A stretch of 64,000 bases of DNA from Suicoccus acidiformans. Its GTDB lineage: Bacteria; Bacillota; Bacilli; Lactobacillales; Aerococcaceae. The DNA lies in the NCBI RefSeq assembly GCF_003546865.1, contig NZ_CP023434.1, forward strand, positions 1,240,001 through 1,304,000. Reading direction: 5' to 3'. Made by a program: the position numbers and the translations under genes. The stretch's first letter is position 1, and each line of letters starts with the position of its first letter. Under the pieces are notes generated by a model. It saw nothing but the letters and a program-made list of their open reading frames with translations, was not told the origin of the DNA and did no database searches. This document shows, piece after piece, positions 1 through 64,000 of this stretch.

Positions 1-114
1 ACTTAAACACCTACTTTTTTCTAATTTATTTTTCATTTCGCTAAGCTTACTACAGTATAGCATATTTTAAAAGAGAATCTTCTCAAAATATACAAAAAAT
101 CTCCCGATTTGAGC

Positions 115-133
115 CGACCCCCAAAAGTTAGAC
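115..133 (+). repeat. Left terminal inverted repeat of the IS
   Basis: CGACCCCCAAAAGTTAGAC here is the reverse complement of 1846-1864 except at two positions. Just inside it, at 124-150, a second inverted copy of the AAAAGTTAGA core (TCTAACTTTT) makes a short hairpin in front of orfA. Such a hairpin could limit transposase translation from read-through transcripts; that role is inference. Confidence 0.85.
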
Positions 134-162
134 CAAAAAATCTAACTTTTGGGGGTATTTTT

Positions 163-711
163 ATGACCAAGTATAGTTTAGAAACGAAACTTCAAATTGA
201 TACTGACTACGAAGCTGGAAAAGGCGGATTTAGGACTTTAGCGAAAAAATATCAAATCGCTCAGTCAATAGTGAAACGATGGATCCATAATTATCAAGAT
301 TTCGGCTTAGAAGGCCTTCAAGTTAAGTCAACAAGACAGTCTTATCCTTTAGAAACCAAGCTATATGCGATAGAATTGTACTTAACTACAGAGTTAAGCT
401 ATCGCGAAGTCGGTGTCCAATTAGGGATCAATAATCCAAGCTTAATCGCAAATTGGATGCGAGCCTTTAAGGAAGACGGTATTGATGGCTTATCTAGACC
501 AATAGGGAGGCCAACTACCATGTCTAATTCACAGAAAAAGAATCCACAAAATCCCAAAAAGACGCCTTTACCGAGTGATCCAGATGCCTTAAAGGAAATC
601 ATTAAAGAACAAGAAGAACGCATTCAAATGCTAGATATTGAGAATAAATTTTTAAAGGAATTGAGGAGGTTGCGGGAAGCAGACAAGCGGCAACACGACA
701 ACAAGAAGTGA
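163..711 (+). CDS. IS3-family transposase OrfA (helix-turn-helix subunit)
   Basis: 182-aa OrfA of an IS150-like element. It would bind the IS ends and, after frameshifting, supply the N-terminal DNA-binding half of the OrfAB transposase. Two helix-turn-helix segments are visible: about residues 14-50 (GFRTLAKKYQIAQSIVKRWI) and 70-115 (YREVGVQLGINNPSLIANWM). The last 45 residues form a leucine-zipper-like coiled coil (EIIKEQEERIQMLDIENKFL). The ATG at 163 is preferred over the in-frame TTG at 109, because 109 lies outside the terminal repeat. The stop codon overlaps the first possible start of orfB (GTGATG), and a slippery heptamer lies at 651-657. Confidence 0.9.
   Translation: MTKYSLETKLQIDTDYEAGKGGFRTLAKKYQIAQSIVKRWIHNYQDFGLEGLQVKSTRQSYPLETKLYAIELYLTTELSYREVGVQLGINNPSLIANWMRAFKEDGIDGLSRPIGRPTTMSNSQKKNPQNPKKTPLPSDPDALKEIIKEQEERIQMLDIENKFLKELRRLREADKRQHDNKK
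651..657 (+). other. Probable -1 programmed frameshift site (T TTA AAG)
   Basis: The heptamer TTTAAAG is phased as T|TTA|AAG in the orfA frame, the X XXY YYZ form needed for -1 slippage. The -1 frame is open from here through 708 into orfB. IS3 elements are known to make their OrfAB transposase by -1 frameshifting. A GAGGAGG stretch follows at 662-668. Confidence 0.6.
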
Positions 712-1601
712 TGGCCATCCGTAATCTCCATGAGTCTACAGAGTATTCTTTGACGCTGATACTGAAGACTTTAGATTTTCCTAAGGCAACCTATTATTAT
801 CAATTAGAGTGTTTGAATAGACCCAATAAAGACGAAGCATTAAAAGAAGAAATTCTTGATATTCGTCAAGCACATGAAAACTACGGTTATCGCCGTGTTC
901 ATGCGGAGTTACGTCGTCGTGGTTATACCGTCAATAAGAAAAAAGTTCAACGATTGATGAAAGAAATGAATCTACAAGTGACCTCATTTACTCGAAAATC
1001 ACGGAAATACAACTCCTATCAAGGTGATATTGGTGAGAAAGCACCTAACCGCTTAAATCGTAGATTTACAAGTTCTATTCCACACCAAAAAATTGTGACG
1101 GATACAACGGAGTTCCATTATTATGAAGCTGATGATTCAGGACAGTATCAATTGAAAAAGTTGTATTTAGATCCCTTTATTGACTTGTTTAATCTGGAAG
1201 TCATTAGCTATAAAATCTCAAAACAACCTAATAAGGAAAGTATGATGGAAGCCTTCGAAGAAGCCGTTGAAGCTACAAAAGATTGCCAATTTAGACGAAC
1301 CTTTCATTCGGACCAAGGCTGGGCTTATCAAATGAACGACTATCAACAATTATTGAAAGATCATCAGATTTTCCAGAGTATGTCCCGAAAGGGAAATTGT
1401 TTAGATAATGCGCCGATGGAGAACTTCTTCGGCATCATGAAACAAGAAATGTTTTATGGGAAAGTTTATCGTAGCCGTAGGGAACTGGAACAAGCTATCC
1501 ACGACTATATTCGTTACTACAATGACGATAGGATTAAAGAGAAATTAGGCTATTTAAGTCCTGTTGAATACAGACAACAACAATTACTTTTAAGTGCCTA
1601 A
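708..1601 (+). CDS. IS3-family transposase OrfB (DDE integrase-type catalytic subunit)
   Basis: 297-aa catalytic half of the transposase, with an HTH_21-type region near residues 45-95 (HENYGYRRVHAELRRRGY) followed by a retroviral-integrase-like rve domain. The DDE triad is visible: D in IVTDTTEF, D in FHSDQGW, and E in NAPMENFFG. The C-terminal YYNDDRIKEKLGYLSPVEYR signature is typical of the IS150 group. The first start in frame is GTG 708, but the frame is open upstream. The functional protein is therefore probably an OrfA-OrfB fusion made at the slippery site near 651. No truncation is seen. Confidence 0.93.
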   Translation: MMAIRNLHESTEYSLTLILKTLDFPKATYYYQLECLNRPNKDEALKEEILDIRQAHENYGYRRVHAELRRRGYTVNKKKVQRLMKEMNLQVTSFTRKSRKYNSYQGDIGEKAPNRLNRRFTSSIPHQKIVTDTTEFHYYEADDSGQYQLKKLYLDPFIDLFNLEVISYKISKQPNKESMMEAFEEAVEATKDCQFRRTFHSDQGWAYQMNDYQQLLKDHQIFQSMSRKGNCLDNAPMENFFGIMKQEMFYGKVYRSRRELEQAIHDYIRYYNDDRIKEKLGYLSPVEYRQQQLLLSA

Positions 1602-1616
1602 ACATGTCGCAAATCA

Positions 1617-1715
1617 CCTAACCTCAATGGTTTCACAAACCATCCAGACTTATCAAGAGCCGCTTCGCTCTTCCTCTTGACAAGCTTGGATGTCTGATGA
1701 GATGTTTTGGTTAGG
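1617..1715 (+). other. Structured non-coding tail of the IS (nested inverted repeats)
   Basis: CCTAACC at 1617-1623 is complementary to GGTTAGG at 1709-1715. Inside it are a small hairpin ATGGTTT/AAACCAT (about 1627-1643) and a longer imperfect stem (CATCCAGACTTATCAAGAG against CTCTTGACAAGCTTGGATG). Together they could fold as a multi-branched RNA or cruciform between orfB and the right end. The function is unknown. Confidence 0.5.
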
Positions 1716-1801
1716 TCAATTAGCAGCTTCTCTGTTCTTGCGAAATCGGTCACCTTGAAGCAACTTAAGTTTTATATCTTTATTGAATCTTTCAGAAACA
1801 C

Positions 1802-1834
1802 AAAAAAGAGCTACCCATTATTGGGGTAACTCTT
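1802..1834 (-). terminator. Rho-independent terminator inside the IS right end, facing inwards
   Basis: On the minus strand AAGAG-TTACCCC is followed by a short loop, GGGTAGCTCTT and a T-tract (A-run 1802-1807 on the plus strand). It is placed to stop transcripts entering the IS from the EIIB gene, so it protects the transposase genes from antisense RNA and may replace the host terminator the IS split. Confidence 0.75.
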
Positions 1835-1845
1835 CATAAAATCTA

Positions 1846-1864
1846 GTCTAACTTTTTGGGGTCA
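1846..1864 (+). repeat. Right terminal inverted repeat of the IS
   Basis: GTCTAACTTTTTGGGGTCA pairs with the left terminal repeat at 115-133 (17 of 19 positions). It marks the right end of the element; sequence after 1864 belongs to the target. Confidence 0.85.
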
Positions 1865-1874
1865 CTATAATTTA

Positions 1875-1885
1875 GGGAGATTTTT
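1875..1885 (-). terminator. Half of the EIIB terminator, split by the IS (other half 95-105)
   Basis: GGGAGATTTTT here and AAAAATCTCCC at 95-105 are perfect 11-bp complements flanking the IS. This arm lies two bases after the EIIB stop codon. On the minus strand the distal arm would end in a T-rich run (complement of 94-99). Without the IS the two arms would form a typical terminator hairpin. Confidence 0.65.
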
Positions 1886-1886
1886 A

Positions 1887-2357
1887 TTAGAATTCTATAT
1901 TTTCAACCGGGTCTTCCGGCAATTCACGCATTTCAATTTGTAAGCCTTCTTCTTGCCAGGCTTTTAAACCTGCCAGCTCTTCGTCGGTCACATAAATAGC
2001 AGAAGCAATTTTCTTGCGCCCTTTTGCATCTAGCGCACTGCTGAGTACCAGTCGCTCTATGTCTACCCCAGCTTCTAATAAGGTGAGGATATCTGCAACT
2101 GTCTCAACAATTAAAATTGCATTTTTACTTGGGTCTAGTTTAGGTAAGTTTTTGCTCGCTTTGTCAATCGATTTATAACGAACCACAATGTCATCATGAA
2201 TGGACATTTCCATCAGGCCTTGCAAGGTCTTATCTTTGACTAAGTGATCATTGGCTATTAATACTAATTGTGAGTCTACATACTCACACCAACTCTCGGT
2301 TATTTGCCCATGGACAAAGCGGTGATCTACGATGGCTAATTTGACAGCCTGAGACAT
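1887..2357 (-). CDS. PTS system mannose/sorbose-family EIIB component
   Basis: 156-aa cytoplasmic EIIB of the mannose/sorbose PTS class. It takes phosphate from EIIA and passes it to the sugar during transport. The family phospho-acceptor motif is seen as DHRFVHGQI, with the likely phospho-histidine at H16 (DxRxxHGQ). The length is normal for a stand-alone EIIB. There is no EIIA, EIIC or EIID beside it, so it is an orphan here: partners may be encoded elsewhere, or it may be regulatory. It is divergent from an AraC-type regulator, and an IS lies immediately downstream. The RBS is AAAGGAG, seven bases before the ATG. Confidence 0.9.
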   Translation of the reverse strand: MSQAVKLAIVDHRFVHGQITESWCEYVDSQLVLIANDHLVKDKTLQGLMEMSIHDDIVVRYKSIDKASKNLPKLDPSKNAILIVETVADILTLLEAGVDIERLVLSSALDAKGRKKIASAIYVTDEELAGLKAWQEEGLQIEMRELPEDPVENIEF

Positions 2358-2403
2358 TATCTATTCTCCTTTAACTTTTAATCTCTAACACTGAAACGAT
2401 TGT

Positions 2404-2432
2404 ATTCTACGATAATTAGTCATAATGAGCAA
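2404..2432 (-). promoter_or_regulatory. Putative promoter of the EIIB gene
   Basis: On the minus strand TTGCTC (2427-2432), a 17-base spacer and TAGAAT (2404-2409) lie about 50 bp upstream of the EIIB start. Match to sigma-A consensus is moderate. Confidence 0.45.
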
Positions 2433-2644
2433 GTATGGAATTGCTTCTCATTTAAGGATACCATTTATGCTAAATGCACAGAATTTATCTGAATGTTTAG
2501 TAATAAGTATAAGTATCATTTGAGGTTATAAGATGACTTATACAAATTAAAAGAAATACCCTAAGCTGTTATTGATTGTGGAGCTTTTATTGCTGCGTTT
2601 TATCGTAAAATAGATAAAAACTAGCCTAATAATTCCATTTAGGT

Positions 2645-2650
2645 TATAAT
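2645..2650 (+). promoter_or_regulatory. Putative -10 box of the AraC-type regulator gene
   Basis: A perfect TATAAT lies 28 bp before the TTG start. No good -35 is seen at the usual distance, which would suit a weak or activated promoter. Confidence 0.45.
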
Positions 2651-2678
2651 AAACACAAATGAAAGAGAGGTGATATAT

Positions 2679-3857
2679 TTGCGACACGAAATCCAAGAAA
2701 CTACGACAAAATTAGTGCGGCCGACTGAATTATCGACGATTGATTTGTCTCAATTAACGAAACAAGCGATAAAGCTTAATAAGCAAAGCAGTGAGACGGT
2801 TTTCTATTTTGAGGAACCTGTTTATATCATCCCGCAAAGTGGCTTGGCCCAATTACTGTTTACGAAAGAATTGAATGAAGCAACCGTTTATGAAACTCAG
2901 TTACTTGAAACGGTGGTCTTTATTCAGGAGAAGGTATATTTCAACGCCTTAGCCTTGACGGCTGAAAGTCAGTTGACCCTTCTCCATCATAATAGCGCTA
3001 AGCCTCAACTGTTAAAAGCGAAAGTTCCATTAATAGCGAAGCATTTGCCCCAACATTCCAAACTGGAGACGATTTATGCGATTGAAAATCAAATCAAATC
3101 AAGTCAGACACAGTTTGAAGAACGTATTAGTCATTATTATAAATTAGTTATTGTTAGCCAAGGGCAATTAAACCATCATATTAATGGGCGGCATTATATT
3201 ACGCAGAAAAATGACGCTATTTTATACCGACCCGGTGAAGTATATCAAGTGGAAACATCTGAGCAGAATATAACTCAATATTTATCCATTTTATTTCAAG
3301 CAAGTAATCTACCTGAGCATCTCTATGAACAAGTTCATCATCTCAGTCAAGAAGCCTTGCGTTTAGTGGACGATATTCATTTGCGCGCTAACTTGCAAGC
3401 TAATGATCGACCTTACCTGAATGATATGGTATATGCGAATGTCTATCATTTGCTGCTCTTACTCAGTGAACAAGGCAGTTCATCGGAGGATTCTGATAGT
3501 TCTATGGCTATGCGGGAAAACTATGAACGTGAACTATTTCAGGCGATGGCCACCTATATTGAGAATCATGTTGAAGAGAAGAACGAAGTGCAAGATTTGG
3601 TAGAAGAATTTGATATTTCTCGCTCTACTGTGCAAAGTCTTTTCAAGAAATATAGTCAACTTACGCCTAAGCAGTATATAAATCAAGTACGCCTGCAGCG
3701 TAGCAAGGACTTAATCCATGAATCAAGTCTAACCCTATCTGAGATTGCGCACGATTTAGGCTATGGCTCCATCCAATATTTCTCCAGAGCCTTCACAAAG
3801 GAGTTTGGCCTAACCCCCTCGGCTTATGCTAAGCGTATCCGCCAAGTTCAGCAGTAA
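2679..3857 (+). CDS. AraC-family transcriptional regulator
   Basis: 392-aa regulator with an AraC/XylS DNA-binding domain in its last 105 residues. Two helix-turn-helix units are visible (VQDLVEEFDISRSTVQSLFK and LSEIAHDLGYGSIQYFSRAF), ending in the family signature FGLTPSAYAKR. The middle (KLVIVSQGQLNHHINGRHY...DAILYRPGEVY) looks like a cupin-type sugar-sensing domain. I chose TTG 2679 because AGAGAGGTGA lies just upstream; an in-frame GTG at 2670 sits inside that RBS. It is divergent from an orphan EIIB gene, so carbohydrate control is likely, but the ligand is not known. Confidence 0.85.
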   Translation: MRHEIQETTTKLVRPTELSTIDLSQLTKQAIKLNKQSSETVFYFEEPVYIIPQSGLAQLLFTKELNEATVYETQLLETVVFIQEKVYFNALALTAESQLTLLHHNSAKPQLLKAKVPLIAKHLPQHSKLETIYAIENQIKSSQTQFEERISHYYKLVIVSQGQLNHHINGRHYITQKNDAILYRPGEVYQVETSEQNITQYLSILFQASNLPEHLYEQVHHLSQEALRLVDDIHLRANLQANDRPYLNDMVYANVYHLLLLLSEQGSSSEDSDSSMAMRENYERELFQAMATYIENHVEEKNEVQDLVEEFDISRSTVQSLFKKYSQLTPKQYINQVRLQRSKDLIHESSLTLSEIAHDLGYGSIQYFSRAFTKEFGLTPSAYAKRIRQVQQ

Positions 3858-3880
3858 TTTAAAAATTATCTTAGGCAAAA

Positions 3881-3908
3881 ACGGTTGAAGTAACTCAACC
3901 GTTTTTTT
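3881..3908 (+). terminator. Rho-independent terminator after the AraC-type gene
   Basis: ACGGTTGA...TCAACCGT stem followed by seven T. It separates the regulator from the convergent transporter operon; the A-run on its left flank could let it work in both directions. Confidence 0.9.
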
Positions 3909-3913
3909 GGATG

Positions 3914-4705
3914 TTATAAAATAGCTTCTTCTGCTAAGACAAGATCTTCCAAGCGGGCATATAAATCAGCTGTCGTGAGTGATTTTATTGCTTGGCTGTC
4001 GTAATGGTCGACAATTTGCCCATGATGCATCACAATAATGCGATCGCTGAAGTTAAGGGCGTCTTGATGATGGTGGGTGATCATGAGTGTGGTTAAATCT
4101 TGCTCTTTAATCATAGTATGAGTCATTTCCATCACTTGGCGGGCAATCCGAGGGTCTAAAGCTGCTGTATGCTCGTCGAGCAGTAATAGTTTCGGTTGCT
4201 TAATGGTTGCCATAATGAGGGAAATAATTTGGCGTTGACCACCGGATAAGCTCCCGATGGGAACATCCATCCGATGCTCTAAATCCAAGCGGAAACTTGC
4301 GAGATACTCGCGAATATTATGATAGCGTTCCTGAGTTAGGGAAATGCCTAAACCACGACTTGCGCCCCGCTTTTGGGCAAGGGTTAAATTCTCAAAGACA
4401 GTCATCCGCGGAGCGGTTCCCATTGTAGGGTCTTGAAAGACGCGCCCAATATGCGCTGCTCGTTCAACTTGTGATAAGCCGTCCACTTGCTTGCCGTCTA
4501 AATAAATCGCACCAGAATCAATCGGATACTGTCCCGTGAGGCAATTGAATAAAGTTGATTTTCCTGCCCCATTGGTTCCTATAACCGCGATTACTTCTCC
4601 GGCTTGGATATCTAAACTCAGATTCTTCAAGCCGTGAATGGGGTCGCCGCTTCGACTCGGGAATTGTTTGTTAATCTGTTGAATGCTGACTTGTGTTTGT
4701 GGCAT
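3914..4705 (-). CDS. ABC transporter ATPase, TrpXYZ type
   Basis: 263-aa nucleotide-binding subunit that powers import by the adjoining permease and binding protein. Walker A GTNGAGKST near residue 43, ABC signature LSGGQRQI near 153, Walker B LLLLDEHTAALDP near 173, and the H-loop ITHHH near 210. The DEHTAALDP form is typical of the COG1101 group found with TrpX-type binding proteins. It is the last gene of a three-gene operon, starting one base after the permease stop. A Trp-codon leader peptide upstream of the operon supports tryptophan (or a related compound) as the substrate. Confidence 0.88.
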   Translation of the reverse strand: MPQTQVSIQQINKQFPSRSGDPIHGLKNLSLDIQAGEVIAVIGTNGAGKSTLFNCLTGQYPIDSGAIYLDGKQVDGLSQVERAAHIGRVFQDPTMGTAPRMTVFENLTLAQKRGASRGLGISLTQERYHNIREYLASFRLDLEHRMDVPIGSLSGGQRQIISLIMATIKQPKLLLLDEHTAALDPRIARQVMEMTHTMIKEQDLTTLMITHHHQDALNFSDRIIVMHHGQIVDHYDSQAIKSLTTADLYARLEDLVLAEEAIL

Positions 4706-4706
4706 C

Positions 4707-5585
4707 TTAAATCCCCTTTCTCTGACGTAAGCGACGTTGAATGGAAGGCACGGCTAAGAAGATTGCGAGCACGGTTGCGGAAATAAGACGGAAGTCATTT
4801 GGATTAAAGCCGAGTCTTAGGACAAAGACCAGGATTAAGCGGTAAATAATCGCCCCAACAATTACCGTGCCTAAACGTTGGGATAGGCGCAATTCTCTAC
4901 GGAACAACACTTCCCCAATGACAATCGCACTCATGGCAATTACTACGGTTCCAGAACCCATGGAAATATCTGAGAAGCCATTGGATTGAGCCACTAAAGC
5001 CCCACTGAGTGCAATAAGTCCATTGGCTAACATCAGGGCAAGTCTTTTGGTTTGATTGACTTTAATGCCTAAGGAAAGCGCCATTATTTCATTATCTCCG
5101 GTAGCAATTAAGGCTTGGCCTAAGTCCGTTCGGAAGAAATAGCCTAGTAAAGCAACCAGAATCACAACAAAGACCAAACCCAGCACTAATTTTTGCGTTG
5201 TCCCATTAGCAATCCATTGACTAATCGTATCATAAATCGTTTCAAAACCCCGCAAGCTTAAATTAGGCTTCTCCATAATGCGCAAATTAATCGAGTACAT
5301 ACCCGTTAAGGTGATAATACTACTTAATAAGCCTGGAATTTCAAAAAAGGTCGTCAACGCTCCGGTAATCCACCCAGCAAAGATTCCGGCCAAAATCGCC
5401 AGCAAGGTGGCTAAGACGGGATGCAAGCCCTGGGTGATCAAAAAGACTCCCAAAGCTGCCCCTGCCGTGAAGGAAGCTTCACTCGTCAAATCAGCGAAAT
5501 TTAAGATACGAAAACTAATATAAAGGCCTAGCCCCATGATGCCCCATAAGACACCTTCTGCTACTGCGCTGTAATATACTTCCAT
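4707..5585 (-). CDS. ABC transporter permease, TrpXYZ type
   Basis: 292-aa integral membrane permease with about eight to nine hydrophobic segments, of the branched-chain-type permease superfamily (COG4120). Recognisable features are YYSAVAEGVLWGIMGLGLYIS at the start and the EASFTAGAALG and TDLGQALIATGDN segments usual for this group. It lies between the binding protein (29-bp gap) and the ATPase (1-bp gap), which indicates one transcript. The C-terminus is basic (QRRLRQRKG), consistent with a cytoplasmic end. Expression is probably set by the attenuator upstream of the first gene. Confidence 0.88.
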   Translation of the reverse strand: MEVYYSAVAEGVLWGIMGLGLYISFRILNFADLTSEASFTAGAALGVFLITQGLHPVLATLLAILAGIFAGWITGALTTFFEIPGLLSSIITLTGMYSINLRIMEKPNLSLRGFETIYDTISQWIANGTTQKLVLGLVFVVILVALLGYFFRTDLGQALIATGDNEIMALSLGIKVNQTKRLALMLANGLIALSGALVAQSNGFSDISMGSGTVVIAMSAIVIGEVLFRRELRLSQRLGTVIVGAIIYRLILVFVLRLGFNPNDFRLISATVLAIFLAVPSIQRRLRQRKGI

Positions 5586-5614
5586 AAAACTTACCCATCC
5601 TCAAATCTATGAAT

Positions 5615-6592
5615 TTATTTCGCCAAATCAGTCGCTTCCCCTAATACATCTTCTGGAAGCGTCAAACCTAAACGTTCTGCTGTTTCAGAGTTGACGACAG
5701 TCGTTAAATCGGATACATATTCCACAGCTGTCTCGCTAATATTAGCGCCGTCGAGTAATTTTTGTAAGAAATCAGCTGCTTGTATGCCGATTTGCTTCTG
5801 ACTCATGGCAACACCTGCTAAAGCGCCTTGTTCCACCATCACTTCAACACCCGTGTATACTGGTATACCTGCTGCATCACTAACATCTACTAAGGTTTCA
5901 AAGGCACTAGCAATCGTGTTATCAGATCCAACGTAGATAGCATCAACTTCATTAACTAAGCTTTGTGCAACCATTTGCATGTCCATGGCCGAGTCAATTC
6001 CTTCTAGGACGGTCTCAAAGCCAAGTGCTTCAGCAGCCGCTGCTGCATCTTCCATTTCTGTCAACGAGTTATCTTCACTCGTTGTATATAGTAAGCCAAT
6101 TTTCTTCACATCAGGGGTAATGGCTTGAACGAGTTCGAATTGTACATCGAGTGGCACATAGTCGCTGATACCTGAGATATTTCCACCGGGTTGATCGAGG
6201 GAATCCACTAAATTAACTGAAAGCGGATCGGTTACACCAGTTAGAATAATTGGAATATCGCTCGTTTCATTCTGCACGGCTTGGGCTACCGGTGTGGTAA
6301 TAGCAAAGATGTAATCAGGATTATTGGAGACAACTTGCTGGGAAATCGTGCTTAAAAGATTCATATCCCCTTCAGCATTCTGGTAGTCAAGGGTCATGTT
6401 CTCCCCTTCGATATAGCCATTCGCCTCAAGCCCTTCGATCACACCTTCGCGGATTAAATCTAGGGACGGGTGTGATACCAGCTGGATAATGGCTACGTTT
6501 AAATCTGTTTCTTCACTGGCATTGGCAACCGGAGCAGCGAAACTTGTGAAGGCTAAAACTAAGGCGAGTACGTATTGGATAATTTTCTTCAT
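5615..6592 (-). CDS. trpX: ABC transporter substrate-binding protein, TrpX type
   Basis: 325-aa extracellular binding protein of the ABC_sub_bind family (COG2984), with typical segments VAIIQLVSHPSLDLIREG, IILTGVTDPLSVNLV and AIYVGSDNTIASAFE. I start at ATG 6592 (MKKIIQYVLAL), which has AGAGGA upstream; earlier in-frame codons lie in the attenuator. The N-terminus is a signal peptide, but its cleavage region (FAAPVANA|SE) has no lipobox cysteine. That is unusual for a Gram-positive binding protein, which normally needs a lipid anchor. It is the first gene of the operon. The symbol rests on family and on the Trp leader. Confidence 0.85.
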   Translation of the reverse strand: MKKIIQYVLALVLAFTSFAAPVANASEETDLNVAIIQLVSHPSLDLIREGVIEGLEANGYIEGENMTLDYQNAEGDMNLLSTISQQVVSNNPDYIFAITTPVAQAVQNETSDIPIILTGVTDPLSVNLVDSLDQPGGNISGISDYVPLDVQFELVQAITPDVKKIGLLYTTSEDNSLTEMEDAAAAAEALGFETVLEGIDSAMDMQMVAQSLVNEVDAIYVGSDNTIASAFETLVDVSDAAGIPVYTGVEVMVEQGALAGVAMSQKQIGIQAADFLQKLLDGANISETAVEYVSDLTTVVNSETAERLGLTLPEDVLGEATDLAK

Positions 6593-6614
6593 GATGATTC
6601 CTCTTTCTTTAAAC

Positions 6615-6645
6615 TCAAAAAAACTAGCACACACTATGTGCTAGT
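6615..6645 (-). terminator. Attenuator terminator before trpX
   Basis: On the minus strand ACTAGCACA (6637-6645) pairs perfectly with TGTGCTAGT (6623-6631) across a 5-nt loop, followed by a run of seven T. It ends about 25 bp before the trpX start, so it must be bypassed for transporter expression. Confidence 0.92.
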
Positions 6646-6769
6646 TTTCCATAATACCACATAGTATGTTCTTAGACATCTACGTGGTAAACAATGTGCT
6701 GGCCACATAGATACAATCCCAGTGTACACTGAATTGGTTGTATCCATGGACATGCGCCAAGTTTACAAC
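6646..6769 (-). promoter_or_regulatory. Chain of alternative hairpins in the trp-transporter leader
   Basis: Minus-strand segments pair in mutually exclusive ways. Seg 1 GGTTGTA (6770-6764) pairs with seg 2 TACAACC (6742-6736). Seg 2 CATGGATACAA (6748-6738) pairs with seg 3 TTGTATCTATG (6716-6706). Seg 3 CTATGTGG (6710-6703) pairs with seg 4 CCACGTAG (6687-6680). Seg 4 TACCACGTAG (6689-6680) pairs with seg 5 CTATGTGGTA (6664-6655). Seg 5 ACTATGTG (6665-6658) pairs with CACATAGT (6640-6633), which is part of the terminator. Pairings 1-2, 3-4 and 5-terminator give antitermination; 2-3 and 4-5 allow the terminator. No T-box motif is present. Confidence 0.75.
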
Positions 6770-6823
6770 CTATCTATGCCAGTTTTGCCAGCGATATTCA
6801 ATTGCAAAAACTTGTTTATGCAT
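6770..6823 (-). CDS. Tryptophan-rich leader peptide (17 aa)
   Basis: A short ORF encodes MHKQVFAIEYRWQNWHR, with Trp codons at positions 12 and 15. It has a strong RBS (AGAGAGGAG) eight bases before its ATG and starts about 25 nt after the predicted transcription start. Its stop codon overlaps segment 1 of the downstream hairpin chain. This is the layout of a classical ribosome-stalling attenuator. A ribosome stalled at the first Trp codon would leave segment 1 free, while one reaching the stop would cover it. The peptide itself probably has no other role. Confidence 0.82.
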   Translation of the reverse strand: MHKQVFAIEYRWQNWHR

Positions 6824-6855
6824 GTCAGTGGCTCCTCTCTCTTTTTGATATATTT

Positions 6856-6884
6856 ATCTTATGGGATTGTTGTTACTTTGTCAA
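6856..6884 (-). promoter_or_regulatory. Sigma-A promoter of the trp-transporter operon
   Basis: TTGACA (6879-6884), a 17-base spacer and TAAGAT (6856-6861) on the minus strand; a near-consensus promoter placed about 30 bp before the leader peptide ATG. Confidence 0.85.
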
Positions 6885-6989
6885 GTGGTTTATCATTAAT
6901 TTTTCATTTTCTCTCATATCTGAGAGTCGCCTAATCGGTATTTTTAGTGTACAATATGCTTTGTAGCCTAATTTTAGGGAGGTTTTAAG

Positions 6990-8696
6990 ATGTCATTTGA
7001 TGGATTTTTTACCCGACAAATGCTTAATGAATTAAAGGAACAGCTTGTGGGCGGTCGTGTAAGCCGTGTTTTTCAGCCTTTTGAGCAGGAAATACATCTG
7101 GTTATTCGCTCGAAACGCCAAAATCACCGGCTGGTTGCTTCCATTCATCCAACATATTACCGACTGCATTTGAGTCAAGAGCGCCCAGCCAATCCCACCC
7201 ATGCCCCAATGTTTGCGATGTTGCTGCGCAAGCATTTAGAGAATGCGAGTTTGTTAGATATTCAACAAATTGGCAATGATCGGGTTGTCCGTTTAATTTT
7301 TAGTGGGCGTGATGAACTGGGCGATTTGAAAAGTTACCACTTAATGATTGAATTAATGGGTCGGCATAGTAATATCGTCTTAGTAGATCCTAAGCGCGAA
7401 ATCATTATTGATTGTATTAAGCATGTGCCTGCTTCCTTGAACTCCTACCGGACCCTTCAAGCCGGGGCAGATTACCGTTTACCGCCTAGCCAAGCGACCC
7501 AAACAAATATTACCACGCTTTCTGCTTATGATTTAAAGCAGTGGTGCCATTTACATGCCGAATCCTTAGCTGCTGGTGAAGGCTTCCGCATTATCCAAGG
7601 CTTGAGTAAATTAGCCGCCCAGGAAATTGCCCACACGATTCATACGAAAGAAATCTCGGCATATGATGCTGTCCAAGACTTTTTGGAAAAGTTGGCGGTT
7701 GGACCAGGCGTAATGATTGAAGCAGATAAACCAGTATTCTATGCCTTTGATTTGAGCTATATTGCTGGTGAACGTACGGCCTTTGATAATCTAAGCGCCT
7801 TGGTCGATGCCTACTATGCCCACCGAGTGCATACTGATCGGATTAAGCAGATGACCGGCAATATCATTCATCAATTGGAGCAAATTATTGCCCGCAATCA
7901 AACTAAATTAGAGCATTTAGCCAAAGATCGCCAAATTGCCGAGAACTCTGAAACTTACCGCATTTACGGCGAATTACTAAGTGCCTATGCCCATGAGGTA
8001 GAAAAGGGTCAGGCTATGGTGGCCTTGCCGAATTACTATGAGGAGAATGCCCCGCTAGATATTCCACTAGACCCGGCCAAGTCTCCGATTGAAAATAGTC
8101 AAAGTTACTTTAAGAAATACAGTAAATATCGGGATTCCTTAAAGTATATTGACAAAGAAACGGGCAAAGCCCGTCAGGAAATTGCCTATTTAGAAAGTGT
8201 GCTCGTTCAAATTGCCCAGGCGGATATTGAAGATATTGAGGATATTAAACAAGAATTACGGGAGGAAGGCTATCAAGCCCAGAAGCATGGCCAGACGAAA
8301 AAACGCTCTAAGACCAGCTCTAAGCCACGGCGCTATCGCTCTTCGGATGGGGTTATGATTTATGTCGGGCGTAATAATCACCAGAATGATGAACTCAGTC
8401 TGAAACGAGCCAGCAAGAATCATTGGTGGCTGCATACTAAGAATATTCCTGGTTCCCATGTCATCGTTGAATCCGATCGGCCGAGTGAGCAAACAATGCT
8501 TGAAGCTGCTGAAATTGCTGCCTATCATTCCAAGTCGCAATATTCAGCCAATGTACCGGTTGATACCGTCCAAGTGAAGCATTTGCGTAAGCCTAATGGC
8601 GCCAAGCCGGGCTTTGTGATTTATGAAGGCCAACAAACCTTATATGTGACCCCTGTAGAAAGCGCAATCAAGGCTAGGGAAGTAACTGACAATTAA
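6990..8696 (+). CDS. rqcH: Rqc2/NEMF-family ribosome quality control factor (FbpA-like)
   Basis: 568-aa protein of the RqcH/FbpA family, which binds stalled 50S-peptidyl-tRNA and directs addition of C-terminal Ala tails. It has an N-terminal NFACT-N domain (MSFDGFFTRQML...), a central coiled-coil region and a C-terminal NFACT-R domain from about residue 445 (DGVMIYVGRNNHQND...NHWWLHTKNIPGSHVI). The D97-R98 pair, essential in Bacillus RqcH, is present (IGNDRVV). Older names call it a fibronectin-binding protein. The ATG is preceded by AGGGAGG, and a TACAAT -10-like box lies at 6950-6955. It is a single gene that ends at a terminator. Confidence 0.93.
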   Translation: MSFDGFFTRQMLNELKEQLVGGRVSRVFQPFEQEIHLVIRSKRQNHRLVASIHPTYYRLHLSQERPANPTHAPMFAMLLRKHLENASLLDIQQIGNDRVVRLIFSGRDELGDLKSYHLMIELMGRHSNIVLVDPKREIIIDCIKHVPASLNSYRTLQAGADYRLPPSQATQTNITTLSAYDLKQWCHLHAESLAAGEGFRIIQGLSKLAAQEIAHTIHTKEISAYDAVQDFLEKLAVGPGVMIEADKPVFYAFDLSYIAGERTAFDNLSALVDAYYAHRVHTDRIKQMTGNIIHQLEQIIARNQTKLEHLAKDRQIAENSETYRIYGELLSAYAHEVEKGQAMVALPNYYEENAPLDIPLDPAKSPIENSQSYFKKYSKYRDSLKYIDKETGKARQEIAYLESVLVQIAQADIEDIEDIKQELREEGYQAQKHGQTKKRSKTSSKPRRYRSSDGVMIYVGRNNHQNDELSLKRASKNHWWLHTKNIPGSHVIVESDRPSEQTMLEAAEIAAYHSKSQYSANVPVDTVQVKHLRKPNGAKPGFVIYEGQQTLYVTPVESAIKAREVTDN

Positions 8697-8700
8697 AAAA

Positions 8701-8742
8701 CTGACCGAATCAATCCTGGGTGGATAAATTCGGTCAGTTTTT
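8701..8742 (+). terminator. Bidirectional terminator between rqcH and ppaC
   Basis: CTGACCGAAT (8701-8710) pairs with ATTCGGTCAG (8728-8737), followed by TTTTTG; an A-run lies on the other side, so it can also end the convergent ppaC transcript. Confidence 0.92.
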
Positions 8743-8746
8743 GTCA

Positions 8747-9682
8747 TTAGATTAATACTTCAAAAGCTTCGGTTAATTGTGGAATCACTTGTTTCTTGCG
8801 CGATACAACGCCTGGAAGGGTTAATTGATCTTGGCTAATGACTTGGTCAAACGCACCTTCGACTGCGCGACTTTGTTCACCGATCACTAAGGCGATGGAG
8901 TCGCTGTCTAAGATATCCGTGACAAGCAGGATGAATAAATCCAAATCAGCTGCCTTAGCTTCAGCGCGCATTGTATTAAGAATGGCTTCCTTGCGTTCGA
9001 GCACTTCATCGAAACCAACCGTGTTTACTTGGCCGATGCGGACATTGTAGCCTGCCATGTTGAAGTTTTTCGAATCAGATGACAGAATGTCTAAATCAGA
9101 TTTATCGGTTAAGTTTGTCCCTGATTTCAGTAATTCAAGACCGTAAGTTTCTAAATCAACTTGCGCTAATTTAGCCAGTTCAATGGCAATATTCTGGTCT
9201 TCTTTAGTGGCTGTTGGTGATTTGAAAAGGAGTGTATCTGATATCACTGCTGAAAGCATCATTCCTGCAATTGAGGTTGGAATGTCGATGCCTTTTTCTT
9301 GGAACATCTTGTACAGTACGCTAGCGGTACAACCAATTGGCTCGCAGCGATAGTATAGAGGTTGAGCTGTCTCAAAGCCACTAATTCGGTGGTGGTCAAC
9401 GACGAAATCAACTTCGACTGCTTCAATATCATCAACGGATTGTTGCGGCTCATTATGGTCAACGAGAGCCACGTGTTCTACTTCATTGCTGGCTGTTCGA
9501 ATAACGCGGGGTGCTTCAATATTGAAAGTATCTAGCGCAAATTGCGTTTCATCATTAGGCGTTCCGAGTGCTACCGGCTCTGCTTCATAACCTAAGCGTT
9601 CCAAATAATAGCTCATGGCAATGGCGGAACCAATTGCATCGGTATCTGGATTTTTGTGTCCGAAAACTAAATATTTTGACAT
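8747..9682 (-). CDS. ppaC: Manganese-dependent inorganic pyrophosphatase
   Basis: 311-aa family II (DHH/DHHA2) pyrophosphatase that hydrolyses PPi to phosphate in the cytoplasm. Metal-binding motifs are clear: GHKNPDTDAIGSA at the N-terminus, VDHNE near residue 75 and VDHHRISGF near 98. The C-terminal DHHA2 domain ends with the substrate-binding VSRKKQVIPQL. I start at ATG 9682, which has AGGAGG eight bases upstream; the reading frame is open further to 9748 but that extension has no homologous character. It follows parC by 69 bp and may be partly co-transcribed with it. Confidence 0.95.
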   Translation of the reverse strand: MSKYLVFGHKNPDTDAIGSAIAMSYYLERLGYEAEPVALGTPNDETQFALDTFNIEAPRVIRTASNEVEHVALVDHNEPQQSVDDIEAVEVDFVVDHHRISGFETAQPLYYRCEPIGCTASVLYKMFQEKGIDIPTSIAGMMLSAVISDTLLFKSPTATKEDQNIAIELAKLAQVDLETYGLELLKSGTNLTDKSDLDILSSDSKNFNMAGYNVRIGQVNTVGFDEVLERKEAILNTMRAEAKAADLDLFILLVTDILDSDSIALVIGEQSRAVEGAFDQVISQDQLTLPGVVSRKKQVIPQLTEAFEVLI

Positions 9683-9751
9683 GAGATGCCTCCTGAAAAA
9701 TTTATTATGCTGTTCTTTATTGTAGATGATTTTCGTGCGCTTGTCCATGTC

Positions 9752-12253
9752 TTATTCTTGTGAATCAGACTGATGCGCTTGTTCAAAGAGTTCGATTTGG
9801 TCGACATACATATCGAGCACTTGGCCTAAATCAGCTAGACCCGGTACTTCACTACCGTTGGTCAGACGCTCCGTCAGCTTCAAGGCGCCTGGTTCAAGCC
9901 TTTGCGTAGCTCCGGTATCACCTAGAATGCAAACCGGTAAATCAGGGGTTTGGACTGGTAAAGCCTTTAATACCCGGTGTGGATTCTTCTTGAGTTGCTT
10001 GTAAAGGAGGGTTCCGCGACTGCCCCGACTTGCTTCAGTAATTACCTCAAGGGCAAAATGTTTGAGATAGCCTCGTTGGGACAAGGCTAGGAGACTTGTT
10101 TGCCTACTTGGGGATGCAATTAGATTGGCTGCTGCGATGTAGTCGTCGTCTTTCAAGTTCATGGCCACAACCCCTTGGGCTTTCGGGCCATAGGTTGACA
10201 CGTCACTTAAGGCGTAGCGTAAGCTGTATGAGCGGTGGGTGAGTAATACGATTTGCTCTGCTTCTGCCTGCCTACTCAAGGCAACTGAAATAAGCTCGTC
10301 CCCCTCATGCTTGAATTTCATCGCTTGAGCTGTTCGGGTGCGATAACTACGGTAAGTGACAAAATCCGCTAGGGGCGTTCGTTTGATCATGCCATATTTG
10401 GTTGTCAGAACGAGATGCATATCCGCATCGAGCTGACTTGGCTGTTCATCTAAGCCGAGGAAGGCTTGATATACCGCAATGACTTGTTCGCCGTCCTCTA
10501 ATAAGTATTGTTGGGAGATGTGCGTACCTAAATCCTTCCAGCGGGCTTCAGGAATCTCATAGACCGGCAGATGGATGTAATTACCAAGATTGGTAAAGAG
10601 AATAATCGCATCATGGGTACTCAAACTTTCGACATAAAGGATATAGTCCAAATCACGCACACCCACATCATGAGCTTGACTGGACTGATAAGAACGTAAG
10701 CTAGAGCGTTTAATGTAACCTTCCTTCGAAACAGTGACCACCACTTCTTCTTCAGGAATTAACAAGCTCGTATCAATATTAATCTCTTCAATCGCCTCTT
10801 CCACTTGAGTTAAGCGCGGAGTACTATATTTCTTCTGCACTTCTTTCAGTTCTTGCACAATAACCTTATTTAAGGCGGCTTCACTCTTCAAAATCATTTC
10901 ATACATTTGAATGCGCTCATTTAAGGCTAGGCGCTCTTCTTGCAGCTTCACCACGTCTGTATTGGTTAAGCGATAAAGTTGCAAGGAGACAATAGATTCA
11001 GCTTGGACTTGTGAAAAATCATACTGTTCTTGAAGGTTACGCTGGGCATCGCTGCGATTCTCGCTTGAGCGGATGGTTAAAATGACTTCATCTAAGATTG
11101 ACACAAGGCGAATCAGGCCATCGACGATATGTAAGCGCCGTTCATCTGCTTCAAGCAAATACCGGGTCCGTCTGGTGATGACCTCTTGGCGATGTTCGAT
11201 ATAGGCAGCTAAGATACGCTCTAAGCCAACTAAAACCGGACGTAGTTGATCGATGGCAACCATATTAAAGTGGTAATTCGTCTGCAACTCCGTATTCTTA
11301 AATAAATAATTTAAGATACCTTCTGCGTCAATGTCACGTTTCAATTCGATGACCAGGCGTACTCCACTTCGGTCGGACTCATCGCGCACTTCGCTAATGC
11401 CATCAATCTTGCCTTGGATACGGATTTCATCAAGCTTCTGAATAAGCTTGGCCTTGTTCACTTCATAAGGGAGCTCGGTAGCAACAATTTGCGATTTATT
11501 CCCCCTCAGTGTTTCAATACTTGTCTTGGCCCGAACGACCAGCTTCCCTTGGCCAGTTGTATAGATATCCTTGAGGGCATCGGCCCCTTGAATAATCCCC
11601 CCAGTTGGGAAATCTGGCCCTTTGACAAATCGCAATAAATCCTCCAAGGTCGCATCATCATGTTCAATCTTATAAATAATCGCATCGATTACTTCTCCTA
11701 AGTTATGGGGCGGGATATCCGTTGCATAGCCAGCAGATATCCCTGTTGCGCCATTGACAAGCAAATTAGGGAACTTAGCCGGCAGAACTAAAGGCTCTTC
11801 TAAAGTATCATCAAAGTTTAAACCATGCTCTACTGTATCATAATCAATATCGGCCAATAATTCGGAAGAAATCGGAGCTAGGCGGGCCTCTGTATAGCGC
11901 ATGGCAGCCGCTGGGTCCCCGTCCATACTCCCATTATTACCGTGCATGTCAATTAAAGGAATACGATTCTTCCAATCTTGACTCATACGGACCATCGCAT
12001 CATAGACCGATATATCCCCGTGTGGATGGTAATTCCCAATAACATTCCCGACAGTCTTAGCAGATTTCCGGTAAGGGTTATCGGCCGTGTTGCGATCTTG
12101 GTACATCGCAAACAGAATACGGCGCTGGACAGGCTTTAAACCATCCCGAATATCCGGTAAGGCCCGGTCTTGAATAATATATTTAGAATAACGACCGAAA
12201 CGATCGCCAATCACGTTTGAAAAGGATAGTTCTTCAATATGTTCTGTCGCCAT
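9752..12253 (-). CDS. parC: DNA topoisomerase IV subunit A
   Basis: 833-aa ParC, the DNA-breaking subunit that decatenates chromosomes with ParE. It has the winged-helix/tower domain (DGLKPVQRRILFAMY near residue 38; active Tyr in AAMRYTEARL) and a C-terminal beta-pinwheel. I start at ATG 12253, behind GGAGGTGA; the GTG four codons earlier lies inside that RBS. Only four bases separate it from parE. In the quinolone-resistance region the motif reads HPHGDISVYD: Ile81 replaces the Ser normally found at the S. aureus Ser80/S. pneumoniae Ser79 position. ParC rather than GyrA is supported by its parE neighbour and plsY. Confidence 0.95.
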   Translation of the reverse strand: MATEHIEELSFSNVIGDRFGRYSKYIIQDRALPDIRDGLKPVQRRILFAMYQDRNTADNPYRKSAKTVGNVIGNYHPHGDISVYDAMVRMSQDWKNRIPLIDMHGNNGSMDGDPAAAMRYTEARLAPISSELLADIDYDTVEHGLNFDDTLEEPLVLPAKFPNLLVNGATGISAGYATDIPPHNLGEVIDAIIYKIEHDDATLEDLLRFVKGPDFPTGGIIQGADALKDIYTTGQGKLVVRAKTSIETLRGNKSQIVATELPYEVNKAKLIQKLDEIRIQGKIDGISEVRDESDRSGVRLVIELKRDIDAEGILNYLFKNTELQTNYHFNMVAIDQLRPVLVGLERILAAYIEHRQEVITRRTRYLLEADERRLHIVDGLIRLVSILDEVILTIRSSENRSDAQRNLQEQYDFSQVQAESIVSLQLYRLTNTDVVKLQEERLALNERIQMYEMILKSEAALNKVIVQELKEVQKKYSTPRLTQVEEAIEEINIDTSLLIPEEEVVVTVSKEGYIKRSSLRSYQSSQAHDVGVRDLDYILYVESLSTHDAIILFTNLGNYIHLPVYEIPEARWKDLGTHISQQYLLEDGEQVIAVYQAFLGLDEQPSQLDADMHLVLTTKYGMIKRTPLADFVTYRSYRTRTAQAMKFKHEGDELISVALSRQAEAEQIVLLTHRSYSLRYALSDVSTYGPKAQGVVAMNLKDDDYIAAANLIASPSRQTSLLALSQRGYLKHFALEVITEASRGSRGTLLYKQLKKNPHRVLKALPVQTPDLPVCILGDTGATQRLEPGALKLTERLTNGSEVPGLADLGQVLDMYVDQIELFEQAHQSDSQE

Positions 12254-12257
12254 CCTA

Positions 12258-14339
12258 CTACTCACCTCCGAATAAATCTAATTGCTCAGGATCTTCCCCT
12301 GCTTCGACGGCTTCCTCAATGTTATCCGCCTGTTCAACTAACTTCTCTTCCACCTCGGGATGGTTAGCTGCTTGTTGATCATTTAATAAAGTATCTTCTT
12401 CATCCAAGGTGAAGCGTACATTACTCTCAATCCACTTGCGACGCGGCTCCACTTTGGTTCCCATTAAAGTCGTCAATTGGCGCTCATTGCTTGCAGCATC
12501 ATCAATCGTGACCCGAATCAATAATCGGGTTTCTGGATTCATCGTTGTATCCCATAGTTGATCGGCGTTCATCTCACCTAAACCTTTGTAGCGCTGTAAG
12601 ATATAGCCTTGGCCCATTTCCTTAGTCTTCTCTTTTAATTCTTGATCTGTCCAAGCATAGGCAATCTTTTCCTTCTTGCCTTTACCTTTAGAGATTTTAT
12701 ATAAAGGTGGCATGGCCAAATAAACCTTCCCAGCTTCCAAAAGAGGCTTCATATAGCGGTAGAAGAAAGTCAGTAAGAGAACTTGAATATGCGCCCCATC
12801 TGTATCGGCATCCGTCATAATGATAACTTTATCATAATTTGCGTCTTCCACGTTAAATTCATTGCCAACCCCGGCGCCAATGGTGTAAATCATCGTATTG
12901 ATTTCTTCATTCTTCATAATATCCTGCAAGGAGGCTTTCTCAGTATTAATGACCTTCCCCCGCAGAGGCAAGATAGCCTGGTAACGGCGATCACGACCCA
13001 ATTTGGCCGAACCGCCCGCCGAGTCCCCCTCCACTAAGTATAATTCATTCTTGGAGGCATCTTTAGATTGGGCTTTGGTTAATTTTCCAGAAATAAGACG
13101 CTCTTGTTGGGATTTCTTAGCTCCGGTCCGGGCTAAGTCGCGTGCACGTCTGGAAGCTTCCCGAGTTTCCCGGGCTTGAATGGCTTTACGCAGAATCATT
13201 TGTGCAAAGTTTCCATTCTCATTTAAGTAATTGGTCAGGAATTCATTAATGAAATTGTCCACAATACTCCGCGCTTTGGGGGTACCTAACTTCTCCTTTG
13301 TCTGGCCTTCAAATTGTAAATAGTTCTCCGGAATACGAATCGAAAGGACCGCTGTCAAACCTTCGCGAACATCACTACCTTCAAGATTCTTATCCTTTTC
13401 TTTCAATAGTCCACTTTGCCGGCCATACTCATTGAATGCCTTCGTCATTCCTGTCTTCATGCCTGTCTCATGTGTACCACCGCCGGAAGTACGGACATTA
13501 TTGGCAAAAGAAAGAATAGTTTCTGAGTAACCATCATTGTATTGCATGGCGAAATCGATTTCAAAGCCTTCAATTTCAGTAGAAACGCTAGCAATATCGC
13601 CGAGCACATCTTTCTCTTCATTCAAATAAGCAATGAAATCCTTTAAACCGTTCTCATAGTGGTACACTTCATGGAAGACTTCCCCATCTTCATGGGTCGT
13701 TCGTTCATCAATCAGTTCAATCGCAAGGGCTTTCAATAAGAAGGCCGATTCACGAAGTCTTTCACAGATGACTGTTCGGTCAATTGTTCGTTGGCCGAAA
13801 ATCTTTGCATCGGGCATGAAATGGACCTTTGTCCCGGTATCTTTACCTTTAATTTTCTGTTTCTTAAGTTTAGAGGCGGGTTGTCCCCCATCTTCGAAAC
13901 GCATATGATAGGCATAGCCATCCCGGTGGATTGTCACTTCAAGCCAGCTGGATAAGGCGTTTACAACGCTGGCACCTACCCCGTGTAAGCCTCCTGCAGA
14001 TTTATAGCCTCCTTGGCCAAATTTCCCGCCGGCGTGCAGCACGGTAAAGATTACTTGAACCGTCGGGACCCCACTGTCATGCATGCCCACAGGCATCCCC
14101 CGCCCATTATCTTGAATGCTGACGCTCCCGTCTTCATGCAAACGGACAATAATCCGGTCAGCAAAACCAGACAAGGCCTCATCTACTGAGTTATCAACGA
14201 TTTCATACACCAGGTGGTGTAAACCACGTTGATCCGTGGAGCCAATATACATACCCGGTCGTTTGCGGACGGCTTCTAGACCTTCCAATATTTGAATGGC
14301 GTCATCGCCATAATTCATTAATGATTGCTTATCTGCCAT
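12258..14339 (-). CDS. parE: DNA topoisomerase IV subunit B
   Basis: 693-aa ATPase subunit of topoisomerase IV. GHKL motifs: EIVDNSVDEAL near residue 49, QDNGRGMPVG near 75 and GGLHGVGASVVNAL near 116. The TOPRIM domain shows LVEGDSAGGSAK near 430 and TDADTDGAHI near 505. The C-terminus carries about 45 extra, mostly acidic residues ending EQLDLFGGE. The ATG at 14339 has GAGGTGAG at good spacing; an ATG directly upstream (14342) is also possible. It is the first gene of parE-parC, divergent from plsY as in many Firmicutes, with a LexA-box-like site in its promoter region. Confidence 0.95.
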   Translation of the reverse strand: MADKQSLMNYGDDAIQILEGLEAVRKRPGMYIGSTDQRGLHHLVYEIVDNSVDEALSGFADRIIVRLHEDGSVSIQDNGRGMPVGMHDSGVPTVQVIFTVLHAGGKFGQGGYKSAGGLHGVGASVVNALSSWLEVTIHRDGYAYHMRFEDGGQPASKLKKQKIKGKDTGTKVHFMPDAKIFGQRTIDRTVICERLRESAFLLKALAIELIDERTTHEDGEVFHEVYHYENGLKDFIAYLNEEKDVLGDIASVSTEIEGFEIDFAMQYNDGYSETILSFANNVRTSGGGTHETGMKTGMTKAFNEYGRQSGLLKEKDKNLEGSDVREGLTAVLSIRIPENYLQFEGQTKEKLGTPKARSIVDNFINEFLTNYLNENGNFAQMILRKAIQARETREASRRARDLARTGAKKSQQERLISGKLTKAQSKDASKNELYLVEGDSAGGSAKLGRDRRYQAILPLRGKVINTEKASLQDIMKNEEINTMIYTIGAGVGNEFNVEDANYDKVIIMTDADTDGAHIQVLLLTFFYRYMKPLLEAGKVYLAMPPLYKISKGKGKKEKIAYAWTDQELKEKTKEMGQGYILQRYKGLGEMNADQLWDTTMNPETRLLIRVTIDDAASNERQLTTLMGTKVEPRRKWIESNVRFTLDEEDTLLNDQQAANHPEVEEKLVEQADNIEEAVEAGEDPEQLDLFGGE

Positions 14340-14378
14340 CATCTCACCTCTTGTATCATTCTAGCGTATTTACTATAT

Positions 14379-14392
14379 CAAACTTTTGTTCG
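14379..14392 (-). promoter_or_regulatory. LexA (SOS) box-like operator upstream of parE
   Basis: On the minus strand CGAACAAAAGTTTG; it matches the Firmicutes box CGAAC-N4-GTTCG at 9 of 10 positions. It overlaps a possible promoter (TTAGTC, 18 bp, TATAGT). parEC belongs to the LexA regulon reported for Bacillus subtilis, as I recall. Confidence 0.6.
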
Positions 14393-14486
14393 TATGACTA
14401 ATATTTTCCCCAGTCTTTCATAAATAATTAAGTATTTCCTGGAAATATGGTAAAATTAAGAAAACACACTGACAGGAGGTTTTCAT

Positions 14487-15122
14487 ATGAATGGGTGGGG
14501 AATTTTATATATTATTCTAGCATATTTAATTGGATCAATTCCAACGGGGGTTTGGTACTCCAAGACTCGTTATAAGGTCGATGTACGCACATTAGGGAGT
14601 GGTAACAGCGGCGGAACGAATGTTGGACGTAATTTCGGCTTTGCCTCGGCGGTCATTGTAATTGCCATAGATGTGCTGAAGGGTTGGATTCCCATGGCTG
14701 TCGCAAGGCATTCCTTTGCTGATCAACCGTGGATTATTATGCTGACAGCCCTTGCCTGTGTCATTGGCCATGCTTACCCAATCTGGGGAAATTTTCGTGG
14801 CGGAAAAATTGTTGCCACATCTATTGGCGTCTTACTTGGCTTTAATTTCTGGTTAGCCATCAGTCAAGTCCTCTTATTTGCCTTATGCCTTTTCTTAAGC
14901 AGTACAGTAAGTTTATCAGCCATGGCAAGTTATGGTATCGCCGTAGTGGCCATCTTCTTCCTCTATGAATCTTGGATTTATCGTATCGGCTTTCTAGCAA
15001 TCTTTCTCTTCATGGTTTATCGCCACCGCTCGAATGTCGAACGCCTCATTCACAAACGCGAAAATCGCATTTCATGGGGCTTACGCTCGACCAAGAAATA
15101 CCCTCAGGAAAAATCATCTTAA
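14487..15122 (+). CDS. plsY: Glycerol-3-phosphate acyltransferase (acyl-phosphate dependent)
   Basis: 211-aa membrane enzyme that transfers an acyl group from acyl-phosphate to glycerol-3-phosphate, the first step of phospholipid synthesis. Motifs: IPTGVWYSK near residue 18, a GSGNSGGTNVGRNFG variant of the GSGN(x)GATN motif near 37, DVLKGWIP near 62, and GHAYPIWGNFRGGK near 94. About five membrane spans. GACAGGAGG lies eight bases before the ATG. It is a single gene, divergent from parE-parC, and ends at a hairpin terminator. Motif variants (SGG for xGA) suggest a divergent but functional member. Confidence 0.93.
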   Translation: MNGWGILYIILAYLIGSIPTGVWYSKTRYKVDVRTLGSGNSGGTNVGRNFGFASAVIVIAIDVLKGWIPMAVARHSFADQPWIIMLTALACVIGHAYPIWGNFRGGKIVATSIGVLLGFNFWLAISQVLLFALCLFLSSTVSLSAMASYGIAVVAIFFLYESWIYRIGFLAIFLFMVYRHRSNVERLIHKRENRISWGLRSTKKYPQEKSS

Positions 15123-15130
15123 ACCAACTT

Positions 15131-15183
15131 AAAAACACTGTCAACTATCCGCGTCGTTGCGAGGTAAGTTAACAGTGTTTTTT
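15131..15183 (+). terminator. Terminator between plsY and the epimerase-like gene
   Basis: AAAACACTGTCAAC pairs with GTTAACAGTGTTTT (one mismatch) and is flanked by A- and T-runs, so it probably serves both convergent genes. Confidence 0.9.
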
Positions 15184-15192
15184 ATGCTTTAA

Positions 15193-16080
15193 TTAGACGT
15201 CTTTAGTAAACGTCATTGTATAGCCATGGGTCGCTAAGTCATTCGGTGCTAGCTGGAGGATGCTGTATTTCTCCGCGAATTCCCCACTAGCTTGGGTCGT
15301 GTCGGCGATGCCAGTCCAAGGCTCAATGCAGACAAATGGGGCCCGTTTAGGATAAGGTGACCAGATTCCCACAAATTCCATATGGCTTGGATTGACATTA
15401 ATGGTAACGCCAGCAGGCTCATCACGCAGGACCATTTCAGTCTTCTGGTTAACTTGGTATACTAAGGCATCATCCTTAAAGTCATCATGCGTGAGATAAG
15501 TTTTGTCCATTCGTTCATATTTACTGGCAGTAGCATTGATTAAGCCGTCCTCAGTTAAAGGTAAGCGAGAATAAGGCCCTTCAGGGATAAATTCTAGGCT
15601 GACGCGATCAAACTCTTCAGTTGCTTCGTCTTGACTCACATTAAAAGCCGGATGTGCCCCTACACTGTAGTATAAGGCCGTCTCACTGGAAGGGTTTAAC
15701 ACTTCGTAACTGACCGTTACCGTATTTCCTTGGAGAATGTAGTTAATTTGAAAACTAAATTCGAAAGGATACTTTTCGAGCGTTGTGGCACTACTTTTCA
15801 AATAGAAACTGGCTGAGACATCGGTTTGATTTTGCAAAGTAAATTCCATATCCCGGGCAAAACCGTGCCGTGACATTTCATAAGTTTCCCCTGCAAACAC
15901 CATCTGGCCGTCTTTGAGTGAGCCTACAATGGGGAAAAGGACAGGCGAGTGACGATTCCAATAGGCTGGATCGGCCTGCCAAATGTATTCATGTCCTGTT
16001 TCCTTATCTTGAATGGACGCAATTTCTGCCCCTTTAAGCTTTATTTGAACCACTAAGTGTTCGTTTTCAATCGTTACCAT
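15193..16080 (-). CDS. Aldose 1-epimerase family protein (LacX/GalM-like)
   Basis: 295-aa galactose-mutarotase-like beta-sandwich protein. Recognisable family segments are KGAEIASIQDKETGHEYIWQ near residue 15, RHSPVLFPIVG near 45, YSVGAHPAFNV near 140 and FVCIEPWTGIAD near 248. The His and Glu in the last two segments fit the catalytic pair of the family. Such proteins interconvert anomers of hexoses or hexose phosphates; the substrate here is unknown. It lies 21 bp downstream of hslU, at the position where codY usually sits in this gene block. It could be the last gene of the xerC-hslV-hslU operon. Confidence 0.85.
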   Translation of the reverse strand: MVTIENEHLVVQIKLKGAEIASIQDKETGHEYIWQADPAYWNRHSPVLFPIVGSLKDGQMVFAGETYEMSRHGFARDMEFTLQNQTDVSASFYLKSSATTLEKYPFEFSFQINYILQGNTVTVSYEVLNPSSETALYYSVGAHPAFNVSQDEATEEFDRVSLEFIPEGPYSRLPLTEDGLINATASKYERMDKTYLTHDDFKDDALVYQVNQKTEMVLRDEPAGVTINVNPSHMEFVGIWSPYPKRAPFVCIEPWTGIADTTQASGEFAEKYSILQLAPNDLATHGYTMTFTKDV

Positions 16081-16101
16081 ATAAATCCCCCTAGCATCTA
16101 A

Positions 16102-17511
16102 TTATAGAATGAAATGACTTAAATCTCCGTCCCCGACGATTGGTTCTAAGCGGTCGCTAACATATTTCTCCGTTATTTCGATTTCGCCCATTTGCATATC
16201 AGGCGCTTCAAATAACAATTCATCCAAGACTGTTTCAATAATGGTGTGCAGGCGACGGGCGCCGATATTATCAGTAGTATCATTCAGCTCCACGGCGAAA
16301 CGTGCCATGGCTTGAATTGCTTCCTCAGTGAAATGAACGTCGACACCATCCGTTGCCAGTAAAGCTTGATACTGCTTAATTAAGGCATTCTCCGGCTCAA
16401 CGAGAATACGCACGAAGTCCTCTTCGTCTAGATCATCTAAATGCACCCGAATTGGGAAGCGTCCTTGTAGTTCTGGAATCAAGTCAGAAGGTTTAGCCAC
16501 GTGGAAAGCACCACTTCCAATAAAGAGAATATAGTCTGTACTTATCATACCATACTTTGTTTGAATTTGGCTTCCCTCAACGATTGGTAATATATCTCGT
16601 TGAACCCCTTCCCGGCTCACTTGACCGCCTTGTTCATTCTTCGTCGCAATTTTATCAATTTCATCGATAAAAATAATGCCGCGTTCTTCTGCAATCTTTA
16701 AGGCTTGTTGGTTAATATCATCTTGGTTAACTAGTTTGTCCGCCTCTTCTTCCGTTAATAACTCAACTGCTTCTTTCACAGTGACCGTCCGCTCAACTTT
16801 CTTGGCTGGTGTTAAGGCATTTAACGAATCTTGCATGTCCATGAGTTGTTCCATAGCTGGATTAATGCTATTCATTTGCAACTTCTTCTCTTCCATTTGG
16901 ATGGTTACTTCATGGTTATCGAGTTTGCCATCACGAATTTGCTGGCGGATTTGACGACGGCTGGCGGCAATTTCTTCTGTAACCTCTTCTTCCTCTTCCT
17001 CACCCTGTTGCAAGGCTTGCGGGTTCATTTGACGTAACATTGCCGCCCAATCACCCATGCCCCCGCTATTTTGATTATCTTTCTTTTTCTTAATGCCTGG
17101 TCTTAAGGCTTTAGCAACGCGTTCAATCGCTTTGGCTTCCGCCTCCTCATGAACTTCTTCGTGTTTTTGCCGTTTGACAATGCGACGGGCATCTTCAACT
17201 AAGTCGCGGACCATCGATTCAACATCCCGGCCGACATAACCAACCTCAGTATATTTCGTTGCTTCAACCTTGACAAAAGGTGCATCGGCAATATTAGCAA
17301 GGCGACGGGCAATTTCTGTTTTACCAACCCCTGTGGGTCCAATCATTAAGATGTTTTTCGGTTTAACTTCTTTTTGCATGGCGTCATCGAGCCGTAAACG
17401 GCGGATGCGGTTTTGTAGGCCGATGGCTACCGAGCGCTTGGCATCGGCTTGGCCGATAATATATTTATCTAAGGCATTGACGATTTCTCTAGGGGTAATA
17501 TTGTGCTTCAT
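16102..17511 (-). CDS. hslU: ATP-dependent protease ATPase subunit HslU (ClpY)
   Basis: 469-aa AAA+ unfoldase that feeds substrates to the HslV peptidase. Walker A GPTGVGKTEIA near residue 53, pore-loop motif GYVGRDVES near 85, an I-domain rich in Glu/Gln in the middle, Walker B IIFIDEIDKIA near 283, and the C-terminal docking tail DLSHFIL typical of HslU. I start at ATG 17511 behind GAGGTGGAG; the GTG at 17523 sits inside that RBS. It follows hslV by 14 bp. The I-domain has long charged runs (EEEEEEV), as in other lactic bacteria. Confidence 0.96.
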   Translation of the reverse strand: MKHNITPREIVNALDKYIIGQADAKRSVAIGLQNRIRRLRLDDAMQKEVKPKNILMIGPTGVGKTEIARRLANIADAPFVKVEATKYTEVGYVGRDVESMVRDLVEDARRIVKRQKHEEVHEEAEAKAIERVAKALRPGIKKKKDNQNSGGMGDWAAMLRQMNPQALQQGEEEEEEVTEEIAASRRQIRQQIRDGKLDNHEVTIQMEEKKLQMNSINPAMEQLMDMQDSLNALTPAKKVERTVTVKEAVELLTEEEADKLVNQDDINQQALKIAEERGIIFIDEIDKIATKNEQGGQVSREGVQRDILPIVEGSQIQTKYGMISTDYILFIGSGAFHVAKPSDLIPELQGRFPIRVHLDDLDEEDFVRILVEPENALIKQYQALLATDGVDVHFTEEAIQAMARFAVELNDTTDNIGARRLHTIIETVLDELLFEAPDMQMGEIEITEKYVSDRLEPIVGDGDLSHFIL

Positions 17512-17525
17512 GTATGACTCCACCT

Positions 17526-18047
17526 CTATGCTTTCTCTACGATGATGTTGTCGTTTGTATAGACATCGATTTCACTGGCGATTTGTAGGGCTTGGCGGGC
17601 AATTTCCTCAGCGGACATGTCACCGTGGCGAGCCATAGCGCGCGCTGCTGCTAAGGCATAATTTCCACCCGATCCGATGGTCAAGATACCATCATCTGGT
17701 TGAATGACTTCTCCCGTACCGCTCACAAGCAGTAAATCTTTATCATCCATCACAATCAAAAGGGCTTCCAGTTGCTGAAGGGAACGATCAGTACGCCATT
17801 GTTTAGCGACTTCAACGGCTGCCCGAGTTAATTGACCCTTATATTCTTGAAGCTTCTCTTCAAACATTTCGGATAAGGTAATCGCATCGGCCACCCCTCC
17901 TGCGAAACCGACGACGACTTTATCATCGTAAATACGGCGAAGTTTGCGAGCGCCACCTTTCATAATAACGGTCTCGCCCATGGTAACCTGTCCGTCACCG
18001 GCCATGGCTAATTCTTGATTTTTTTTCACTGCACAAATTGTTGTCAT
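17526..18047 (-). CDS. hslV: ATP-dependent protease subunit HslV (ClpQ)
   Basis: 173-aa proteasome-beta-like peptidase. The N-terminal MTTICAV should be cut to expose a catalytic Thr, and the [17 protein letters not shown] and [13 protein letters not shown] segments are the family landmarks. It forms dodecamers capped by HslU. The length is as expected. It starts nine bases after xerC ends, and hslU follows 14 bp later, giving the codV-clpQ-clpY order known from Bacillus, though the codY gene usually found next is absent. Confidence 0.96.
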
Positions 18048-18056
18048 AATAACCTC

Positions 18057-18971
18057 CTATGATTTTCTCTTCGCCCGAGGATGCGCATTAAGGTAAGCTT
18101 GACGCAATTTATCCTTCGTGACGTGAGTATATATTTGAGTTGAACTTAAATTCTCATGTCCGAGCAGTTCTTGAACACTTCGCATATCTGCACCATGATT
18201 GAGCAGATGGGTCGCGAAGGTATGGCGTAATTTATGAGGATGAATGGTTAAATGAAGGGCTCCTTCGTCAATAATCCTTTGGAGAATGTAGCGAATTTGA
18301 TCGGCATTCATTACCTCACCTTTATCTGAGAGGAAGACTGCATTACTAACAGCCTTACTTAAGGCCGCTAATTTCGGACGCTGTGCTTGTAGGTATAGCT
18401 GTAAGGTTTGACTTGCTTGGTCCCCTACAGGTATCATGCGTTCCTTGTCCCCTTTACCGATTACTCGGACGACTTGTAAGTCTAAATTAACGCGCTCTAT
18501 GGTTAAACTTGTCAGTTCACTCACCCGCATGCCCGTGGCATACAGTAATTCAATGATAGCCAAATTACGGAGGGCATTGGGCTTTTGTGAAGCAGCTGCC
18601 GCATTTAAAATCGCTTCCATTTCATTCTCATAGAAAAACTCGGGAAGACGCTGATCTCGCTGATTAAATTGAATCAGTTCCATTGGATTCTGGCTTAGCC
18701 ATTCTTCTCTTACCGCAAATTTAAAGAAAGATCGTAAACTTGATAGCTTTCTGGCAATGGTTGAACGGGCCAATTGCCGCTCGTTCAAATGCGCTAAATA
18801 CAAGCGCATATCACGGTAAGTCAATGATTCAATCCTTGTGTCTCCAGAGTTTTGTAGGAAATTGAAGAATTCAATTAAATCTGTGCGATAGGCCTTAACC
18901 GTCTCTTTGGAGTATCGCCTCTCGCTTTCTAAATAGCGCAGAAATAAAGCAATGTGTTTCTCGTACTGCAT
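18057..18971 (-). CDS. xerC: Tyrosine recombinase XerC (CodV)
   Basis: About 304-aa site-specific recombinase for dimer resolution at dif. The N-terminal SAM-like core-binding domain (YSKETVKAYRTDLIEFFNFL) precedes the catalytic domain with R in ATGMRVSEL, K in GKGDKERMIP, the HKLRHTFATHLL box, the second His in LLGHENLSST and the Tyr in QIYTHVT. The end YLNAHPRAKRKS is typical of Gram-positive XerC. The start is uncertain: the TTG at 19007 lies only about 5 nt from the predicted transcription start, so ATG 18971 (or GTG 18983) is more likely. First gene of the xerC-hslV-hslU operon. Confidence 0.93.
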   Translation of the reverse strand: MQYEKHIALFLRYLESERRYSKETVKAYRTDLIEFFNFLQNSGDTRIESLTYRDMRLYLAHLNERQLARSTIARKLSSLRSFFKFAVREEWLSQNPMELIQFNQRDQRLPEFFYENEMEAILNAAAASQKPNALRNLAIIELLYATGMRVSELTSLTIERVNLDLQVVRVIGKGDKERMIPVGDQASQTLQLYLQAQRPKLAALSKAVSNAVFLSDKGEVMNADQIRYILQRIIDEGALHLTIHPHKLRHTFATHLLNHGADMRSVQELLGHENLSSTQIYTHVTKDKLRQAYLNAHPRAKRKS

Positions 18972-19018
18972 CTGAGCTATCACGTTCCTTTCATTTTTCT
19001 CAATCAATCCTAATACTG

Positions 19019-19048
19019 ATTATAATATACAGACCAAGCCCTTGTCAT
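19019..19048 (-). promoter_or_regulatory. Promoter of xerC-hslV-hslU
   Basis: ATGACA (19043-19048), 18-base spacer and a perfect TATAAT (19019-19024) on the minus strand. Confidence 0.7.
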
Positions 19049-19133
19049 TCGAAAAGGTCAAAATAGGACAGAATTCATAATTTATTCACGACTTAAACTA
19101 AATTAAGGCAAAATTACGTACCCACCCAAAAGA

Positions 19134-19162
19134 AAAAAGCTACCACTGATGGGTAGCTTTTA
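19134..19162 (-). terminator. Terminator of nox
   Basis: AAAAGCTACC (19135-19144) pairs with GGGTAGCTTTT (19151-19161); on the minus strand it is followed by TTTTTTCTTTT. It lies 25 bp after the nox stop. Confidence 0.9.
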
Positions 19163-19186
19163 GATAGCTCGTTCACTTCGTTTCGC

Positions 19187-20530
19187 TTAGTCTTTGGATG
19201 TATCTGCAGATAAACCAGCCATAGTAATGTAGTTGTAAGGCTTGTTGAAGTGAGGTAAGAAGAAGATATCTAAGAGACCTAATTGATCGACAGTGATGTC
19301 TTCTTGAATCGCTAATGAGAACATATGGATTAATAAGGATACATCATGTGTTGAAGCGATTTGGGCACCTAAAATACGGTTTGTGCCATTTTCATAAACG
19401 ATGCGTAATTTAACTTTGTCGTTTTCTGGCATGAATTCTGGTAATTGGTTATCTTCGTAATCAACATATTTCGCATCAAGACCGAATTTCTCGCAAGCTT
19501 TTAATGAGAAGCCTGTTGAGACAAGTTTCAAGTCGTAGATGTTGATACCGTTTGAACCTTGGATACCAGCGCCTTCTAATTCTGTACCTAAGATGTTTGT
19601 AGCAGCGACAACACCTGAGCGAACTGCGTTCGAAGCTAAGGCGATATAGTTCGCTTCTTTGGTTACGTTTGAGTAGTTCGTCGCACAGTCACCGATGGCA
19701 TAAACGTTATCGTCGTTTGTCTTGAAGGTGCGGTCAACTAAGTATGCACCGTTACCGAAGCGGTCTAAGTGACCTTCGCCAAATACGGCATAAGGACGGA
19801 AACCGATACAGTTGATAATAACGTCTGCTTCGTAAGTCCCTTTATTTGTCTTCAAGCCTGTAACTTTGCCGTCTTCACCAAGATACTCTTCTGCCAATTC
19901 GCCGAAGTGTGTATCAATGCCATGTTCGCGTAAGTTTTCGTCCATCAATTCTGCGAACTCTGGGTCATAGTAGCTAGCAAGGGAAGTAGCTTCCGCATCA
20001 AAGATCGTTACGTCTTTACCGCGACGTTGGGCTGCTTCAGCGATTTCCACACCGATGTAACCTGCACCGATGATTAAAACTTTCTGGTTATTTTCATCAG
20101 CAAAGGCTTTATCAACTTCTTGGCCTTCTTGGAACAGTTTCAAGAAGTGGATACCTTCTAAATCTTTACCTGGTAGGTTTGGTGCGATTGGTTGAGAGCC
20201 CGTTGCGATAATTAATTTATCGTAAGACTCTTCAATTTTCTCACCGTCTTTAGTTTCAGCAACAAGGCTTTGAGCATCAAAATCAATATCTTTTACTTCC
20301 GTTTCAATATAGATTTTAGCTCCCTTAGCTTCAAAGTCTTCTTTATTTGTATAGAAAAGACCATCGTAACCGTCAATTTGACGACCTACCCAAAGTGCAG
20401 TCCCGCATCCTAGGTAAGATAAGTTTGAGTTACGTTCAATCATTACCACTTCAACGTCTTGACCACTGTCTAATAAAGTATTTGCTGCAGCAATCCCTGC
20501 ATGATTTGTACCAACAATAACAACTTTCAT
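19187..20530 (-). CDS. nox: NADH oxidase (H2O-forming, single-cysteine flavoprotein)
   Basis: 447-aa FAD protein of the CoA-disulfide reductase/NADH oxidase/peroxidase family. It has an N-terminal FAD site (VVIVGTNHAGIAAANTLL), a redox-active Cys42 in YLGCGTALW, a second Rossmann motif for NADH (VLIIGAGYIGVEIAEAAQRRG near 150) and the FAD-binding CIGFRPYAVF...AIGDCATNYS segment. It reduces O2 to water and regenerates NAD+ in aerobically grown lactic bacteria; NADH peroxidase is the alternative. It is a single gene with its own extended -10 promoter and terminator, placed between topA and xerC where trmFO usually lies. Confidence 0.9.
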   Translation of the reverse strand: MKVVIVGTNHAGIAAANTLLDSGQDVEVVMIERNSNLSYLGCGTALWVGRQIDGYDGLFYTNKEDFEAKGAKIYIETEVKDIDFDAQSLVAETKDGEKIEESYDKLIIATGSQPIAPNLPGKDLEGIHFLKLFQEGQEVDKAFADENNQKVLIIGAGYIGVEIAEAAQRRGKDVTIFDAEATSLASYYDPEFAELMDENLREHGIDTHFGELAEEYLGEDGKVTGLKTNKGTYEADVIINCIGFRPYAVFGEGHLDRFGNGAYLVDRTFKTNDDNVYAIGDCATNYSNVTKEANYIALASNAVRSGVVAATNILGTELEGAGIQGSNGINIYDLKLVSTGFSLKACEKFGLDAKYVDYEDNQLPEFMPENDKVKLRIVYENGTNRILGAQIASTHDVSLLIHMFSLAIQEDITVDQLGLLDIFFLPHFNKPYNYITMAGLSADTSKD

Positions 20531-20574
20531 TCCATTTCCTCCTTGTTAAAACTCTTGCAAGTTTGATTAATTTA

Positions 20575-20583
20575 ATTATAACA
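20575..20583 (-). promoter_or_regulatory. Extended -10 promoter of nox
   Basis: TGT-TATAAT on the minus strand (TATAAT at 20575-20580), about 45 bp before the start; the -35 (TTTCAA at 17 bp) is weak, as is usual with a TGn extension. Confidence 0.7.
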
Positions 20584-20851
20584 AAGAATAAAATATTTGA
20601 AAGTCTTTGCACATTCGACAAAACGCTAAAAAACAAGCTTTATAAGGTATTATGAAATTATATAAAATCAACTTGTGAAATAAAAAATTTTTATGCATTA
20701 AGCGTTTTCAATAATATTTAAAAGAGCAAACTTATGCAAAAACCCCTCAAATTCCAATCATAAAGCCATTTATGGTCCTGAGCATAAAACTTGCATTGGC
20801 TAAATTGAGTCAATTTTACGACGACGATAGGCCCCTTTTTTCACAAGCAAT

Positions 20852-20879
20852 AAAAACCTCCAGGCTTAACTCTGGAGGA
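20852..20879 (-). terminator. Terminator of topA
   Basis: CCTCCAG (20857-20863) pairs with CTGGAGG (20872-20878), followed by TTTTTATT on the minus strand; 17 bp after the topA stop. Confidence 0.9.
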
Positions 20880-20895
20880 TCGTGATAAGCTTATT

Positions 20896-22959
20896 CTATT
20901 GAACGAGGTCTTCTTCGTAGTCACAGTTACTACATTTCACCTGGCTACCTTTGCGACTGGTCTTCTCAATGAGATAGTGATCACATTTCGGACAATTACG
21001 GCCCACAGGTTTATCCCAGGAAGCGAAATCACATTCAGGATAGCGATCGCAGCCATAGAAGATACGGTTCTTCTTCGACTTGCGCTCGACGACTTCCCCT
21101 TTGCCACAGGTTGGGCAGGTCACGCCGATTTTCTTGACGATAGCTTCCGTATGGCGGCAATCCGGGAAGCCACTACATGCATAGAATTTGCCGTAGCGAC
21201 CAATTTTGATGACCATGGGCTTACCGCACTCAGGACAGTCAAAGCCAGCTGGTTCATCCTTAATTTCAATCTTCTCCATGCCCTCTTCTGCCTTATCCAA
21301 ATCCTTGGCGAAACTTGAGTAGAATTCATCTAAGACGGAGACCCACATGCGTTTGCCTTCTTCGATGTCGTCAAGTTCATCTTCAAGACCGGCCGTAAAT
21401 TCGACGTTGACAATTTGAGGGAAGAATTCTTCCATGACATTATTGACAATTTCCCCTAATTCCGTCGGTTCGAAACGTTTAGCAACCATCTTGACGTAGT
21501 AGCGCTTGCGCAGAGTTTCTAAGGTTGGTGCGTAAGTAGACGGTCGACCAATACCTAATTCTTCCATCGTTTTAACCAAGCTTGCTTCATTGTAGCGGGC
21601 TGGTGGCTGGGTAAAGTGCTGGGTAGGCTCAATGGTGTCAATTTTAACATCGTCTCCCACGGATAAATCGGGTAAGTAATTATCTTTACTCGATTGTGCC
21701 GGCTTATACACCTTCATATAGCCTTCAAACTTTATGCGTTGGCCATTCGCACGGAAGGTTACATCGTTTTGTTCAATGTCTGCCCGAATAGTATCAAAAA
21801 CCGCATCAGTCATCTGACTAGCAACAAAACGGGCCCAAATAAGTGCATATAAGCGGAATTGATCTTTGCTCAACTTATCTTTAATCGATTCCGGTGTAAT
21901 TGTCACATCCGATGGGCGAATTGCCTCGTGGGCGTCCTGTGAGCCAGCACTCGCTTTACCGCGTTGACCGGCACCGAGAAAGTTCTTGCCGTAAGTATCT
22001 TCAATGTACGTCGCAGCTGCTTGGCGCGCTGTTGGCGAAATACGGGTGGAGTCGGTACGCATGTAGGTAATCAAACCAACCGTTCCGCCCCCAATCGCAA
22101 CCCCTTCGTAAAGCTGTTGGGCGACCATCATGGTCTTACCAGCTCGGAAGTTAAGGCGATTCGATGCTTCCTGTTGCATCGTACTCGTTGTAAAAGGTGC
22201 ATAAGGTTTACGGCGACGCTCTTTCTCCACGATATCTTTGACGGTAAAGGTCGCATTCGTATCGATGCGGTCCATAATGTCTTTGACCGCCGCTTCATTC
22301 TCGAGTTTCAACTTCTTGCCTGACAAGCCGTAAAAGTCTGCCTCAAATTTCGAACGGCCCTTCTTAAACTTCGTTGGAATGGTCCAATATTCTTCAGGCT
22401 TGAAATTGCGAATTTCCTTTTCGCGGTCAATGATTAATTTTAAAGCGACGGATTGGACCCGGCCGGCGCTGAGGCCTCCTTTGATTTTCTTCCAGAGCAA
22501 AGGCGAGATCGAGTAGCCGACAACCCGGTCTAGAATCCGCCGTGCTTGTTGGGCATCGACTAGATCCATGTCAATTTTGCGTGGCTCTTTGAAGGCCTCT
22601 TTGACCGTATCCTTCGTAATTTCATTAAAGACGACGCGATTTTCTGCATCGGGGTCTAGTTTCAGCAGATGACTTAAATGCCAAGCAATGGCTTCTCCCT
22701 CGCGGTCCGGGTCGGCTGCTAGGTAGACATTCTCGGCCTTATTGGCAAGCTTGCGCAGTTCTTTGACAGTATCCCCTTTACCACGAATGGTGATGTAATG
22801 AGGCTCGAAATTATTCTCGATATCGACACCCATCTTACTTTTAGGTAAATCACGCAAGTGCCCCTTGCTGGCAACCACCTTATAATTCCGGCCAAGATAA
22901 CGGCCGATTGTTTTAGCTTTTGTTGGCGACTCAACAATGACTAAGTTCTTATATGCCAA
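20896..22959 (-). CDS. topA: DNA topoisomerase I
   Basis: 687-aa type IA topoisomerase that relaxes negative supercoils. TOPRIM region [13 protein letters not shown] at the start and [15 protein letters not shown] near residue 81; active Tyr299 in [13 protein letters not shown]; three C-terminal four-cysteine zinc ribbons (CPEC...C...C, CPTC...CDRYPEC, CPKC...CSNC), typical of Firmicutes TopA. It starts with TTG behind AAAGGATG. dprA lies upstream on the same strand (117 bp), the usual rnhB-dprA-topA order. Ends at a clear terminator. Confidence 0.96.
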
Positions 22960-23076
22960 ACTTATTTCATCCTTTCAACGTTTCTATCTATAGTAAGGCG
23001 TTTATTCCTGCGCCCAATTTCAAAATCGTTACAATATTAGTCGAAAGATTGCTATCTGTCAAACAATAAATTCCTT

Positions 23077-23973
23077 TTATATGTGACCTTGATTTTGAAA
23101 TAATTCTGCCAACTCCCAAATCGTCTGACCTACAGATAGAATGGGACGTGCTCCTGCAGCAATAAGTTCATTACAGCCGCTCGATTGGCTATCCTTGATT
23201 CTGCCAGGTAAGGCGAATACTTCGCGATTCTCTTGCAAGGCATAATTAGCCGTAATCAAGCTACCGCTTTTCTTCGCAGCTTCGATGACCAAGGTTGCTG
23301 GACTAATCCCAGCTACTAAGCGGTTGCGCAGAACGAAATGATGCCTTTGGGCGAGACTGCTGGGCAAATATTCACTAATAACTAAATGATGCTGGCCAAG
23401 TTGCTCTTGCATGGCCCGATGCTCCTTAGGGTAAACTTGCTGGATGCCGGTTGGAATAATCGCAATAGTGGTTTTATTACCTGCTTCGATAGCTGCTTGG
23501 TGAACCGTCGAATCGATGCCATGCGCTAAGCCAGAAACGGCTATCCAGTTTTGCTTAGCAAATTCTTTAATAAAAGCCTTAGTCACTTCCGCTCCATAAG
23601 GTGTCATTTTGCGCGTTCCTACAATTGAAACTTTAGGTCGCTGAAGCATGGATAGATCCCCGGCATAAAAGAGCACCAGGGGCGGCTGAGCCGTCTCGTA
23701 CCACAACTTCGGATAAACCGCTTCACCGATAATAAAGACTTGTTGACTCAGTTCCAGAAGTGAATCATAGCAATCAGCAACCTTGAAGAAATTTACCATT
23801 CGATAGCCTCCATCAGCTCCGGGAATCGAACGAAGCATCCGCTGACAGTCCGCCAAACTGGCCGGTTCCGAATGATCGCCTTTGGCGCAAGCCTGCAGGT
23901 ATTGCATTTGCCATTTGTAAGTAACTCCACAAGAGACGAGATACACAAGTTGTTCTTTTAAAGTAATTTCCAA
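23077..23973 (-). CDS. dprA: DNA-processing protein DprA (Smf)
   Basis: 298-aa RecA-loading, single-strand-binding protein used in natural transformation. The Rossmann-like DprA fold shows VSIVGTRKMTPYG near residue 116, SGLAHGIDSTVHQAAIE near 145, PTGIQQVYPKEHR near 172 and RNRLVAGISPATLVIEA near 213, followed by SGSLITANYALQENREVFALPG. I start at TTG 23973, with GAGGTGATA just before it; upstream in-frame sequence has no family character. The usual C-terminal winged helix seems absent, as in many lactic bacteria. It lies between rnhB and topA. Confidence 0.93.
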   Translation of the reverse strand: MEITLKEQLVYLVSCGVTYKWQMQYLQACAKGDHSEPASLADCQRMLRSIPGADGGYRMVNFFKVADCYDSLLELSQQVFIIGEAVYPKLWYETAQPPLVLFYAGDLSMLQRPKVSIVGTRKMTPYGAEVTKAFIKEFAKQNWIAVSGLAHGIDSTVHQAAIEAGNKTTIAIIPTGIQQVYPKEHRAMQEQLGQHHLVISEYLPSSLAQRHHFVLRNRLVAGISPATLVIEAAKKSGSLITANYALQENREVFALPGRIKDSQSSGCNELIAAGARPILSVGQTIWELAELFQNQGHI

Positions 23974-24078
23974 TTTTATCACCTCATAATAATATACGCA
24001 AAATGAGGCCGAAAACCATCTGGTCAATTTTAAAATTTTAAATTAACTAATGAACACCTAGGTGCATCACTTAGTTAC

Positions 24079-24882
24079 TTAAGGTGCAGCCTGATATTGT
24101 TTGGTCATGGAAGCCACCGGTTCAAAACTGCGCCGGTGAATAGGCGTGTAACCAAAGCGTCGCAAGGCTTCCAGATGTTGCTTAGTACCGTAGCCGGCAT
24201 TGGCTTCAAATCCAAATTCCGGATAAGTTAAACTATACGCTTTCATCAAGTCATCTCGGTAAACTTTCGCAAGAATACTCGCAGCTGCAATTGATAAGGA
24301 GCGCTGATCCCCTTTAATTAGCGAACTTTGCTGGATAGATGTTTGAATGGTCATAGCATCGATGAGCACATGATTCGGTTGCAGAGATAGCTTTGTTAAA
24401 GCTGTTTCCATCGCCAATTGGGTTGCCCGGTATATATTCATCTCATCTATTTGCTGACTGCTCACTTCCGCAATGCTATAAGCCAAGGCTTCGGCTTGAA
24501 TACGTTCCGCAAATTCTCGGCGTTTCTTATCAGATAACTGCTTAGAATCATTCACCCCGATTAAGGAGACAGGGTTTTCCGGCAAAATAACCACTGCGGC
24601 TACAATGGGGCCTGCCAAAGGCCCTCGCCCTACTTCATCAATTCCGGCAATATAATATTTATCTTGCTGACTTTGCTGATATAATTCACGCTCAATGGCT
24701 AAACGTTCCTGAAAAGCTACTTCTAAGGCCATTTGCTTTTGCTGGCGTCGTTCGTATTGCGCTAGGAGTTTTTGCACTCCCTTGCGCTCATCTCTGCTAA
24801 AAAGGTCAAATAATTCATCACTTAAGACACTTGTCTCTTCTAGCAAAGTTTTTATCTCTTTGATGGTATAATTTACTTTCAT
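24079..24882 (-). CDS. rnhB: Ribonuclease HII
   Basis: 267-aa RNase HII that cuts RNA in RNA/DNA hybrids and at single ribonucleotides. The core begins at YIAGIDEVGRGPLAGPIVAAV (near residue 77), with acidic catalytic residues there, in VLIDAM near 173 and in the AASILAKVYRDDLM segment. The first 70 residues are the extra N-terminal domain usual in Firmicutes. It starts one base after rbgA ends, so the two genes are almost certainly co-transcribed. Confidence 0.95.
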   Translation of the reverse strand: MKVNYTIKEIKTLLEETSVLSDELFDLFSRDERKGVQKLLAQYERRQQKQMALEVAFQERLAIERELYQQSQQDKYYIAGIDEVGRGPLAGPIVAAVVILPENPVSLIGVNDSKQLSDKKRREFAERIQAEALAYSIAEVSSQQIDEMNIYRATQLAMETALTKLSLQPNHVLIDAMTIQTSIQQSSLIKGDQRSLSIAAASILAKVYRDDLMKAYSLTYPEFGFEANAGYGTKQHLEALRRFGYTPIHRRSFEPVASMTKQYQAAP

Positions 24883-24883
24883 G

Positions 24884-25741
24884 TTAAAGAGCCTCGTAGG
24901 GAGTATCCAATGTGGCTGAACCTAAGCGATGACTTCTAAAGTCATGGATGATGCGCTCACTTGCTTGATCATAGTCATCGCGTAAGCCCATCTGCTGAGT
25001 GATTTTCAAAAGTAAATCCACGGTGGATAAGTTCTCTAAATCGGCTTCACTCAAGCGATAGCGGTTCTTTAATGTTTCTGCTTCATTGGCCTTTAAATGT
25101 TCAAGCAGGTAAAGGGCCAAGTCATCCATATGCAATAAACTGTCCTTAATTGCTCCGGTAACAGCTAATTTCTTCCCCACTTCGGGGTCTTCAAATTTAG
25201 GCCATAGGATTCCCGGTGTATCTAATAACTCAAAGCTCTTTCCGATTTTTAGCCATCTTTGGGCTTTTGTCACACCAGGTTTATTGCCAGTTTGGGCTTG
25301 GTTTTTGCCTACGAAACGATTAATTAGGGTCGATTTCCCACTATTGGGAATGCCCAGAATCATGAGGCGGATGGGACGCTCCTTGATTCCTTTTTCTTGC
25401 TGCTTTTGGAAGTAAGGTTGCATCACGTCTTGGATTTCTTGTTGGAGTCCACGGATGCCTTTATTGTGTTGGGCATCGATAGCAACTGCTCGCTGGCCTT
25501 GGCTTTTATAATAATTTAACCAGGCTTGGGTTGCTTGTGAATCCGCTAAATCAGCCTTATTTAAGACTAAGATGGTTGGTTTTTGGCCAATGATTTCACT
25601 GATGACTGGGTTACGACTGGATTCAGGAATTCGTGCATCGACAAGTTCGATAATGACATCGACAAGTTTAATTTTCTCAGTCGCTTCACGTTTGGCTTTG
25701 GCCATATGGCCTGGATACCATTGAATGGTTTGTGCGCTCAA
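24884..25741 (-). CDS. rbgA: Ribosome biogenesis GTPase RbgA (YlqF)
   Basis: 285-aa circularly permuted GTPase required for late 50S subunit assembly. The permuted order is visible: NKAD (VLNKADLAD) near residue 60, then P-loop LGIPNSGKSTLINR near 131, then the DTPGILWP switch near 175, followed by the RNA-binding C-terminal domain. The start IQWYPGHMAKAKREATEK is a family signature. The lepB gene is 12 bp upstream and rnhB overlaps closely downstream. Confidence 0.96.
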   Translation of the reverse strand: MSAQTIQWYPGHMAKAKREATEKIKLVDVIIELVDARIPESSRNPVISEIIGQKPTILVLNKADLADSQATQAWLNYYKSQGQRAVAIDAQHNKGIRGLQQEIQDVMQPYFQKQQEKGIKERPIRLMILGIPNSGKSTLINRFVGKNQAQTGNKPGVTKAQRWLKIGKSFELLDTPGILWPKFEDPEVGKKLAVTGAIKDSLLHMDDLALYLLEHLKANEAETLKNRYRLSEADLENLSTVDLLLKITQQMGLRDDYDQASERIIHDFRSHRLGSATLDTPYEAL

Positions 25742-25753
25742 AGTTCATCCTCC

Positions 25754-26356
25754 TTAAGGTTTTATTTGACTAACGTGGCCATTTGCCTCCAAGCTATATG
25801 AGGGCACTTGGCTTCGCCTTTCACTTGGGGCATAAATTATGTCTGCATGGCCTTCAATACTTTCTGCCGGGACTAGTCCGAACTGGCGGCTATCCCCGGA
25901 ATGTGGACGATTATCCCCCATGACGAAGTAATAGTCTGCCGGTATTTGGTGAATACCCAAGGTGTCCCAAAGGGAAAAATCCTCGGTAAACGGTTCTGAA
26001 TTGGCCTGTTGGTTTTTTAAAGGATCCAAATAGGGTTCAGCTACTGGTTGGCCATTGATATATAATTGATCTGCTTCAACCCATAACTCATCGCCAGGCA
26101 TGCCGATAACGCGTTTAACGTAAGACTCCCCAGACCCACGAGGGTCCGGGAAGACAACAATATCAAAGCGTTCAATTGCCTGCCACTTGGTCATGAACAT
26201 CTGGTCACCATGCTGAAGGGTTTGTTCCATTGAGTGACCAGATACTTGGAAAGGTTGAATCACATGATCTCTTAAAGCAGTGAAGATGAATAAGGCAATC
26301 ATTAAGGCGAAAGCAATATTTACGACTTCAACAAAGCATTGGCGGATAAATCTCAT
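25754..26356 (-). CDS. lepB: Signal peptidase I
   Basis: 200-aa membrane-bound signal peptidase that removes Sec signal peptides. One N-terminal span (IAFALMIALFIFTAL), then catalytic Ser42 in SGHSMEQTL and Lys81 in YVKRVIGMPGDEL, and the box E GDNRPHSGDSR near 148. The length and motifs are those of the Gram-positive S26A type. Its ATG overlaps the stop of ctpA by four bases, so translation is coupled. The trpX-type binding protein in this window would be one possible substrate. Confidence 0.94.
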   Translation of the reverse strand: MRFIRQCFVEVVNIAFALMIALFIFTALRDHVIQPFQVSGHSMEQTLQHGDQMFMTKWQAIERFDIVVFPDPRGSGESYVKRVIGMPGDELWVEADQLYINGQPVAEPYLDPLKNQQANSEPFTEDFSLWDTLGIHQIPADYYFVMGDNRPHSGDSRQFGLVPAESIEGHADIIYAPSERRSQVPSYSLEANGHVSQIKP

Positions 26357-27843
26357 GCGGCTTCCTCTAATTCTTCTTCGTCTTCAGCTTCGTCTGACTG
26401 CTCAGATTTTACTTGTCCATTTAAGACTTCAACGGCCTTATCATATTGTTGGTCGTGTTCCTCAATATATTCTCTGGCAGCTTGCATCAATGCACTCGTG
26501 GTCTCGCCGGAAACAATCCCATCTTCAGCTAAGTCATGGTCTGCTTGAAATGCTTTAACGGCCTGGCTTACATGGGTATCATAGAAGTTGGCCTCACGGA
26601 CATCGTAGCCAAGGGCGTCCAGAATGGTAATGATGCTCGTGACTTGTTCTGATTGAGCACCATCTTCGTAGGAGTCTTCTGGATTTAGTAAGATGGCCTT
26701 ATTAATCGGATGGCTTTCAACCTCAACATCAGGGGCTACGCCCTCTTCATGAATCCACGTGCCATCAGGTGTAAGCCATTTCGCAACCGTCAGTTTCAAT
26801 TCGCCGTATTCATTCTCGTCAAATACCGTTTGCACAGTCCCTTTCCCAAAGGTTTGCTCCCCAACAAGGGGTTGGTCTGTATTTTGTTGGATGGCTCCGG
26901 CAAGAATTTCGCTGGCGCTGGCGCTACCTTCATTAATCAGAATTACGTAAGGTTCAGTCACTTGGAAATCTCCCAATTCGGCGTCTTTAGCTTGGTAGGC
27001 CAATGGCTCTACGTCGGCTTCTTCCATTTGCATAATAATCTCATCATCTTCAAGGAACATATTCGTAATAGCCAAAGCTTGATCAAGCAGACCGCCTGGA
27101 TTGTAGCGGAAATCAAAGACAAAGCGCTCGGCTCCCTCTTCGCGAAGCTGGGTAATAGCTTCCACCATTTCACCATAAGTTGTACCATTAAATTGGGTCA
27201 CTTGCACATAGCCAATCGTAGCATCCTGCTCATCCAGATTGGCTTTAACAGTAACAATCGGAATTTCCGCCCGTTTTAAGGTCACATCAAATTCCGTTTC
27301 CCCCCGCAGAATCGTCAAGGTCACTTCCGTGCCTTCCGGTCCGCGAATCATATCGACGATTTCATTGGTAGACAAGCCTTTCAGTTCGGTGCCGTCAGCT
27401 TTTAGGATAATATCATTAGGTTGAATGCTGGCGCGGCTGGCCGGGGTATCTTCAATCGATGAGATGACCGTCACATAATCGTTTTCGGTGACGAATTGAA
27501 TCCCCACGCCTTGGAAGGAACCTTCGATACTATCATCAACGGCCTCCATTTCAGTATGATTCAGAAATTCTGAATATGGATCATCCAAACTGTTGACCAT
27601 GCCTTTTAAAGCACCCACCATAATTTGTTCTTTATCGACTTCTTCAATATACATACTTTGAATCGCATCATAGGTCGATTGCAAGGCACTAATATCCTCA
27701 TCGCTTAATTGCTGCGTGTCACTTCGGCCAGGCCAGAAGCGTTCAAAGGCAGCGATCGATGAAACACAATAGCCAACCATAAAGACCACAATCGTCCATG
27801 TCAAGGCGATTAACAGTCGGATGCGTGTACTTTTCTTCTTCAA
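26353..27843 (-). CDS. ctpA: Carboxy-terminal processing protease (S41)
   Basis: 496-aa membrane-anchored serine protease. N-terminal span near residues 8-30, PDZ domain near 105-190 (VISSIEDTPASRASIQPNDIIL), peptidase S41 domain with the catalytic Ser in GSASASEILAGAI near 310 and Lys in FGKGTVQ near 338, then a C-terminal peptidoglycan-binding domain (VKAFQADHDLAEDGIVSGETTSALM) and an acidic tail. CtpA-type proteases trim secreted or cell-wall proteins. The tail ends in repeated Glu/Ala. It is upstream of, and overlaps, lepB. Confidence 0.93.
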   Translation of the reverse strand: MKKKSTRIRLLIALTWTIVVFMVGYCVSSIAAFERFWPGRSDTQQLSDEDISALQSTYDAIQSMYIEEVDKEQIMVGALKGMVNSLDDPYSEFLNHTEMEAVDDSIEGSFQGVGIQFVTENDYVTVISSIEDTPASRASIQPNDIILKADGTELKGLSTNEIVDMIRGPEGTEVTLTILRGETEFDVTLKRAEIPIVTVKANLDEQDATIGYVQVTQFNGTTYGEMVEAITQLREEGAERFVFDFRYNPGGLLDQALAITNMFLEDDEIIMQMEEADVEPLAYQAKDAELGDFQVTEPYVILINEGSASASEILAGAIQQNTDQPLVGEQTFGKGTVQTVFDENEYGELKLTVAKWLTPDGTWIHEEGVAPDVEVESHPINKAILLNPEDSYEDGAQSEQVTSIITILDALGYDVREANFYDTHVSQAVKAFQADHDLAEDGIVSGETTSALMQAAREYIEEHDQQYDKAVEVLNGQVKSEQSDEAEDEEELEEAA

Positions 27844-27879
27844 GGAAAACCTCCTTATAGCTTTTCGTCTATTATAATT

Positions 27880-28101
27880 TTAACCAAAGTCATATTGGTA
27901 ATGACTCCATACCTCATCGAACGTTAACAAGAATTTCCCGTAATCAGGGTTGCTTTCTAAATAGGTCGATAACTGATTAAAGTCCTTGCTATGTTTGGGA
28001 AAACTCTGGTCCTCGGCCACTTTATTGGCGAATCGACTCACAGGATCTTGCGCCTCAGGGTTTTCAAAACGTTTCACATATTCATAAAAACTCGGTGTCA
28101 T
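27880..28101 (-). CDS. YozE/SAM-like small protein
   Basis: 73-aa protein of the YozE SAM-like (UPF0346) family, a small helical domain of unknown function that is conserved in Firmicutes. The segments SFYEYVKRFENPEAQDPVSRF and SYLESNPDYGKFLLTFDEVW-type ending match the family. It has an AGGAGG RBS (complement of 28105-28112). It lies 36 bp upstream of ctpA on the same strand. Confidence 0.88.
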   Translation of the reverse strand: MTPSFYEYVKRFENPEAQDPVSRFANKVAEDQSFPKHSKDFNQLSTYLESNPDYGKFLLTFDEVWSHYQYDFG

Positions 28102-28313
28102 ACTTGTCCTCCTAGTTATTTCTTGTGTCGCTCATTCAATACATACCTTACCTTTGGAATTATTCTAAGCCTTACTATCAACCCTTGTAACAGTATGTGT
28201 GGAATTATTATAGCACGCTTGGCAAAAATAACCAGGATTCTACTTAGGTGTAAGCAATATCTTTTTGCCAAGAAATAGGGTACAATAAGCCCATGAAGAT
28301 TTAGGAGGTTCAA

Positions 28314-28946
28314 ATGACTCAAGCAATCGACAATAAACGGGCCGAATTCTGGAATGCTGTGACGCATGGATGTGCCGCCTTGCTCAGTGTTCTCGCGCTC
28401 ATCGCCCTAACCCGAAAAGGCCTCGCCCAAGCATCTACCTCAGCCATCCTAGCATATACTGTATATGGGGCGAGTATGATTATGCTATTTACAACGTCAA
28501 GTCTCTATCATAGTTTCAAACATACGGCTTATCGAAATATCTTGCAGAAGATTGACCATAGCTCGATTTACTTATTAATTGCCGGAACATATACGCCCTA
28601 TCTGGTCGTCGCGGTTGGGGGACGCCTAGGCTATATCTTCCTGGCCTTAGTTTGGCTATTGGCTTCCATTGGTATTTACTTTGAACTGCGCTATACTAAC
28701 CGCTTCCCCAGACTTAGTACATTCTTATATTTAGGTCTAGGCTGGATTAGTTTATTCCTGATTCGACCGCTCTTTCAAACAGTCGATTTAGCAGGAATTC
28801 TACTCCTGGTTGCGGGCGGGCTTACATATAGTGTGGGAACCGTCTTCTACAGTCAAAAACACAAGCCCTGGATGCATGTGATATGGCATGTATTTGTTGG
28901 TTTGGCAGCTGCTTTCATGTTCTTAAGTATTTATTGGTATGTTTAG
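28314..28946 (+). CDS. Hemolysin III-family membrane protein (YqfA-like)
   Basis: 210-aa seven-span membrane protein of the hemolysin III/PAQR superfamily. The conserved metal-site residues are visible: NAVTHGCAALLSV near residue 15, TSSLYHSFKH near 60, DHSSIYLLIAGTYTPY near 79 and HVIWHVFVGLAAAFMF near 187. True hemolytic activity is not to be assumed; PAQR-like proteins act on membrane lipids or ions in ways not settled. The ATG is preceded by TTAGGAGG. A PAP2 protein follows 13 bp later on the same strand. Confidence 0.9.
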   Translation: MTQAIDNKRAEFWNAVTHGCAALLSVLALIALTRKGLAQASTSAILAYTVYGASMIMLFTTSSLYHSFKHTAYRNILQKIDHSSIYLLIAGTYTPYLVVAVGGRLGYIFLALVWLLASIGIYFELRYTNRFPRLSTFLYLGLGWISLFLIRPLFQTVDLAGILLLVAGGLTYSVGTVFYSQKHKPWMHVIWHVFVGLAAAFMFLSIYWYV

Positions 28947-28959
28947 TAGAAAGGAACTT

Positions 28960-29598
28960 ATGAAGTATCGTCAAATTCGTTATCTAACTATTGGTGCAGG
29001 GATTCTCTTAGCCATCATGCTAATGCTAGCCCTATTTACCAGCCACAGGCTTGACCACACGGACGAAGCTTTTAGTCAATGGGTCTTTACTTGGCGTCAG
29101 CCTGTTTTGGATACATTTTTCGCCACAGTGACGGATTTAGCTGGCGCATTTGGAATTATCGTCCTCAGCACCATTATTGTGCTTACCCTCGTCTTTTATT
29201 TCCATCAAAGGACGCTTGCTTTTTGGTATGCGCTGATGATGCTAGTCAGCAATCTCTTGGTTAATCCACTTTTGAAGAATGTATTTCAGCGGGAACGCCC
29301 GGCTTTGAGTGTCCGATTGGTTGAGGCAGGGAGCTATTCCTTCCCTAGCGGGCATTCTTTGGGAGCAGTTACGGCCTTTGGGGGGCTGATGCTGATTCTT
29401 GCCTACCTCTATCGAAACAAAAACTGGCGGACACCGACAAATATTGGCCTCCTCTTATTGATTGGCTTAATTGGCTTTTCGCGCATTTACTTAGGTGTTC
29501 ACTATTTATCGGATGTGCTGACAGGCTTTGCTTTAGGCGCTTTTTGCCTAGGCTTATCAGTAGAAATACTTAATCGGCATGTTTCAAATGATTCATAA
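28960..29598 (+). CDS. PAP2-family phosphatase (undecaprenyl-PP phosphatase or lipid phosphatase)
   Basis: 212-aa membrane protein of the PAP2 superfamily. The three motifs are complete: KNVFQRERP near residue 106, SYSFPSGHSLGA near 128 and SRIYLGVHYLSDVLTG near 180. These act on lipid phosphates, such as undecaprenyl diphosphate or phosphatidic acid; the exact substrate is not known. I start at ATG 28960, behind AAAGGA; an upstream ATG at 28939 overlaps the hemolysin III-like gene. The last 29 bp overlap the convergent hydrolase gene at its 3' end, so the transcripts are mutually antisense at their tails. Confidence 0.9.
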   Translation: MKYRQIRYLTIGAGILLAIMLMLALFTSHRLDHTDEAFSQWVFTWRQPVLDTFFATVTDLAGAFGIIVLSTIIVLTLVFYFHQRTLAFWYALMMLVSNLLVNPLLKNVFQRERPALSVRLVEAGSYSFPSGHSLGAVTAFGGLMLILAYLYRNKNWRTPTNIGLLLLIGLIGFSRIYLGVHYLSDVLTGFALGAFCLGLSVEILNRHVSNDS

Positions 29599-30508
29599 TG
29601 GCCAGTAATTTCTCCATCATAGGGCGCTCATAAGGATTATGGGCGCCTTTTTCAATGAGATGAAGCTTGGCTTGAGGGACAGCCCTCTTCAATAAATAGG
29701 CCCCAATCGGTCGGCAATTAATGTCGTAGCGACCATGAACGATATCCATGGGGATTTCTTGCAGGCGGTCACTGTGCTCGAGAATATACTGGTCCTGGCT
29801 GCCAAATACCCCATGGACGAAGTAATGGGCTTCAAGTAAGGCGTAGGACATGTCACTTGGGCTAACCCTTTCTTGGCCGGTAGGAATTTGTGGTACTAAG
29901 TTAATCACACTGGACTCCCAATCGGCCCAAAGCTTACTCGCTTGCTGTCTCATTGCTGGCTTTCCTTGGGTGAGGCGTTGGTAATAAGCTTCTACCAGTT
30001 GACCTTGCTCTTGTTCGGGAATAAAGTTCTTGAAACGGTCAAAGGCCTCCGGAACAAAATAGCTCGCCCCTGCTTGATAAAGCCAGTCAATATCTTCCTG
30101 GCGTCCTAAGAAAATCCCCCGCAAAATTAAATGCTTCACCCGGTCGGGATGATGAATCGCATAGGTTAAGGCCAAGGTAGAACCATAGCTACCCCCAAAG
30201 ACATACCAAGCTTCAATTCCCAAGTGTTCACGAAGGCATTCCATATCCGCTACACTATGGAAAATCGTATTAGCTTCCAAGCTTAAAAAAGGCTTACTTT
30301 GCCCGGTTCCTCGCTGATCAAAGAGAATGATAAAGTAAGCTTCCGGGTCGAAAAAGCGGCGAGAGGCCTCACTAACGTGCCCTCCGGGACCCCCGTGTAA
30401 GAAAATCACCGGAATGCCCTGGGGGTTGCCAGCCGTTTCCACATATAATTCATGGCCAGAACCTACGCTTAAATAAAATGCATCGAGAATTGGTGTGTTT
30501 ACATACAT
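29570..30508 (-). CDS. Proline iminopeptidase-like alpha/beta hydrolase
   Basis: 312-aa alpha/beta-hydrolase of the peptidase S33 type. The oxyanion hole HGGPGG is near residue 38, DQRGTGQS near 64, nucleophile Ser107 in GGSYGSTLAL, a cap domain in the middle, the acid in VHGRYDINCRP near 265 and the likely His in KGAHNPYE near 296. This fits prolyl iminopeptidase, which removes N-terminal proline, though the GGSYGS (rather than GGSWGS) form leaves other hydrolase activities open. The 3' end overlaps the PAP2 gene, and the proC gene lies 15 bp upstream. Confidence 0.8.
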   Translation of the reverse strand: MYVNTPILDAFYLSVGSGHELYVETAGNPQGIPVIFLHGGPGGHVSEASRRFFDPEAYFIILFDQRGTGQSKPFLSLEANTIFHSVADMECLREHLGIEAWYVFGGSYGSTLALTYAIHHPDRVKHLILRGIFLGRQEDIDWLYQAGASYFVPEAFDRFKNFIPEQEQGQLVEAYYQRLTQGKPAMRQQASKLWADWESSVINLVPQIPTGQERVSPSDMSYALLEAHYFVHGVFGSQDQYILEHSDRLQEIPMDIVHGRYDINCRPIGAYLLKRAVPQAKLHLIEKGAHNPYERPMMEKLLAIMNHLKHAD

Positions 30509-30523
30509 GCTTAACCCAACTTT

Positions 30524-31348
30524 CTAAGCTTGGTCACTTAAGTCCACGGATCGCTGGTAGGTGGCGTCTACGGCGGAAATCATCGCATGACGCAAACCAT
30601 TCGCTTCAAGGGCTTTAACGCCGGCAATGGTTGTACCACCGGGGCTCGTAACCCTGTCTTTGAGGGCACCTGGATTTTCACCTGAAGCTAGGACCATTTG
30701 GCCTGCGCCGACAACTGTTTGAGCTGCCATTTCCAAAGCTTCCTGACGTGGTATGCCGTGAGAGACGGCAGCATCACTCAGCGCTTCAATGACTTGGTAA
30801 ATAAAGGCAGGGCCCGATCCTGCTACCGCACCTGCTGCATCAAACTGGCTTTCATCATAATATTGTAAACGACCGGCTTCTTGAAGCAAGGCTTCCACAT
30901 AGCCTACCTTACTTGCTTCGATGGCCGGGTCATAGCAATAGCTTACATAGCCTTCACCAAATTCAACCGGTGTATTCGGCATAATTCGAATCCAGCGATG
31001 ACTGGCCGGCGTGAGGGTTTTTAAATCTTTCAGCGGATAACCCACAGCCATACTAATCCACACTTTCGGCTCATCTTCGCTTAAATAAGGGGCCAGCTCT
31101 TCTTCAAATAAAGACTTCATCCCATAAGGCTTCACTCCGACAAAAATATACTCACAACGAGCCAGCAAATCTACATCTAAGCGCTCCCGCTCGACTTGGA
31201 AAGCATTCAAGGCTTGTGAGAGTTCGTAAATCCGCTCAGGCGTCCGATTATACAAATACAAGGCCTGTTCGGGTTTGCTGGCCCGGACTGCTTTAGCAAT
31301 CGCTGAGGCCATATTACCTACACCAATAAATCCTACACCGTTCATCAT
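30524..31348 (-). CDS. proC: Pyrroline-5-carboxylate reductase
   Basis: 274-aa NAD(P)H-dependent enzyme for the last step of proline synthesis. Rossmann motif GFIGVGNMASAI at the N-terminus and the catalytic region AGSGPAFIYQVIEALSDAAV near residue 165, then RVTSPGGTTIAGVKALE near 230. I start at ATG 31348, with GAAAGGA upstream; two ATG codons lie close by. proA and proB are not in the window. The downstream gene may be a prolyl peptidase, so the pair could both serve proline supply; that link is inference. Confidence 0.93.
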   Translation of the reverse strand: MMNGVGFIGVGNMASAIAKAVRASKPEQALYLYNRTPERIYELSQALNAFQVERERLDVDLLARCEYIFVGVKPYGMKSLFEEELAPYLSEDEPKVWISMAVGYPLKDLKTLTPASHRWIRIMPNTPVEFGEGYVSYCYDPAIEASKVGYVEALLQEAGRLQYYDESQFDAAGAVAGSGPAFIYQVIEALSDAAVSHGIPRQEALEMAAQTVVGAGQMVLASGENPGALKDRVTSPGGTTIAGVKALEANGLRHAMISAVDATYQRSVDLSDQA

Positions 31349-31378
31349 TCGCATCCTTTCTTCAATAACTTACGTCAA

Positions 31379-33283
31379 CTAAGGCTTTAATTCACTTAAA
31401 TAGTCATAGCGTTCATAGTAATGCAACAACTCATTATTGGCTTCATCTAAAGCTTCCTGCAGTTCCATTAAGCGGCCAGCATCATGACTCGCCTCAAGCA
31501 TTTGACCTTCATATTCTGCAATACGGGCTTCGGTTGCTTCCATATCTGCTTCTAAAGTAGCCCATTCCTTCTTCTCCTGATAGGTCATGCGCTGGCGGCT
31601 ATCTTTAGCAGGTGCAGGAGTGGCTTTACGAGGTTCCTGCTCCTTCTCTGCAGCTACTTCAGATGTGCTAGCAACCGTTTGGCCACCACCCCTAGCCAGG
31701 TAATCTGAATAATTCCCGTAAGTCAGGGTAAACTGACCCTTACCTTGAATATCCAAAAGCTGGTCCACCGTCTTGTCCAGGAAATAACGGTCATGCGAGA
31801 CAATAATGACAACCCCGGCAAAATCCGCCAAGTAATCTTCCAAGACTGTCAAGGTATCAATATCTAAATCATTGGTCGGCTCATCAAGAAAGAGCACATT
31901 CGGTTCCTGAATAAGCAGTCTCAACAGGTACAAGCGACGTCTTTCTCCACCCGAGAGGTATTTAATTTGGGTGCCGTGGCTAATCCGTGGAAAGTTAAAG
32001 CGTTCCAACATTTGGGCCGCACTAACACTTGAACCATCTTCTTGGCGGAATTCATCAGCAATTTCTGATAAGTAAGCCAAGAGGCGGGTTTCTCCCGGTA
32101 AATCCTCATCCAACTGACGGTAATAGGCCATGCGAACCGTCTGGCCAATGGTATAGGTTCCCGATTGAATCGGCCGCTCCCCTGCTAAAGCATTCAAGAA
32201 TGTCGACTTTCCGACCCCGTTGGCTCCAATAATTCCCAGGCGCTCACCTTTAGTAAAGGATTTCGTGAAATTCTCCACAATAAGCTGGTCACCTATCGCA
32301 ACCGTCACATTCTCCAAGTCCATAATCCGCTTGCCAATCCGCTGTTGGTCAAAGGCAAAATCCAAGGCATCGTCTGACCCGTGGCGACTCGCAATATCAT
32401 CCGATAAGGCTTCAAAGCGATCAATACGGGCTTGTTGCTTGGTCGTCCGTGCCTTCGCTCCCGTGCGCATCCAGGCGAGTTCTTGCTTGTAAAGCTTATC
32501 TTGCTTGTCCTGCATCTTCGCTTGAATTTCAGCCAATTCACTACGCTTAGTTAAGTAGCTTTCGTAATTGCCTTCATAGCTAGTCAGTTGCCCGTGACGC
32601 AGTTCAATAATTCGATTAACTGCCCGGTCGAGGAAATAGCGATCATGGGTCACCAAAAGCAAGGCCCCTTGGTAATTGGCTAAGTAAGTCTCCAGCCACT
32701 GAATAGACTGAACGTCTAAGTGGTTGGTCGGCTCATCCAGAATAAGCAAATCCGGCTGACTCATCAGAACTTGGGCTAAGCCAATGCGTTTCTGTTCTCC
32801 ACCGGAGCATTCACCAACTTTCCGGTTCAAATCTCGCAAATGCAGTTGGGATAAGATGGTCTTAGCCTGAACTTCCATGTCCCAACCATCTTGGCGATTC
32901 ATCTCTTCAGTCATGCGATTAAAGGCGTCTTGATAGCTTTCATTTAAGGGATCTGCTTCCAAATGACTCACCGCTTCTTGATACCGCTTGACAAGTTGCA
33001 CTTGCGGGGCTTGACTATCATAGACGGTTTCCATAATCCTTTGGTCAGGGTCTAGTTGCGGATTTTGGTCGAGGTAGCCGATTTCATATTGCTTGGGGTG
33101 ACTAATGTCCCCCTTATCGTAATCATCCAAACCAGCCAAGACGCGCAAAAGCGAGCTTTTGCCGGTCCCATTCGGTCCAATTAGCCCAATCCGGTCCCCC
33201 GTGCGAATAGACAAATCAATGCCATCGAGCAATGTTTTCGTACCATATGTTTTGTGTAAATTCTCAATCGTTAATTCTTTCAT
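31379..33283 (-). CDS. ABC-F family ATPase (Uup/YfmR-like) acting on ribosomes
   Basis: 634-aa soluble protein with two ATP-binding cassettes: Walker A GPNGTGKSSLLR near residue 36 and GANGVGKSTFLN near 355; ABC signatures CSGGEQKRI near 159 and LSGGERRRL near 445; Walker B LILDEPTNHLD and LFLDEPTNDLD. A linker between them and a C-terminal coiled coil (residues about 565-632, KKEWATLEADMEATEARIAEYEG) are typical of the Uup/YfmR branch. These factors rescue ribosomes stalled on difficult sequences. No transmembrane domains. It is not obviously an antibiotic-resistance type. RBS GGGAGG precedes the ATG. Confidence 0.92.
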   Translation of the reverse strand: MKELTIENLHKTYGTKTLLDGIDLSIRTGDRIGLIGPNGTGKSSLLRVLAGLDDYDKGDISHPKQYEIGYLDQNPQLDPDQRIMETVYDSQAPQVQLVKRYQEAVSHLEADPLNESYQDAFNRMTEEMNRQDGWDMEVQAKTILSQLHLRDLNRKVGECSGGEQKRIGLAQVLMSQPDLLILDEPTNHLDVQSIQWLETYLANYQGALLLVTHDRYFLDRAVNRIIELRHGQLTSYEGNYESYLTKRSELAEIQAKMQDKQDKLYKQELAWMRTGAKARTTKQQARIDRFEALSDDIASRHGSDDALDFAFDQQRIGKRIMDLENVTVAIGDQLIVENFTKSFTKGERLGIIGANGVGKSTFLNALAGERPIQSGTYTIGQTVRMAYYRQLDEDLPGETRLLAYLSEIADEFRQEDGSSVSAAQMLERFNFPRISHGTQIKYLSGGERRRLYLLRLLIQEPNVLFLDEPTNDLDIDTLTVLEDYLADFAGVVIIVSHDRYFLDKTVDQLLDIQGKGQFTLTYGNYSDYLARGGGQTVASTSEVAAEKEQEPRKATPAPAKDSRQRMTYQEKKEWATLEADMEATEARIAEYEGQMLEASHDAGRLMELQEALDEANNELLHYYERYDYLSELKP

Positions 33284-33299
33284 TTACATGCCTCCCTTG

Positions 33300-33980
33300 T
33301 TAATCATTTGGAATGTGCCAATCAATCGGTTCCTTCCCCCATTGGCTGAGTTGCGCATTAATTTGGCTGAATGGTTTTGAACCGAAGAAGCCGCGATAAG
33401 CTGACAGCGGACTGGGATGGGCTGATTCAATCACCTTATGGCGGTTCATATCAATCATCTGCGCTTTCTTGCGAGCAGCATTCCCCCATAAGACAAAAAT
33501 TACGGGATCCTGCCTTTCATTGATGCGACGGATTACCTCATTGGTCAAGACTTCCCAGCCTTGCTTTTGATGGGAATTGGCTTGGCCGGCCCGCACGGTT
33601 AAGACGGCATTAAGCAGGAGTACCCCTTGCCTGGCCCAAGCAGATAAGTCTCCATGACTCGCCGGCGGGATACCCAAGTCCGCTTCTAATTCCTGGTAAA
33701 TATTGCGTAAAGATGGCGGAATGGCTTGGTCGGCTGACACAGAAAAAGCAAGCCCATTGGCTTGGTTCGGTCCGTGATAGGGGTCTTGCCCTAGAATTAT
33801 TACTTTAATGTCTGTTAAGTCTGTTAAATTAAGGGCCTGAAATATCTTATCTTGCGGAGGATATATCGTATGGTAACGATGCTCTTCTTCAAGAAAGGCC
33901 GTCAAATGTGCCCAGGTCTCACTTTGGAAATACGGTACCAAAGCTTGACGCCAAGATTCGGTTAAAGTCCATTCTAACAT
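33300..33980 (-). CDS. ung: Uracil-DNA glycosylase
   Basis: 226-aa family 1 UDG that removes uracil from DNA. The water-activating loop GQDPYHGPNQANGLAFSV is near residue 63 (catalytic Asp) and the HPSPLSAYRGFFG loop near 188 (catalytic His). The length is standard. It precedes the ABC-F gene by 16 bp on the same strand and has a short RBS (AAGGAG, complement of 33990 area). Confidence 0.95.
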   Translation of the reverse strand: MLEWTLTESWRQALVPYFQSETWAHLTAFLEEEHRYHTIYPPQDKIFQALNLTDLTDIKVIILGQDPYHGPNQANGLAFSVSADQAIPPSLRNIYQELEADLGIPPASHGDLSAWARQGVLLLNAVLTVRAGQANSHQKQGWEVLTNEVIRRINERQDPVIFVLWGNAARKKAQMIDMNRHKVIESAHPSPLSAYRGFFGSKPFSQINAQLSQWGKEPIDWHIPND

Positions 33981-34056
33981 CGAAAAACTCCTTATGATTC
34001 ATTTAAGCTAATGACTGTATTTTACCATAGATTGGATAGGAAGATGATCCAAATAC

Positions 34057-34086
34057 CAAAAAAGCCGAGACCAGCAAGGTCCCAGC
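34057..34086 (-). terminator. Terminator of fhs
   Basis: On the minus strand GCTGGGACC pairs with GGTCTCGGC (G.U pairs included) and is followed by six T; 24 bp after the fhs stop. Confidence 0.85.
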
Positions 34087-34109
34087 ATTTATAGTTAAAT
34101 GTTATTCGC

Positions 34110-35783
34110 TTAGAATAGACCAGAAATATTGCCAGCTTGGTCTACATCAATCGCTTCAGCTGCCGGTTTCTTTGGTAAACCTGGCATGGTCATAATATTA
34201 CCCGTTAAGGCAACAATAAAGCCAGCGCCAGCTGAGACTTTCAAATCACGGATTGTGATATCAAAGTCTTTTGGTGCGCCCAGTGCTTTAGCATCATCGG
34301 ATAAGGAGTACTGAGTCTTCGCCATACAAATCGGTAAGTCTTGGAAGCCGAATTGCTCGAGGGTCTTCATTTGGCGACGTGCTTTGGCAGTTAATTTAAC
34401 CCCGCGTCCACCGTAGATTTTCTGGCTAATCTTGGTGAGTTTCTCTTCAATGGAATCCGTTAATTCATAAGCGAATTGGAAGGCACTCGGTTCGTCGGCT
34501 AGGCGAATGACTTCTTTGGCTAAATCGCGTCCACCTGCGCCCCCTTCGGCCCATACATTAGATTCAACGATTGGAACGTTTAACTCTTGAGATAAATCAG
34601 CTAAGGCATCTACTTCTGCCTGGGTATCGGTTGGGAAGCGATTAATTGCAACAACCGCTGGTAAACCGAAGACTTCACGCATAGTATGGAGATGATGGGC
34701 TAAGTTGGCACTGCCTTGGCGCATCGCTTCAACGTTCTCTTGAGCTAAGTCGGCTTTAGCCACACCGCCATGCATCTTCAAGGCGCGAATGGTTGCTACA
34801 ATGACAACCGCATCCGGTTGAATGCCTCCAATCCGGCTCTTAATATCAATGAATTTTTCAGCCCCTAAGTCGGCACCGAAACCAGCTTCGGTTACAACGT
34901 AATCAGCTTGTTTTAAGGCCAGCTTCGTCGCAATCAAGGTATTACAGCCATGGGCAATATTGGCAAAAGGTCCCCCGTGAACAAAAGTTGGGGTGTTCTC
35001 CAACGTTTGGACTAAATTCGGATTAATCGCGTCTTTTAATAAAGCTGTCATCGCCCCTTCAGCTTTTAAGTCTTTGGCTGTCACAGGTTCTCCAGCAAAG
35101 TTATAGCCAATAATGATGCGACCCAAGCGCTCTTTCAAGTCAATTAAGTCTTCGGCTAAGCAAAGAATGGCCATAATTTCAGAAGCTACGGTAATTTCAA
35201 AGCCATCTTCACGAGGCACCCCGTTGGCACGTCCTTGGAGACCGTCCACAATATTACGTAATTGGCGGTCATTCATATCAACAGCCCGTTTCCAGGTAAT
35301 ATTACGGCTGTCGATGCCAAGTTCATTGCCATGGTGGATATGGTTATCAATCATGGCTGCAAGTAAGTTATTGGCAGCACCAATTGCATGGAAATCTCCT
35401 GTAAAATGCAGGTTAATATCTTCCATAGGTACGACTTGGGCATAACCACCACCAGCGGCGCCACCCTTCACCCCGAAAACAGGGCCAAGTGATGGCTCGC
35501 GTAAAGCAAGCATTGTCGACTTCCCTTCTTGACTTAATGCATCAGCTAAACCCACTGATGTCGTTGTTTTACCTTCACCGGCTGGTGTTGGTGAAATAGC
35601 CGTAACCAAAATAAGCTTTCCATCTGCTTGATCACTGCGGCCTAATAAACGGTGGTCTACTTTTGCTTTCTTCGTACCGTAGTATTCCAAATCATCAGTT
35701 GAAATATTAACCTTCGCTGCGATTTCATCAATCGCTTGATACTCTGCTTTTTGAGCAATTTCGATGTCCGTTAAATGTTCCAT
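34110..35783 (-). CDS. fhs: Formate-tetrahydrofolate ligase
   Basis: 557-aa enzyme that makes 10-formyl-THF from formate, ATP and THF for purine and fMet synthesis. P-loop [14 protein letters not shown] near residue 67; [18 protein letters not shown] near 130; GGVAKADL near 335 and the VAINRFPTD segment near 370. Length is typical (about 556). It has AAAGGAG upstream and its own terminator, so it is a single-gene unit. The fmt gene, which uses 10-formyl-THF, is in the same window but not linked. Confidence 0.96.
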
Positions 35784-35962
35784 GCAATCTTCTCCTTTAT
35801 TGGATTTTATACTTGAATGTTAACTCGTTCGCCTAGGTAAAGTCAAACGAATTAACAAGTTCGCCATGTTTTAAAATTTAATATTCGGATTCGTCAATTC
35901 GATAATCATAGGATAAGGATTTACCCTGATAAGATAGGCTTTGAAGCTCGTTCTGACATGAT

Positions 35963-37567
35963 TTATGCGCGATATAAGGTGATGCCTTCTTTGGTTATTT
36001 CGATGACTTGAATGTCTTTGCTTGCTTCAAGAGGCGTATCTAATGGTTTTCGGCCTAAGATAACGAGGTCATCTACTTTGCCAACCGTGAGCGTTCCTTT
36101 TCGTTTCTCTTCGTGATAGGCATAGGTTACATTGATTGTGACAGCCTTTAAAGCATCTTATATATCAATCCGTTGATCCGCTCCAATTGTTTGTTCGATT
36201 CGGGGCTTACGGTTTGCTGCCGTCCAATGGGTTTGAAGCATATTAGGCGGAACAATGGGTGAATCTTGGTGAAAGTTAACTTTTAGATCCCGGTTGAAGG
36301 CTGATTTAGCCGGACTAATACGCTTGCCACGTTCTGCCCCAAGATTTTTTACATGGGTATCTCCCCAATAGTAGACATGATCGATAAACATCGATGGAAT
36401 CATATCTAAGGCAAACATCCGATCTAATTGATCATCGTGAACGGTTTGGCAGTAAATCATAACCGGCCGTAAATCTTTAGTTGTAGCTCTTTCACTAGCT
36501 TCTAAAGTGAGTTCGTATTAGATATAATAACTGTTTTGAAGCAGCATCATCATTGGCATGGGCTAGAAGCTGTTGGCCTTCTTTCAAGGCCATCGTGATA
36601 TATTCTTGGACTGCTCCATCGGTATAAGCGGGATAACCGCGATAGTTATCTTCATCTGCGTACGATTGGCTAAGCCAGGCCGTTTTGCCTTGGGGGAACC
36701 GTCGAGTAATATCTTATAGCCCGCAATTTTCAGGCATTGTTGACACTGTCCCGTGTATTCTGGATAGGTTTGAAGTATTTGCCGTGGCTCTTCGGTCACT
36801 AAGGGATAAGCGACAACATCTACTTTGAATTGGTCTGACTGGGTGAGTGCAATTAGCTCTTCCATGCCTGCTTGCGTTGCAGCCCCTTCTTGCACCGTTG
36901 TGATACCATGCGATAAGTAGACATATTGGGCTGCTTCAATTAAATCCGCTAATTCAATCGATGAATCAGCCAAAAGTGGCATGAGCACTAAGTCGGCAGC
37001 ATCTTCTTCAAGGTAGCCACTAGGCTCTTTAGAGTCCGGGAGCCGGCCATTTTTACCGTTTTCGGGATTTGAAGAAGCCTCTGTAATATCGGCTAGAGCC
37101 AGGGCTTGGCTGTTGGCAACACCCATATGGAACGATTGATGGAATAAGAAGACGGGGGCTTCATTGGCTACTTCATCAAGGACGGCTTTACTGGGATGCT
37201 CTCCTTCTGCTAAATAAATATGGTCGTAGCCAAAGCCGATAATCGCATGATTAGGGTGAAGATCGTTGACCTTTCGGTGATCTTCAATACGTGCTTAAAT
37301 TTCTTGAAAGTCCTTGCTGTCAGTTAAATCGACCATAGCTTGCGTATAAGCTAAGAAACTCAAATGACTATGGGCATCAATAAAAGCTGGTAATAAGGTA
37401 CTGCCTTTTAAATCCACCATTTCCGGTGTCTCATCAGATAAGCGCAACATCTCCTCGCGCCAACCCTTTCCGACAATTATACCATCGCGTACCAGCAGGG
37501 CTTCTACTCGCTTACGTCCATCGAGCATGGTTAAAATCGGCCCATCAAAATACAAGGTTTCCATCAC
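35963..37567 (-). pseudogene. Decayed amidohydrolase (YtcJ-like, amidohydrolase_3)
   Basis: A full-length amidohydrolase reading can be followed from MMETLYFDGPILTMLDGRKR at 37567 to ...EITKEGITLYRA at 35963, but it is broken. There is an in-frame TAA at about 37295 (after DSKDFQEI). A frameshift lies at a run of five C near 36698; adding one C restores DGSPQGKTAW. Another frameshift is near 36510, and a further in-frame TAA near 36155 (before DALKAVTINVTYAYHEEKR). Metal-binding HSH (DAHSHLSF) survives. At least four lesions show it is not expressed as one protein. The parent family hydrolyses amides or N-substituted imines; substrate unknown. Confidence 0.85.
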
Positions 37568-37679
37568 GTCAAATCTTTCCTATGAGAATATTGTACTCTA
37601 TAAGGCAATTTTAGCGGATTTACATTATATTTACAAAGAATATGGCGGCGAAACGAATCCCAATCACGGGCCATTACGC

Positions 37680-37718
37680 AGAAAAGAAGGCAACCCAGTC
37701 GCTGCCTTCTTTTCTTTA
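37680..37718 (+). terminator. Terminator-like hairpin with a 13-bp perfect stem
   Basis: AGAAAAGAAGGCA (37680-37692) pairs with TGCCTTCTTTTCT (37703-37715), followed by TTA. It overlaps the last codons of a short plus-strand reading frame. The A-rich left arm would also let it end minus-strand transcripts. Confidence 0.6.
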
Positions 37719-37981
37719 TAGACTACCGCCCTCCTCCTTGGAGTTATATTTGAACAATATTTCTATAAAATCCTCCCATAGTTGTGTCGCATTTTCTCAA
37801 TCCATAAATATTTTATAAGAAAACCCTTAATAGTTCGGTTGGTATTATATTTTAATATAGCTAAAAGCTATAAATAATAATTATCTTTCTGTTTTTAGGG
37901 TAGCATAAATAAAGATTAAAGTAAAACTATTTCGGAATAAATTGCATTAACATTTTTATATTATTTAGATTCTTTCTAAAG

Positions 37982-38004
37982 AAAAAAGCACCCTGAGGTG
38001 CTTT
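37982..38004 (-). terminator. Terminator of the gmk-to-thiN gene block
   Basis: GCACC (37988-37992) pairs with GGTGC (37997-38001), extended by A-T pairs, and is followed by TTTTTTC on the minus strand; directly after the thiN stop. Confidence 0.85.
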
Positions 38005-38011
38005 ATAATAA

Positions 38012-38695
38012 TTATTCATAAACATACATGACCAGTATGAGCCCTTGTGAGAAGGACAGCTTTACTTCCGGCTTATCGTCAAGAAATTCATTGCTAATAA
38101 AGGCTCTTGGATAAGGCATATTTATTCCATCGAGCTCATATTTCGCACCTTGAATGGTCCAATCTTTAACCGGGCTAAGGGAAATCAAAGACAAGTAACG
38201 TGCCGCCGCATCTCGAGTGATGACATGGTCACCTGCTTGGAGGAAATGAAAGTGCTGATCTTTTTCCACAAAATGTAATCGTTCCAATATCTCCCGGTAA
38301 CGGGGTTGATAGGCCAGCCACACATTCGCAAGGAGATGGTCAAGGCGACCTATTTGCCGGCCCATGGCCCCCAGTAAGATGAACTGCGGAGCATCTGGAT
38401 AGCGTTCTTGGGCAATTGCCAGGGCGAGTTCCATATCGGTATCATCTTTTTCTGGTTGGTAGCGGATGACTTCTGTGGCGGCGTGATCGATGGCTTGCAT
38501 GGTGTCACCGTTGACAGAATCAAAGTCCCCGATAGCTAGCTGGAGGGGGTAGCCTGCATCAATAATAGCCAGACTACCGGCGTCAACACCAATGAAGACG
38601 GCTTCCTCTAAATTCGTAACAAATTCGGGCAAAACAGAAAAAGCCGGCGAGTCTGCTCCTGCGACCAATATGATTGGGGCATTACTTGTTAACAT
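38012..38695 (-). CDS. thiN: Thiamine pyrophosphokinase
   Basis: 227-aa enzyme that converts thiamine to TPP. Family landmarks: IGVDAGSLAIIDAG near residue 35, the GDFDSVNGDT motif near 56 and EKDDTDMELALAIA near 82, then a beta-sandwich thiamine-binding C-terminal half. It is the last gene of a conserved Firmicutes block (prkC-rsgA-rpe-thiN) and starts eight bases after rpe. A ThiT-like membrane protein elsewhere in the window (59022-59606) might feed it, though its ligand residues are not conserved. Confidence 0.93.
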   Translation of the reverse strand: MLTSNAPIILVAGADSPAFSVLPEFVTNLEEAVFIGVDAGSLAIIDAGYPLQLAIGDFDSVNGDTMQAIDHAATEVIRYQPEKDDTDMELALAIAQERYPDAPQFILLGAMGRQIGRLDHLLANVWLAYQPRYREILERLHFVEKDQHFHFLQAGDHVITRDAAARYLSLISLSPVKDWTIQGAKYELDGINMPYPRAFISNEFLDDKPEVKLSFSQGLILVMYVYE

Positions 38696-38703
38696 AAGCT
38701 TAC

Positions 38704-39348
38704 CTAAGCTTTCATCTCAGCGATGGCTTGGGCGCGGTCAGCACTAGCAAAGAGATATGAACCTGACACAAGCACGTCAGCGCCTGCTTCTTTAACGCGG
38801 TCAGCGGTCTTGTCGTTAATACCACCGTCTACTTGAATTTCATACTGGTAACCATGTTCTTCACGGAGTTGACGGAGTTGGCGAATCTTCTCCAAAGTTG
38901 ATTCAATAAAGCTTTGCCCGCCAAATCCAGGGTTAACGGTCATGACAAGGACTAATTCAACATCTGCTAAGACTGCTTCCAAGGCTGAGACCGGTGTGCC
39001 TGGATTGATGACAACCCCCGCTTTCACGTCATTGGCATGAATTTGTTGGATGACCCGGTGGATATGCTTGGTTGCTTCAACTTGCACTGAGATAATATCA
39101 GCACCTGCCTTCGCGACTTCATCAACGTATCGCTCAGGGTCTTGCACCATCATATGCACATCGAACGTCAAATCGGTTGTCGGACGTAATGCTTCAATAA
39201 CCATCGGTCCAAAAGAAATGTTAGGTACAAAGGTTCCGTCCATAATATCAATATGCAGGTAATCCGCACCTGCTTGAATCATATCAGAAACATCTGCTTC
39301 TAAACGTTTAAAATCTGCACTTAAAATCGAAGGGGCAATCTTGACCAT
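38704..39348 (-). CDS. rpe: Ribulose-phosphate 3-epimerase
   Basis: 214-aa TIM-barrel enzyme of the pentose-phosphate pathway, interconverting ribulose-5-P and xylulose-5-P. Motifs: APSILSADF at the start, HIDIMDGTFVPNISFG near residue 34, HMMVQDPERY near 67, MTVNPGFGGQSFI near 140 and IQVDGGIN near 175. It lies between rsgA (17 bp) and thiN (8 bp) in one operon. Confidence 0.96.
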   Translation of the reverse strand: MVKIAPSILSADFKRLEADVSDMIQAGADYLHIDIMDGTFVPNISFGPMVIEALRPTTDLTFDVHMMVQDPERYVDEVAKAGADIISVQVEATKHIHRVIQQIHANDVKAGVVINPGTPVSALEAVLADVELVLVMTVNPGFGGQSFIESTLEKIRQLRQLREEHGYQYEIQVDGGINDKTADRVKEAGADVLVSGSYLFASADRAQAIAEMKA

Positions 39349-39365
39349 GGAATGAGTCTCCTTTC

Positions 39366-40280
39366 TTAAGATCGGTAATTCGGTTTGCGGTTTTCAATGC
39401 GTTCGAGAATGGCTAAGTAATTATTGTAACGGCTGGCAGCAATGTCACCTGCTTCTACAGCAGCTTTCACCTGGCAGCCAGGTTCTTGCTTATGGCGGCA
39501 GGAGCGGAATTTACAGCTGGCACTGGCCCGGGATATTTCAGGGAAGCAGTGAGCTAAGTCCTCTGCTTCGATGTCCGGAAATTCAATGGCACTAAAGCCA
39601 GGTGTATCCGCTAGCCAGCTACCGTGGGATGGATACAAAGTTACATCCCGAGTGGTATGGCGTCCTCGATTTAGTGACTGGCTAATGTCTTTCGTTTCAA
39701 TTGCCAAATCAGGAATGAGGCGATTCAATAAGGTAGATTTACCTGCACCGGATTGGCCCATCACTACATGAACGGTATCTTTCGGTGTCTCATTTAAGTA
39801 GGCATCAATCGCTTCAAGGGAATCGGTTTTTAAGACGGTATAATCTGCCGGCGCATAGGTAGCTTCAATTTCATCTAACAAGGCGGTCGTAGCAGCTTGC
39901 CCTTTTTGTTCAATCATTAAGTCAACTTTGGAGCAAATAATCACCGGATGGATGCCATAAGATTCTACGCTGACCAAGTAACCATCCAATAAATTATAAG
40001 CAAAATCTGGCTCAACTAGTGAAATGACCACCAGGGCAACGTCAACATTTGCTACCGGTGGGCGGAGCAGTTGATTGCGTCGGGCGGCAATATCTATTAG
40101 CCGTTCCTCAGATTCTGGGTTCGACGCATCGATTTCAATCGTCACCCAATCGCCGACTAGGGGCTTTTCGTTCTTATGGCGAAAGAGACCCTTGGGCTTC
40201 GTAGTATAGGACTGACCTTGGCTCCACACATAGTAAAAACCACTGAGAGATTTGTAAATCAAACCGTCTTGTCTTTTCAA
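39366..40280 (-). CDS. rsgA: Ribosome small-subunit GTPase RsgA
   Basis: 304-aa circularly permuted GTPase in 30S maturation. N-terminal OB-fold (GLIYKSLSGFYYVW), G4 IICSKVDLM near residue 117, P-loop GQSGAGKSTLLN near 175, G3 DTPGFSAIEF near 227, and a C-terminal zinc site CKFRSCRHKQEPGC near 256. Length is standard. It follows prkC by 15 bp, the order seen in Bacillus (prkC-cpgA-rpe), and phosphorylation of this GTPase by the kinase is known in that organism. Confidence 0.95.
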   Translation of the reverse strand: MKRQDGLIYKSLSGFYYVWSQGQSYTTKPKGLFRHKNEKPLVGDWVTIEIDASNPESEERLIDIAARRNQLLRPPVANVDVALVVISLVEPDFAYNLLDGYLVSVESYGIHPVIICSKVDLMIEQKGQAATTALLDEIEATYAPADYTVLKTDSLEAIDAYLNETPKDTVHVVMGQSGAGKSTLLNRLIPDLAIETKDISQSLNRGRHTTRDVTLYPSHGSWLADTPGFSAIEFPDIEAEDLAHCFPEISRASASCKFRSCRHKQEPGCQVKAAVEAGDIAASRYNNYLAILERIENRKPNYRS

Positions 40281-40295
40281 AAAGTTGCTCCTTTC

Positions 40296-42293
40296 CTATT
40301 CATAGGCGCCTACTTCATTACTTTCGGCAATGACTTCCCCGTCCCTTAAGACCCGGTATTGACCGCTGCCGTTTTCAGGGATGTTGAGTGTTAAGGTACG
40401 GGTTGTCGATTCGGTAATTTCAAACTCTTCGGCGACTTGATTGATGTCGCGGTTCTTATCCCCAATGAAGATTTGGATGGTATTCGGTTGAGGATTCTCT
40501 TGGTCGGTATCATTGTCCGCATAAGTGGGAACATACTCGAGGAAGACATCCACTTCACTGGTGCGAATTTGCGGTGTTTCCGGTCCCAAGGAGATGATGA
40601 TTTCAATCGTCTCCCCCTGCTCAAGCGGTGTACCGCTGGCCGGTCTTTGGCCAACAATTTGGTTTTCGGGGATGAATTCACTATATTCATAGGATTCTTC
40701 TACATATAGACCGTATTCCTCGGCGAAATTACGGGCTACCCGACTGTCTAAATTATAAAAATCTTGCATAGTAATCGTATCGGCTGAACTTCCAACCGTT
40801 AAGGTAATTGACGTCTTCCCTGGTACCACCGCTGTCCCTGGGGCAATACTCTGGTCTAAAATCACACCTACTTGTTCTGGCGAATTGGTTGCTAGGCCAC
40901 GCCTTTCCACAATAAAACCAGCATCAGTCAGCAATCTGCGAATAGATTCATAGTCTTGGCCTATGTAATTGCCAATTTCAACCTGTTCTGGCCCATTGCT
41001 GACGAGCAAATCAACCGTAGAATTTCGCTCAATCCGGCTACCTTGCTCAGGGGCTGTATCGACGACATTGCCCGTTGGAATGCTTTCATGCCATTGGTAA
41101 ATAATATTGGCAATCGCAATATCTTCGCTACTTAAGGTTTGCTCTGCTTCCTCCCGCGTCATACCACTCACATCGGGAACGGTCACCTGTCTGCCAAAGG
41201 TATTATAAGTATAAAAACCAAGCAGGCCGATTAAGAGACCGACAACCATAAGAATGCCTATACGAATCCACCGTCTTGATTTTTGGGGGCGGTTAATGTC
41301 TTCCACCACATCAAAGGTTTGGTAGGCTTCTTCATCTAAAGGTTCCGGTGCCTGTAAAGGCTGTTCTCGAGTCGTATCTTTGACTGCTTCAGTGTCTTCA
41401 GGATGCAAGGGCGTCAGGGCAATCGTTTGATCCATATCACTCGGTTCAAAAGCCTGCTCGTTCATGCGATTGGCACTTAAACTCGTGCTTAAATCATTGA
41501 GCATCTGTTGCACATTGTCATAGCGATCATTGGGATCTTTGGCGGTGGCCTTTAAGACAACGTTCTCTAAGCTTTGCGGCACATAATCTAATTGCGTGCG
41601 AATCCGCGGGAAAGCTTCTTGGAAATGCTTCAAGGCTACCGATACAGCGGATTCCCCGTCAAAAGGCACGGATCCTGTAATCAATTCATATAAGACGACC
41701 CCTAAGGCATAAATATCTGATTTAGTGGTCGCATTGGCCCCGCGGGCCTGCTCTGGTGATAAGTAATGCACCGAGCCTAATAAGGTATTCGTTTGGGTGA
41801 TGGATGTATCGGTGAGGGCAATCGCAATCCCGAAGTCGGTTATCTTGACTTGGTTATTCTCTGTCATGAGAATGTTCTGGGGTTTAATGTCCCGGTGAAT
41901 AATACCGTGGCGATGGGCGACATCGATGGCGGATAATATTTGACTCATAATGTTCACGGCTAATTCCAGTGAAATCGGTGCATTCTCGCGAATAAAGGTC
42001 TTCAGATCATCGCCATTAACGTATTCCATGACAATATACTGCTCATTTTGTTCTTCATCAACGTCATAAACTTCAACAATATTGTGATGTAGGAGTTGGC
42101 TGGCTGACATAGCTTCCCGTTGAAAGCGACGGATGGCATCTTGGTCATTCTGGAAGTCGTAGCGTAAGACTTTGACAGCGACATCACGGTTAAGAATTAA
42201 GTCATGTGCCAGGTAAACATTCGCCATCCCACCTTGACCGATTGGCTGATTGATGACATAGCGACCGGATAATTTCTCTCCAACTTCAACCAT
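40296..42293 (-). CDS. prkC: Serine/threonine protein kinase with PASTA domains (PrkC/StkP)
   Basis: 665-aa membrane kinase. Intracellular kinase domain: IGQGGMANVYLA near residue 18, VAVKVLR near 40, HRDIKPQNIL near 136 and TDFGIA near 155. Acidic juxtamembrane linker, one span near 345-365 (IRIGILMVVGLLIGLLGFY), then three PASTA repeats (about 370-440, 441-510, 511-577) that bind cell-wall fragments, and a C-terminal beta-rich domain. It starts two bases after the phosphatase gene ends. Such kinases control cell division and wall synthesis. Confidence 0.95.
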   Translation of the reverse strand: MVEVGEKLSGRYVINQPIGQGGMANVYLAHDLILNRDVAVKVLRYDFQNDQDAIRRFQREAMSASQLLHHNIVEVYDVDEEQNEQYIVMEYVNGDDLKTFIRENAPISLELAVNIMSQILSAIDVAHRHGIIHRDIKPQNILMTENNQVKITDFGIAIALTDTSITQTNTLLGSVHYLSPEQARGANATTKSDIYALGVVLYELITGSVPFDGESAVSVALKHFQEAFPRIRTQLDYVPQSLENVVLKATAKDPNDRYDNVQQMLNDLSTSLSANRMNEQAFEPSDMDQTIALTPLHPEDTEAVKDTTREQPLQAPEPLDEEAYQTFDVVEDINRPQKSRRWIRIGILMVVGLLIGLLGFYTYNTFGRQVTVPDVSGMTREEAEQTLSSEDIAIANIIYQWHESIPTGNVVDTAPEQGSRIERNSTVDLLVSNGPEQVEIGNYIGQDYESIRRLLTDAGFIVERRGLATNSPEQVGVILDQSIAPGTAVVPGKTSITLTVGSSADTITMQDFYNLDSRVARNFAEEYGLYVEESYEYSEFIPENQIVGQRPASGTPLEQGETIEIIISLGPETPQIRTSEVDVFLEYVPTYADNDTDQENPQPNTIQIFIGDKNRDINQVAEEFEITESTTRTLTLNIPENGSGQYRVLRDGEVIAESNEVGAYE

Positions 42294-42295
42294 CT

Positions 42296-43051
42296 TTACG
42301 CCCCCTCCCCAAGCGTATCCTGGAAGTGAGACGCAATAATTACCGTAATATTATCTAAGCCGCCTGCTTCATTGGCCGCGTTCACTAAATCTTGGCTTAA
42401 GTCGTCAGATGATTCGTTGGCCGCAAAGAACGCTTCCAGTGTCTCCTTGCTAACCATATTCGTCAAGCCATCAGAACAGAACATAACAATATCAATCTCA
42501 TAAATTGACACTTGCGTTAATTCATAGCCAACCGATTCTGTTACACCAATCGATTGGGTCACAACATTCCGTCTTGGATGGACTTCACCTTCGGCCTCGG
42601 TAATCTCGCCGGATTTAATTAGTTCATTGACCAAGGAATGATCTTCGGTCATTTGGGCTAAACGTCCGTTCGAATAGACATAAGCCCGACTATCGCCAAC
42701 ATGGGCAATGTATAAGACATCTTCAACAATCGTTCCCATGACCAGGGTCGTGCCCATGCCTTCTAAATCAGAACGTTTGATGGACGTATCGTAAATATAT
42801 TGGTTGACGCTATGAATAGCATTATGCAACCATACACTGACCGAGTCCGCTGTTAAAGCGTCCTCTAATTCTTGGAAAATATTCCCTAAATATTCCGTCG
42901 TTAATTGACTGGCCACATCACCGGCCTGATGACCCCCTACCCCGTCACAGAGGACGAAAAGTGGCTGGTCAAAGTCATTCATAAAATAATCGGCATAATC
43001 TTGGTTGGACGAGCGCTGCTTGCCAACGTTCGTATGAATTGATATCTGCAT
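42296..43051 (-). CDS. stp: PP2C-family Ser/Thr phosphatase (Stp/PrpC)
   Basis: 251-aa metal-dependent phosphatase that reverses the adjacent kinase. Metal-binding motifs: RSSNQDYADYF near residue 13, LCDGVGGHQAGDVAS near 34, HVGDSRAYVY near 115, DHSLVNELIKSGEI near 135, SDGLTNMV near 190 and GLDNITVIIA near 231. Nine bases follow rsmB before its start, and prkC follows by two bases, the conserved rsmB-stp-prkC order of Firmicutes. Confidence 0.95.
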   Translation of the reverse strand: MQISIHTNVGKQRSSNQDYADYFMNDFDQPLFVLCDGVGGHQAGDVASQLTTEYLGNIFQELEDALTADSVSVWLHNAIHSVNQYIYDTSIKRSDLEGMGTTLVMGTIVEDVLYIAHVGDSRAYVYSNGRLAQMTEDHSLVNELIKSGEITEAEGEVHPRRNVVTQSIGVTESVGYELTQVSIYEIDIVMFCSDGLTNMVSKETLEAFFAANESSDDLSQDLVNAANEAGGLDNITVIIASHFQDTLGEGA

Positions 43052-43060
43052 GTGTTCACC

Positions 43061-44449
43061 TCAGTTATTTACTTCCAGTGGCTTCTTGCGCAAACGCGCA
43101 ATGTAAAAGCCGTCCGTCCCGAATTGTTGCGGCCAGACGCGAATATCGCCTGCTTCGGTCAACACTTCAGGTTTTAGCACTTCATCTGCTTGGATTTCAA
43201 CTTTCTCCATCTTCGGATACTGCTCAAGGACATAGGCAACCCGCGCCTCATTCTCTTCTCGGGTCAAGGTGCACGTACTGTACACTAAATACCCACCCGG
43301 TTTTAAAAGCGTGACCATATGGTCTAAGAGTCGATCTTGCACTTTAGCTAAAGCGGTCACATCCGCTGGTGTTTTCGTGTATTTAATATCCGGTTTGCGG
43401 CGCATGAGCCCCAAGCCAGAACAAGGTGCATCTAAATATATTCTATCATAGAAGGCTTGTGAACTTCCATCCTTACTTGGTGTAAATTTACTCGCATCGC
43501 TGGCAAATAATTGAACATGGTCTAATAAATCCATACGTGCCAAGTTGTCGTGCACCTTCTGTAATTTGCGCTCGGAAATATCTAAAGCAGTCAATTCGCC
43601 TCCGGGTAATAGACTGGCAATATGGGTCGCCTTCCCACCAGGGGCACTGCAGGCATCCAGAACCCGTTCATTGCCATGAAGCTGGCCCAAAGGGGCTACC
43701 AATTGGCTGGATTCATCTTGAATGGTCAGTTGGCCTTGGCTAAAGGCGGCTGATTCCACAATATTGCCCGAAAGTACCCGAATACCTACTGGCGAAAGCT
43801 CACTGGCAGAGACTTGGTAGCCCTCTGCCTTTAAATCCTGCATGACCTGCTCGCGGTCCGCCGGCGTCCCCTTGACCCTCGCTGAGACAAAAGGTGTCTG
43901 CAGCAGACTTTCCAAGAGCCTTTCGACTTCTGCTTGGCTAAATTGCGCCAAGAGCGCGTCAACAATCCAAGGTTGAATGCTGTACTGAATACTCAAACGC
44001 TCAGTCGTATCCGTTAAATCGGCTAAAGAGCGCAAGGGTGTCCGGAAGAAATTCCGTAAAACCCCATTGACGAAATTTCCCAAAGCGCGGTGGCCATTTA
44101 ATTTCGCAATGTCCACGGCTTCCGCAACAATCGCATGGTCGGGAATTCGGTCGAGGTAAACTTTTTGGAAGATGCTCATCCGAAGAAGGGATTCTACCCA
44201 TGGCTCCACCTTACGTCCCGCGATAAAGGGCTGCAAGTAAAAATCTAAGGTATAACGCCTTTGTAAGACGCCATAAAGGAGCTGCACTAATAAGCGGTTA
44301 TCAGCCTCATTGAGAGGCGATTGGGCGAGAAATTCATCGACGAGGACATTAGCGTAAGCTTGCTTATACTCCACGGCATAAATCATTTGCAAAGCATGCC
44401 AACGCACCTTGCCCTGTAAGGCTTGCTTGGCCCGTTCTTTAAGCTTCAT
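43061..44449 (-). CDS. rsmB: 16S rRNA (cytosine-967-C5) methyltransferase
   Basis: 462-aa RsmB (Sun). The N-terminal NusB-like RNA-binding domain (ARHALQMIYAVEYKQAYANV-type start) is followed by a SAM methyltransferase: LDACSAPGGKATHIASL near residue 255, LDISERKL near 280, DAPCSGLGLMRRKPDI near 335 and the catalytic Cys in YSTCTLTREENEARV near 390. I start at ATG 44449 (MKLKERAK), inside the last codons of fmt (11-bp overlap), because AGGAG-like bases precede it; the frame is open 13 codons further back. Confidence 0.94.
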   Translation of the reverse strand: MKLKERAKQALQGKVRWHALQMIYAVEYKQAYANVLVDEFLAQSPLNEADNRLLVQLLYGVLQRRYTLDFYLQPFIAGRKVEPWVESLLRMSIFQKVYLDRIPDHAIVAEAVDIAKLNGHRALGNFVNGVLRNFFRTPLRSLADLTDTTERLSIQYSIQPWIVDALLAQFSQAEVERLLESLLQTPFVSARVKGTPADREQVMQDLKAEGYQVSASELSPVGIRVLSGNIVESAAFSQGQLTIQDESSQLVAPLGQLHGNERVLDACSAPGGKATHIASLLPGGELTALDISERKLQKVHDNLARMDLLDHVQLFASDASKFTPSKDGSSQAFYDRIYLDAPCSGLGLMRRKPDIKYTKTPADVTALAKVQDRLLDHMVTLLKPGGYLVYSTCTLTREENEARVAYVLEQYPKMEKVEIQADEVLKPEVLTEAGDIRVWPQQFGTDGFYIARLRKKPLEVNN

Positions 44450-45422
44450 GCGTATCTCCTTGCATTGGCAATTCAAAAACTTGGCCAAGCCAATCGGCTT
44501 CTTTCAGGCCATTGCGCGCTTGGGCAACAGTCATACGTTTCTTGCCACTTTCTTGCCAATCCGTAATCGCAAATTGACTGCCTGCACCTGCTTGAACAAT
44601 TAGGGCAGTATCAGTGAGGGCTAAGACTTCCCCCACCTCGCCTGACTGGTCCATAGCCTGTTCGCCTGTGACTGCTTCGCCGGCCCAGACTTTCAAGCGC
44701 TTGTCATCTATCCGTGTGTAAGTGCCTGGAGCGGGACGAAAGGCGCGCACATGATTGGCAATTTCGGTAGCAGTTTGTGACCAATCGATTTGTTCTTGGG
44801 CCCGGGTGAGTGTGGGCGAGAAGACAACGTCAGATTCTGCTTGCGCCCAAGCATTAACTTCGCCGGCAAATAATTGCGGTAAGGTTTCCAGCAGCAAATC
44901 CCGGCCAATATCAGCTAAACGCTCGAAAAGCGTGCCTGAATCATCACTTGGCAGAATGGGAGTCGCTGCTTGAGCGAGAATATTTCCAGCATCCATTTGC
45001 TTGGTCATATAAATGAGTGAGATGCCTGTTTCCTTGTCTCCATTCCAAACCGCATATTGAATCGGAGCCCCCCCGCGGTATTTCGGCAAGAGCGAGGCAT
45101 GGACATTAATCGCTGAATATCCCGGTGCTTCAATAAGTCGGCTGGGGATGAACTGGCCATAAGCTGCGGTCACAATTAGGTCTGCTCCTAGGGCAATGAG
45201 TTCGTCTACTTCCTTGGAACCGCTAATTTTCTCAGGTTGATAGACAGGTAAATCATGCTCCAAGGCTAATTCCTTCACGGGTGAAGGCGTGAGCACTCTT
45301 TTGCGTCCTACGGGACGGTCAGGCTGGGTGACTACCGCTAGCACTTCGTAAGGGCTTGACAGAAGTCCTGAAAGAATTGTAGCAGCAAATTGGGGGGTTC
45401 CCATAAAGATAATTTTTTCCAT
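44439..45422 (-). CDS. fmt: Methionyl-tRNA formyltransferase
   Basis: 327-aa enzyme that formylates Met-tRNAi using 10-formyl-THF. FMGTPQFAATIL at the start, NVHASLLPKYRGGAPIQYAVWNG near residue 108 (catalytic His and the SLLP motif) and GISLIYMTKQMDAGNI near 140, then the C-terminal OB domain. It lies nine bases after priA and overlaps the start of rsmB. Confidence 0.95.
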   Translation of the reverse strand: MEKIIFMGTPQFAATILSGLLSSPYEVLAVVTQPDRPVGRKRVLTPSPVKELALEHDLPVYQPEKISGSKEVDELIALGADLIVTAAYGQFIPSRLIEAPGYSAINVHASLLPKYRGGAPIQYAVWNGDKETGISLIYMTKQMDAGNILAQAATPILPSDDSGTLFERLADIGRDLLLETLPQLFAGEVNAWAQAESDVVFSPTLTRAQEQIDWSQTATEIANHVRAFRPAPGTYTRIDDKRLKVWAGEAVTGEQAMDQSGEVGEVLALTDTALIVQAGAGSQFAITDWQESGKKRMTVAQARNGLKEADWLGQVFELPMQGDTHEA

Positions 45423-45431
45423 ACGCGCCTC

Positions 45432-47864
45432 CTAAATAAATTGTAAGGGATTGTGATCGATACTAATATAGACACCTTGCTTGGCATCCTCTTGAATCTT
45501 GGCAAAAACTTCTTGAACGCCGGCATGAATGGCGTCTTTTTGCTTGTATTTCAGTAGTAATTGGTAATAATAATGGTCGTTAATCCGGGCAATCGCTCCT
45601 TGGCTGGGGCCAAGAATATGCAGTTGGTCATTGGCTAGCCATTCGGGTCGGGCCAGCTGAGTTTTAATATCATAAATCCGGCGCATGGCCTTGCCCTGGT
45701 GCTTGCTTTTGACCGTAATCAAACTCGTGTAGTAATAAGGCGGGTAATTGGTGAGATGACGCCTTTGCATTTCACTGTAGAAGAAGCCTTCATAGTTATG
45801 GTCTTTAACTAGCTGCATGACGTAGTGATCCGGGTTATAGGTTTGAATAATAACTTCCCCTGGAAATTCGCCCCGGCCTGCCCGGCCACTGACTTGGGTT
45901 AAGAGCTGGAAAGTCTTCTCGCCAGCGCGAAAATCGGGAATACTTAAGGAAGTATCCGCATTAATTACCCCAACCAAAGTCACCTTCTCAAAGTCCAAGC
46001 CTTTCGCAATCATCTGCGTTCCTAGAAGAATATCCGCTTCCCCTCGGCCAAATGTATCCAATAACTTCCGGTGCTGACCTTTACGTCGGGTAGTATCATT
46101 GTCCATCCGCACCACGCTTGCCTCAGGGAAGAGTTCCTGCAAGGTCTCGGCAATCCGCTGGGTCCCCATCCCTTGGGTACGTAAATAATGACTCTGGCAA
46201 TTGGGACAAGTGCTTGGGACGCCTTGATGATAGTCACAATAGTGGCACTTCAACTGATGCTCTGCCTTATGATAGGTTAAGGAAATATCACAGCGGGGAC
46301 ATTGCATCACATGGCCACATTCCCGGCAGAGAATACTGCTAGCATAACCGCGTCGATTTAACATTAAGACCACTTGTTCTTGCTTAGCTAAGCGCTCTTG
46401 AATCGCCGCTTGCAGTCTAGGCGAGAACTCATTCAAAGTTTCTTGAACCGCCACCTGGGTCATATCCACGATTTCAATAGGCGGCAAAGGCCGTTGATTC
46501 ACTCGTTGCGTCAAGCGAAGCAATTCATAATTCCCCACTTCCCCGCGCGCACGCGATTCAATAGAAGGCGTGGCACTTGCTAGCACCAAAGGCGCTTGAT
46601 GGTATTTAGCCCGCCATTTCGCAACATCTAATGCATGGTAGCGGGGATTATCCGATTGCTTATAGGTCGTCTCATGTTCCTCATCAATAATAATCAAGCC
46701 AATATTCGCCAACGGGGCAAAAATTGAGGACCGTGCCCCCACGACAATGGATGCATCTCCGTTAATAATGCGGCGCCACTCATCATATTTCTCCGCAACC
46801 GATAAGCCCGAATGTAAGACTGCCACCCCTTTTTCGAAGCGTCCCGTCACCCGGCCCACCATCTGCGGGGTTAAGGCAATCTCAGGCACTAGTAGAATCG
46901 CGGTTTGTCCTAATTGTCGCACCCTTTCCATTAATTGCAAGTAAATCTCCGTCTTGCCACTGCCTGTGACCCCTTCAATGAGGAAGGTCTTCGGCTCATG
47001 GTTTTCAATAGCCGGCAAAATCGCCTGGTAAGCGGCAGCTTGTTCCTCCGTTAAGGGACGGGCTTGGGTTTTATGCAGAGTTTGCTCGGCGAGCGGATCG
47101 CGGTAAACTTCTTGCTGGGCGAGTTCTAACCAGCCCTTTTCAGCCATTGTCTTCAACGTACTGCGACTGACCGCCGTTGCTTCTAGCACTTGCTTACTGG
47201 CCAAGGGTAGTTCTGCCGCATGCTCAAGTAAATAGGACAAGAGGTCCCTTTGCTTGTGGCTACGGCCATCAAGGCCTGCGAGCGCCTCCTCAAGGACGTC
47301 AACCGGCTGGGCGAGTTGAATGGTTTCGATATATTTTTTGCGAGCTTGATTAAGGACTCGGTACTCTACTTCAATAATTCCGGCATCTAACAATTGCTTA
47401 ATTTGCCCGGCTGACAATTTAGCTTCAAGGCTTTCCCGCGGGATGGTCTCGAAAATTTCGCTACTTAATCGCCAATCAGCTAGTTGGCTTTGGTAGGCGG
47501 CTGAGTCAAGTAACTTAAACACCGTCTCATACTTCACCTTCAACATACTCGGCAGCATGGCTGAGAGAACGGTTATATGGAAGGTCTGCAGCTCCTCGGT
47601 CATATCATAGCTCAGCTCAATTAACTCCTCATTGAGGAAAGACTGATAATCCAACAAACGCGTAATAGGCCGGATTTTCCCAGCTAAGGCGGGATCAATC
47701 TTTGGTAGAAATTTCACCACAATGCCCATTAATTGCCGCGAGCCAAAAGGAACTTCAACCCGCATGCCAATGTCAATCGAAAATTGATAGTTTTCGGGCA
47801 CTTCATACGTAAAGGGCCGATTAACCTGAGCTGCTGGGATATCTACAATCACTTCCGCAAACAT
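45432..47864 (-). CDS. priA: Primosomal protein N' (PriA helicase)
   Basis: 810-aa replication-restart helicase. N-terminal 3'-DNA-binding domain, Walker A EGVTGSGKTEIYL near residue 293, DEEH box (IIDEEHETTYKQS) near 390, and eight Cys in zinc sites CRECGHVMQCPRC...CHYC...CPNC near 525-560, then helicase motifs V and VI (LLGTQMIAKGLDFE near 620, QVSGRAGRGEFPG near 660). Length is typical for Firmicutes. RBS AGGAGGG. A strong terminator sits between rpoZ and this gene. Confidence 0.96.
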   Translation of the reverse strand: MFAEVIVDIPAAQVNRPFTYEVPENYQFSIDIGMRVEVPFGSRQLMGIVVKFLPKIDPALAGKIRPITRLLDYQSFLNEELIELSYDMTEELQTFHITVLSAMLPSMLKVKYETVFKLLDSAAYQSQLADWRLSSEIFETIPRESLEAKLSAGQIKQLLDAGIIEVEYRVLNQARKKYIETIQLAQPVDVLEEALAGLDGRSHKQRDLLSYLLEHAAELPLASKQVLEATAVSRSTLKTMAEKGWLELAQQEVYRDPLAEQTLHKTQARPLTEEQAAAYQAILPAIENHEPKTFLIEGVTGSGKTEIYLQLMERVRQLGQTAILLVPEIALTPQMVGRVTGRFEKGVAVLHSGLSVAEKYDEWRRIINGDASIVVGARSSIFAPLANIGLIIIDEEHETTYKQSDNPRYHALDVAKWRAKYHQAPLVLASATPSIESRARGEVGNYELLRLTQRVNQRPLPPIEIVDMTQVAVQETLNEFSPRLQAAIQERLAKQEQVVLMLNRRGYASSILCRECGHVMQCPRCDISLTYHKAEHQLKCHYCDYHQGVPSTCPNCQSHYLRTQGMGTQRIAETLQELFPEASVVRMDNDTTRRKGQHRKLLDTFGRGEADILLGTQMIAKGLDFEKVTLVGVINADTSLSIPDFRAGEKTFQLLTQVSGRAGRGEFPGEVIIQTYNPDHYVMQLVKDHNYEGFFYSEMQRRHLTNYPPYYYTSLITVKSKHQGKAMRRIYDIKTQLARPEWLANDQLHILGPSQGAIARINDHYYYQLLLKYKQKDAIHAGVQEVFAKIQEDAKQGVYISIDHNPLQFI

Positions 47865-47905
47865 TCAAACCCTCCTTTTATCGTGATAAATTACTAGCAA
47901 TTCAC

Positions 47906-47945
47906 AAAAAATACTATGTTCCCCAGCTGGCTTGGAACATAGTAT
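47906..47945 (-). terminator. Terminator between rpoZ and priA
   Basis: On the minus strand ATACTATGTTCC (47934-47945) pairs perfectly with GGAACATAGTAT (47911-47922) and is followed by TTTTTG. It is inside the gmk-rpoZ-priA gene string and six bases after the rpoZ stop, so priA needs read-through or its own promoter. Confidence 0.9.
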
Positions 47946-47951
47946 CCATGG

Positions 47952-48149
47952 TTAGTCTTCTTGAATATATAATTTCTCAGCAACGACTTCTTCCAAAGCC
48001 TGGCCAACAGGTTTAACAGATTTATAAGCATCTAATTTAAAATCTTTATAGGCTTGGATTTCATGAGCACGCTTACTTGCCAACAAAATTAAGCTATAAG
48101 TCGATGGCTCTTTCTCGTTTAATTTATCAATGGATGGATAAAGTAACAT
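47952..48149 (-). CDS. rpoZ: RNA polymerase omega subunit
   Basis: 65-aa omega subunit, which helps RNA polymerase assembly. The start MLLYPSIDKLNEKEPSTYSLILLASKRA fits the omega domain (PSID-L...S-Y-LV--AAKRA), and it ends with VVAEKLYIQED. It follows gmk by two bases, the standard gmk-rpoZ pair, and its stop is followed by a strong terminator. Confidence 0.9.
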   Translation of the reverse strand: MLLYPSIDKLNEKEPSTYSLILLASKRAHEIQAYKDFKLDAYKSVKPVGQALEEVVAEKLYIQED

Positions 48150-48151
48150 AT

Positions 48152-48787
48152 TTAATCAATCTCCTCTTGAAAATATTGGTGAATTTGTCCTTTTATTTTA
48201 TCAACAACCCGGTCAACTTTCAAATGTTCCGTTTGAATAATCATATTAACCTGATCGACCGCTCGGTTGACGTCTTCATTGATGACGACATAATCATAAT
48301 GTTGCATCATATCAATCTCTTCGCGGGCTTTCTGCATACGCTCAATGATAACACTTTCCGAATCAGTCCCGCGGTTGGTAATCCGCTTCTCTAGCTCAGA
48401 TAAACTCGGTGGCGCCAAGAAGATAAAGACACCCTCTGGCATCTTCTCGCGAACTTTCATCGCGCCTTGGACTTCAATTTCTAGGAAAACATCCTTGCCA
48501 GAATCTAAGGTTTTTTGAATCATTGCTAAAGGGGTGCCATAGTAATTATTGACATATTCTGCATACTCAAGCAAGGTATTATCGGCAATATAGCCTTCAA
48601 ATTCTTCCCGACTGACAAAGTAATAATCTACTCCGTCCACTTCCCCTTCACGCATTTGACGCGTTGTAGCGGAAATCGAATATACATAATGATAAGGATT
48701 CTCCTTAAAAATTGCTTCGCGTACAGTCCCCTTACCCACACCCGATGGTCCGGATAAGACAATTAATAACCCTTTTGTATCTGACAT
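48152..48787 (-). CDS. gmk: Guanylate kinase
   Basis: 211-aa kinase that makes GDP from GMP. P-loop LSGPSGVGKGTVREA near residue 9 and the GMP-binding site with SISATTRQMREGEVDGVDYYFV near 38 and LEIEVQGAMKVRE near 102. The ATG at 48787 has GGAGG seven bases upstream; an in-frame TTG at 48793 sits too close to that RBS. A TGT-TATGAT extended -10 lies at 48836-48841. First gene of the gmk-rpoZ-priA-fmt-rsmB-stp-prkC-rsgA-rpe-thiN block. Confidence 0.95.
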   Translation of the reverse strand: MSDTKGLLIVLSGPSGVGKGTVREAIFKENPYHYVYSISATTRQMREGEVDGVDYYFVSREEFEGYIADNTLLEYAEYVNNYYGTPLAMIQKTLDSGKDVFLEIEVQGAMKVREKMPEGVFIFLAPPSLSELEKRITNRGTDSESVIIERMQKAREEIDMMQHYDYVVINEDVNRAVDQVNMIIQTEHLKVDRVVDKIKGQIHQYFQEEID

Positions 48788-48835
48788 TGCCAACCTCCAT
48801 AAATCATATTTGCTAGAAGCCTTACTTTGCTAACT

Positions 48836-48841
48836 ATCATA
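48836..48841 (-). promoter_or_regulatory. Extended -10 promoter of gmk
   Basis: TGT-TATGAT on the minus strand, about 50 bp before the gmk ATG; the -35 is poor, as is usual with a TGn extension. Confidence 0.5.
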
Positions 48842-49077
48842 ACACACTTTCCTAAATACTGGAACCAAGCTATCATTAGAAAGTTTCTAATTATTTAATG
48901 TGGGCAGCATATATCTACTTATTCAAAATTAAAGGCGCAATTTATGCAATCTAACTTTAGTATATCTGAAGCTGGCAAAAAAGGACTGCGCCGCTTCCGA
49001 CGTGTGAAGAGCTGAAGCTAGTGCCTCCCTTCGCTAAGCGCACGCTTCCAGCTGCACTATGTTTGTAATCTCGCTCA

Positions 49078-49104
49078 CATTCCGTGAGAAACAAGTCCGA
49101 CGGA
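49078..49104 (+). repeat. Degenerate palindromic unit related to the 115-bp repeats
   Basis: ATTCCGT...ACGGAAT arms around a 13-base centre, followed by AATTCGTTAAAAA much as the 115-bp units are followed by A-rich DNA. It looks like a decayed copy of the first palindrome of the repeat. Confidence 0.5.
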
Positions 49105-49120
49105 ATAAATTCGTTAAAAA

Positions 49121-49235
49121 ATTCCGTGGGAAAGCAATCCCACGGAATAAAATTGTGGCAAAATTTCATGGGGAGCGCTTCCGACGGAATTCTACGTGAA
49201 AATCCTTCCGTGGGAACACGCTCCCACGGAATCCA
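49121..49235 (+). repeat. 115-bp palindromic repeat, copy 1
   Basis: Starts ATTCCGTGGGA and ends CACGGAATCCA. It contains a perfect hairpin ATTCCGTGGGA/TCCCACGGAAT (49121-49131, 49138-49148), a TTCCGACGGAAT unit (about 49180-49191) and a second hairpin TTCCGTGGGA/TCCCACGGAA (49206-49231). Copy 2 at 49465 has the same length and differs at only six positions. Confidence 0.85.
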
Positions 49236-49306
49236 AATAGAAACGACGTTAGTTTAATAGGACATTCGCCTCAATTCGTCCGCACAGTTCACAGCGTATT
49301 CAGATT

Positions 49307-49332
49307 GCCAAAAGCGAAGGTTCGCTTTTGGC
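49307..49332. repeat. Perfect 12-bp hairpin (GCCAAAAGCGAA/TTCGCTTTTGGC)
   Basis: The arms lie at 49307-49318 and 49321-49332 with only two bases between. It sits between the two 115-bp repeats. No T-run follows on either strand, so it is not an obvious terminator. Confidence 0.7.
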
Positions 49333-49464
49333 TTCCTATAATTACTTTATAAGGAAGTCACGATTGGGGCCATGACGAAACCGTATTTGTATCCGTGATG
49401 TTAGCCACTTAAATACGACAGAAAACTCAACTTATCGGTTCTGTTCAAACGATTTGGCGCTAAA

Positions 49465-49579
49465 ATTCCGTGGGAAAGCAATCCCACGGAATAATATTGT
49501 GGCAAAATTTCGTGGAGACCGCTTCCGACGGAATTCTACGTGAAAATCCTTCCGTGGAAACACGCTCCCGCGGAATCCA
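49465..49579 (+). repeat. 115-bp palindromic repeat, copy 2
   Basis: 109 of 115 positions match copy 1 (344 bp upstream). Its second hairpin has lost pairing at two positions (TTCCGTGGAA, TCCCGCGGAA), while the first is perfect. Differences without matching compensatory changes suggest this copy is drifting. Confidence 0.85.
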
Positions 49580-49629
49580 GCAACAAATTTCAGCACACCC
49601 AAAGCAGTTCGCCCACTCTAAAGCAAACA

Positions 49630-49670
49630 CCCCTCAAGCTACCTGGCAAATTTACTAGGAGCTTGAGGGG
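49630..49670 (-). terminator. Terminator-like hairpin after the V-ATPase operon
   Basis: CCCCTCAAGCT (49630-49640) pairs with AGCTTGAGGGG (49660-49670), with three further inner pairs. It lies 55 bp after the ntpD stop. T-rich DNA is weak on both sides, so it could also act as an RNA-stabilising 3' end. Confidence 0.65.
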
Positions 49671-49725
49671 CGTTTATTAAATATACGCAATCTTTTATAT
49701 AAACCCAGAAAAAGCGTAAAGTCCG

Positions 49726-50352
49726 TTAGTCCATATCTTTCACTTTCATCATACGGGTTATGGATGAACGTTCGGCTTCTTCCAGCTTCATCTCGATGAA
49801 GTAAATCGTCTCTTCCAATTCAGGGATGGTGCGGTATTCCAGTGCATTGACCCGGCGACGCGTTTTTTCAATTTCATCTGCCATTAGCTGACACGTTTTC
49901 TCCACTTCGGCCAGTTCCAGCAGATCGTCCACTGAGCCTTGAATGGCGTTCAGCGCATCATCCATGCCGCTATTGGAAGCAACGTAGCTGTATTCGACGT
50001 CACTTTTGTCGTTGCGGTCTTCGATGTCGGTAAACATCTTTGGAACGCGTACGCTCATGATGTTGTCTTGTTCAATCCGTAAGTTAATCGATTTCGATGG
50101 AATTGCAAAAAGCTCCTCCACTTGTTGATTGCTTTCCAAAGACTTGGCTAAGACGAAGTCCTGCATGACTTCAACGAGCTGCTTTTCGACGCGTTGGCGC
50201 AGTTCATTGTTATAGCGAATGAGATCAATAAACTGGCGCATCAGTTCGTCTTGCTTGTCTTTTAGGAGCTTGTGGCCCCGGGAAGCAAGGCTCAGCCGGT
50301 CACGTAAACGGCTCAGTTCACCCCGGGTTGGTTTGACATTTAATTTTGCCAT
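49726..50352 (-). CDS. ntpD: V-type ATPase subunit D
   Basis: 208-aa central-stalk (rotor) subunit. The N-terminus [37 protein letters not shown] is the family signature, followed by a long antiparallel coiled coil ending [10 protein letters not shown] start at ATG 50352, four bases after ntpB ends and with GGAGTGATCCC upstream. Last gene of the operon; no ntpH or ntpJ homologue follows. Confidence 0.95.
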
Positions 50353-50356
50353 GGGA

Positions 50357-51739
50357 TCACTCCTTGTTCGGCAAGAATTCGTCAATCATCTCGTCTTTAA
50401 TCCGCTTCAATTCGGTGCGTGGCAGAATGTCGAGTAGGTCCCAAGCTAAATCGATTGTCTCATCAATGGTTCGATTCGTTTGGAAGCTTTGGTTGACATA
50501 TTCTTCTTCGAAACGTTCTGCGAATTCCAAGTACTGCTTATCAATTGCCGATAAGGCAGCTTCCCCTAGGACTGCAGACAATTCCTTAGCTTCTTTCCCT
50601 TGGGCGTAAGCTGCAAAGACTTGGTTCATGGTCGGTTCGTGGTCTTTACGTGTTTTTCCTTCACCAATGCCATCGTCTTTCAAACGAGATAAGGACGGTA
50701 AGACATCAATTGGCGGCTCGTAGCTATTATTGTACAAGTCACGCGATAAGATGATTTGCCCTTCGGTAATATAACCGGTTAAGTCAGGAATTGGGTGGGT
50801 AATATCTTCTTCAGGCATGGTCAGGATAGGCAACTGGGTCACCGAACCGTTCTTGCCTTCAATACGGCCAGCGCGTTCATAAATATAAGCTAAGTCCGTA
50901 TAAAGGTAACCTGGGTAACCCCGTCGACCGGGTACTTCCCGGCGGGCAGCGGAAACTTCCCGCAAGGCTTCACAGTAGTTTGTAATGTCCGTCATAATGA
51001 CCAAGACGTGCATGCCCTTCTCAAAGGCTAGATATTCAGCGGTCGTCAAGGCAATCTTCGGTGTGGCCAAGCGTTCAATCGACGGATCATCGGCTAAATT
51101 GATAAATAGAACCGAGCGGTCTAAGGCACCCGAGTTGCGGAGCTCATTCTGGAAGTAGTCTGCTTCTTCAAAGGTTACCCCCATGGCAGCGAAGACTACC
51201 GCAAAGTTGTCATCAGAATTAGGCACCGTTGCCTGGCGGGCAATTTGAGCGGCCAATTCCTTATGGGGCAAGCCTGAAGCGGAGAAGATCGGTAATTTTT
51301 GTCCCCGCACTAAGGTGTTCAAGTGGTCAATGGTTGAGATTCCCGTTTGAATAAATTCATCCGGATACTTCCGCGCAACCGGATTGATGGCTTCCCCTTC
51401 AATCGGTAATTCCTTCTCTGGCAAAATAGCTGGCCCACCGTCAATCACCTCACCCATACCGCTGAAGACACGGCCAACCATATCTTCTGACACACCAATA
51501 TGTTGCGGCCGACCGGTAAAGCGAACTTTGGTATTCTTTAAATTAATCCCGCCAGAACCTTCGAATAATTGGACGGTGGCGATGTCACCACTAATTTCCA
51601 GTACTTGACCTTGGCGGACTTCACCCGTTTGTAATTCTACTTGCACGAGTTCGTTATACTTAGCGCCTTCTACGCCTTCCACCATCATCAAAGGACCTTC
51701 GACTTGATTGGCTGTGCGGTATTCTCGAATTTGTACCAT
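50357..51739 (-). CDS. ntpB: V-type ATPase subunit B
   Basis: 460-aa non-catalytic subunit of the hexameric head. Landmarks: [18 protein letters not shown] near residue 48, [26 protein letters not shown] near 135, [27 protein letters not shown] near 215 and [14 protein letters not shown]-type segment near 270. It has no full catalytic P-loop, as expected for B. Its ATG directly abuts the ntpA stop, so the two are coupled. Confidence 0.96.
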
Positions 51740-53521
51740 TTATCGCCCACCTCCACTTTGTAAAATTTGGCGAATGGTTAAGTCAATTTCCCGTTTGAGG
51801 GCTTCGATTTCACCTAGACGCTCTTCTTCGATAAATTTACTACGGGCTATTCGGTCACGCAGTTGGACCGTTCCTTCCATAATATCATCTAAATAGGCTC
51901 CATAATCTAAGGCTTCGTTGGCCTTTTCATGGAAGTAGAGAATATTTGTTAGCATGGCGGTCTGCTTTTTGAACGAGGTGTAGGTGTCGACATCGTCATA
52001 GGCATTCTGCTGTAAGTAATCCTCACGGAGCATGCGCGCGGTATTCATTGTAATGCGGTCGCGGTCGGATAATGACTCAATCCCGACAAGGCGCACAATC
52101 TCTTCCAATTCACTTTCGGTTTGTAGAATGGACATCGCTGCATTGACATGTTTGGACCATTCCACTTCGTATTTCTGATCAATATAGCGATTTAGTTCAC
52201 TCTCGTATAAGGAATACGATTCTAACCAGTTAATTGCTGGGAAGTGACGCCGTCTTGAAAGACTGGCATCTAAACCCCAGAAGACTTTCACGACCCGTAG
52301 GGTGTTCTGGGTAACCGGCTCGGACGTATCCCCGCCTGGCGGTGATACGGCACTGATGGCCGTCACAGAGCCGTAGCGGTCTTCATCTTGACCAAGGGTC
52401 TGGACTTTACCCGAACGCTCGTAATATTCTGCTAAACGACTGCCCAGATAAGCCGGATACCCTTCATCTCCCGGCATCTCTTCCAAGCGGCCAGACATTT
52501 CCCGTAAGGCTTCGGCCCAGCGTGAAGTCGAATCCGCCATGATGGCCACGGAATAGCCCATATCTCGGTAGTATTCAGCAATGGTAATTCCTGTGTAAAT
52601 GGAAGCTTCCCGGGCTGCTACTGGCATATTGGACGTATTGGCGATGAGAATTGTCCGCTCCATTAAAGATTCTCCCGTATTCGGGTCAATCAATTTAGGG
52701 AATTCATCCAATACTTCTGTCATCTCATTTCCCCGCTCACCACAGCCAACATAGACGACAATATCCACATTGGAATACTTGGCGACTTGGTGCTGGATAA
52801 CGGTTTTGCCGGCCCCGAAAGGTCCTGGAATGGCCGCTGCCCCTCCTTGACTGACAGGGAAGAAGGTATCAATGACCCGTTGTCCCGTAATTAAAGGTTC
52901 ATTGGGGGCGACTTTCTTCCGATAGGGACGGCCATCACGAACAGGCCACTTCTGTACCATAGTCCCTTGAAAGGTTTCACCGTTGGCGAGTTCCATTTCA
53001 TAGACTACATCATGAACGGTAAAGTCACCAGTTGTAATCTGAGTCAAGGTTCCTTCATAGCCATAGGGCACCATGATCCGGTGTTCTACTGTCTTTGTCT
53101 CATCGACCACTCCCACAATATCACCGGCTTTGACATAATCACCAACGGCTTTGCGGGCTTGGAAAGTCCACATTTTCTCACTATCTAGAACGGGAACTTG
53201 CACGCCCCGTTCTAAATAATCAGATGCTGTCTTCTCCATAAATGTTGCGAGGGGTCTTTGGATGCCGTCAAACATTTGGGACATCAGACCTGGCCCTAAT
53301 TCAACCGATAAAGGCTCCCCGGTTGATTTAACAGGTTCGCCCGGGCCAATCCCTCCGGTTTCTTCGTATACTTGAATGGAGGCAACATCTCCATTCATTT
53401 GAATAATTTCTCCGATTAGACCAATCTCACCGACCCGGCAGACATCGCGAATATTCGCATCTTCCATGCCGGAAGCTTCTACGAGTGGTCCGGAGACTTT
53501 CGTAATCATTCCTTGCTTCAA
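51740..53521 (-). CDS. ntpA: V-type ATPase catalytic subunit A
   Basis: 593-aa catalytic subunit, the same length as E. hirae NtpA. P-loop [13 protein letters not shown] near residue 233, the non-homologous region near 115-190, [15 protein letters not shown] near 258 and [27 protein letters not shown] near 296. I start at TTG 53521 ([15 protein letters not shown] follows) behind AAGGAGGGA; the frame is open to 53608 but that extension is not family-like. The gap to ntpG is about 100 bp and contains no other gene. It hydrolyses ATP to drive the rotor. Confidence 0.95.
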
Positions 53522-53623
53522 CGCATTCCCTCCTTGTAATAAGTGAAGTTTGAAACTTTTATGTCTTGTGTATCTAAGGCTGTTGTTTCTACGGTATTTT
53601 GCTGGCAAGTCTTATTTTAAACC

Positions 53624-53941
53624 CTACAGTATATCGGCTCCTACCGCTTTTTCAACGTTCTCTTGTACCCGTCTCATGCCAATATTTGTCTGGCCTTTAT
53701 GGGTAGGGATTAAAATCACAGCTGGCGTAATTTGACTATCATAGTGGCGAATCACATCGGGAATCTCCTTAGCGAAATCTTCCGTCAAGTAAATAATGCC
53801 ATAATTATCACCGGCTAAGTCATCAATAACTTCATGGGCTTCTTCACCGGTATTAACGGCGTACACATCAAAGCCAATCATACGAAATGGCAGAATCGCA
53901 TCCCGGTTCCCAACGACGCCAATTTTAAATCCTTTCGCCAT
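53624..53941 (-). CDS. ntpG: V-type ATPase subunit F
   Basis: 105-aa rotor subunit (NtpG in Enterococcus naming). MAKGFKIGVVGNRDAILPFRMIGFD is the family start, and ILIPTHKGQTNIGMRRVQENVEKAVGADIL the end. It overlaps the 3' end of ntpC by 17 bp, and I start at ATG 53941 since the extension upstream is only the ntpC reading. About 100 bp separate it from ntpA. Confidence 0.93.
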   Translation of the reverse strand: MAKGFKIGVVGNRDAILPFRMIGFDVYAVNTGEEAHEVIDDLAGDNYGIIYLTEDFAKEIPDVIRHYDSQITPAVILIPTHKGQTNIGMRRVQENVEKAVGADIL

Positions 53942-54941
53942 ATATCGGTCGCATCCTCTCTCTGACACCTTCCATCGATAAATCATTCGCCCGGCCCGTC
54001 AGAATTAAGCGTAAATTCTTCACTTCCATCTCGCGGCCATAGAGATAGCGAATAATATGAATCGGACCTGCACCACTCAGTCTGGCATCAGCCATATATT
54101 GATGCAAGTACATTTCAGCAATATTCTCTAACTGACGTGCGGTAAAATTCTTCGCGGTCATACTTTCTAAGTAATTGCGTATAGTCAGATCAAATTTAAG
54201 CTGATTTGCCCGGTCAAACCACTGGGCCAAACGGCCTTGGCGGACAATATCAATCATGGTTCGAATATCCGTTGCCCCTTGATCACTCATCATCTCGTAC
54301 ATAAAGCTGTTCGGTTTCCCCTGCTTCAGGGCCCGCATGCCGGTAATGGCATTGTAAAAGTCGATTTCCATATCAATGACATGCTTCACCTTCGGATCAT
54401 TGAAATATCCCTTCAAATGATGTAAATAATCGAAATAAGCCATATCCATCCCAACATCAATCACTTCCGTATCTTCATAAGACTGATACTCTTCCCAGGT
54501 ACTTTGAACATTCTGGACAATGCTGGCATCGATAATCGAGGATTCCATTGTCTGGGCTAAGTGAAAGAGTTCTTGGGTTGAATAAGGACCGATGGGGATA
54601 ATTAAGTGATCTAAATCCAAGTCGGTGGCGACAATTTTCATTTGAACTTTCAAATTGTGGAACATATATTTCGAAGCGGTCACATCTGCTGCATATTGAT
54701 TCGGACTGTTAGCATAAATCAGGCGGTATTCCTTTGCTAATTCGCGCATCAACTCCGCTTCAATGGCATCGGGATCGTTAAGATCCGCCTCTTCAAGATG
54801 ATAGTCTGATTCCTCGAGCATGCGCACAATTTGTGCACTCGACTCAGCTTGCATTAAGGCTTCATAATCTTCATGGCCTAAGAAATTCTGTTCGCGCACA
54901 CTAATAAAGGTTTGCGTCGAGGCATAATCTTGAGCGCTCAT
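53925..54941 (-). CDS. ntpC: V-type ATPase subunit C/d
   Basis: 338-aa subunit that joins the rotor axle to the membrane ring (V-ATPase AC39/d type). The N-terminal YASTQTFISVREQNFLGHEDYEAL and the segment NEQALKIVATDLD-type middle are typical; the C-terminal half is helical and ends RMRPIYGERI. It lies 12 bp after ntpE and overlaps ntpG by 17 bp. Confidence 0.92.
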   Translation of the reverse strand: MSAQDYASTQTFISVREQNFLGHEDYEALMQAESSAQIVRMLEESDYHLEEADLNDPDAIEAELMRELAKEYRLIYANSPNQYAADVTASKYMFHNLKVQMKIVATDLDLDHLIIPIGPYSTQELFHLAQTMESSIIDASIVQNVQSTWEEYQSYEDTEVIDVGMDMAYFDYLHHLKGYFNDPKVKHVIDMEIDFYNAITGMRALKQGKPNSFMYEMMSDQGATDIRTMIDIVRQGRLAQWFDRANQLKFDLTIRNYLESMTAKNFTARQLENIAEMYLHQYMADARLSGAGPIHIIRYLYGREMEVKNLRLILTGRANDLSMEGVRERMRPIYGERI

Positions 54942-54953
54942 ATGAATCGCCTC

Positions 54954-55541
54954 CTATTCTCTCGGGCCGAAAATTTCTTGCGCAAGTTTCTGGCTTAACG
55001 GACCTTGGACATGTTCCACCATCCGCGAATATAAGTAATTGTAGTCAATTTTATCACTACTGATGATAAAACCACCTTCGCCTGCAAGTAAATCACGGCT
55101 AAAATCTGCTTGAGGATGCAAGCCTTCTAAATAGTTATAAGTTTCATCATTGAAGTGTCGGCCTGTCTTCTCACCGAAATGCACTTGCACCGGCTCTTGA
55201 GTAAAGGCTTGCATCGTCTGGTTGAAAAAGTCAATCTGCTCATGAATATCGCTGGTCTCCATTTGCAGAACGGCTTCATTAAATAAAGCTTGTAAGAGTT
55301 CTTGCTTGCTGGCCAGAGAGCTTTGACGTTTCTGGTTATTAATTTGTTGAATTTGCTGGTCATGTTCATCTTTCAATTGCTTCAAACGAACCTCTTTCTG
55401 GGCTTGTTTATCTGCCCGCAACTTGGCTAAATCTTGTTCGTATTGTGCTTGGATTTTGGCAGTTTCACGCTCGAGCCACAGCTTGCCACGTTCTTCTACT
55501 TGTTGCATGACCGATTGCTTTAAATTAGTTAATTCACTCAT
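54954..55541 (-). CDS. ntpE: V-type ATPase subunit E
   Basis: 195-aa peripheral-stalk subunit. The first 100 residues form a long charged coiled coil (KLWLERETAKIQAQYEQDLAKLRADKQ), and the C-terminal half is the globular head-binding domain (GEGGFIISSDKIDYNYLYSRMVE). I start at ATG 55541 with AAAGGATG upstream; a TTG one codon earlier is possible. It pairs with the small subunit encoded at the operon start. Confidence 0.92.
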   Translation of the reverse strand: MSELTNLKQSVMQQVEERGKLWLERETAKIQAQYEQDLAKLRADKQAQKEVRLKQLKDEHDQQIQQINNQKRQSSLASKQELLQALFNEAVLQMETSDIHEQIDFFNQTMQAFTQEPVQVHFGEKTGRHFNDETYNYLEGLHPQADFSRDLLAGEGGFIISSDKIDYNYLYSRMVEHVQGPLSQKLAQEIFGPRE

Positions 55542-55584
55542 CAATCGTCATCCTTTCTATGTAAATTCACTGACACTAGGATGA

Positions 55585-58049
<2,465 letters not shown>

Positions 58050-58060
<11 letters not shown>

Positions 58061-58376
58061 ATAAATTCACCACCTCTTCTACAATCGCCTGTACAATCGT
58101 ATCTTTATTATCGGTCAAAGCTTGATTCGTTCGCGCTTTATAAGACGCGATGGTCGCTTCTAAATCAGCCTGGGCTTCTGCCACTGCCGCTTGATAGGCT
58201 GTCTCCTGCTCATTTATTATACGGACAGTCTCGCGGTCCAGCGCTTCCCGCTCTTCTTGTAAGCTATCTTGGTAGGTTTGTTCTATCTCACCAATTTGAT
58301 CTTGGTAGCTTTTCTGGATGAGTTTCGCCTCATCCTCAATTCCTTTAATTACTTGCAAAGTTGACTTAGCCATCAA
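58050..58376 (-). CDS. ntpF: V-type ATPase peripheral-stalk subunit H/G (NtpF-like)
   Basis: 108-aa small coiled-coil protein (EDEAKLIQKSYQDQIGEIEQTYQDSL), first gene of the V-ATPase operon and overlapping ntpI by 11 bp. It would pair with subunit E as the peripheral stalk, as NtpF does in E. hirae. Sequence identity is low in this family, so position and coiled coil carry the call. It is divergent from the yolD-like gene. Confidence 0.85.
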
Positions 58377-58503
58377 AACACCCCCTTTAATTTACGTTAC
58401 AAAAGAATTATAACAAAAGAATAACCTTTTTTAAAATAAAAGATTGTCAGATTACAAAAAATAGAAAAAAATAACAATAAATTTACCGAGAAAAATTTTT
58501 AGG

Positions 58504-58555
58504 TTGACATTTAGAACGAGTGTTCGTATACTGTAGATGTACAAACAACTGTTCG
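58504..58555 (+). promoter_or_regulatory. SOS promoter: sigma-A promoter with two LexA-box-like sites
   Basis: TTGACA (58504-58509), 17-base spacer and TATACT (58527-58532). The spacer contains AGAACGAGTGTTCG (58513-58526), 9 of 10 positions of the Firmicutes LexA box CGAAC-N4-GTTCG, and a second site CAAACAACTGTTCG (58542-58555) follows just downstream of the start site. LexA bound there would block the polymerase. Confidence 0.8.
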
Positions 58556-58579
58556 GGAATTTTACATAGGAGGGCTTAC

Positions 58580-58915
58580 ATGGAATTACCAATTTATTCA
58601 ACTACCAGTGCACTGTTTCAACGTATTTCAACTTGGGTCGATCCTTTTCTAGAAGACACCCCAGAGCAAGCCAAAGCTTACATCATGCCACTTTACCACG
58701 TAGAACAAACCTTACACCACCACTATGTTAAGCAAACACCTGTCAAGGTCACTTATGAGTACTACAATCAAGCCGGACGCATGGTCACCGACCAAGTTAA
58801 CTGCCTTGTGCATACCACTGTCGACATGGAGCGGCGAATTATCCTCAACGAATTGGATAGTCAGCGCACCTTTATTTTACCCATCGAACAAATTTTGCGG
58901 GTGGAAGCCAGTTAG
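58580..58915 (+). CDS. YolD-like protein under SOS-type control
   Basis: 111-aa protein whose C-terminal half (PVKVTYEYYNQAGRMVTDQVNCL...ERRIILNELDSQRTFILPIEQILRVEAS) resembles the YolD-like domain, a small beta-rich fold usually encoded beside Y-family DNA polymerases (UvrX/PolY2, UmuC type). The first 55 residues are helical and less familiar. ATG 58580 has GGAGGG eight bases upstream. No polymerase gene is adjacent, so it is an orphan. The promoter carries two LexA-box-like sites, which fits a DNA-damage role. The family assignment is by pattern and should be tested. Confidence 0.65.
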   Translation: MELPIYSTTSALFQRISTWVDPFLEDTPEQAKAYIMPLYHVEQTLHHHYVKQTPVKVTYEYYNQAGRMVTDQVNCLVHTTVDMERRIILNELDSQRTFILPIEQILRVEAS

Positions 58916-58977
58916 AATATTTTATTTTTTTGACCTAGACTATCCTAAAGTTGTAGCAATTTTAATCATAAACACAA

Positions 58978-59021
58978 TAAAATCGAAGCCCCCTACCTAT
59001 TTGGTGGTGGCTTCGATTTTA
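58978..59021. terminator. Bidirectional terminator between the yolD-like and thiT-like genes
   Basis: AAAATCGAAGCC (58979-58990) pairs with GGCTTCGATTTT (59009-59020), with inner TACC/GGTG pairs, A-run on the left and T-run on the right. Confidence 0.92.
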
Positions 59022-59606
59022 TTAATCATTTAGTAAACTGGACGTTTCGCGACGGGTTAAGTATTTCGTGCGCTTTGGAATAATTAAGCTGGCCTTCGAT
59101 TGTGCCATGAGGCATAAGACGCCTGCACTCACCAGGGCCGATAAGACGGCACTGACCCAGAAGCTCACGTCTTGGATACCGATTGGACTCGGTGCGTCCA
59201 GAACCAAGGGAATGAGCCAGAAGCGTAGCAGATGCCATACCAGACTCACAAGGACCGACGCTGTTGTAATGTTCAAGTAGGTTGAAGATAGGCGTTTATT
59301 GTTCAAGGTACGCTGGGTATTTCTGGCGAATAGTCCTGCCAGCGCCACAAACAGAATCGGGAAGCTACCGTAGACAACCGCATCGACCCAATAGTCTGGG
59401 CGGCTGATGAGAAACTTTAAGACCCCACCGGCTACAAAGCCAGCTAAAAGCGTTGGATAAGGTCCGTGTCTTAAGGCTAGCCAAATTAAGCTGACCAGGA
59501 ATAGACCTCGGGTATAATCACTGAAACTTGCCACATAGCCAATCGCAATGGCTAGTACAACGGCGATTAGCCAATCCAGTAATAATCTTTGCGTTCGCTT
59601 ATTCAT
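59022..59606 (-). CDS. ThiT-like energy-coupling S component (membrane protein)
   Basis: 194-aa protein with about six hydrophobic segments. The order of segments (DYTRGLFLVSLIWLALRHGPYPTLLAGFVAGGVL...VVYGSFPILFVALAGLF) resembles ThiT, the thiamine-binding S component of ECF transporters, which would use a shared ECF motor encoded elsewhere. The Glu-Tyr pair used by ThiT for thiamine aligns to Tyr-Gly here, so the ligand may differ or the alignment be loose. It lies 10 bp after the RNase J2-like gene and ends at a terminator. Confidence 0.55.
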   Translation of the reverse strand: MNKRTQRLLLDWLIAVVLAIAIGYVASFSDYTRGLFLVSLIWLALRHGPYPTLLAGFVAGGVLKFLISRPDYWVDAVVYGSFPILFVALAGLFARNTQRTLNNKRLSSTYLNITTASVLVSLVWHLLRFWLIPLVLDAPSPIGIQDVSFWVSAVLSALVSAGVLCLMAQSKASLIIPKRTKYLTRRETSSLLND

Positions 59607-59615
59607 GGTCTCCTC

Positions 59616-61364
59616 CTATGCTTGCTTTCTAGATTTTTTGCGGCGATTTTGTTTGCCTTTAGACTGTTTATGCTGGTTTGACGGATTCTGGTCCGGTTGG
59701 TAGCTGGAGGCTTCCATAATAATCGGTAGAATTACCGGACGACGCTGGGTTTCTTTGAAGAGATACTTGCCGAGTTTCTCGCGTAAGTCGTTCTTCAAGT
59801 CACCCCAATCGAATTGCTTGCTAGCCAAATGCTCTTCTAAGACATCGAGGGTAATATCGGAACATACTTGAATTAAATCAATGCTAGTCTTCATATAGAC
59901 AAAGCCACGGGACGTAATTTGCGGCCCAACTAAGACTTTGCCCAAGCGGCGGGAAATTGTCGCCACCACAATGAAAATACCGTCTTCACTGAGAATGCGG
60001 CGGTCACGCAGCACCACGTTGCCAATGTCGCCCACGCCGGATCCGTCAACTAGGACATCGCCTGCTTGAATGGTAGCTGTCATGGTCATTTTGTTGTTTT
60101 TGTATTCAATGACATCGCCAATATTTGCTCGGAAAATTTGGTTCGGATGGTAGCCAATTTCTTCGGCGACATCGGCGTGTGCTGCCAGCATGCGACTTTC
60201 GCCGTTGACTGGGATGAGGTAGGTTGGCTTTAAGAAGTTCAACATAAATTTCAAATCATCTTGGCTGGCATGACCAGAAACCTTATGATTCTCGTTAATC
60301 GTGCGGGTTTCAGCCTTTGCCCGGTAAACCAAGTCCTTCGTCTTAGCCATGGCAGTTTCCATAGCTGTTGAAGGTGTAGTAGCCATATAGACGAAATCGC
60401 CTTCTTTTAAGTTGGCTTTCGGATGATGTCCCGTTGCCATCGCATTTAAGCCTTGAATCGGTTCGCCAACCCCGCCCGTTTGCAGAATGATAACTTCATC
60501 ATCATGGGTATCGTTTAATCGGTCACTTTTGCCAATTACATCCCGGCTTGGTAGCTGGATTTTGTCCAATTTAATAGCTAAGTCAATAATATCCGTCAAA
60601 TCATCATCGGCAAAAAAGATTTGGCGCTGAGTCTTATGAGCTACTTCTAATAATTGTTGAATGCGCGAAATATTGCTGGCAATCGCTGCAACGACTACCC
60701 GCCCTTTGGCATTCATGAAAATGCTCTCCATATCTTTGATAATGGTCGAATCACTGACCGAACGAATCGGGCTCTCAGCGTCCGCCGAATCACTCAAGAG
60801 AGCCAAGACGCCCTCTTTGCCTAATTCAATTAAGCGGTCATAATCCGTTTGGTAAAGTTCGCTAGCACTTGGATCGAGTTTAAAGTCACCCGTGTAGACA
60901 ACATTCCCTTCCGGCGTATGGACGACAATCCCTACAGAATCCGGAATGGTATGGGTTGTCCGAAAGAAGGACACCGTCGCGTCCTCAAATTCAATTTCAG
61001 TATCGGCATCAACCTTATAGAATTGATCCAGGCGGTCAGTTAGCCCCTGCTTCTTTGCAGAAAGCTTCGCCAACTCAATCGTCAACTCAGTCCCAAAAAC
61101 AGGTACATCAATAATATCCAATAAGTAAGGCAAGCCACCGATGGCATCATCATGTCCGTGGGTTAGGAAGACCCCTTGCACCCGGTCACGATTCTCCTCA
61201 ACATATGTAAAATCAGGAATAATTGCATCGATACCTAGCATGGACTCTTCAGGAAAGACTAGTCCGCAGTCCAGAATAAAGATGGAATCATTCACCTCAA
61301 TGACGTACATATTTTTGCCCTCTTCGCGTACGCCTCCTAGAGGGATAATTTTGACTGTATTCAT
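59616..61364 (-). CDS. rnjB: Ribonuclease J2-like protein
   Basis: 582-aa metallo-beta-lactamase/beta-CASP ribonuclease. Motif LTHGHDDAIGG (H69, H71, D73) lacks the final His of HxHxDH (Ala74), and the VPVHGE motif reads IPVNGE. Both replacements are typical of RNase J2, the weakly active partner of RNase J1. VSGHASQDDLKFMLNFLKP is present. The tail is strongly basic (SKGKQNRRKKSRKQ), suiting RNA binding. A 10-bp gap separates it from the downstream ThiT-like gene, so they likely share a transcript. J1 is not in the window. Confidence 0.85.
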   Translation of the reverse strand: MNTVKIIPLGGVREEGKNMYVIEVNDSIFILDCGLVFPEESMLGIDAIIPDFTYVEENRDRVQGVFLTHGHDDAIGGLPYLLDIIDVPVFGTELTIELAKLSAKKQGLTDRLDQFYKVDADTEIEFEDATVSFFRTTHTIPDSVGIVVHTPEGNVVYTGDFKLDPSASELYQTDYDRLIELGKEGVLALLSDSADAESPIRSVSDSTIIKDMESIFMNAKGRVVVAAIASNISRIQQLLEVAHKTQRQIFFADDDLTDIIDLAIKLDKIQLPSRDVIGKSDRLNDTHDDEVIILQTGGVGEPIQGLNAMATGHHPKANLKEGDFVYMATTPSTAMETAMAKTKDLVYRAKAETRTINENHKVSGHASQDDLKFMLNFLKPTYLIPVNGESRMLAAHADVAEEIGYHPNQIFRANIGDVIEYKNNKMTMTATIQAGDVLVDGSGVGDIGNVVLRDRRILSEDGIFIVVATISRRLGKVLVGPQITSRGFVYMKTSIDLIQVCSDITLDVLEEHLASKQFDWGDLKNDLREKLGKYLFKETQRRPVILPIIMEASSYQPDQNPSNQHKQSKGKQNRRKKSRKQA

Positions 61365-61478
61365 ATAACACCTCTCATTAATTTATTTAAACTGTAAAAT
61401 GTCTTTCTCATTATAGCATACTCTCACTAAATTCCATAAATAATTATGAAAGTACCATCCCGCACCATCCAAAAAATG

Positions 61479-61504
61479 AAAAAAAGGAGCCCATCGGCCC
61501 CTTT
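61479..61504 (-). terminator. Terminator of the glycolipid synthase operon
   Basis: AAGGGGCC (minus strand) pairs with GGCTCCTT across a four-base loop and is followed by seven T. It overlaps the last base of the glycosyltransferase gene. Confidence 0.8.
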
Positions 61505-62674
61505 CTAATAGTGAAAACTCAAGGTATTCTGACTGAGTGCTTCATCGTAACAAGCTTCGACACGTTCCGCAAAAGCTTCGCTAGAATAGGTCTCCATGGC
61601 GAAACGTTGAGCGTTGGTACCCAGTTCCTTAAGATGGCCCGGGTTGGTTGCCAGGGCTTGGAAGGCTTGTTCGAACTCAGAGAAATTGCGGTACTGATAG
61701 CCGGTCCAGCCGTCCACCACAATGGCGTCGATTACCGGATCTTCCCGGCAAATAACGGGCGTACCCGATGCTAAACTTTCAATATAAGTCAGCCCTTGGG
61801 TTTCACTCGTGGAGGCTGTCAAGAAGACATCCGCTAATTGATAGTATATCCCAACTTGATCGGCGGAAATTTGTCCAGCAAAGGTCACTCGTTGGCTTAA
61901 GCTCGCTGCCTGGACTTGCGCTTCTAAACAGTCGCGGTCGGGGCCATTCCCGACAATCAGGAAATGAAAATTCGGTTGCTTCATTTGCTGGATGTATGCC
62001 AGCAATTCGTGAATATTCTTTTCTTTCGCTAAGCGTCCGAGATAAAGGGCAATAAATGTGTCCTCAGGGATACCTAGACTTTGCTTCAAGCAATGAATAT
62101 CGTCAAGGCTGGCTTGCTGTTGAAATTGATTGAGTTGAATGCCTGAGGGGATAATATGAATAGGTGCATGCACCTGGTATGAAAGTAATAAGTTCGCTAC
62201 TTTCTCAGACGGCACAATCACTTGATCAACACGATTTAAAAGGATTTTGGTAGCTTGGGCGACCATTCGCTTGCCAATTCGCGGACTTGATGTGAAGTAA
62301 TGAGTATAGTCTTCATAGACAGTGTGATAGGTATGAATATGGCTTGCCCCTAAATCTGAGTGTAAATGCCTAGCGACCCGGAAAGTTGAGAACTCATTCT
62401 GCGTATGAATGATATCCGGCCCCCAGTTCAGAATATCTAAATACAAGGCAAGGTCCGGGTGAATATTCACCCGAGCACCCGGATAAATAAAAGGAACCCT
62501 GTAAGAAGACAAGTAATAGACTCCCTGGGTACTATCGTAACTTGTCTTAGAACCTAAGGTCAGAATTCGGACTTCATGCCCTTTCTGCTCTAAACCGTAT
62601 TTCAAACTTTTCACACTGGTAATGACCCCGTTGACGATGGGGTCATATAATTCTGTCAAAAGTAAAATCTTCAT
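61505..62674 (-). CDS. GT4 glycosyltransferase, diacylglycerol glucosyltransferase type
   Basis: 389-aa GT-B fold enzyme. N-terminal acceptor domain (MKILLLTELYDPIVNGVITSV) and C-terminal sugar-nucleotide domain with ALYLGRLAKEKNIHELL near residue 214 and the EX7E-type region TSETQGLTYIESLASGTPV near 300. It resembles the first enzyme of lactic-bacterial glycolipid synthesis, which glucosylates diacylglycerol for lipoteichoic-acid anchors. I start at ATG 62674, behind GGGAGG. The next enzyme gene lies 20 bp upstream. Confidence 0.85.
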   Translation of the reverse strand: MKILLLTELYDPIVNGVITSVKSLKYGLEQKGHEVRILTLGSKTSYDSTQGVYYLSSYRVPFIYPGARVNIHPDLALYLDILNWGPDIIHTQNEFSTFRVARHLHSDLGASHIHTYHTVYEDYTHYFTSSPRIGKRMVAQATKILLNRVDQVIVPSEKVANLLLSYQVHAPIHIIPSGIQLNQFQQQASLDDIHCLKQSLGIPEDTFIALYLGRLAKEKNIHELLAYIQQMKQPNFHFLIVGNGPDRDCLEAQVQAASLSQRVTFAGQISADQVGIYYQLADVFLTASTSETQGLTYIESLASGTPVICREDPVIDAIVVDGWTGYQYRNFSEFEQAFQALATNPGHLKELGTNAQRFAMETYSSEAFAERVEACYDEALSQNTLSFHY

Positions 62675-62694
62675 CTTCATAGCCTCCCTAAAGG

Positions 62695-63690
62695 TTAGAT
62701 GAGTGTTTCATATATAGCTTGGTAAGCTTGGCCAATCTGGGATAAGTCCCTCGCCTCAGCGACGTGATAGGCTTGCTCGGTTAAATCAGCTAATTCGCCC
62801 ACTGCCAAGGCTTCAATCTTCTCTTGGAATTCATCCACATTCGCTGCCTTATGTACATTATACCCGTCTTCTAACCAATTTGAAAAGACCGGAATATCAC
62901 GCACAATAAAAGGACAGCGTGACGCACAGGCTTCGATGGCGGGAATCCCTTCGGTTTCTTCAAATGTTGGCATTATAAAGACATCACACGCCTGCATGGC
63001 TAAGCGAATAATAGCATTGTCCACATAGCCCGCAAAATATAAATTACTTGGCGCTTCCTGGATAGCTTGTTTGACATGATGCGGAATTATATTGGCATTG
63101 GTGTCGCCAAACCAAATAAATTTATACTGAGGCAAGCGCTCAGCCAGGGCAATAAAATCTAATATCCCCTTACGTTCAATTAAAAGGCCAATCCCCATAA
63201 TAATAAAGTCTTGGGCTTCGTAGCCATAAGTTACCCGAAACTTATCCCGGGCCTGGGGAATGGGCTGAAAGTCCTGTAAGTCAACGCCATTAGATACAGC
63301 ATAAATAGGTTGCTTTAAGCCATAACCTTCCAGTAAGGCTTTAGCATAAGGCGTAGGTGTAATAATGGCGTCAGCTTGACCGTAACAATGCGTAATCCAC
63401 CGCTTAAAAGCTGAGGCAAAGGTATTAGATCCAATAAAGGAGTTTCTAAAATCTTCCTCCGTGGAATGGGCATGGTAGACAACCGGTAGCCCTTTTAGGC
63501 GGCACTTTCGAACAAGTTGATAAGAGGCTAGGAAATAGGTATTAATATGTAATAAGTCATAGGCAGACGAGCGATCCAAGGTGTAGTCTATACCTGCCTG
63601 AGTTAAAGCGCGTTCTTGGTGTTTAATCGCCTTGCCAAGGCCTGATTGACTCAGGAGAGACTCTCCTTCACTGTATAATAAGACTTTCAT
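62695..63690 (-). CDS. GT4 glycosyltransferase, glycolipid (CpoA/BgsA-like)
   Basis: 331-aa enzyme that would add a second sugar to monoglycosyl-diacylglycerol. The landmarks YHAHSTEEDFRNSFIGS near residue 71, IITPTPYAKALLEGYGLKQPIYAVSNGVDL near 110 and IERKGILDFIALA near 177 are those of CpoA/BgsA; the EGIPAIEACASRCP segment near 265 carries the EX7E motif. It overlaps the VTT-type gene by four bases and lies 20 bp before the first glycosyltransferase, forming one operon. Confidence 0.88.
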   Translation of the reverse strand: MKVLLYSEGESLLSQSGLGKAIKHQERALTQAGIDYTLDRSSAYDLLHINTYFLASYQLVRKCRLKGLPVVYHAHSTEEDFRNSFIGSNTFASAFKRWITHCYGQADAIITPTPYAKALLEGYGLKQPIYAVSNGVDLQDFQPIPQARDKFRVTYGYEAQDFIIMGIGLLIERKGILDFIALAERLPQYKFIWFGDTNANIIPHHVKQAIQEAPSNLYFAGYVDNAIIRLAMQACDVFIMPTFEETEGIPAIEACASRCPFIVRDIPVFSNWLEDGYNVHKAANVDEFQEKIEALAVGELADLTEQAYHVAEARDLSQIGQAYQAIYETLI

Positions 63691-64000
63691 ACCAGGCCTC
63701 CTTGCAGAATTTGAACGATGAACTCGATGGCTAAGACTGAGAACTTAGTATAAAGCCATAAGGAAATAGGTTTCCCTATGAAAAGAATCCAAAGAAACTG
63801 CTTCCAGGGCATCTGAGAGACGCCCGCCAACATACAAAGAATATCCGCCGGTGCAAAGGGCACAATCATTCCGCACGTAAATATTCGGTGGAACATCGGT
63901 CGATCTAGTAAAGGCACATAACGCTGATACTTATCTTCACCCAATAAAACCCACAGAAAGCGCCTACCGTAATGCCGACATAATACAAAAGCCGTGACCG
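63687..64000 (-). CDS. VTT/DedA-type membrane protein, 5' end outside the window
   Basis: The C-terminal 103 residues of a membrane protein; the frame is open to the window edge, so the gene continues beyond 64000. The segments CRHYGRRFL...LGEDKYQRYVPLL and the VPFAPADILCMLAGVSQMPW motif are those of the VTT (DedA/TVP38, SNARE-associated) family. Some members act as lipid scramblases or flippases. It overlaps the CpoA/BgsA-like gene by four bases, a link seen in lactic bacteria, so a role in moving glycolipid precursors is a reasonable inference. Confidence 0.8.
   Translation of the reverse strand, partial: VTAFVLCRHYGRRFLWVLLGEDKYQRYVPLLDRPMFHRIFTCGMIVPFAPADILCMLAGVSQMPWKQFLWILFIGKPISLWLYTKFSVLAIEFIVQILQGGLV

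Follow-up and report, generated by a model that had tools for sequence, protein, structure and literature searches.

The window (the whole 64-kb stretch of DNA that was analysed) carries on its minus strand a leader that lies between a divergently transcribed rqcH/efbA-like gene and an operon for a TrpX-type transporter. The parts of the leader and the genes of the operon are given below in the order in which they would be transcribed, with the basis of each assignment in brackets.

6856..6884, minus strand: predicted promoter, -35 TTGACA, 17-nt spacer, -10 TAAGAT (consensus scan 10/12 and direct reading; no experiment)
6832..6838, minus strand: Shine-Dalgarno sequence AGAGGAG of the leader ORF, 8 nt upstream of its ATG (sequence)
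6770..6823, minus strand: leader ORF of 17 codons, MHKQVFAIEYRWQNWHR, with Trp codons 12 and 15 (direct reading; WQxW[HR]R end kept in relatives)
6770..6781, minus strand: segment a, from the last Trp codon through the stop codon, UGGCAUAGAUAG, partner segment c (shuffles, permutations, covariation with codon swaps)
6757..6770, minus strand: segment 1 (a'), GGUUGUAAACUUGG, directly 3' of the stop codon, partner segment 2 (pairing in relatives, permutations)
6736..6749, minus strand: segment 2 (b), CCAUGGAUACAACC, partner segment 1 or 3, corresponding to the P1 left arm of the Rfam family RF04312 (alignment to RF04312, covariation, permutations)
6700..6718, minus strand: segment 3 (c), GAUUGUAUCUAUGUGGCCA, antiterminator strand, partners a, segment 2 or segment 4 (covariation, permutations, shuffles)
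6676..6690, minus strand: segment 4 (d), left arm of the ancestral terminator T1 (pairing and double changes in relatives)
6655..6669, minus strand: segment 5 (e), right arm of T1, without a U-run, also pairing with the left arm of T2 (shuffle z and partner swaps)
6617..6648, minus strand: terminator T2, CUAGCACA, hairpin 6648-6620 followed by U7 (T-run 6623-6617) (sequence and fold)
5615..6592, minus strand: trpX-like ABC transporter substrate-binding protein, 325 aa (PF04392, E 2.9e-83; NF041285 TrpX, E 1.8e-100)
4707..5585, minus strand: ABC permease of the operon, TrpY-like (PF02653, E 1.2e-21)
3914..4705, minus strand: ABC ATPase of the operon, TrpZ-like (PF00005, E 7.2e-33)

The near-consensus promoter, the strong ribosome binding site and the 17-aa leader with Trp at positions 12 and 15 had been pointed out in an initial annotation made from the sequence alone, and all of them can be read directly. 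The terminator that it placed just upstream of trpX was flagged by no hit of a simple terminator scan of the window leader (0 terminators); the hairpin and T-run are nevertheless plain in sequence and fold, the T-run ending 24 nt upstream of the trpX ATG (6592). Since segment 5 is not followed by a U-run, T1 of the window appears from its sequence to be a relay hairpin only. A plasmid collection searched with the leader region gave no match. Near the start of the window, positions 109-1601 hold an IS3-type transposase-like gene pair, an HTH protein and an integrase-like ORF, recognized by reading the translations.

The match of the substrate-binding protein to the NF041285 TrpX model reached 336 bits, which is under the curated cut-off of 390. 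The genome of the window has one leader of the WQxWHR type and no trpB over the cut-off, the latter being consistent with a dependence on Trp uptake. T-boxes (RF00230) were matched 29 times in this genome, all outside the window, and the Rfam scan found none within the 64 kb of the window itself. Given the single leader, the absence of trpB above the cut-off and the 29 T-boxes elsewhere, it makes physiological sense for a Trp-uptake operon to be controlled through tRNA-Trp. The same genome carries, outside the window (G000:C1:2487402-2491663, L002-L005), four clustered genes for TrpX-like substrate-binding proteins, 31-38% identical to the TrpX of the window; the WQxWHR pattern is absent upstream of these four.

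Segments 1 to 5 had been described as each complementary to the next, and the energies bear this out. Duplexes between neighbouring segments of the window leader amount to -12.6 to -17.4 kcal/mol, against at most -6.2 for non-neighbours, and the summed energy of the chain is -87.9 compared with -26.4 +/- 5.2 in segment-wise shuffles, with 0 of 2000 shuffles as low. The leader as a whole folds 5.5 standard deviations below its dinucleotide shuffles.

Of 76 Aerococcaceae genomes, 52 contain a TrpX homologue; named relatives are Hutsoniella sourekii (65% identity) and Aerococcaceae bacterium DSM 111020 (58%). The leader architecture is common to 26 trpX upstream regions of this family. Loss of the Trp codons in relatives had been named beforehand as a possible refutation, and the codons turned out to be conserved: nearly all of the 26 leaders end in WQxW[HR]R*, the departures being WQSLLR* (L023), WDWHHF* (L030), WQGWHS* (L061) and WQSWHG* (L062), while the N-terminal half of the peptide varies freely. 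Three genomes (G024, G025 and G048) have second TrpX genes (L061-L063), each preceded by a separate Trp leader of this kind; the element thus duplicates along with the operon. The covarying pairs expected upstream of trpX were present for both states. Over 22 aligned sequences, 91% of cells were paired for the terminator state (2-3, 4-5), with 11 pairs changed on both sides, and 94% for the antiterminator state (1-2, 3-4), with four double-change cells; slid controls on the same alignment gave 21-54%. By helix, pairing was kept in 97% of cells for 1-2, 90% for 3-4 and 87% for 4-5, and 9 of the 13 pairs of helix 4-5 showed double changes. Covariation has low power at segments 1-2 and a among these close relatives because the segments are near-invariant there. 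At L030, the most divergent locus, the letters differ but the pairings persist.

Some of the relatives have a U-run after hairpin 4-5, which makes this hairpin a terminator in its own right (T1). The window and some relatives have no U-run after 4-5, which leaves the distal T2 as the sole remaining terminator. The complementarity of segment 5 to the terminator, also noted from the single sequence, held up: segment 5 against the left arm or loop of T2 gave a mean shuffle z of -2.64, and the native combination beat swapped partners in 16 of 19 relatives. The series of T1 only, T1 with T2, and T1 without its U-run with T2 explains what had been perceived as a six-segment relay.

At the gathering threshold, Rfam gave no match in the window leader. 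A permissive scan aligned the leader end to end with RF04312, known as the 'trpB motif', at 29.8 bits. As the gathering threshold of that family is 59, the window leader is a divergent relative of RF04312 and not a member by Rfam's rule. The layout of the family is found at the window, with the P1 hairpin (2-3), the antiterminator in its shoulder and then the terminator, before a TrpX-type transporter. A match to rli40 was rejected, as it covers little outside the terminator region. RF04312 was published in 2024 by Narunsky et al. as the 'strong riboswitch candidate' SRC-39-1, a 107-nt motif with more than 900 representatives, mostly upstream of an uncharacterised ABC transporter (PMC11109978). 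Among Lactobacillales genomes, 237 of 395 had a match to it; a class sample and a phylum sample gave 14 of 300 and 4 of 398 genomes with matches.

The interpretation on which the family was published is that the RNA is a metabolite riboswitch which binds tryptophan or a related ligand directly; an upstream ORF would then be incidental. Structured RNA upstream of amino-acid transport genes is in keeping with this, although the discoverers themselves left a classic attenuator open (PMC11109978). What speaks against a riboswitch is, to begin with, the leader peptide. We fetched 121 RF04312 loci blind to any upstream leader and, for each, considered the ORF with the highest score among those that end close to P1. 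At 115 of the 121 this was an in-frame leader, with a start codon, that has Trp among its ten C-terminal residues, against 7% in shuffled controls and 12% at displaced positions; an SD-like sequence stood upstream of 118 of 120 leaders. Of the six loci missing a Trp leader, two look like wrong-frame picks (L143, L188), one is a probable false match (L058) and three have other codons. Three matches, L058 (G482), L197 and L198, have no leader and were classed as probably false. The downstream gene was TrpX at 108 of 120 loci and trpB-like at five more, the assignment being made by N-terminal sequence, with an HMM test for one. The published 107-nt motif ends upstream of a second terminator, which we found at 86 of 120 loci with a left arm complementary to the right arm of T1 (mean z -2.07). 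The loci are related and not independent, and they were de-duplicated by leader-peptide similarity to 68, without a tree. In this set, comparison of native with permuted partners gave 0/300 for each of 1-2, 2-3 and 3-4.

The WQxW[HR]R* end is strongly conserved, Gln and the last Arg among its residues, which raises the alternative of a TnaC-like arrest peptide. In such a peptide the WQxWHR* end would sense free tryptophan and, at high Trp, halt the ribosome on the stop codon; such a stall would mask segment 1 and lead to termination. However, the first Trp is separated from the stop by anything from 3 to 11 codons, so the fixed spacing that would serve as a criterion for arrest is not met. Some leaders have a single Trp codon, and the second Trp, the His/Arg and the final Arg are missing from many leaders. 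Codon usage was also peculiar at this end: the Gln after the first Trp is CAA in 98 of 98 leaders, the final Arg is always AGA/AGG and a preceding Arg always CGN (for example in the window, 6790-6770). The choice of Arg codons is partly explained by a pairing of the leader end with segment c, which accounts, as a constraint on the RNA, for much of the conservation of the end; the preference for CAA remains unexplained. Versions of the leader with His, Tyr/Phe or Phe codons exist as well, and free-tryptophan arrest is in our judgement quite unlikely.

The pairing in question joins the end of the leader ORF, segment a, to the antiterminator strand, segment 3 or c, over about 11-13 bp. The mean shuffle z of a with c was -2.84 in Aerococcaceae, and for the 68 de-duplicated RF04312 loci z was -2.4 with 0/500 permutations. 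In the latter set no pairing of a with the left arm of P1 or the left arm of T1 was seen; a signal of a with the right arm of T1 is expected because c and that arm resemble each other. Single loci are not conclusive for this pairing, since the native partner is equalled or surpassed by some swapped ones at L057, L053 and the window; the permutation test is conclusive. A protector hairpin formed by the early part of the leader ORF with segment 1 had modest support in RF04312 loci, with z of -0.55 to -0.71 and 0/300 permutations; in Aerococcaceae z was 0.01 when segment 1 was taken short and -1.08 when it was taken longer. This hairpin stays a possibility, secondary to the a-c pairing. A pairing of the conserved UGGC with the tRNA acceptor was dropped, as the Tyr/Phe and His leaders have no matching sequence.

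Leaders with other codons lie in front of other genes. One (L053/L066 in G427, C19:14519-14626) has HHHH upstream of hisZ-hisG-hisD, with hisG above its curated cut-off (TIGR00070) and hisZ below it (TIGR00443, E 1.3e-64). Two leaders, YYFSYFR* and YFSYFR* (L055/L067 in G407 and L057/L068 in G019), stand upstream of ABC transporter operons, and a locus from the phylum-level search (L196 in G1016) has a Phe-rich leader, IFFNNHFR*, upstream of a sodium-dependent transporter. Strand c changes along with the codons in Tyr/Phe (L055), His (L053) and Phe (L196) leaders and in the divergent Trp leader L030; at L055 the a-c pairing extends over 13 bp with no mismatch. As judged from its predicted pairings and genes, the His locus is a natural specificity switch within the same RNA architecture, and the Tyr/Phe and Phe leaders apparently predict the specificity of their transporters. 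The three RF04312 loci with His or Tyr/Phe codons weigh as decisive, so far as sequence can decide, for the leader-peptide reading.

Because Trp leaders occur at 115 of 121 loci and the exceptions carry His or Tyr/Phe codons, we read RF04312 as a putative family of ribosome-dependent leader-peptide attenuators and not as a metabolite riboswitch. That the leader codons follow the regulated pathway and the strand with which they pair, and that the stop codon lies at footprint distance from segment 1, also counts against direct ligand binding, which we regard as very unlikely. A further possibility is a TRAP-like RNA-binding protein, or constitutive tandem terminators for which the ORF merely sets basal read-through. 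Sequence by itself cannot rule out a protein regulator, and tandem terminators are common at RF04312 loci; yet either proposal gives no reason why Trp codons should be conserved, and swapped with the pathway, or why the alternative pairings of both states covary, and both seem to us barely tenable.

The attenuator reading depends on where a ribosome would stand, and this was assessed with textbook values, the 3' edge being set 12 nt past the first base of the A-site codon. When the first Trp codon occupies the A site, segment 1 would be exposed to a mean of 92-96% over the 116 RF04312 and 26 Aerococcaceae loci (96% in RF04312, n=116). With the stop codon in the A site, the exposure would fall to a mean of 13% in RF04312 (n=116) and 0% in Aerococcaceae. 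The parity proposed for segment 1 in the initial annotation, free for a ribosome at the first Trp codon and covered at the stop, thus agrees with the geometry. With the last Trp codon of WxR* leaders in the A site, the edge falls at the end of the stop codon, so that a is covered and 1 is free.

Partition functions for RF04312 transcripts ending at segment 4 gave 8.1-8.6 expected 3-4 pairs for a ribosome stalled at Trp, 3.3 for one at the stop and 5.5 without a ribosome; the Trp stall favoured 3-4 over the stop position in 83 loci and the reverse was found in 4. For the window, folding had been suggested as a check, and it does not discriminate: the equilibrium folds do not show the switch between ribosome positions, the 3-4 pairs in transcripts ending at segment 4 being 10.0 without a ribosome, 8.1 at the first Trp, 10.0 at the last Trp and 9.5 at the stop. 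Transcripts to segment 4 of the Aerococcaceae set separated the ribosome states weakly or not at all in equilibrium folding, and full-length minimum-energy folds favoured the terminator in most cases and were uninformative as a switch test. Since equilibrium folding fails to separate the states of the window, we infer that, should the proposed switch operate there and in the Aerococcaceae members, the choice between states would have to be a kinetic one.

In the mechanism we propose, the elements follow one another in the RNA as a, 1, 2, 3, 4, 5 and T2, and the a-3 pairing encloses 1-2 and is compatible with it. When Trp is short, a ribosome stalled at the Trp codons would cover a and leave 1 free, whereupon 1-2 forms; the free segment 3 would take 4, the released segment 5 would invade T2, and transcription would reach trpX. 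When Trp is plentiful, a ribosome at the stop would cover both a and 1, giving 2-3, 4-5 and T2, and transcription would end. Without translation, a-3 would pair with 1-2 nested inside it, 3 would be locked, and transcription would again end. The inserted lock (1, 2) would allow the ribosome at the stop to act on a strand that is out of its reach. Stalling on uncharged tRNA, the kinetic choice between the states and termination itself are inferred in this scheme. The pairing of the Trp-codon segment with the antiterminator strand predicts termination in a leader that is not translated, and brings the logic closer to that of E. coli trpL than was first proposed. The earlier proposal of trpL-style logic with relay steps is supported, but it had missed the a-3 pairing.

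With no expression data at hand, we consider it highly probable that the leader of the window is a ribosome-mediated transcription attenuator which senses tRNA-Trp charging and controls a Trp-uptake operon, and that it goes with the RF04312 family as a divergent relative. This rests on sequence comparison, namely on the conservation of the leader and its Trp codons, covariation, footprint geometry and codon swaps matched to the genes. The wider proposal is likely too, if somewhat less firm: RF04312 would consist of leader-peptide attenuators (for Trp and, by codon swap, Tyr/Phe, His and Phe) with a two-lock logic, one antiterminator strand being controlled by the regulatory codons together with a segment beyond the stop codon, and with a relay-coupled second terminator; the window would be an evolutionary end stage in which T1 is now purely a relay hairpin.

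If this is true, one strong orphan riboswitch candidate with more than 900 representatives leaves the search for ligands and is replaced by a ribosome-read sensor of tRNA charging, and a widespread leader-peptide attenuator is added to the Lactobacillales, where T-boxes were thought responsible. It may also answer how trpX operons without a T-box are controlled. Since codons and paired strand change together, the sequence could tell which amino acid is sensed and so help to annotate transporters. The coupled tandem terminator offers a relay design that can be put to the test, and living species preserve its intermediates.

Whether the leader class had been described was left unsure by the initial annotation. 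The leader is a divergent relative of a catalogued family. In open-access papers, without supplements, we found no account of a Lactobacillales class of Trp leaders and none that connects RF04312 with a leader peptide; an account in a subscription journal is possible. The main text of the RF04312 publication does not report the leader ORF, which lies just upstream of the model (PMC11109978). RF04312 and the window are alike in that 2-3 corresponds to P1, with the antiterminator in its right shoulder and then the terminator, and in that the genes are TrpX-type transporters and trpB; unlike the published motif, the window scores below the gathering threshold, has lost the U-run of T1 and has a coupled T2 after it.

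The attenuation principle is already known in Bacillota, and the importance of the present analysis is mainly the reinterpretation of a catalogued riboswitch candidate. Leader-peptide attenuators described there include his leaders (PMC2965389, PMC9413887), the antibiotic-linked bmrB (PMC4191407) and a reported Leu-rich leader attenuator of the BCAA operon of S. aureus (PMC5794164). They resemble the device proposed for the window in that a ribosome stalled on a short ORF picks antiterminator or terminator, and differ from it in the signals sensed and in RNA architecture. The orthologous transporter trpXYZ of S. suis is under a Trp T-box, an element not found in S. pyogenes (PMC9382623); tRNA-Trp charging controls the S. 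suis transporter as proposed here, but the tRNA is bound directly by the RNA, without a ribosome. The Rfam Trp_leader model had no match in the window at the gathering threshold and none among the permissive matches in the leader region, so no sequence relation to it was detected. In its proposed logic the window shares with E. coli trpL the Trp codons in the leader peptide and the competition of a, c, d and e as trpL 1-2-3-4. It differs from trpL in that an extra pair (1, 2) is inserted, that a ribosome at the stop codon would act at a distance and not by covering the antiterminator strand, and that the terminators are tandem and coupled.

Follow-up and report, generated by a model that had tools for sequence, protein, structure and literature searches.

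A stand-alone, remotely YolD-like gene behind a LexA-type box pair in Suicoccus acidiformans and across Lactobacillales

YolD is the proposed UmuD counterpart of the Gram-positive polymerases UvrX and YqjW. In S. aureus, the accessible portions of two reports describe umuC and yolD as unlinked and both under LexA control (PMC6511836, PMC11442139), and the former places YolD in the WYL-like superfamily (PMC6511836). Extracts of a 2026 report present the N-terminal arm of YolD as modelled into the polymerase, together with small subunits that share only this arm (PMC12926913). In L. plantarum, the available part of an earlier study describes lp_1611 as a gene with a LexA-DinR motif that is raised about 32-fold with peroxide and that adjoins the opu operon with opposite orientation; in that part the gene is called an unknown ORF, perhaps a transcription regulator, and YolD is unmentioned (PMC2174512). 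The accessible text of another study gives 13 predicted LexA operons in Lactobacillaceae (PMC3616900), and that of a further paper holds nothing on yolD (PMC7683395). Searches of the literature for orphan or standalone YolD, and for YolD with UmuD, DinB or Lactobacillus, found no description of the family analysed below, which may be among the predicted operons in the regulon lists of PMC3616900.

Here we describe a gene of this kind from a window of 64,000 nucleotides of Suicoccus acidiformans (contig NZ_CP023434.1, positions 1,240,001 to 1,304,000), whose genome measures 2.57 Mb. As it stands without a neighbouring polymerase gene, it is called the orphan throughout.

Promoter, operators and gene layout

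The first-pass annotation had described a TTGACA-17-TATACT promoter with one LexA-like box in its spacer and a second just downstream, and this arrangement can be read in the sequence as claimed. The features of the locus are as follows.

58504–58532, + strand: sigma-70-type promoter TTGACA-17 nt-TATACT, read from the sequence (−35 TTGACA, 58504–58509; −10 TATACT, 58527–58532; 17-nt spacer)
58513–58526: LexA-type box 1, AGAACGAGTGTTCG, wholly inside the promoter spacer, with one mismatch to CGAACRNRYGTTYG
58542–58555: LexA-type box 2, CAAACAACTGTTCG, which follows closely on the −10 and lies 29 bp from box 1, with two mismatches on the + strand and one on the − strand
58568–58574, + strand: ribosome-binding site AGGAGGG, separated from the ATG by 5 nt, read from the sequence
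58580–58915, + strand: gene for a stand-alone, putatively YolD-like protein of 111 aa (ATG at 58580, stop at 58913–58915)
58979–59020: inverted repeat with A/T-rich ends, read from the sequence; probably a two-way terminator shared with the convergent gene at 59022–59606

The program-made reading frame starts earlier, from a GTG within box 1; the ATG with its ribosome-binding site was preferred as the start. The left side of the orphan is occupied by a divergent V-ATPase operon, and the right side by a convergent gene for a Thia_YuaJ-like membrane protein (Pfam, 34.4 bits), followed by a gene for an RNase J-like protein; the V-ATPase and RNase J names are those that we presume for these neighbours. 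None of them is a polymerase gene, in agreement with the first reading of the locus.

The significance of the boxes was assessed against shuffled and reversed controls. Single LexA-like boxes, with up to three mismatches allowed, are no commoner in the window than in shuffles (113 vs. 115), and the host genome shows no excess of GAACN4GTTC (29 vs. 48 for the reversed control). A box pair flanking a −10 gave one exact match in the window and none in 100 shuffles, and the exact TTGACA-17-TATACT pattern also occurs a single time in the window. Because the pair is kept in 35 of 35 homologues of the same bacterial family despite protein identity down to about 22%, the box pair around the −10 is not a chance occurrence.

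The host has a LexA gene, recognised by the Pfam domains LexA_DNA_bind and Peptidase_S24. The same kind of box precedes the host lexA (CGAACACTTGTTTG) and dinB (GGAACAAATGTTCT), and uvrX1, one of two host UvrX-type polymerase genes, has an upstream box (TGAACAAATGTTCG) followed by TATAAT; no such box was found within 250 bases upstream of uvrX2. Thus, the features by which we judged membership of a LexA regulon, namely a LexA gene, a LexA-type box at the promoter and conservation in relatives, were all found for the orphan. Together with the like boxes before lexA, dinB and uvrX1, they argue for the LexA-type control that had been proposed for this promoter.

Relatives within the family and across Lactobacillales

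A single-sequence search found the orphan in 35 of 76 genomes of the same family, the host included. At all 35 loci a −10 is flanked by two boxes (at most one mismatch per box allowed), and the GAACN4GTTC core of box 1 is perfect in 34. The spacing between the boxes is 27 bp in 25 loci, 28 bp in five and 26 bp in two, with 25, 29 and 34 bp once each, and the −35/box/−10 order of the window promoter is repeated in the homologous loci. The operators persist while identity to the window protein drops to 22–26% among the homologues. Wherever the stretches reach far enough, the neighbours are again V-ATPase, Thia_YuaJ-like and RNase J genes, and no BLAST match to UvrX was obtained in the stretches of the 34 relatives.

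The exact promoter pattern was also scanned over contigs of 84,980 species, which yielded at least 120 stretches, 80 of which were examined; a protein scan of the same contig collection found no relative. In 57 of the 80, a small ORF of the size class of the orphan lies behind the promoter, and these loci were kept. Although the stretches are only about 8 kb long, a guanylate-kinase (gmk) cluster is present in 48 of the 57 kept loci and a cluster that we take to be recN in 39; in one locus, gmk, rpoZ, coaBC and opu neighbours were named by Pfam. UvrX was not found beside the orphan in any of the 57. The 23 stretches left out include UvrX-type polymerases (L093, L163), lexA-like genes of Collinsella-type bacteria (L128, L167), LysM-like proteins, 72-aa Enterococcus membrane proteins and unrelated ORFs, as well as loci for which ORF calling gave nothing usable; one of the latter, L126, is an orphan by later profile match.

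Several other genes were seen behind the double-box promoter. The 72-aa membrane protein (MKSMRRFGLVL...) occurs in three Enterococcus genomes (L105 842–1057, − strand; L139 3731–3946, + strand; L140 7178–7393, + strand) and is possibly an SOS-induced division inhibitor. In Evansella vedderi, an 81-aa protein (L138 3401–3643, − strand) resembles by eye a bare WYL-like mini-domain, and small proteins that look LysM-like and YneA-like, also by eye, occur in Lachnospiraceae and Acidimicrobiaceae/Acidimicrobiales (L121, L152, L112, L136). In addition, the orphan on a contig labelled 'uncultured Clostridia' (L115) is nearly the same as the one in Limosilactobacillus oris (L107), and this contig is probably mis-binned.

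To follow the family further, an alignment (A1) was made from 49 of the 57 kept loci and the window protein, with eight loci omitted as duplicates or divergent. The A1 profile has matches in 229 of 395 Lactobacillales genomes and 59 of 80 genera. Some of these matches are UvrX-linked YolDs (e.g., L271, L278), so that at this threshold the orphan is present in 229 genomes at most. Among 398 genomes of the class, 15 were matched, and outside the order there were only two matches, both weak. Forty matched loci were taken from across the order; two are UvrX-linked and the other 38 are orphan loci. The box pair is present in 30 of these 38, with no box deviating by more than one mismatch, a single box in two (L279, L290), and six loci, in groups f3 and f8, have no box pair. 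Since LexA is present in the f3 and f8 genomes sampled, LexA control of the orphan is not universal, and the idea that loss of the boxes tracks loss of LexA was not supported. In group f4, three genomes tested are without LexA. Five f4 loci, Streptococcus to judge from their content (L335, L328, L329, L330, L331), hold a related gene of 110–126 aa at another locus, without the box pair.

The orphan occupies a conserved chromosomal position, with gmk, recN, V-ATPase or RNase J genes as neighbours. A mobile or phage origin was rejected on this ground, and also because the window protein has no tblastn match in phages or plasmids. In L. herbarum (L098), the orphan lies between gmk and an OpuAC-type operon, the same place as lp_1611; judged by place and regulation rather than by sequence comparison, lp_1611 is likely an orphan orthologue.

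YolD kinship, fold and the N-terminal arm

The product had been called YolD-like at first pass, a name that the HMM check failed to reach and that profile comparison upheld. Pfam YolD (PF08863) scores 16.1 bits against the window protein (E 0.012), below the cut-off of 27.5, and matches one of 50 aligned members at E up to 1; NCBIfam gave nothing credible for the orphan, and PHROGs nothing for the window protein. The two UvrX-linked YolDs of the host also miss the Pfam YolD model, so this cut-off does not discriminate here. In hhalign, 77 unique orphans compared with 37 UvrX-linked YolDs (from 39 loci, one of which gave no ORF and one a duplicate) yielded a probability of 95.6–96.5, against at most 0.1 for seven control families, the E-values of such single comparisons being rough. 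Furthermore, the orphan profile matches genes located directly after UvrX (L271, L278, L327, L332, L333). By sequence, then, the orphan is recognisable as a remote YolD relative. The proposal that it is not YolD at all was rejected by the profile–profile comparison, despite the sub-threshold Pfam score and the empty NCBIfam and PHROGs searches.

The structure model of the window protein has a pLDDT of 83.4, with about 97 over the barrel, and its first 30 residues are poorly predicted. The predicted layout consists of an N-terminal tail, a helix at residues 38–51 and a five-stranded WYL/Sm-like barrel at 55–110. The best PDB match of the model is the WYL domain of PafBC (Z 10.3, rmsd 2.1, 72 residues aligned; VIA-align), followed by the WYL domains of BrxR (Z 9.6) and DriD (Z 9.2) and then by Hfq (about 8). 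The model of a Lactobacillaceae member shows the same helix-plus-barrel with a lower best Z of 7.9, in the middling range. A profile search of the PDB gave nothing credible, and only weak matches, WYL-like or unnamed, came from a search of viral folds. The models thus point to a WYL-type, SH3-like barrel fold.

The orphans differ from UvrX-linked YolDs in the N-terminal region, where the DR..KW motif is present in 37 of 37 UvrX-linked YolDs vs. 0 of 77 orphans. A hydrophobic pair is kept in the orphan tail at positions 19–20 (93–97% hydrophobic). The YolDs adjacent to the YqjW-like polymerases of Limosilactobacillus also lack DR..KW (L307, L308; by eye), and therefore the absence of the motif alone is no proof of lost polymerase binding. 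In these two loci (L307 1456–3443; L308), a divergent YqjW-like polymerase of about 512 aa is followed by a larger YolD without the motif. The same arrangement, with a broken polymerase frame and again a YolD without DR..KW, was seen in a Lactiplantibacillus (L317).

Candidate partners, rival roles and known systems

A genome-wide search for Y-family polymerases found three in the host, DinB and two UvrX types. Next to each host UvrX gene lies a YolD gene of its own, and behind that a further small gene. The order UvrX, YolD and third small gene was observed at L052 (6028–8245), L054 (4764–6830), L278 and L327, and the third gene was identified as DUF5960 in three of them, through Pfam in L052 and through BLAST in L278 and L327. 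The three genes perhaps form a cassette. The second UvrX–YolD pair of the host (L054 5059–11875) adjoins, by eye, an S24-type repressor-like gene and relaxase-like genes, a setting that resembles an integrative element.

Searches across the order detected UvrX in 333 of 395 Lactobacillales genomes, and because it is so common, most orphan carriers could still use it. The IMS family was searched for in 22 genomes, comprising those with the orphan and no UvrX match plus some others. Eight genomes, 97–100% complete, have the orphan and a DinB-type gene as their sole IMS gene (G003, G026, G087, G131, G193, G224, G338, G377). The box pair is present at the orphan in five of them (L061, L085, L283, L286, L336); in G131 and G224 the orphan is without it (L275, L277), and the orphan of the remaining genome, G377, was outside the comparison. 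Four g43 genomes had been removed from this list, as Limosilactobacillus has divergent YqjW-like polymerases with their own YolD, and G234 (85% complete) was removed as well. The view of Limosilactobacillus as UvrX-free was rejected once its polymerases of about 512 aa had been found. Since the orphan is kept in eight near-complete DinB-only genomes, its presence is not tied to UvrX.

We infer a role as an adaptor, and put the chances at about even that the orphan is an SOS-induced, arm-less YolD-like protein that works without UvrX and serves a partner found more universally, DinB or RecA. LexA bound to box 1, between the −35 and −10, and to box 2, over the start site, would shut the window promoter, and RecA-triggered cleavage of LexA would release it strongly. 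The barrel and the short hydrophobic tail would then bind a damage-tolerance protein shared by all hosts, with DinB or RecA the likeliest, and the orphan would not be a small subunit of UvrX. Nothing in the evidence singles out DinB or RecA. More tentatively, the adaptor may belong to a UvrX-independent SOS arm in much of Lactobacillales, where, much like UmuD, it would manage DinB, RecA or the replisome after damage.

The first-pass annotation had offered two alternatives, action on a polymerase encoded elsewhere or a damage role of its own. The former would make the orphan the small subunit of a UvrX-type polymerase whose gene lies at another locus, both being LexA-induced and meeting as proteins, as has been proposed for S. 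aureus, where umuC and yolD are unlinked and LexA-controlled in the accessible text of PMC6511836 and PMC11442139. This would suit a host with two UvrX-type genes and with LexA-type boxes before uvrX1, dinB and lexA, and an order in which UvrX is widespread, but both host UvrX genes are already served by adjacent YolDs, DR..KW is missing from every orphan, and the orphan is kept where DinB is the only Y-family polymerase. The first alternative is weakened by these observations and seems unlikely to us, which leaves a damage role of its own as the better half of that proposal. A decoy or brake, in which an arm-less YolD fills the barrel site on UvrX or RecA and so limits SOS mutagenesis, would be in keeping with a barrel that is retained where the arm motif is absent, and with the co-residence of the orphan and complete UvrX–YolD pairs in the host. 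Directed against UvrX, however, such a brake would be pointless in DinB-only genomes, and we regard this role as improbable.

Two further possibilities concern direct binding. Q-L/I-x-L-F-like stretches are the binding motif for the beta-clamp (DnaN), and such stretches at the start of the helix could dock the orphan on DnaN. The strict motif occurs in 10 of 77 orphans and in 0 of 37 UvrX-linked YolDs, compared with a mean of 1.6 and a maximum of 6 after shuffling of the orphans, although kinship among the members makes this contrast look more significant than it is. Clamp binding is nevertheless very improbable, as 67 of the 77 orphans, the window protein included, are without the strict motif, which sits in a confidently predicted, ordered helix. 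Judging from the models, the orphan might instead be a stand-alone WYL/Sm-like binder of ssDNA or RNA with a role in sensing damage products or in protecting them, given that its best PDB matches are WYL domains and then Hfq, and that the WYL domains of PafBC and DriD bind ssDNA according to the available parts of PMC11804915 and PMC12340889. PafB, however, needs several conserved arginines in the portion available of the former report (PMC11804915), whereas one listed column of the orphan alignment is basic in at least 40% of members (R86, 48%; a measure of column composition). The mean net charge is about zero, and that of the window protein is −5. We consider nucleic-acid binding a doubtful candidate, with little probability.

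If the adaptor reading is right, a strongly SOS-controlled protein of much of Lactobacillales, an order of food, gut and clinical bacteria, is without a family model or function, and the role of the YolD barrel could be put to a direct test in a tractable strain, for example L. plantarum WCFS1. On this reading the orphan would present the YolD barrel naturally separate from its usual polymerase-binding arm, complementing the arm-only small subunits in the extracts of PMC12926913. Its parts, LexA boxes and a predicted YolD/WYL fold, are ordinary; their combination in a widespread, positionally conserved, SOS-type stand-alone barrel was not found described.

Among known systems, E. coli UmuD resembles the orphan by analogy only, as an SOS-induced small partner; no S24 peptidase domain was found by Pfam in the window protein. 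The WYL domains of PafBC, DriD, BrxR and CapW have the same fold as the orphan model, whereas the orphan would be a bare domain with no HTH and no widely conserved basic residues. The unlinked yolD of S. aureus (SACOL1986 / SAOUHSC_02144) is likewise a stand-alone YolD-type gene with a LexA box and a polymerase elsewhere; the accessible descriptions give one SOS box for it, in contrast to the pair here. Compared with YolD/YqjX (PF08863), the orphan has no adjacent polymerase and no DR..KW, scores below the Pfam cut-off, holds its own conserved position and is kept without UvrX, whereas the two are alike in a predicted WYL-like/SH3 barrel with a preceding helix, in remote profile similarity, in LexA-type control and in size.
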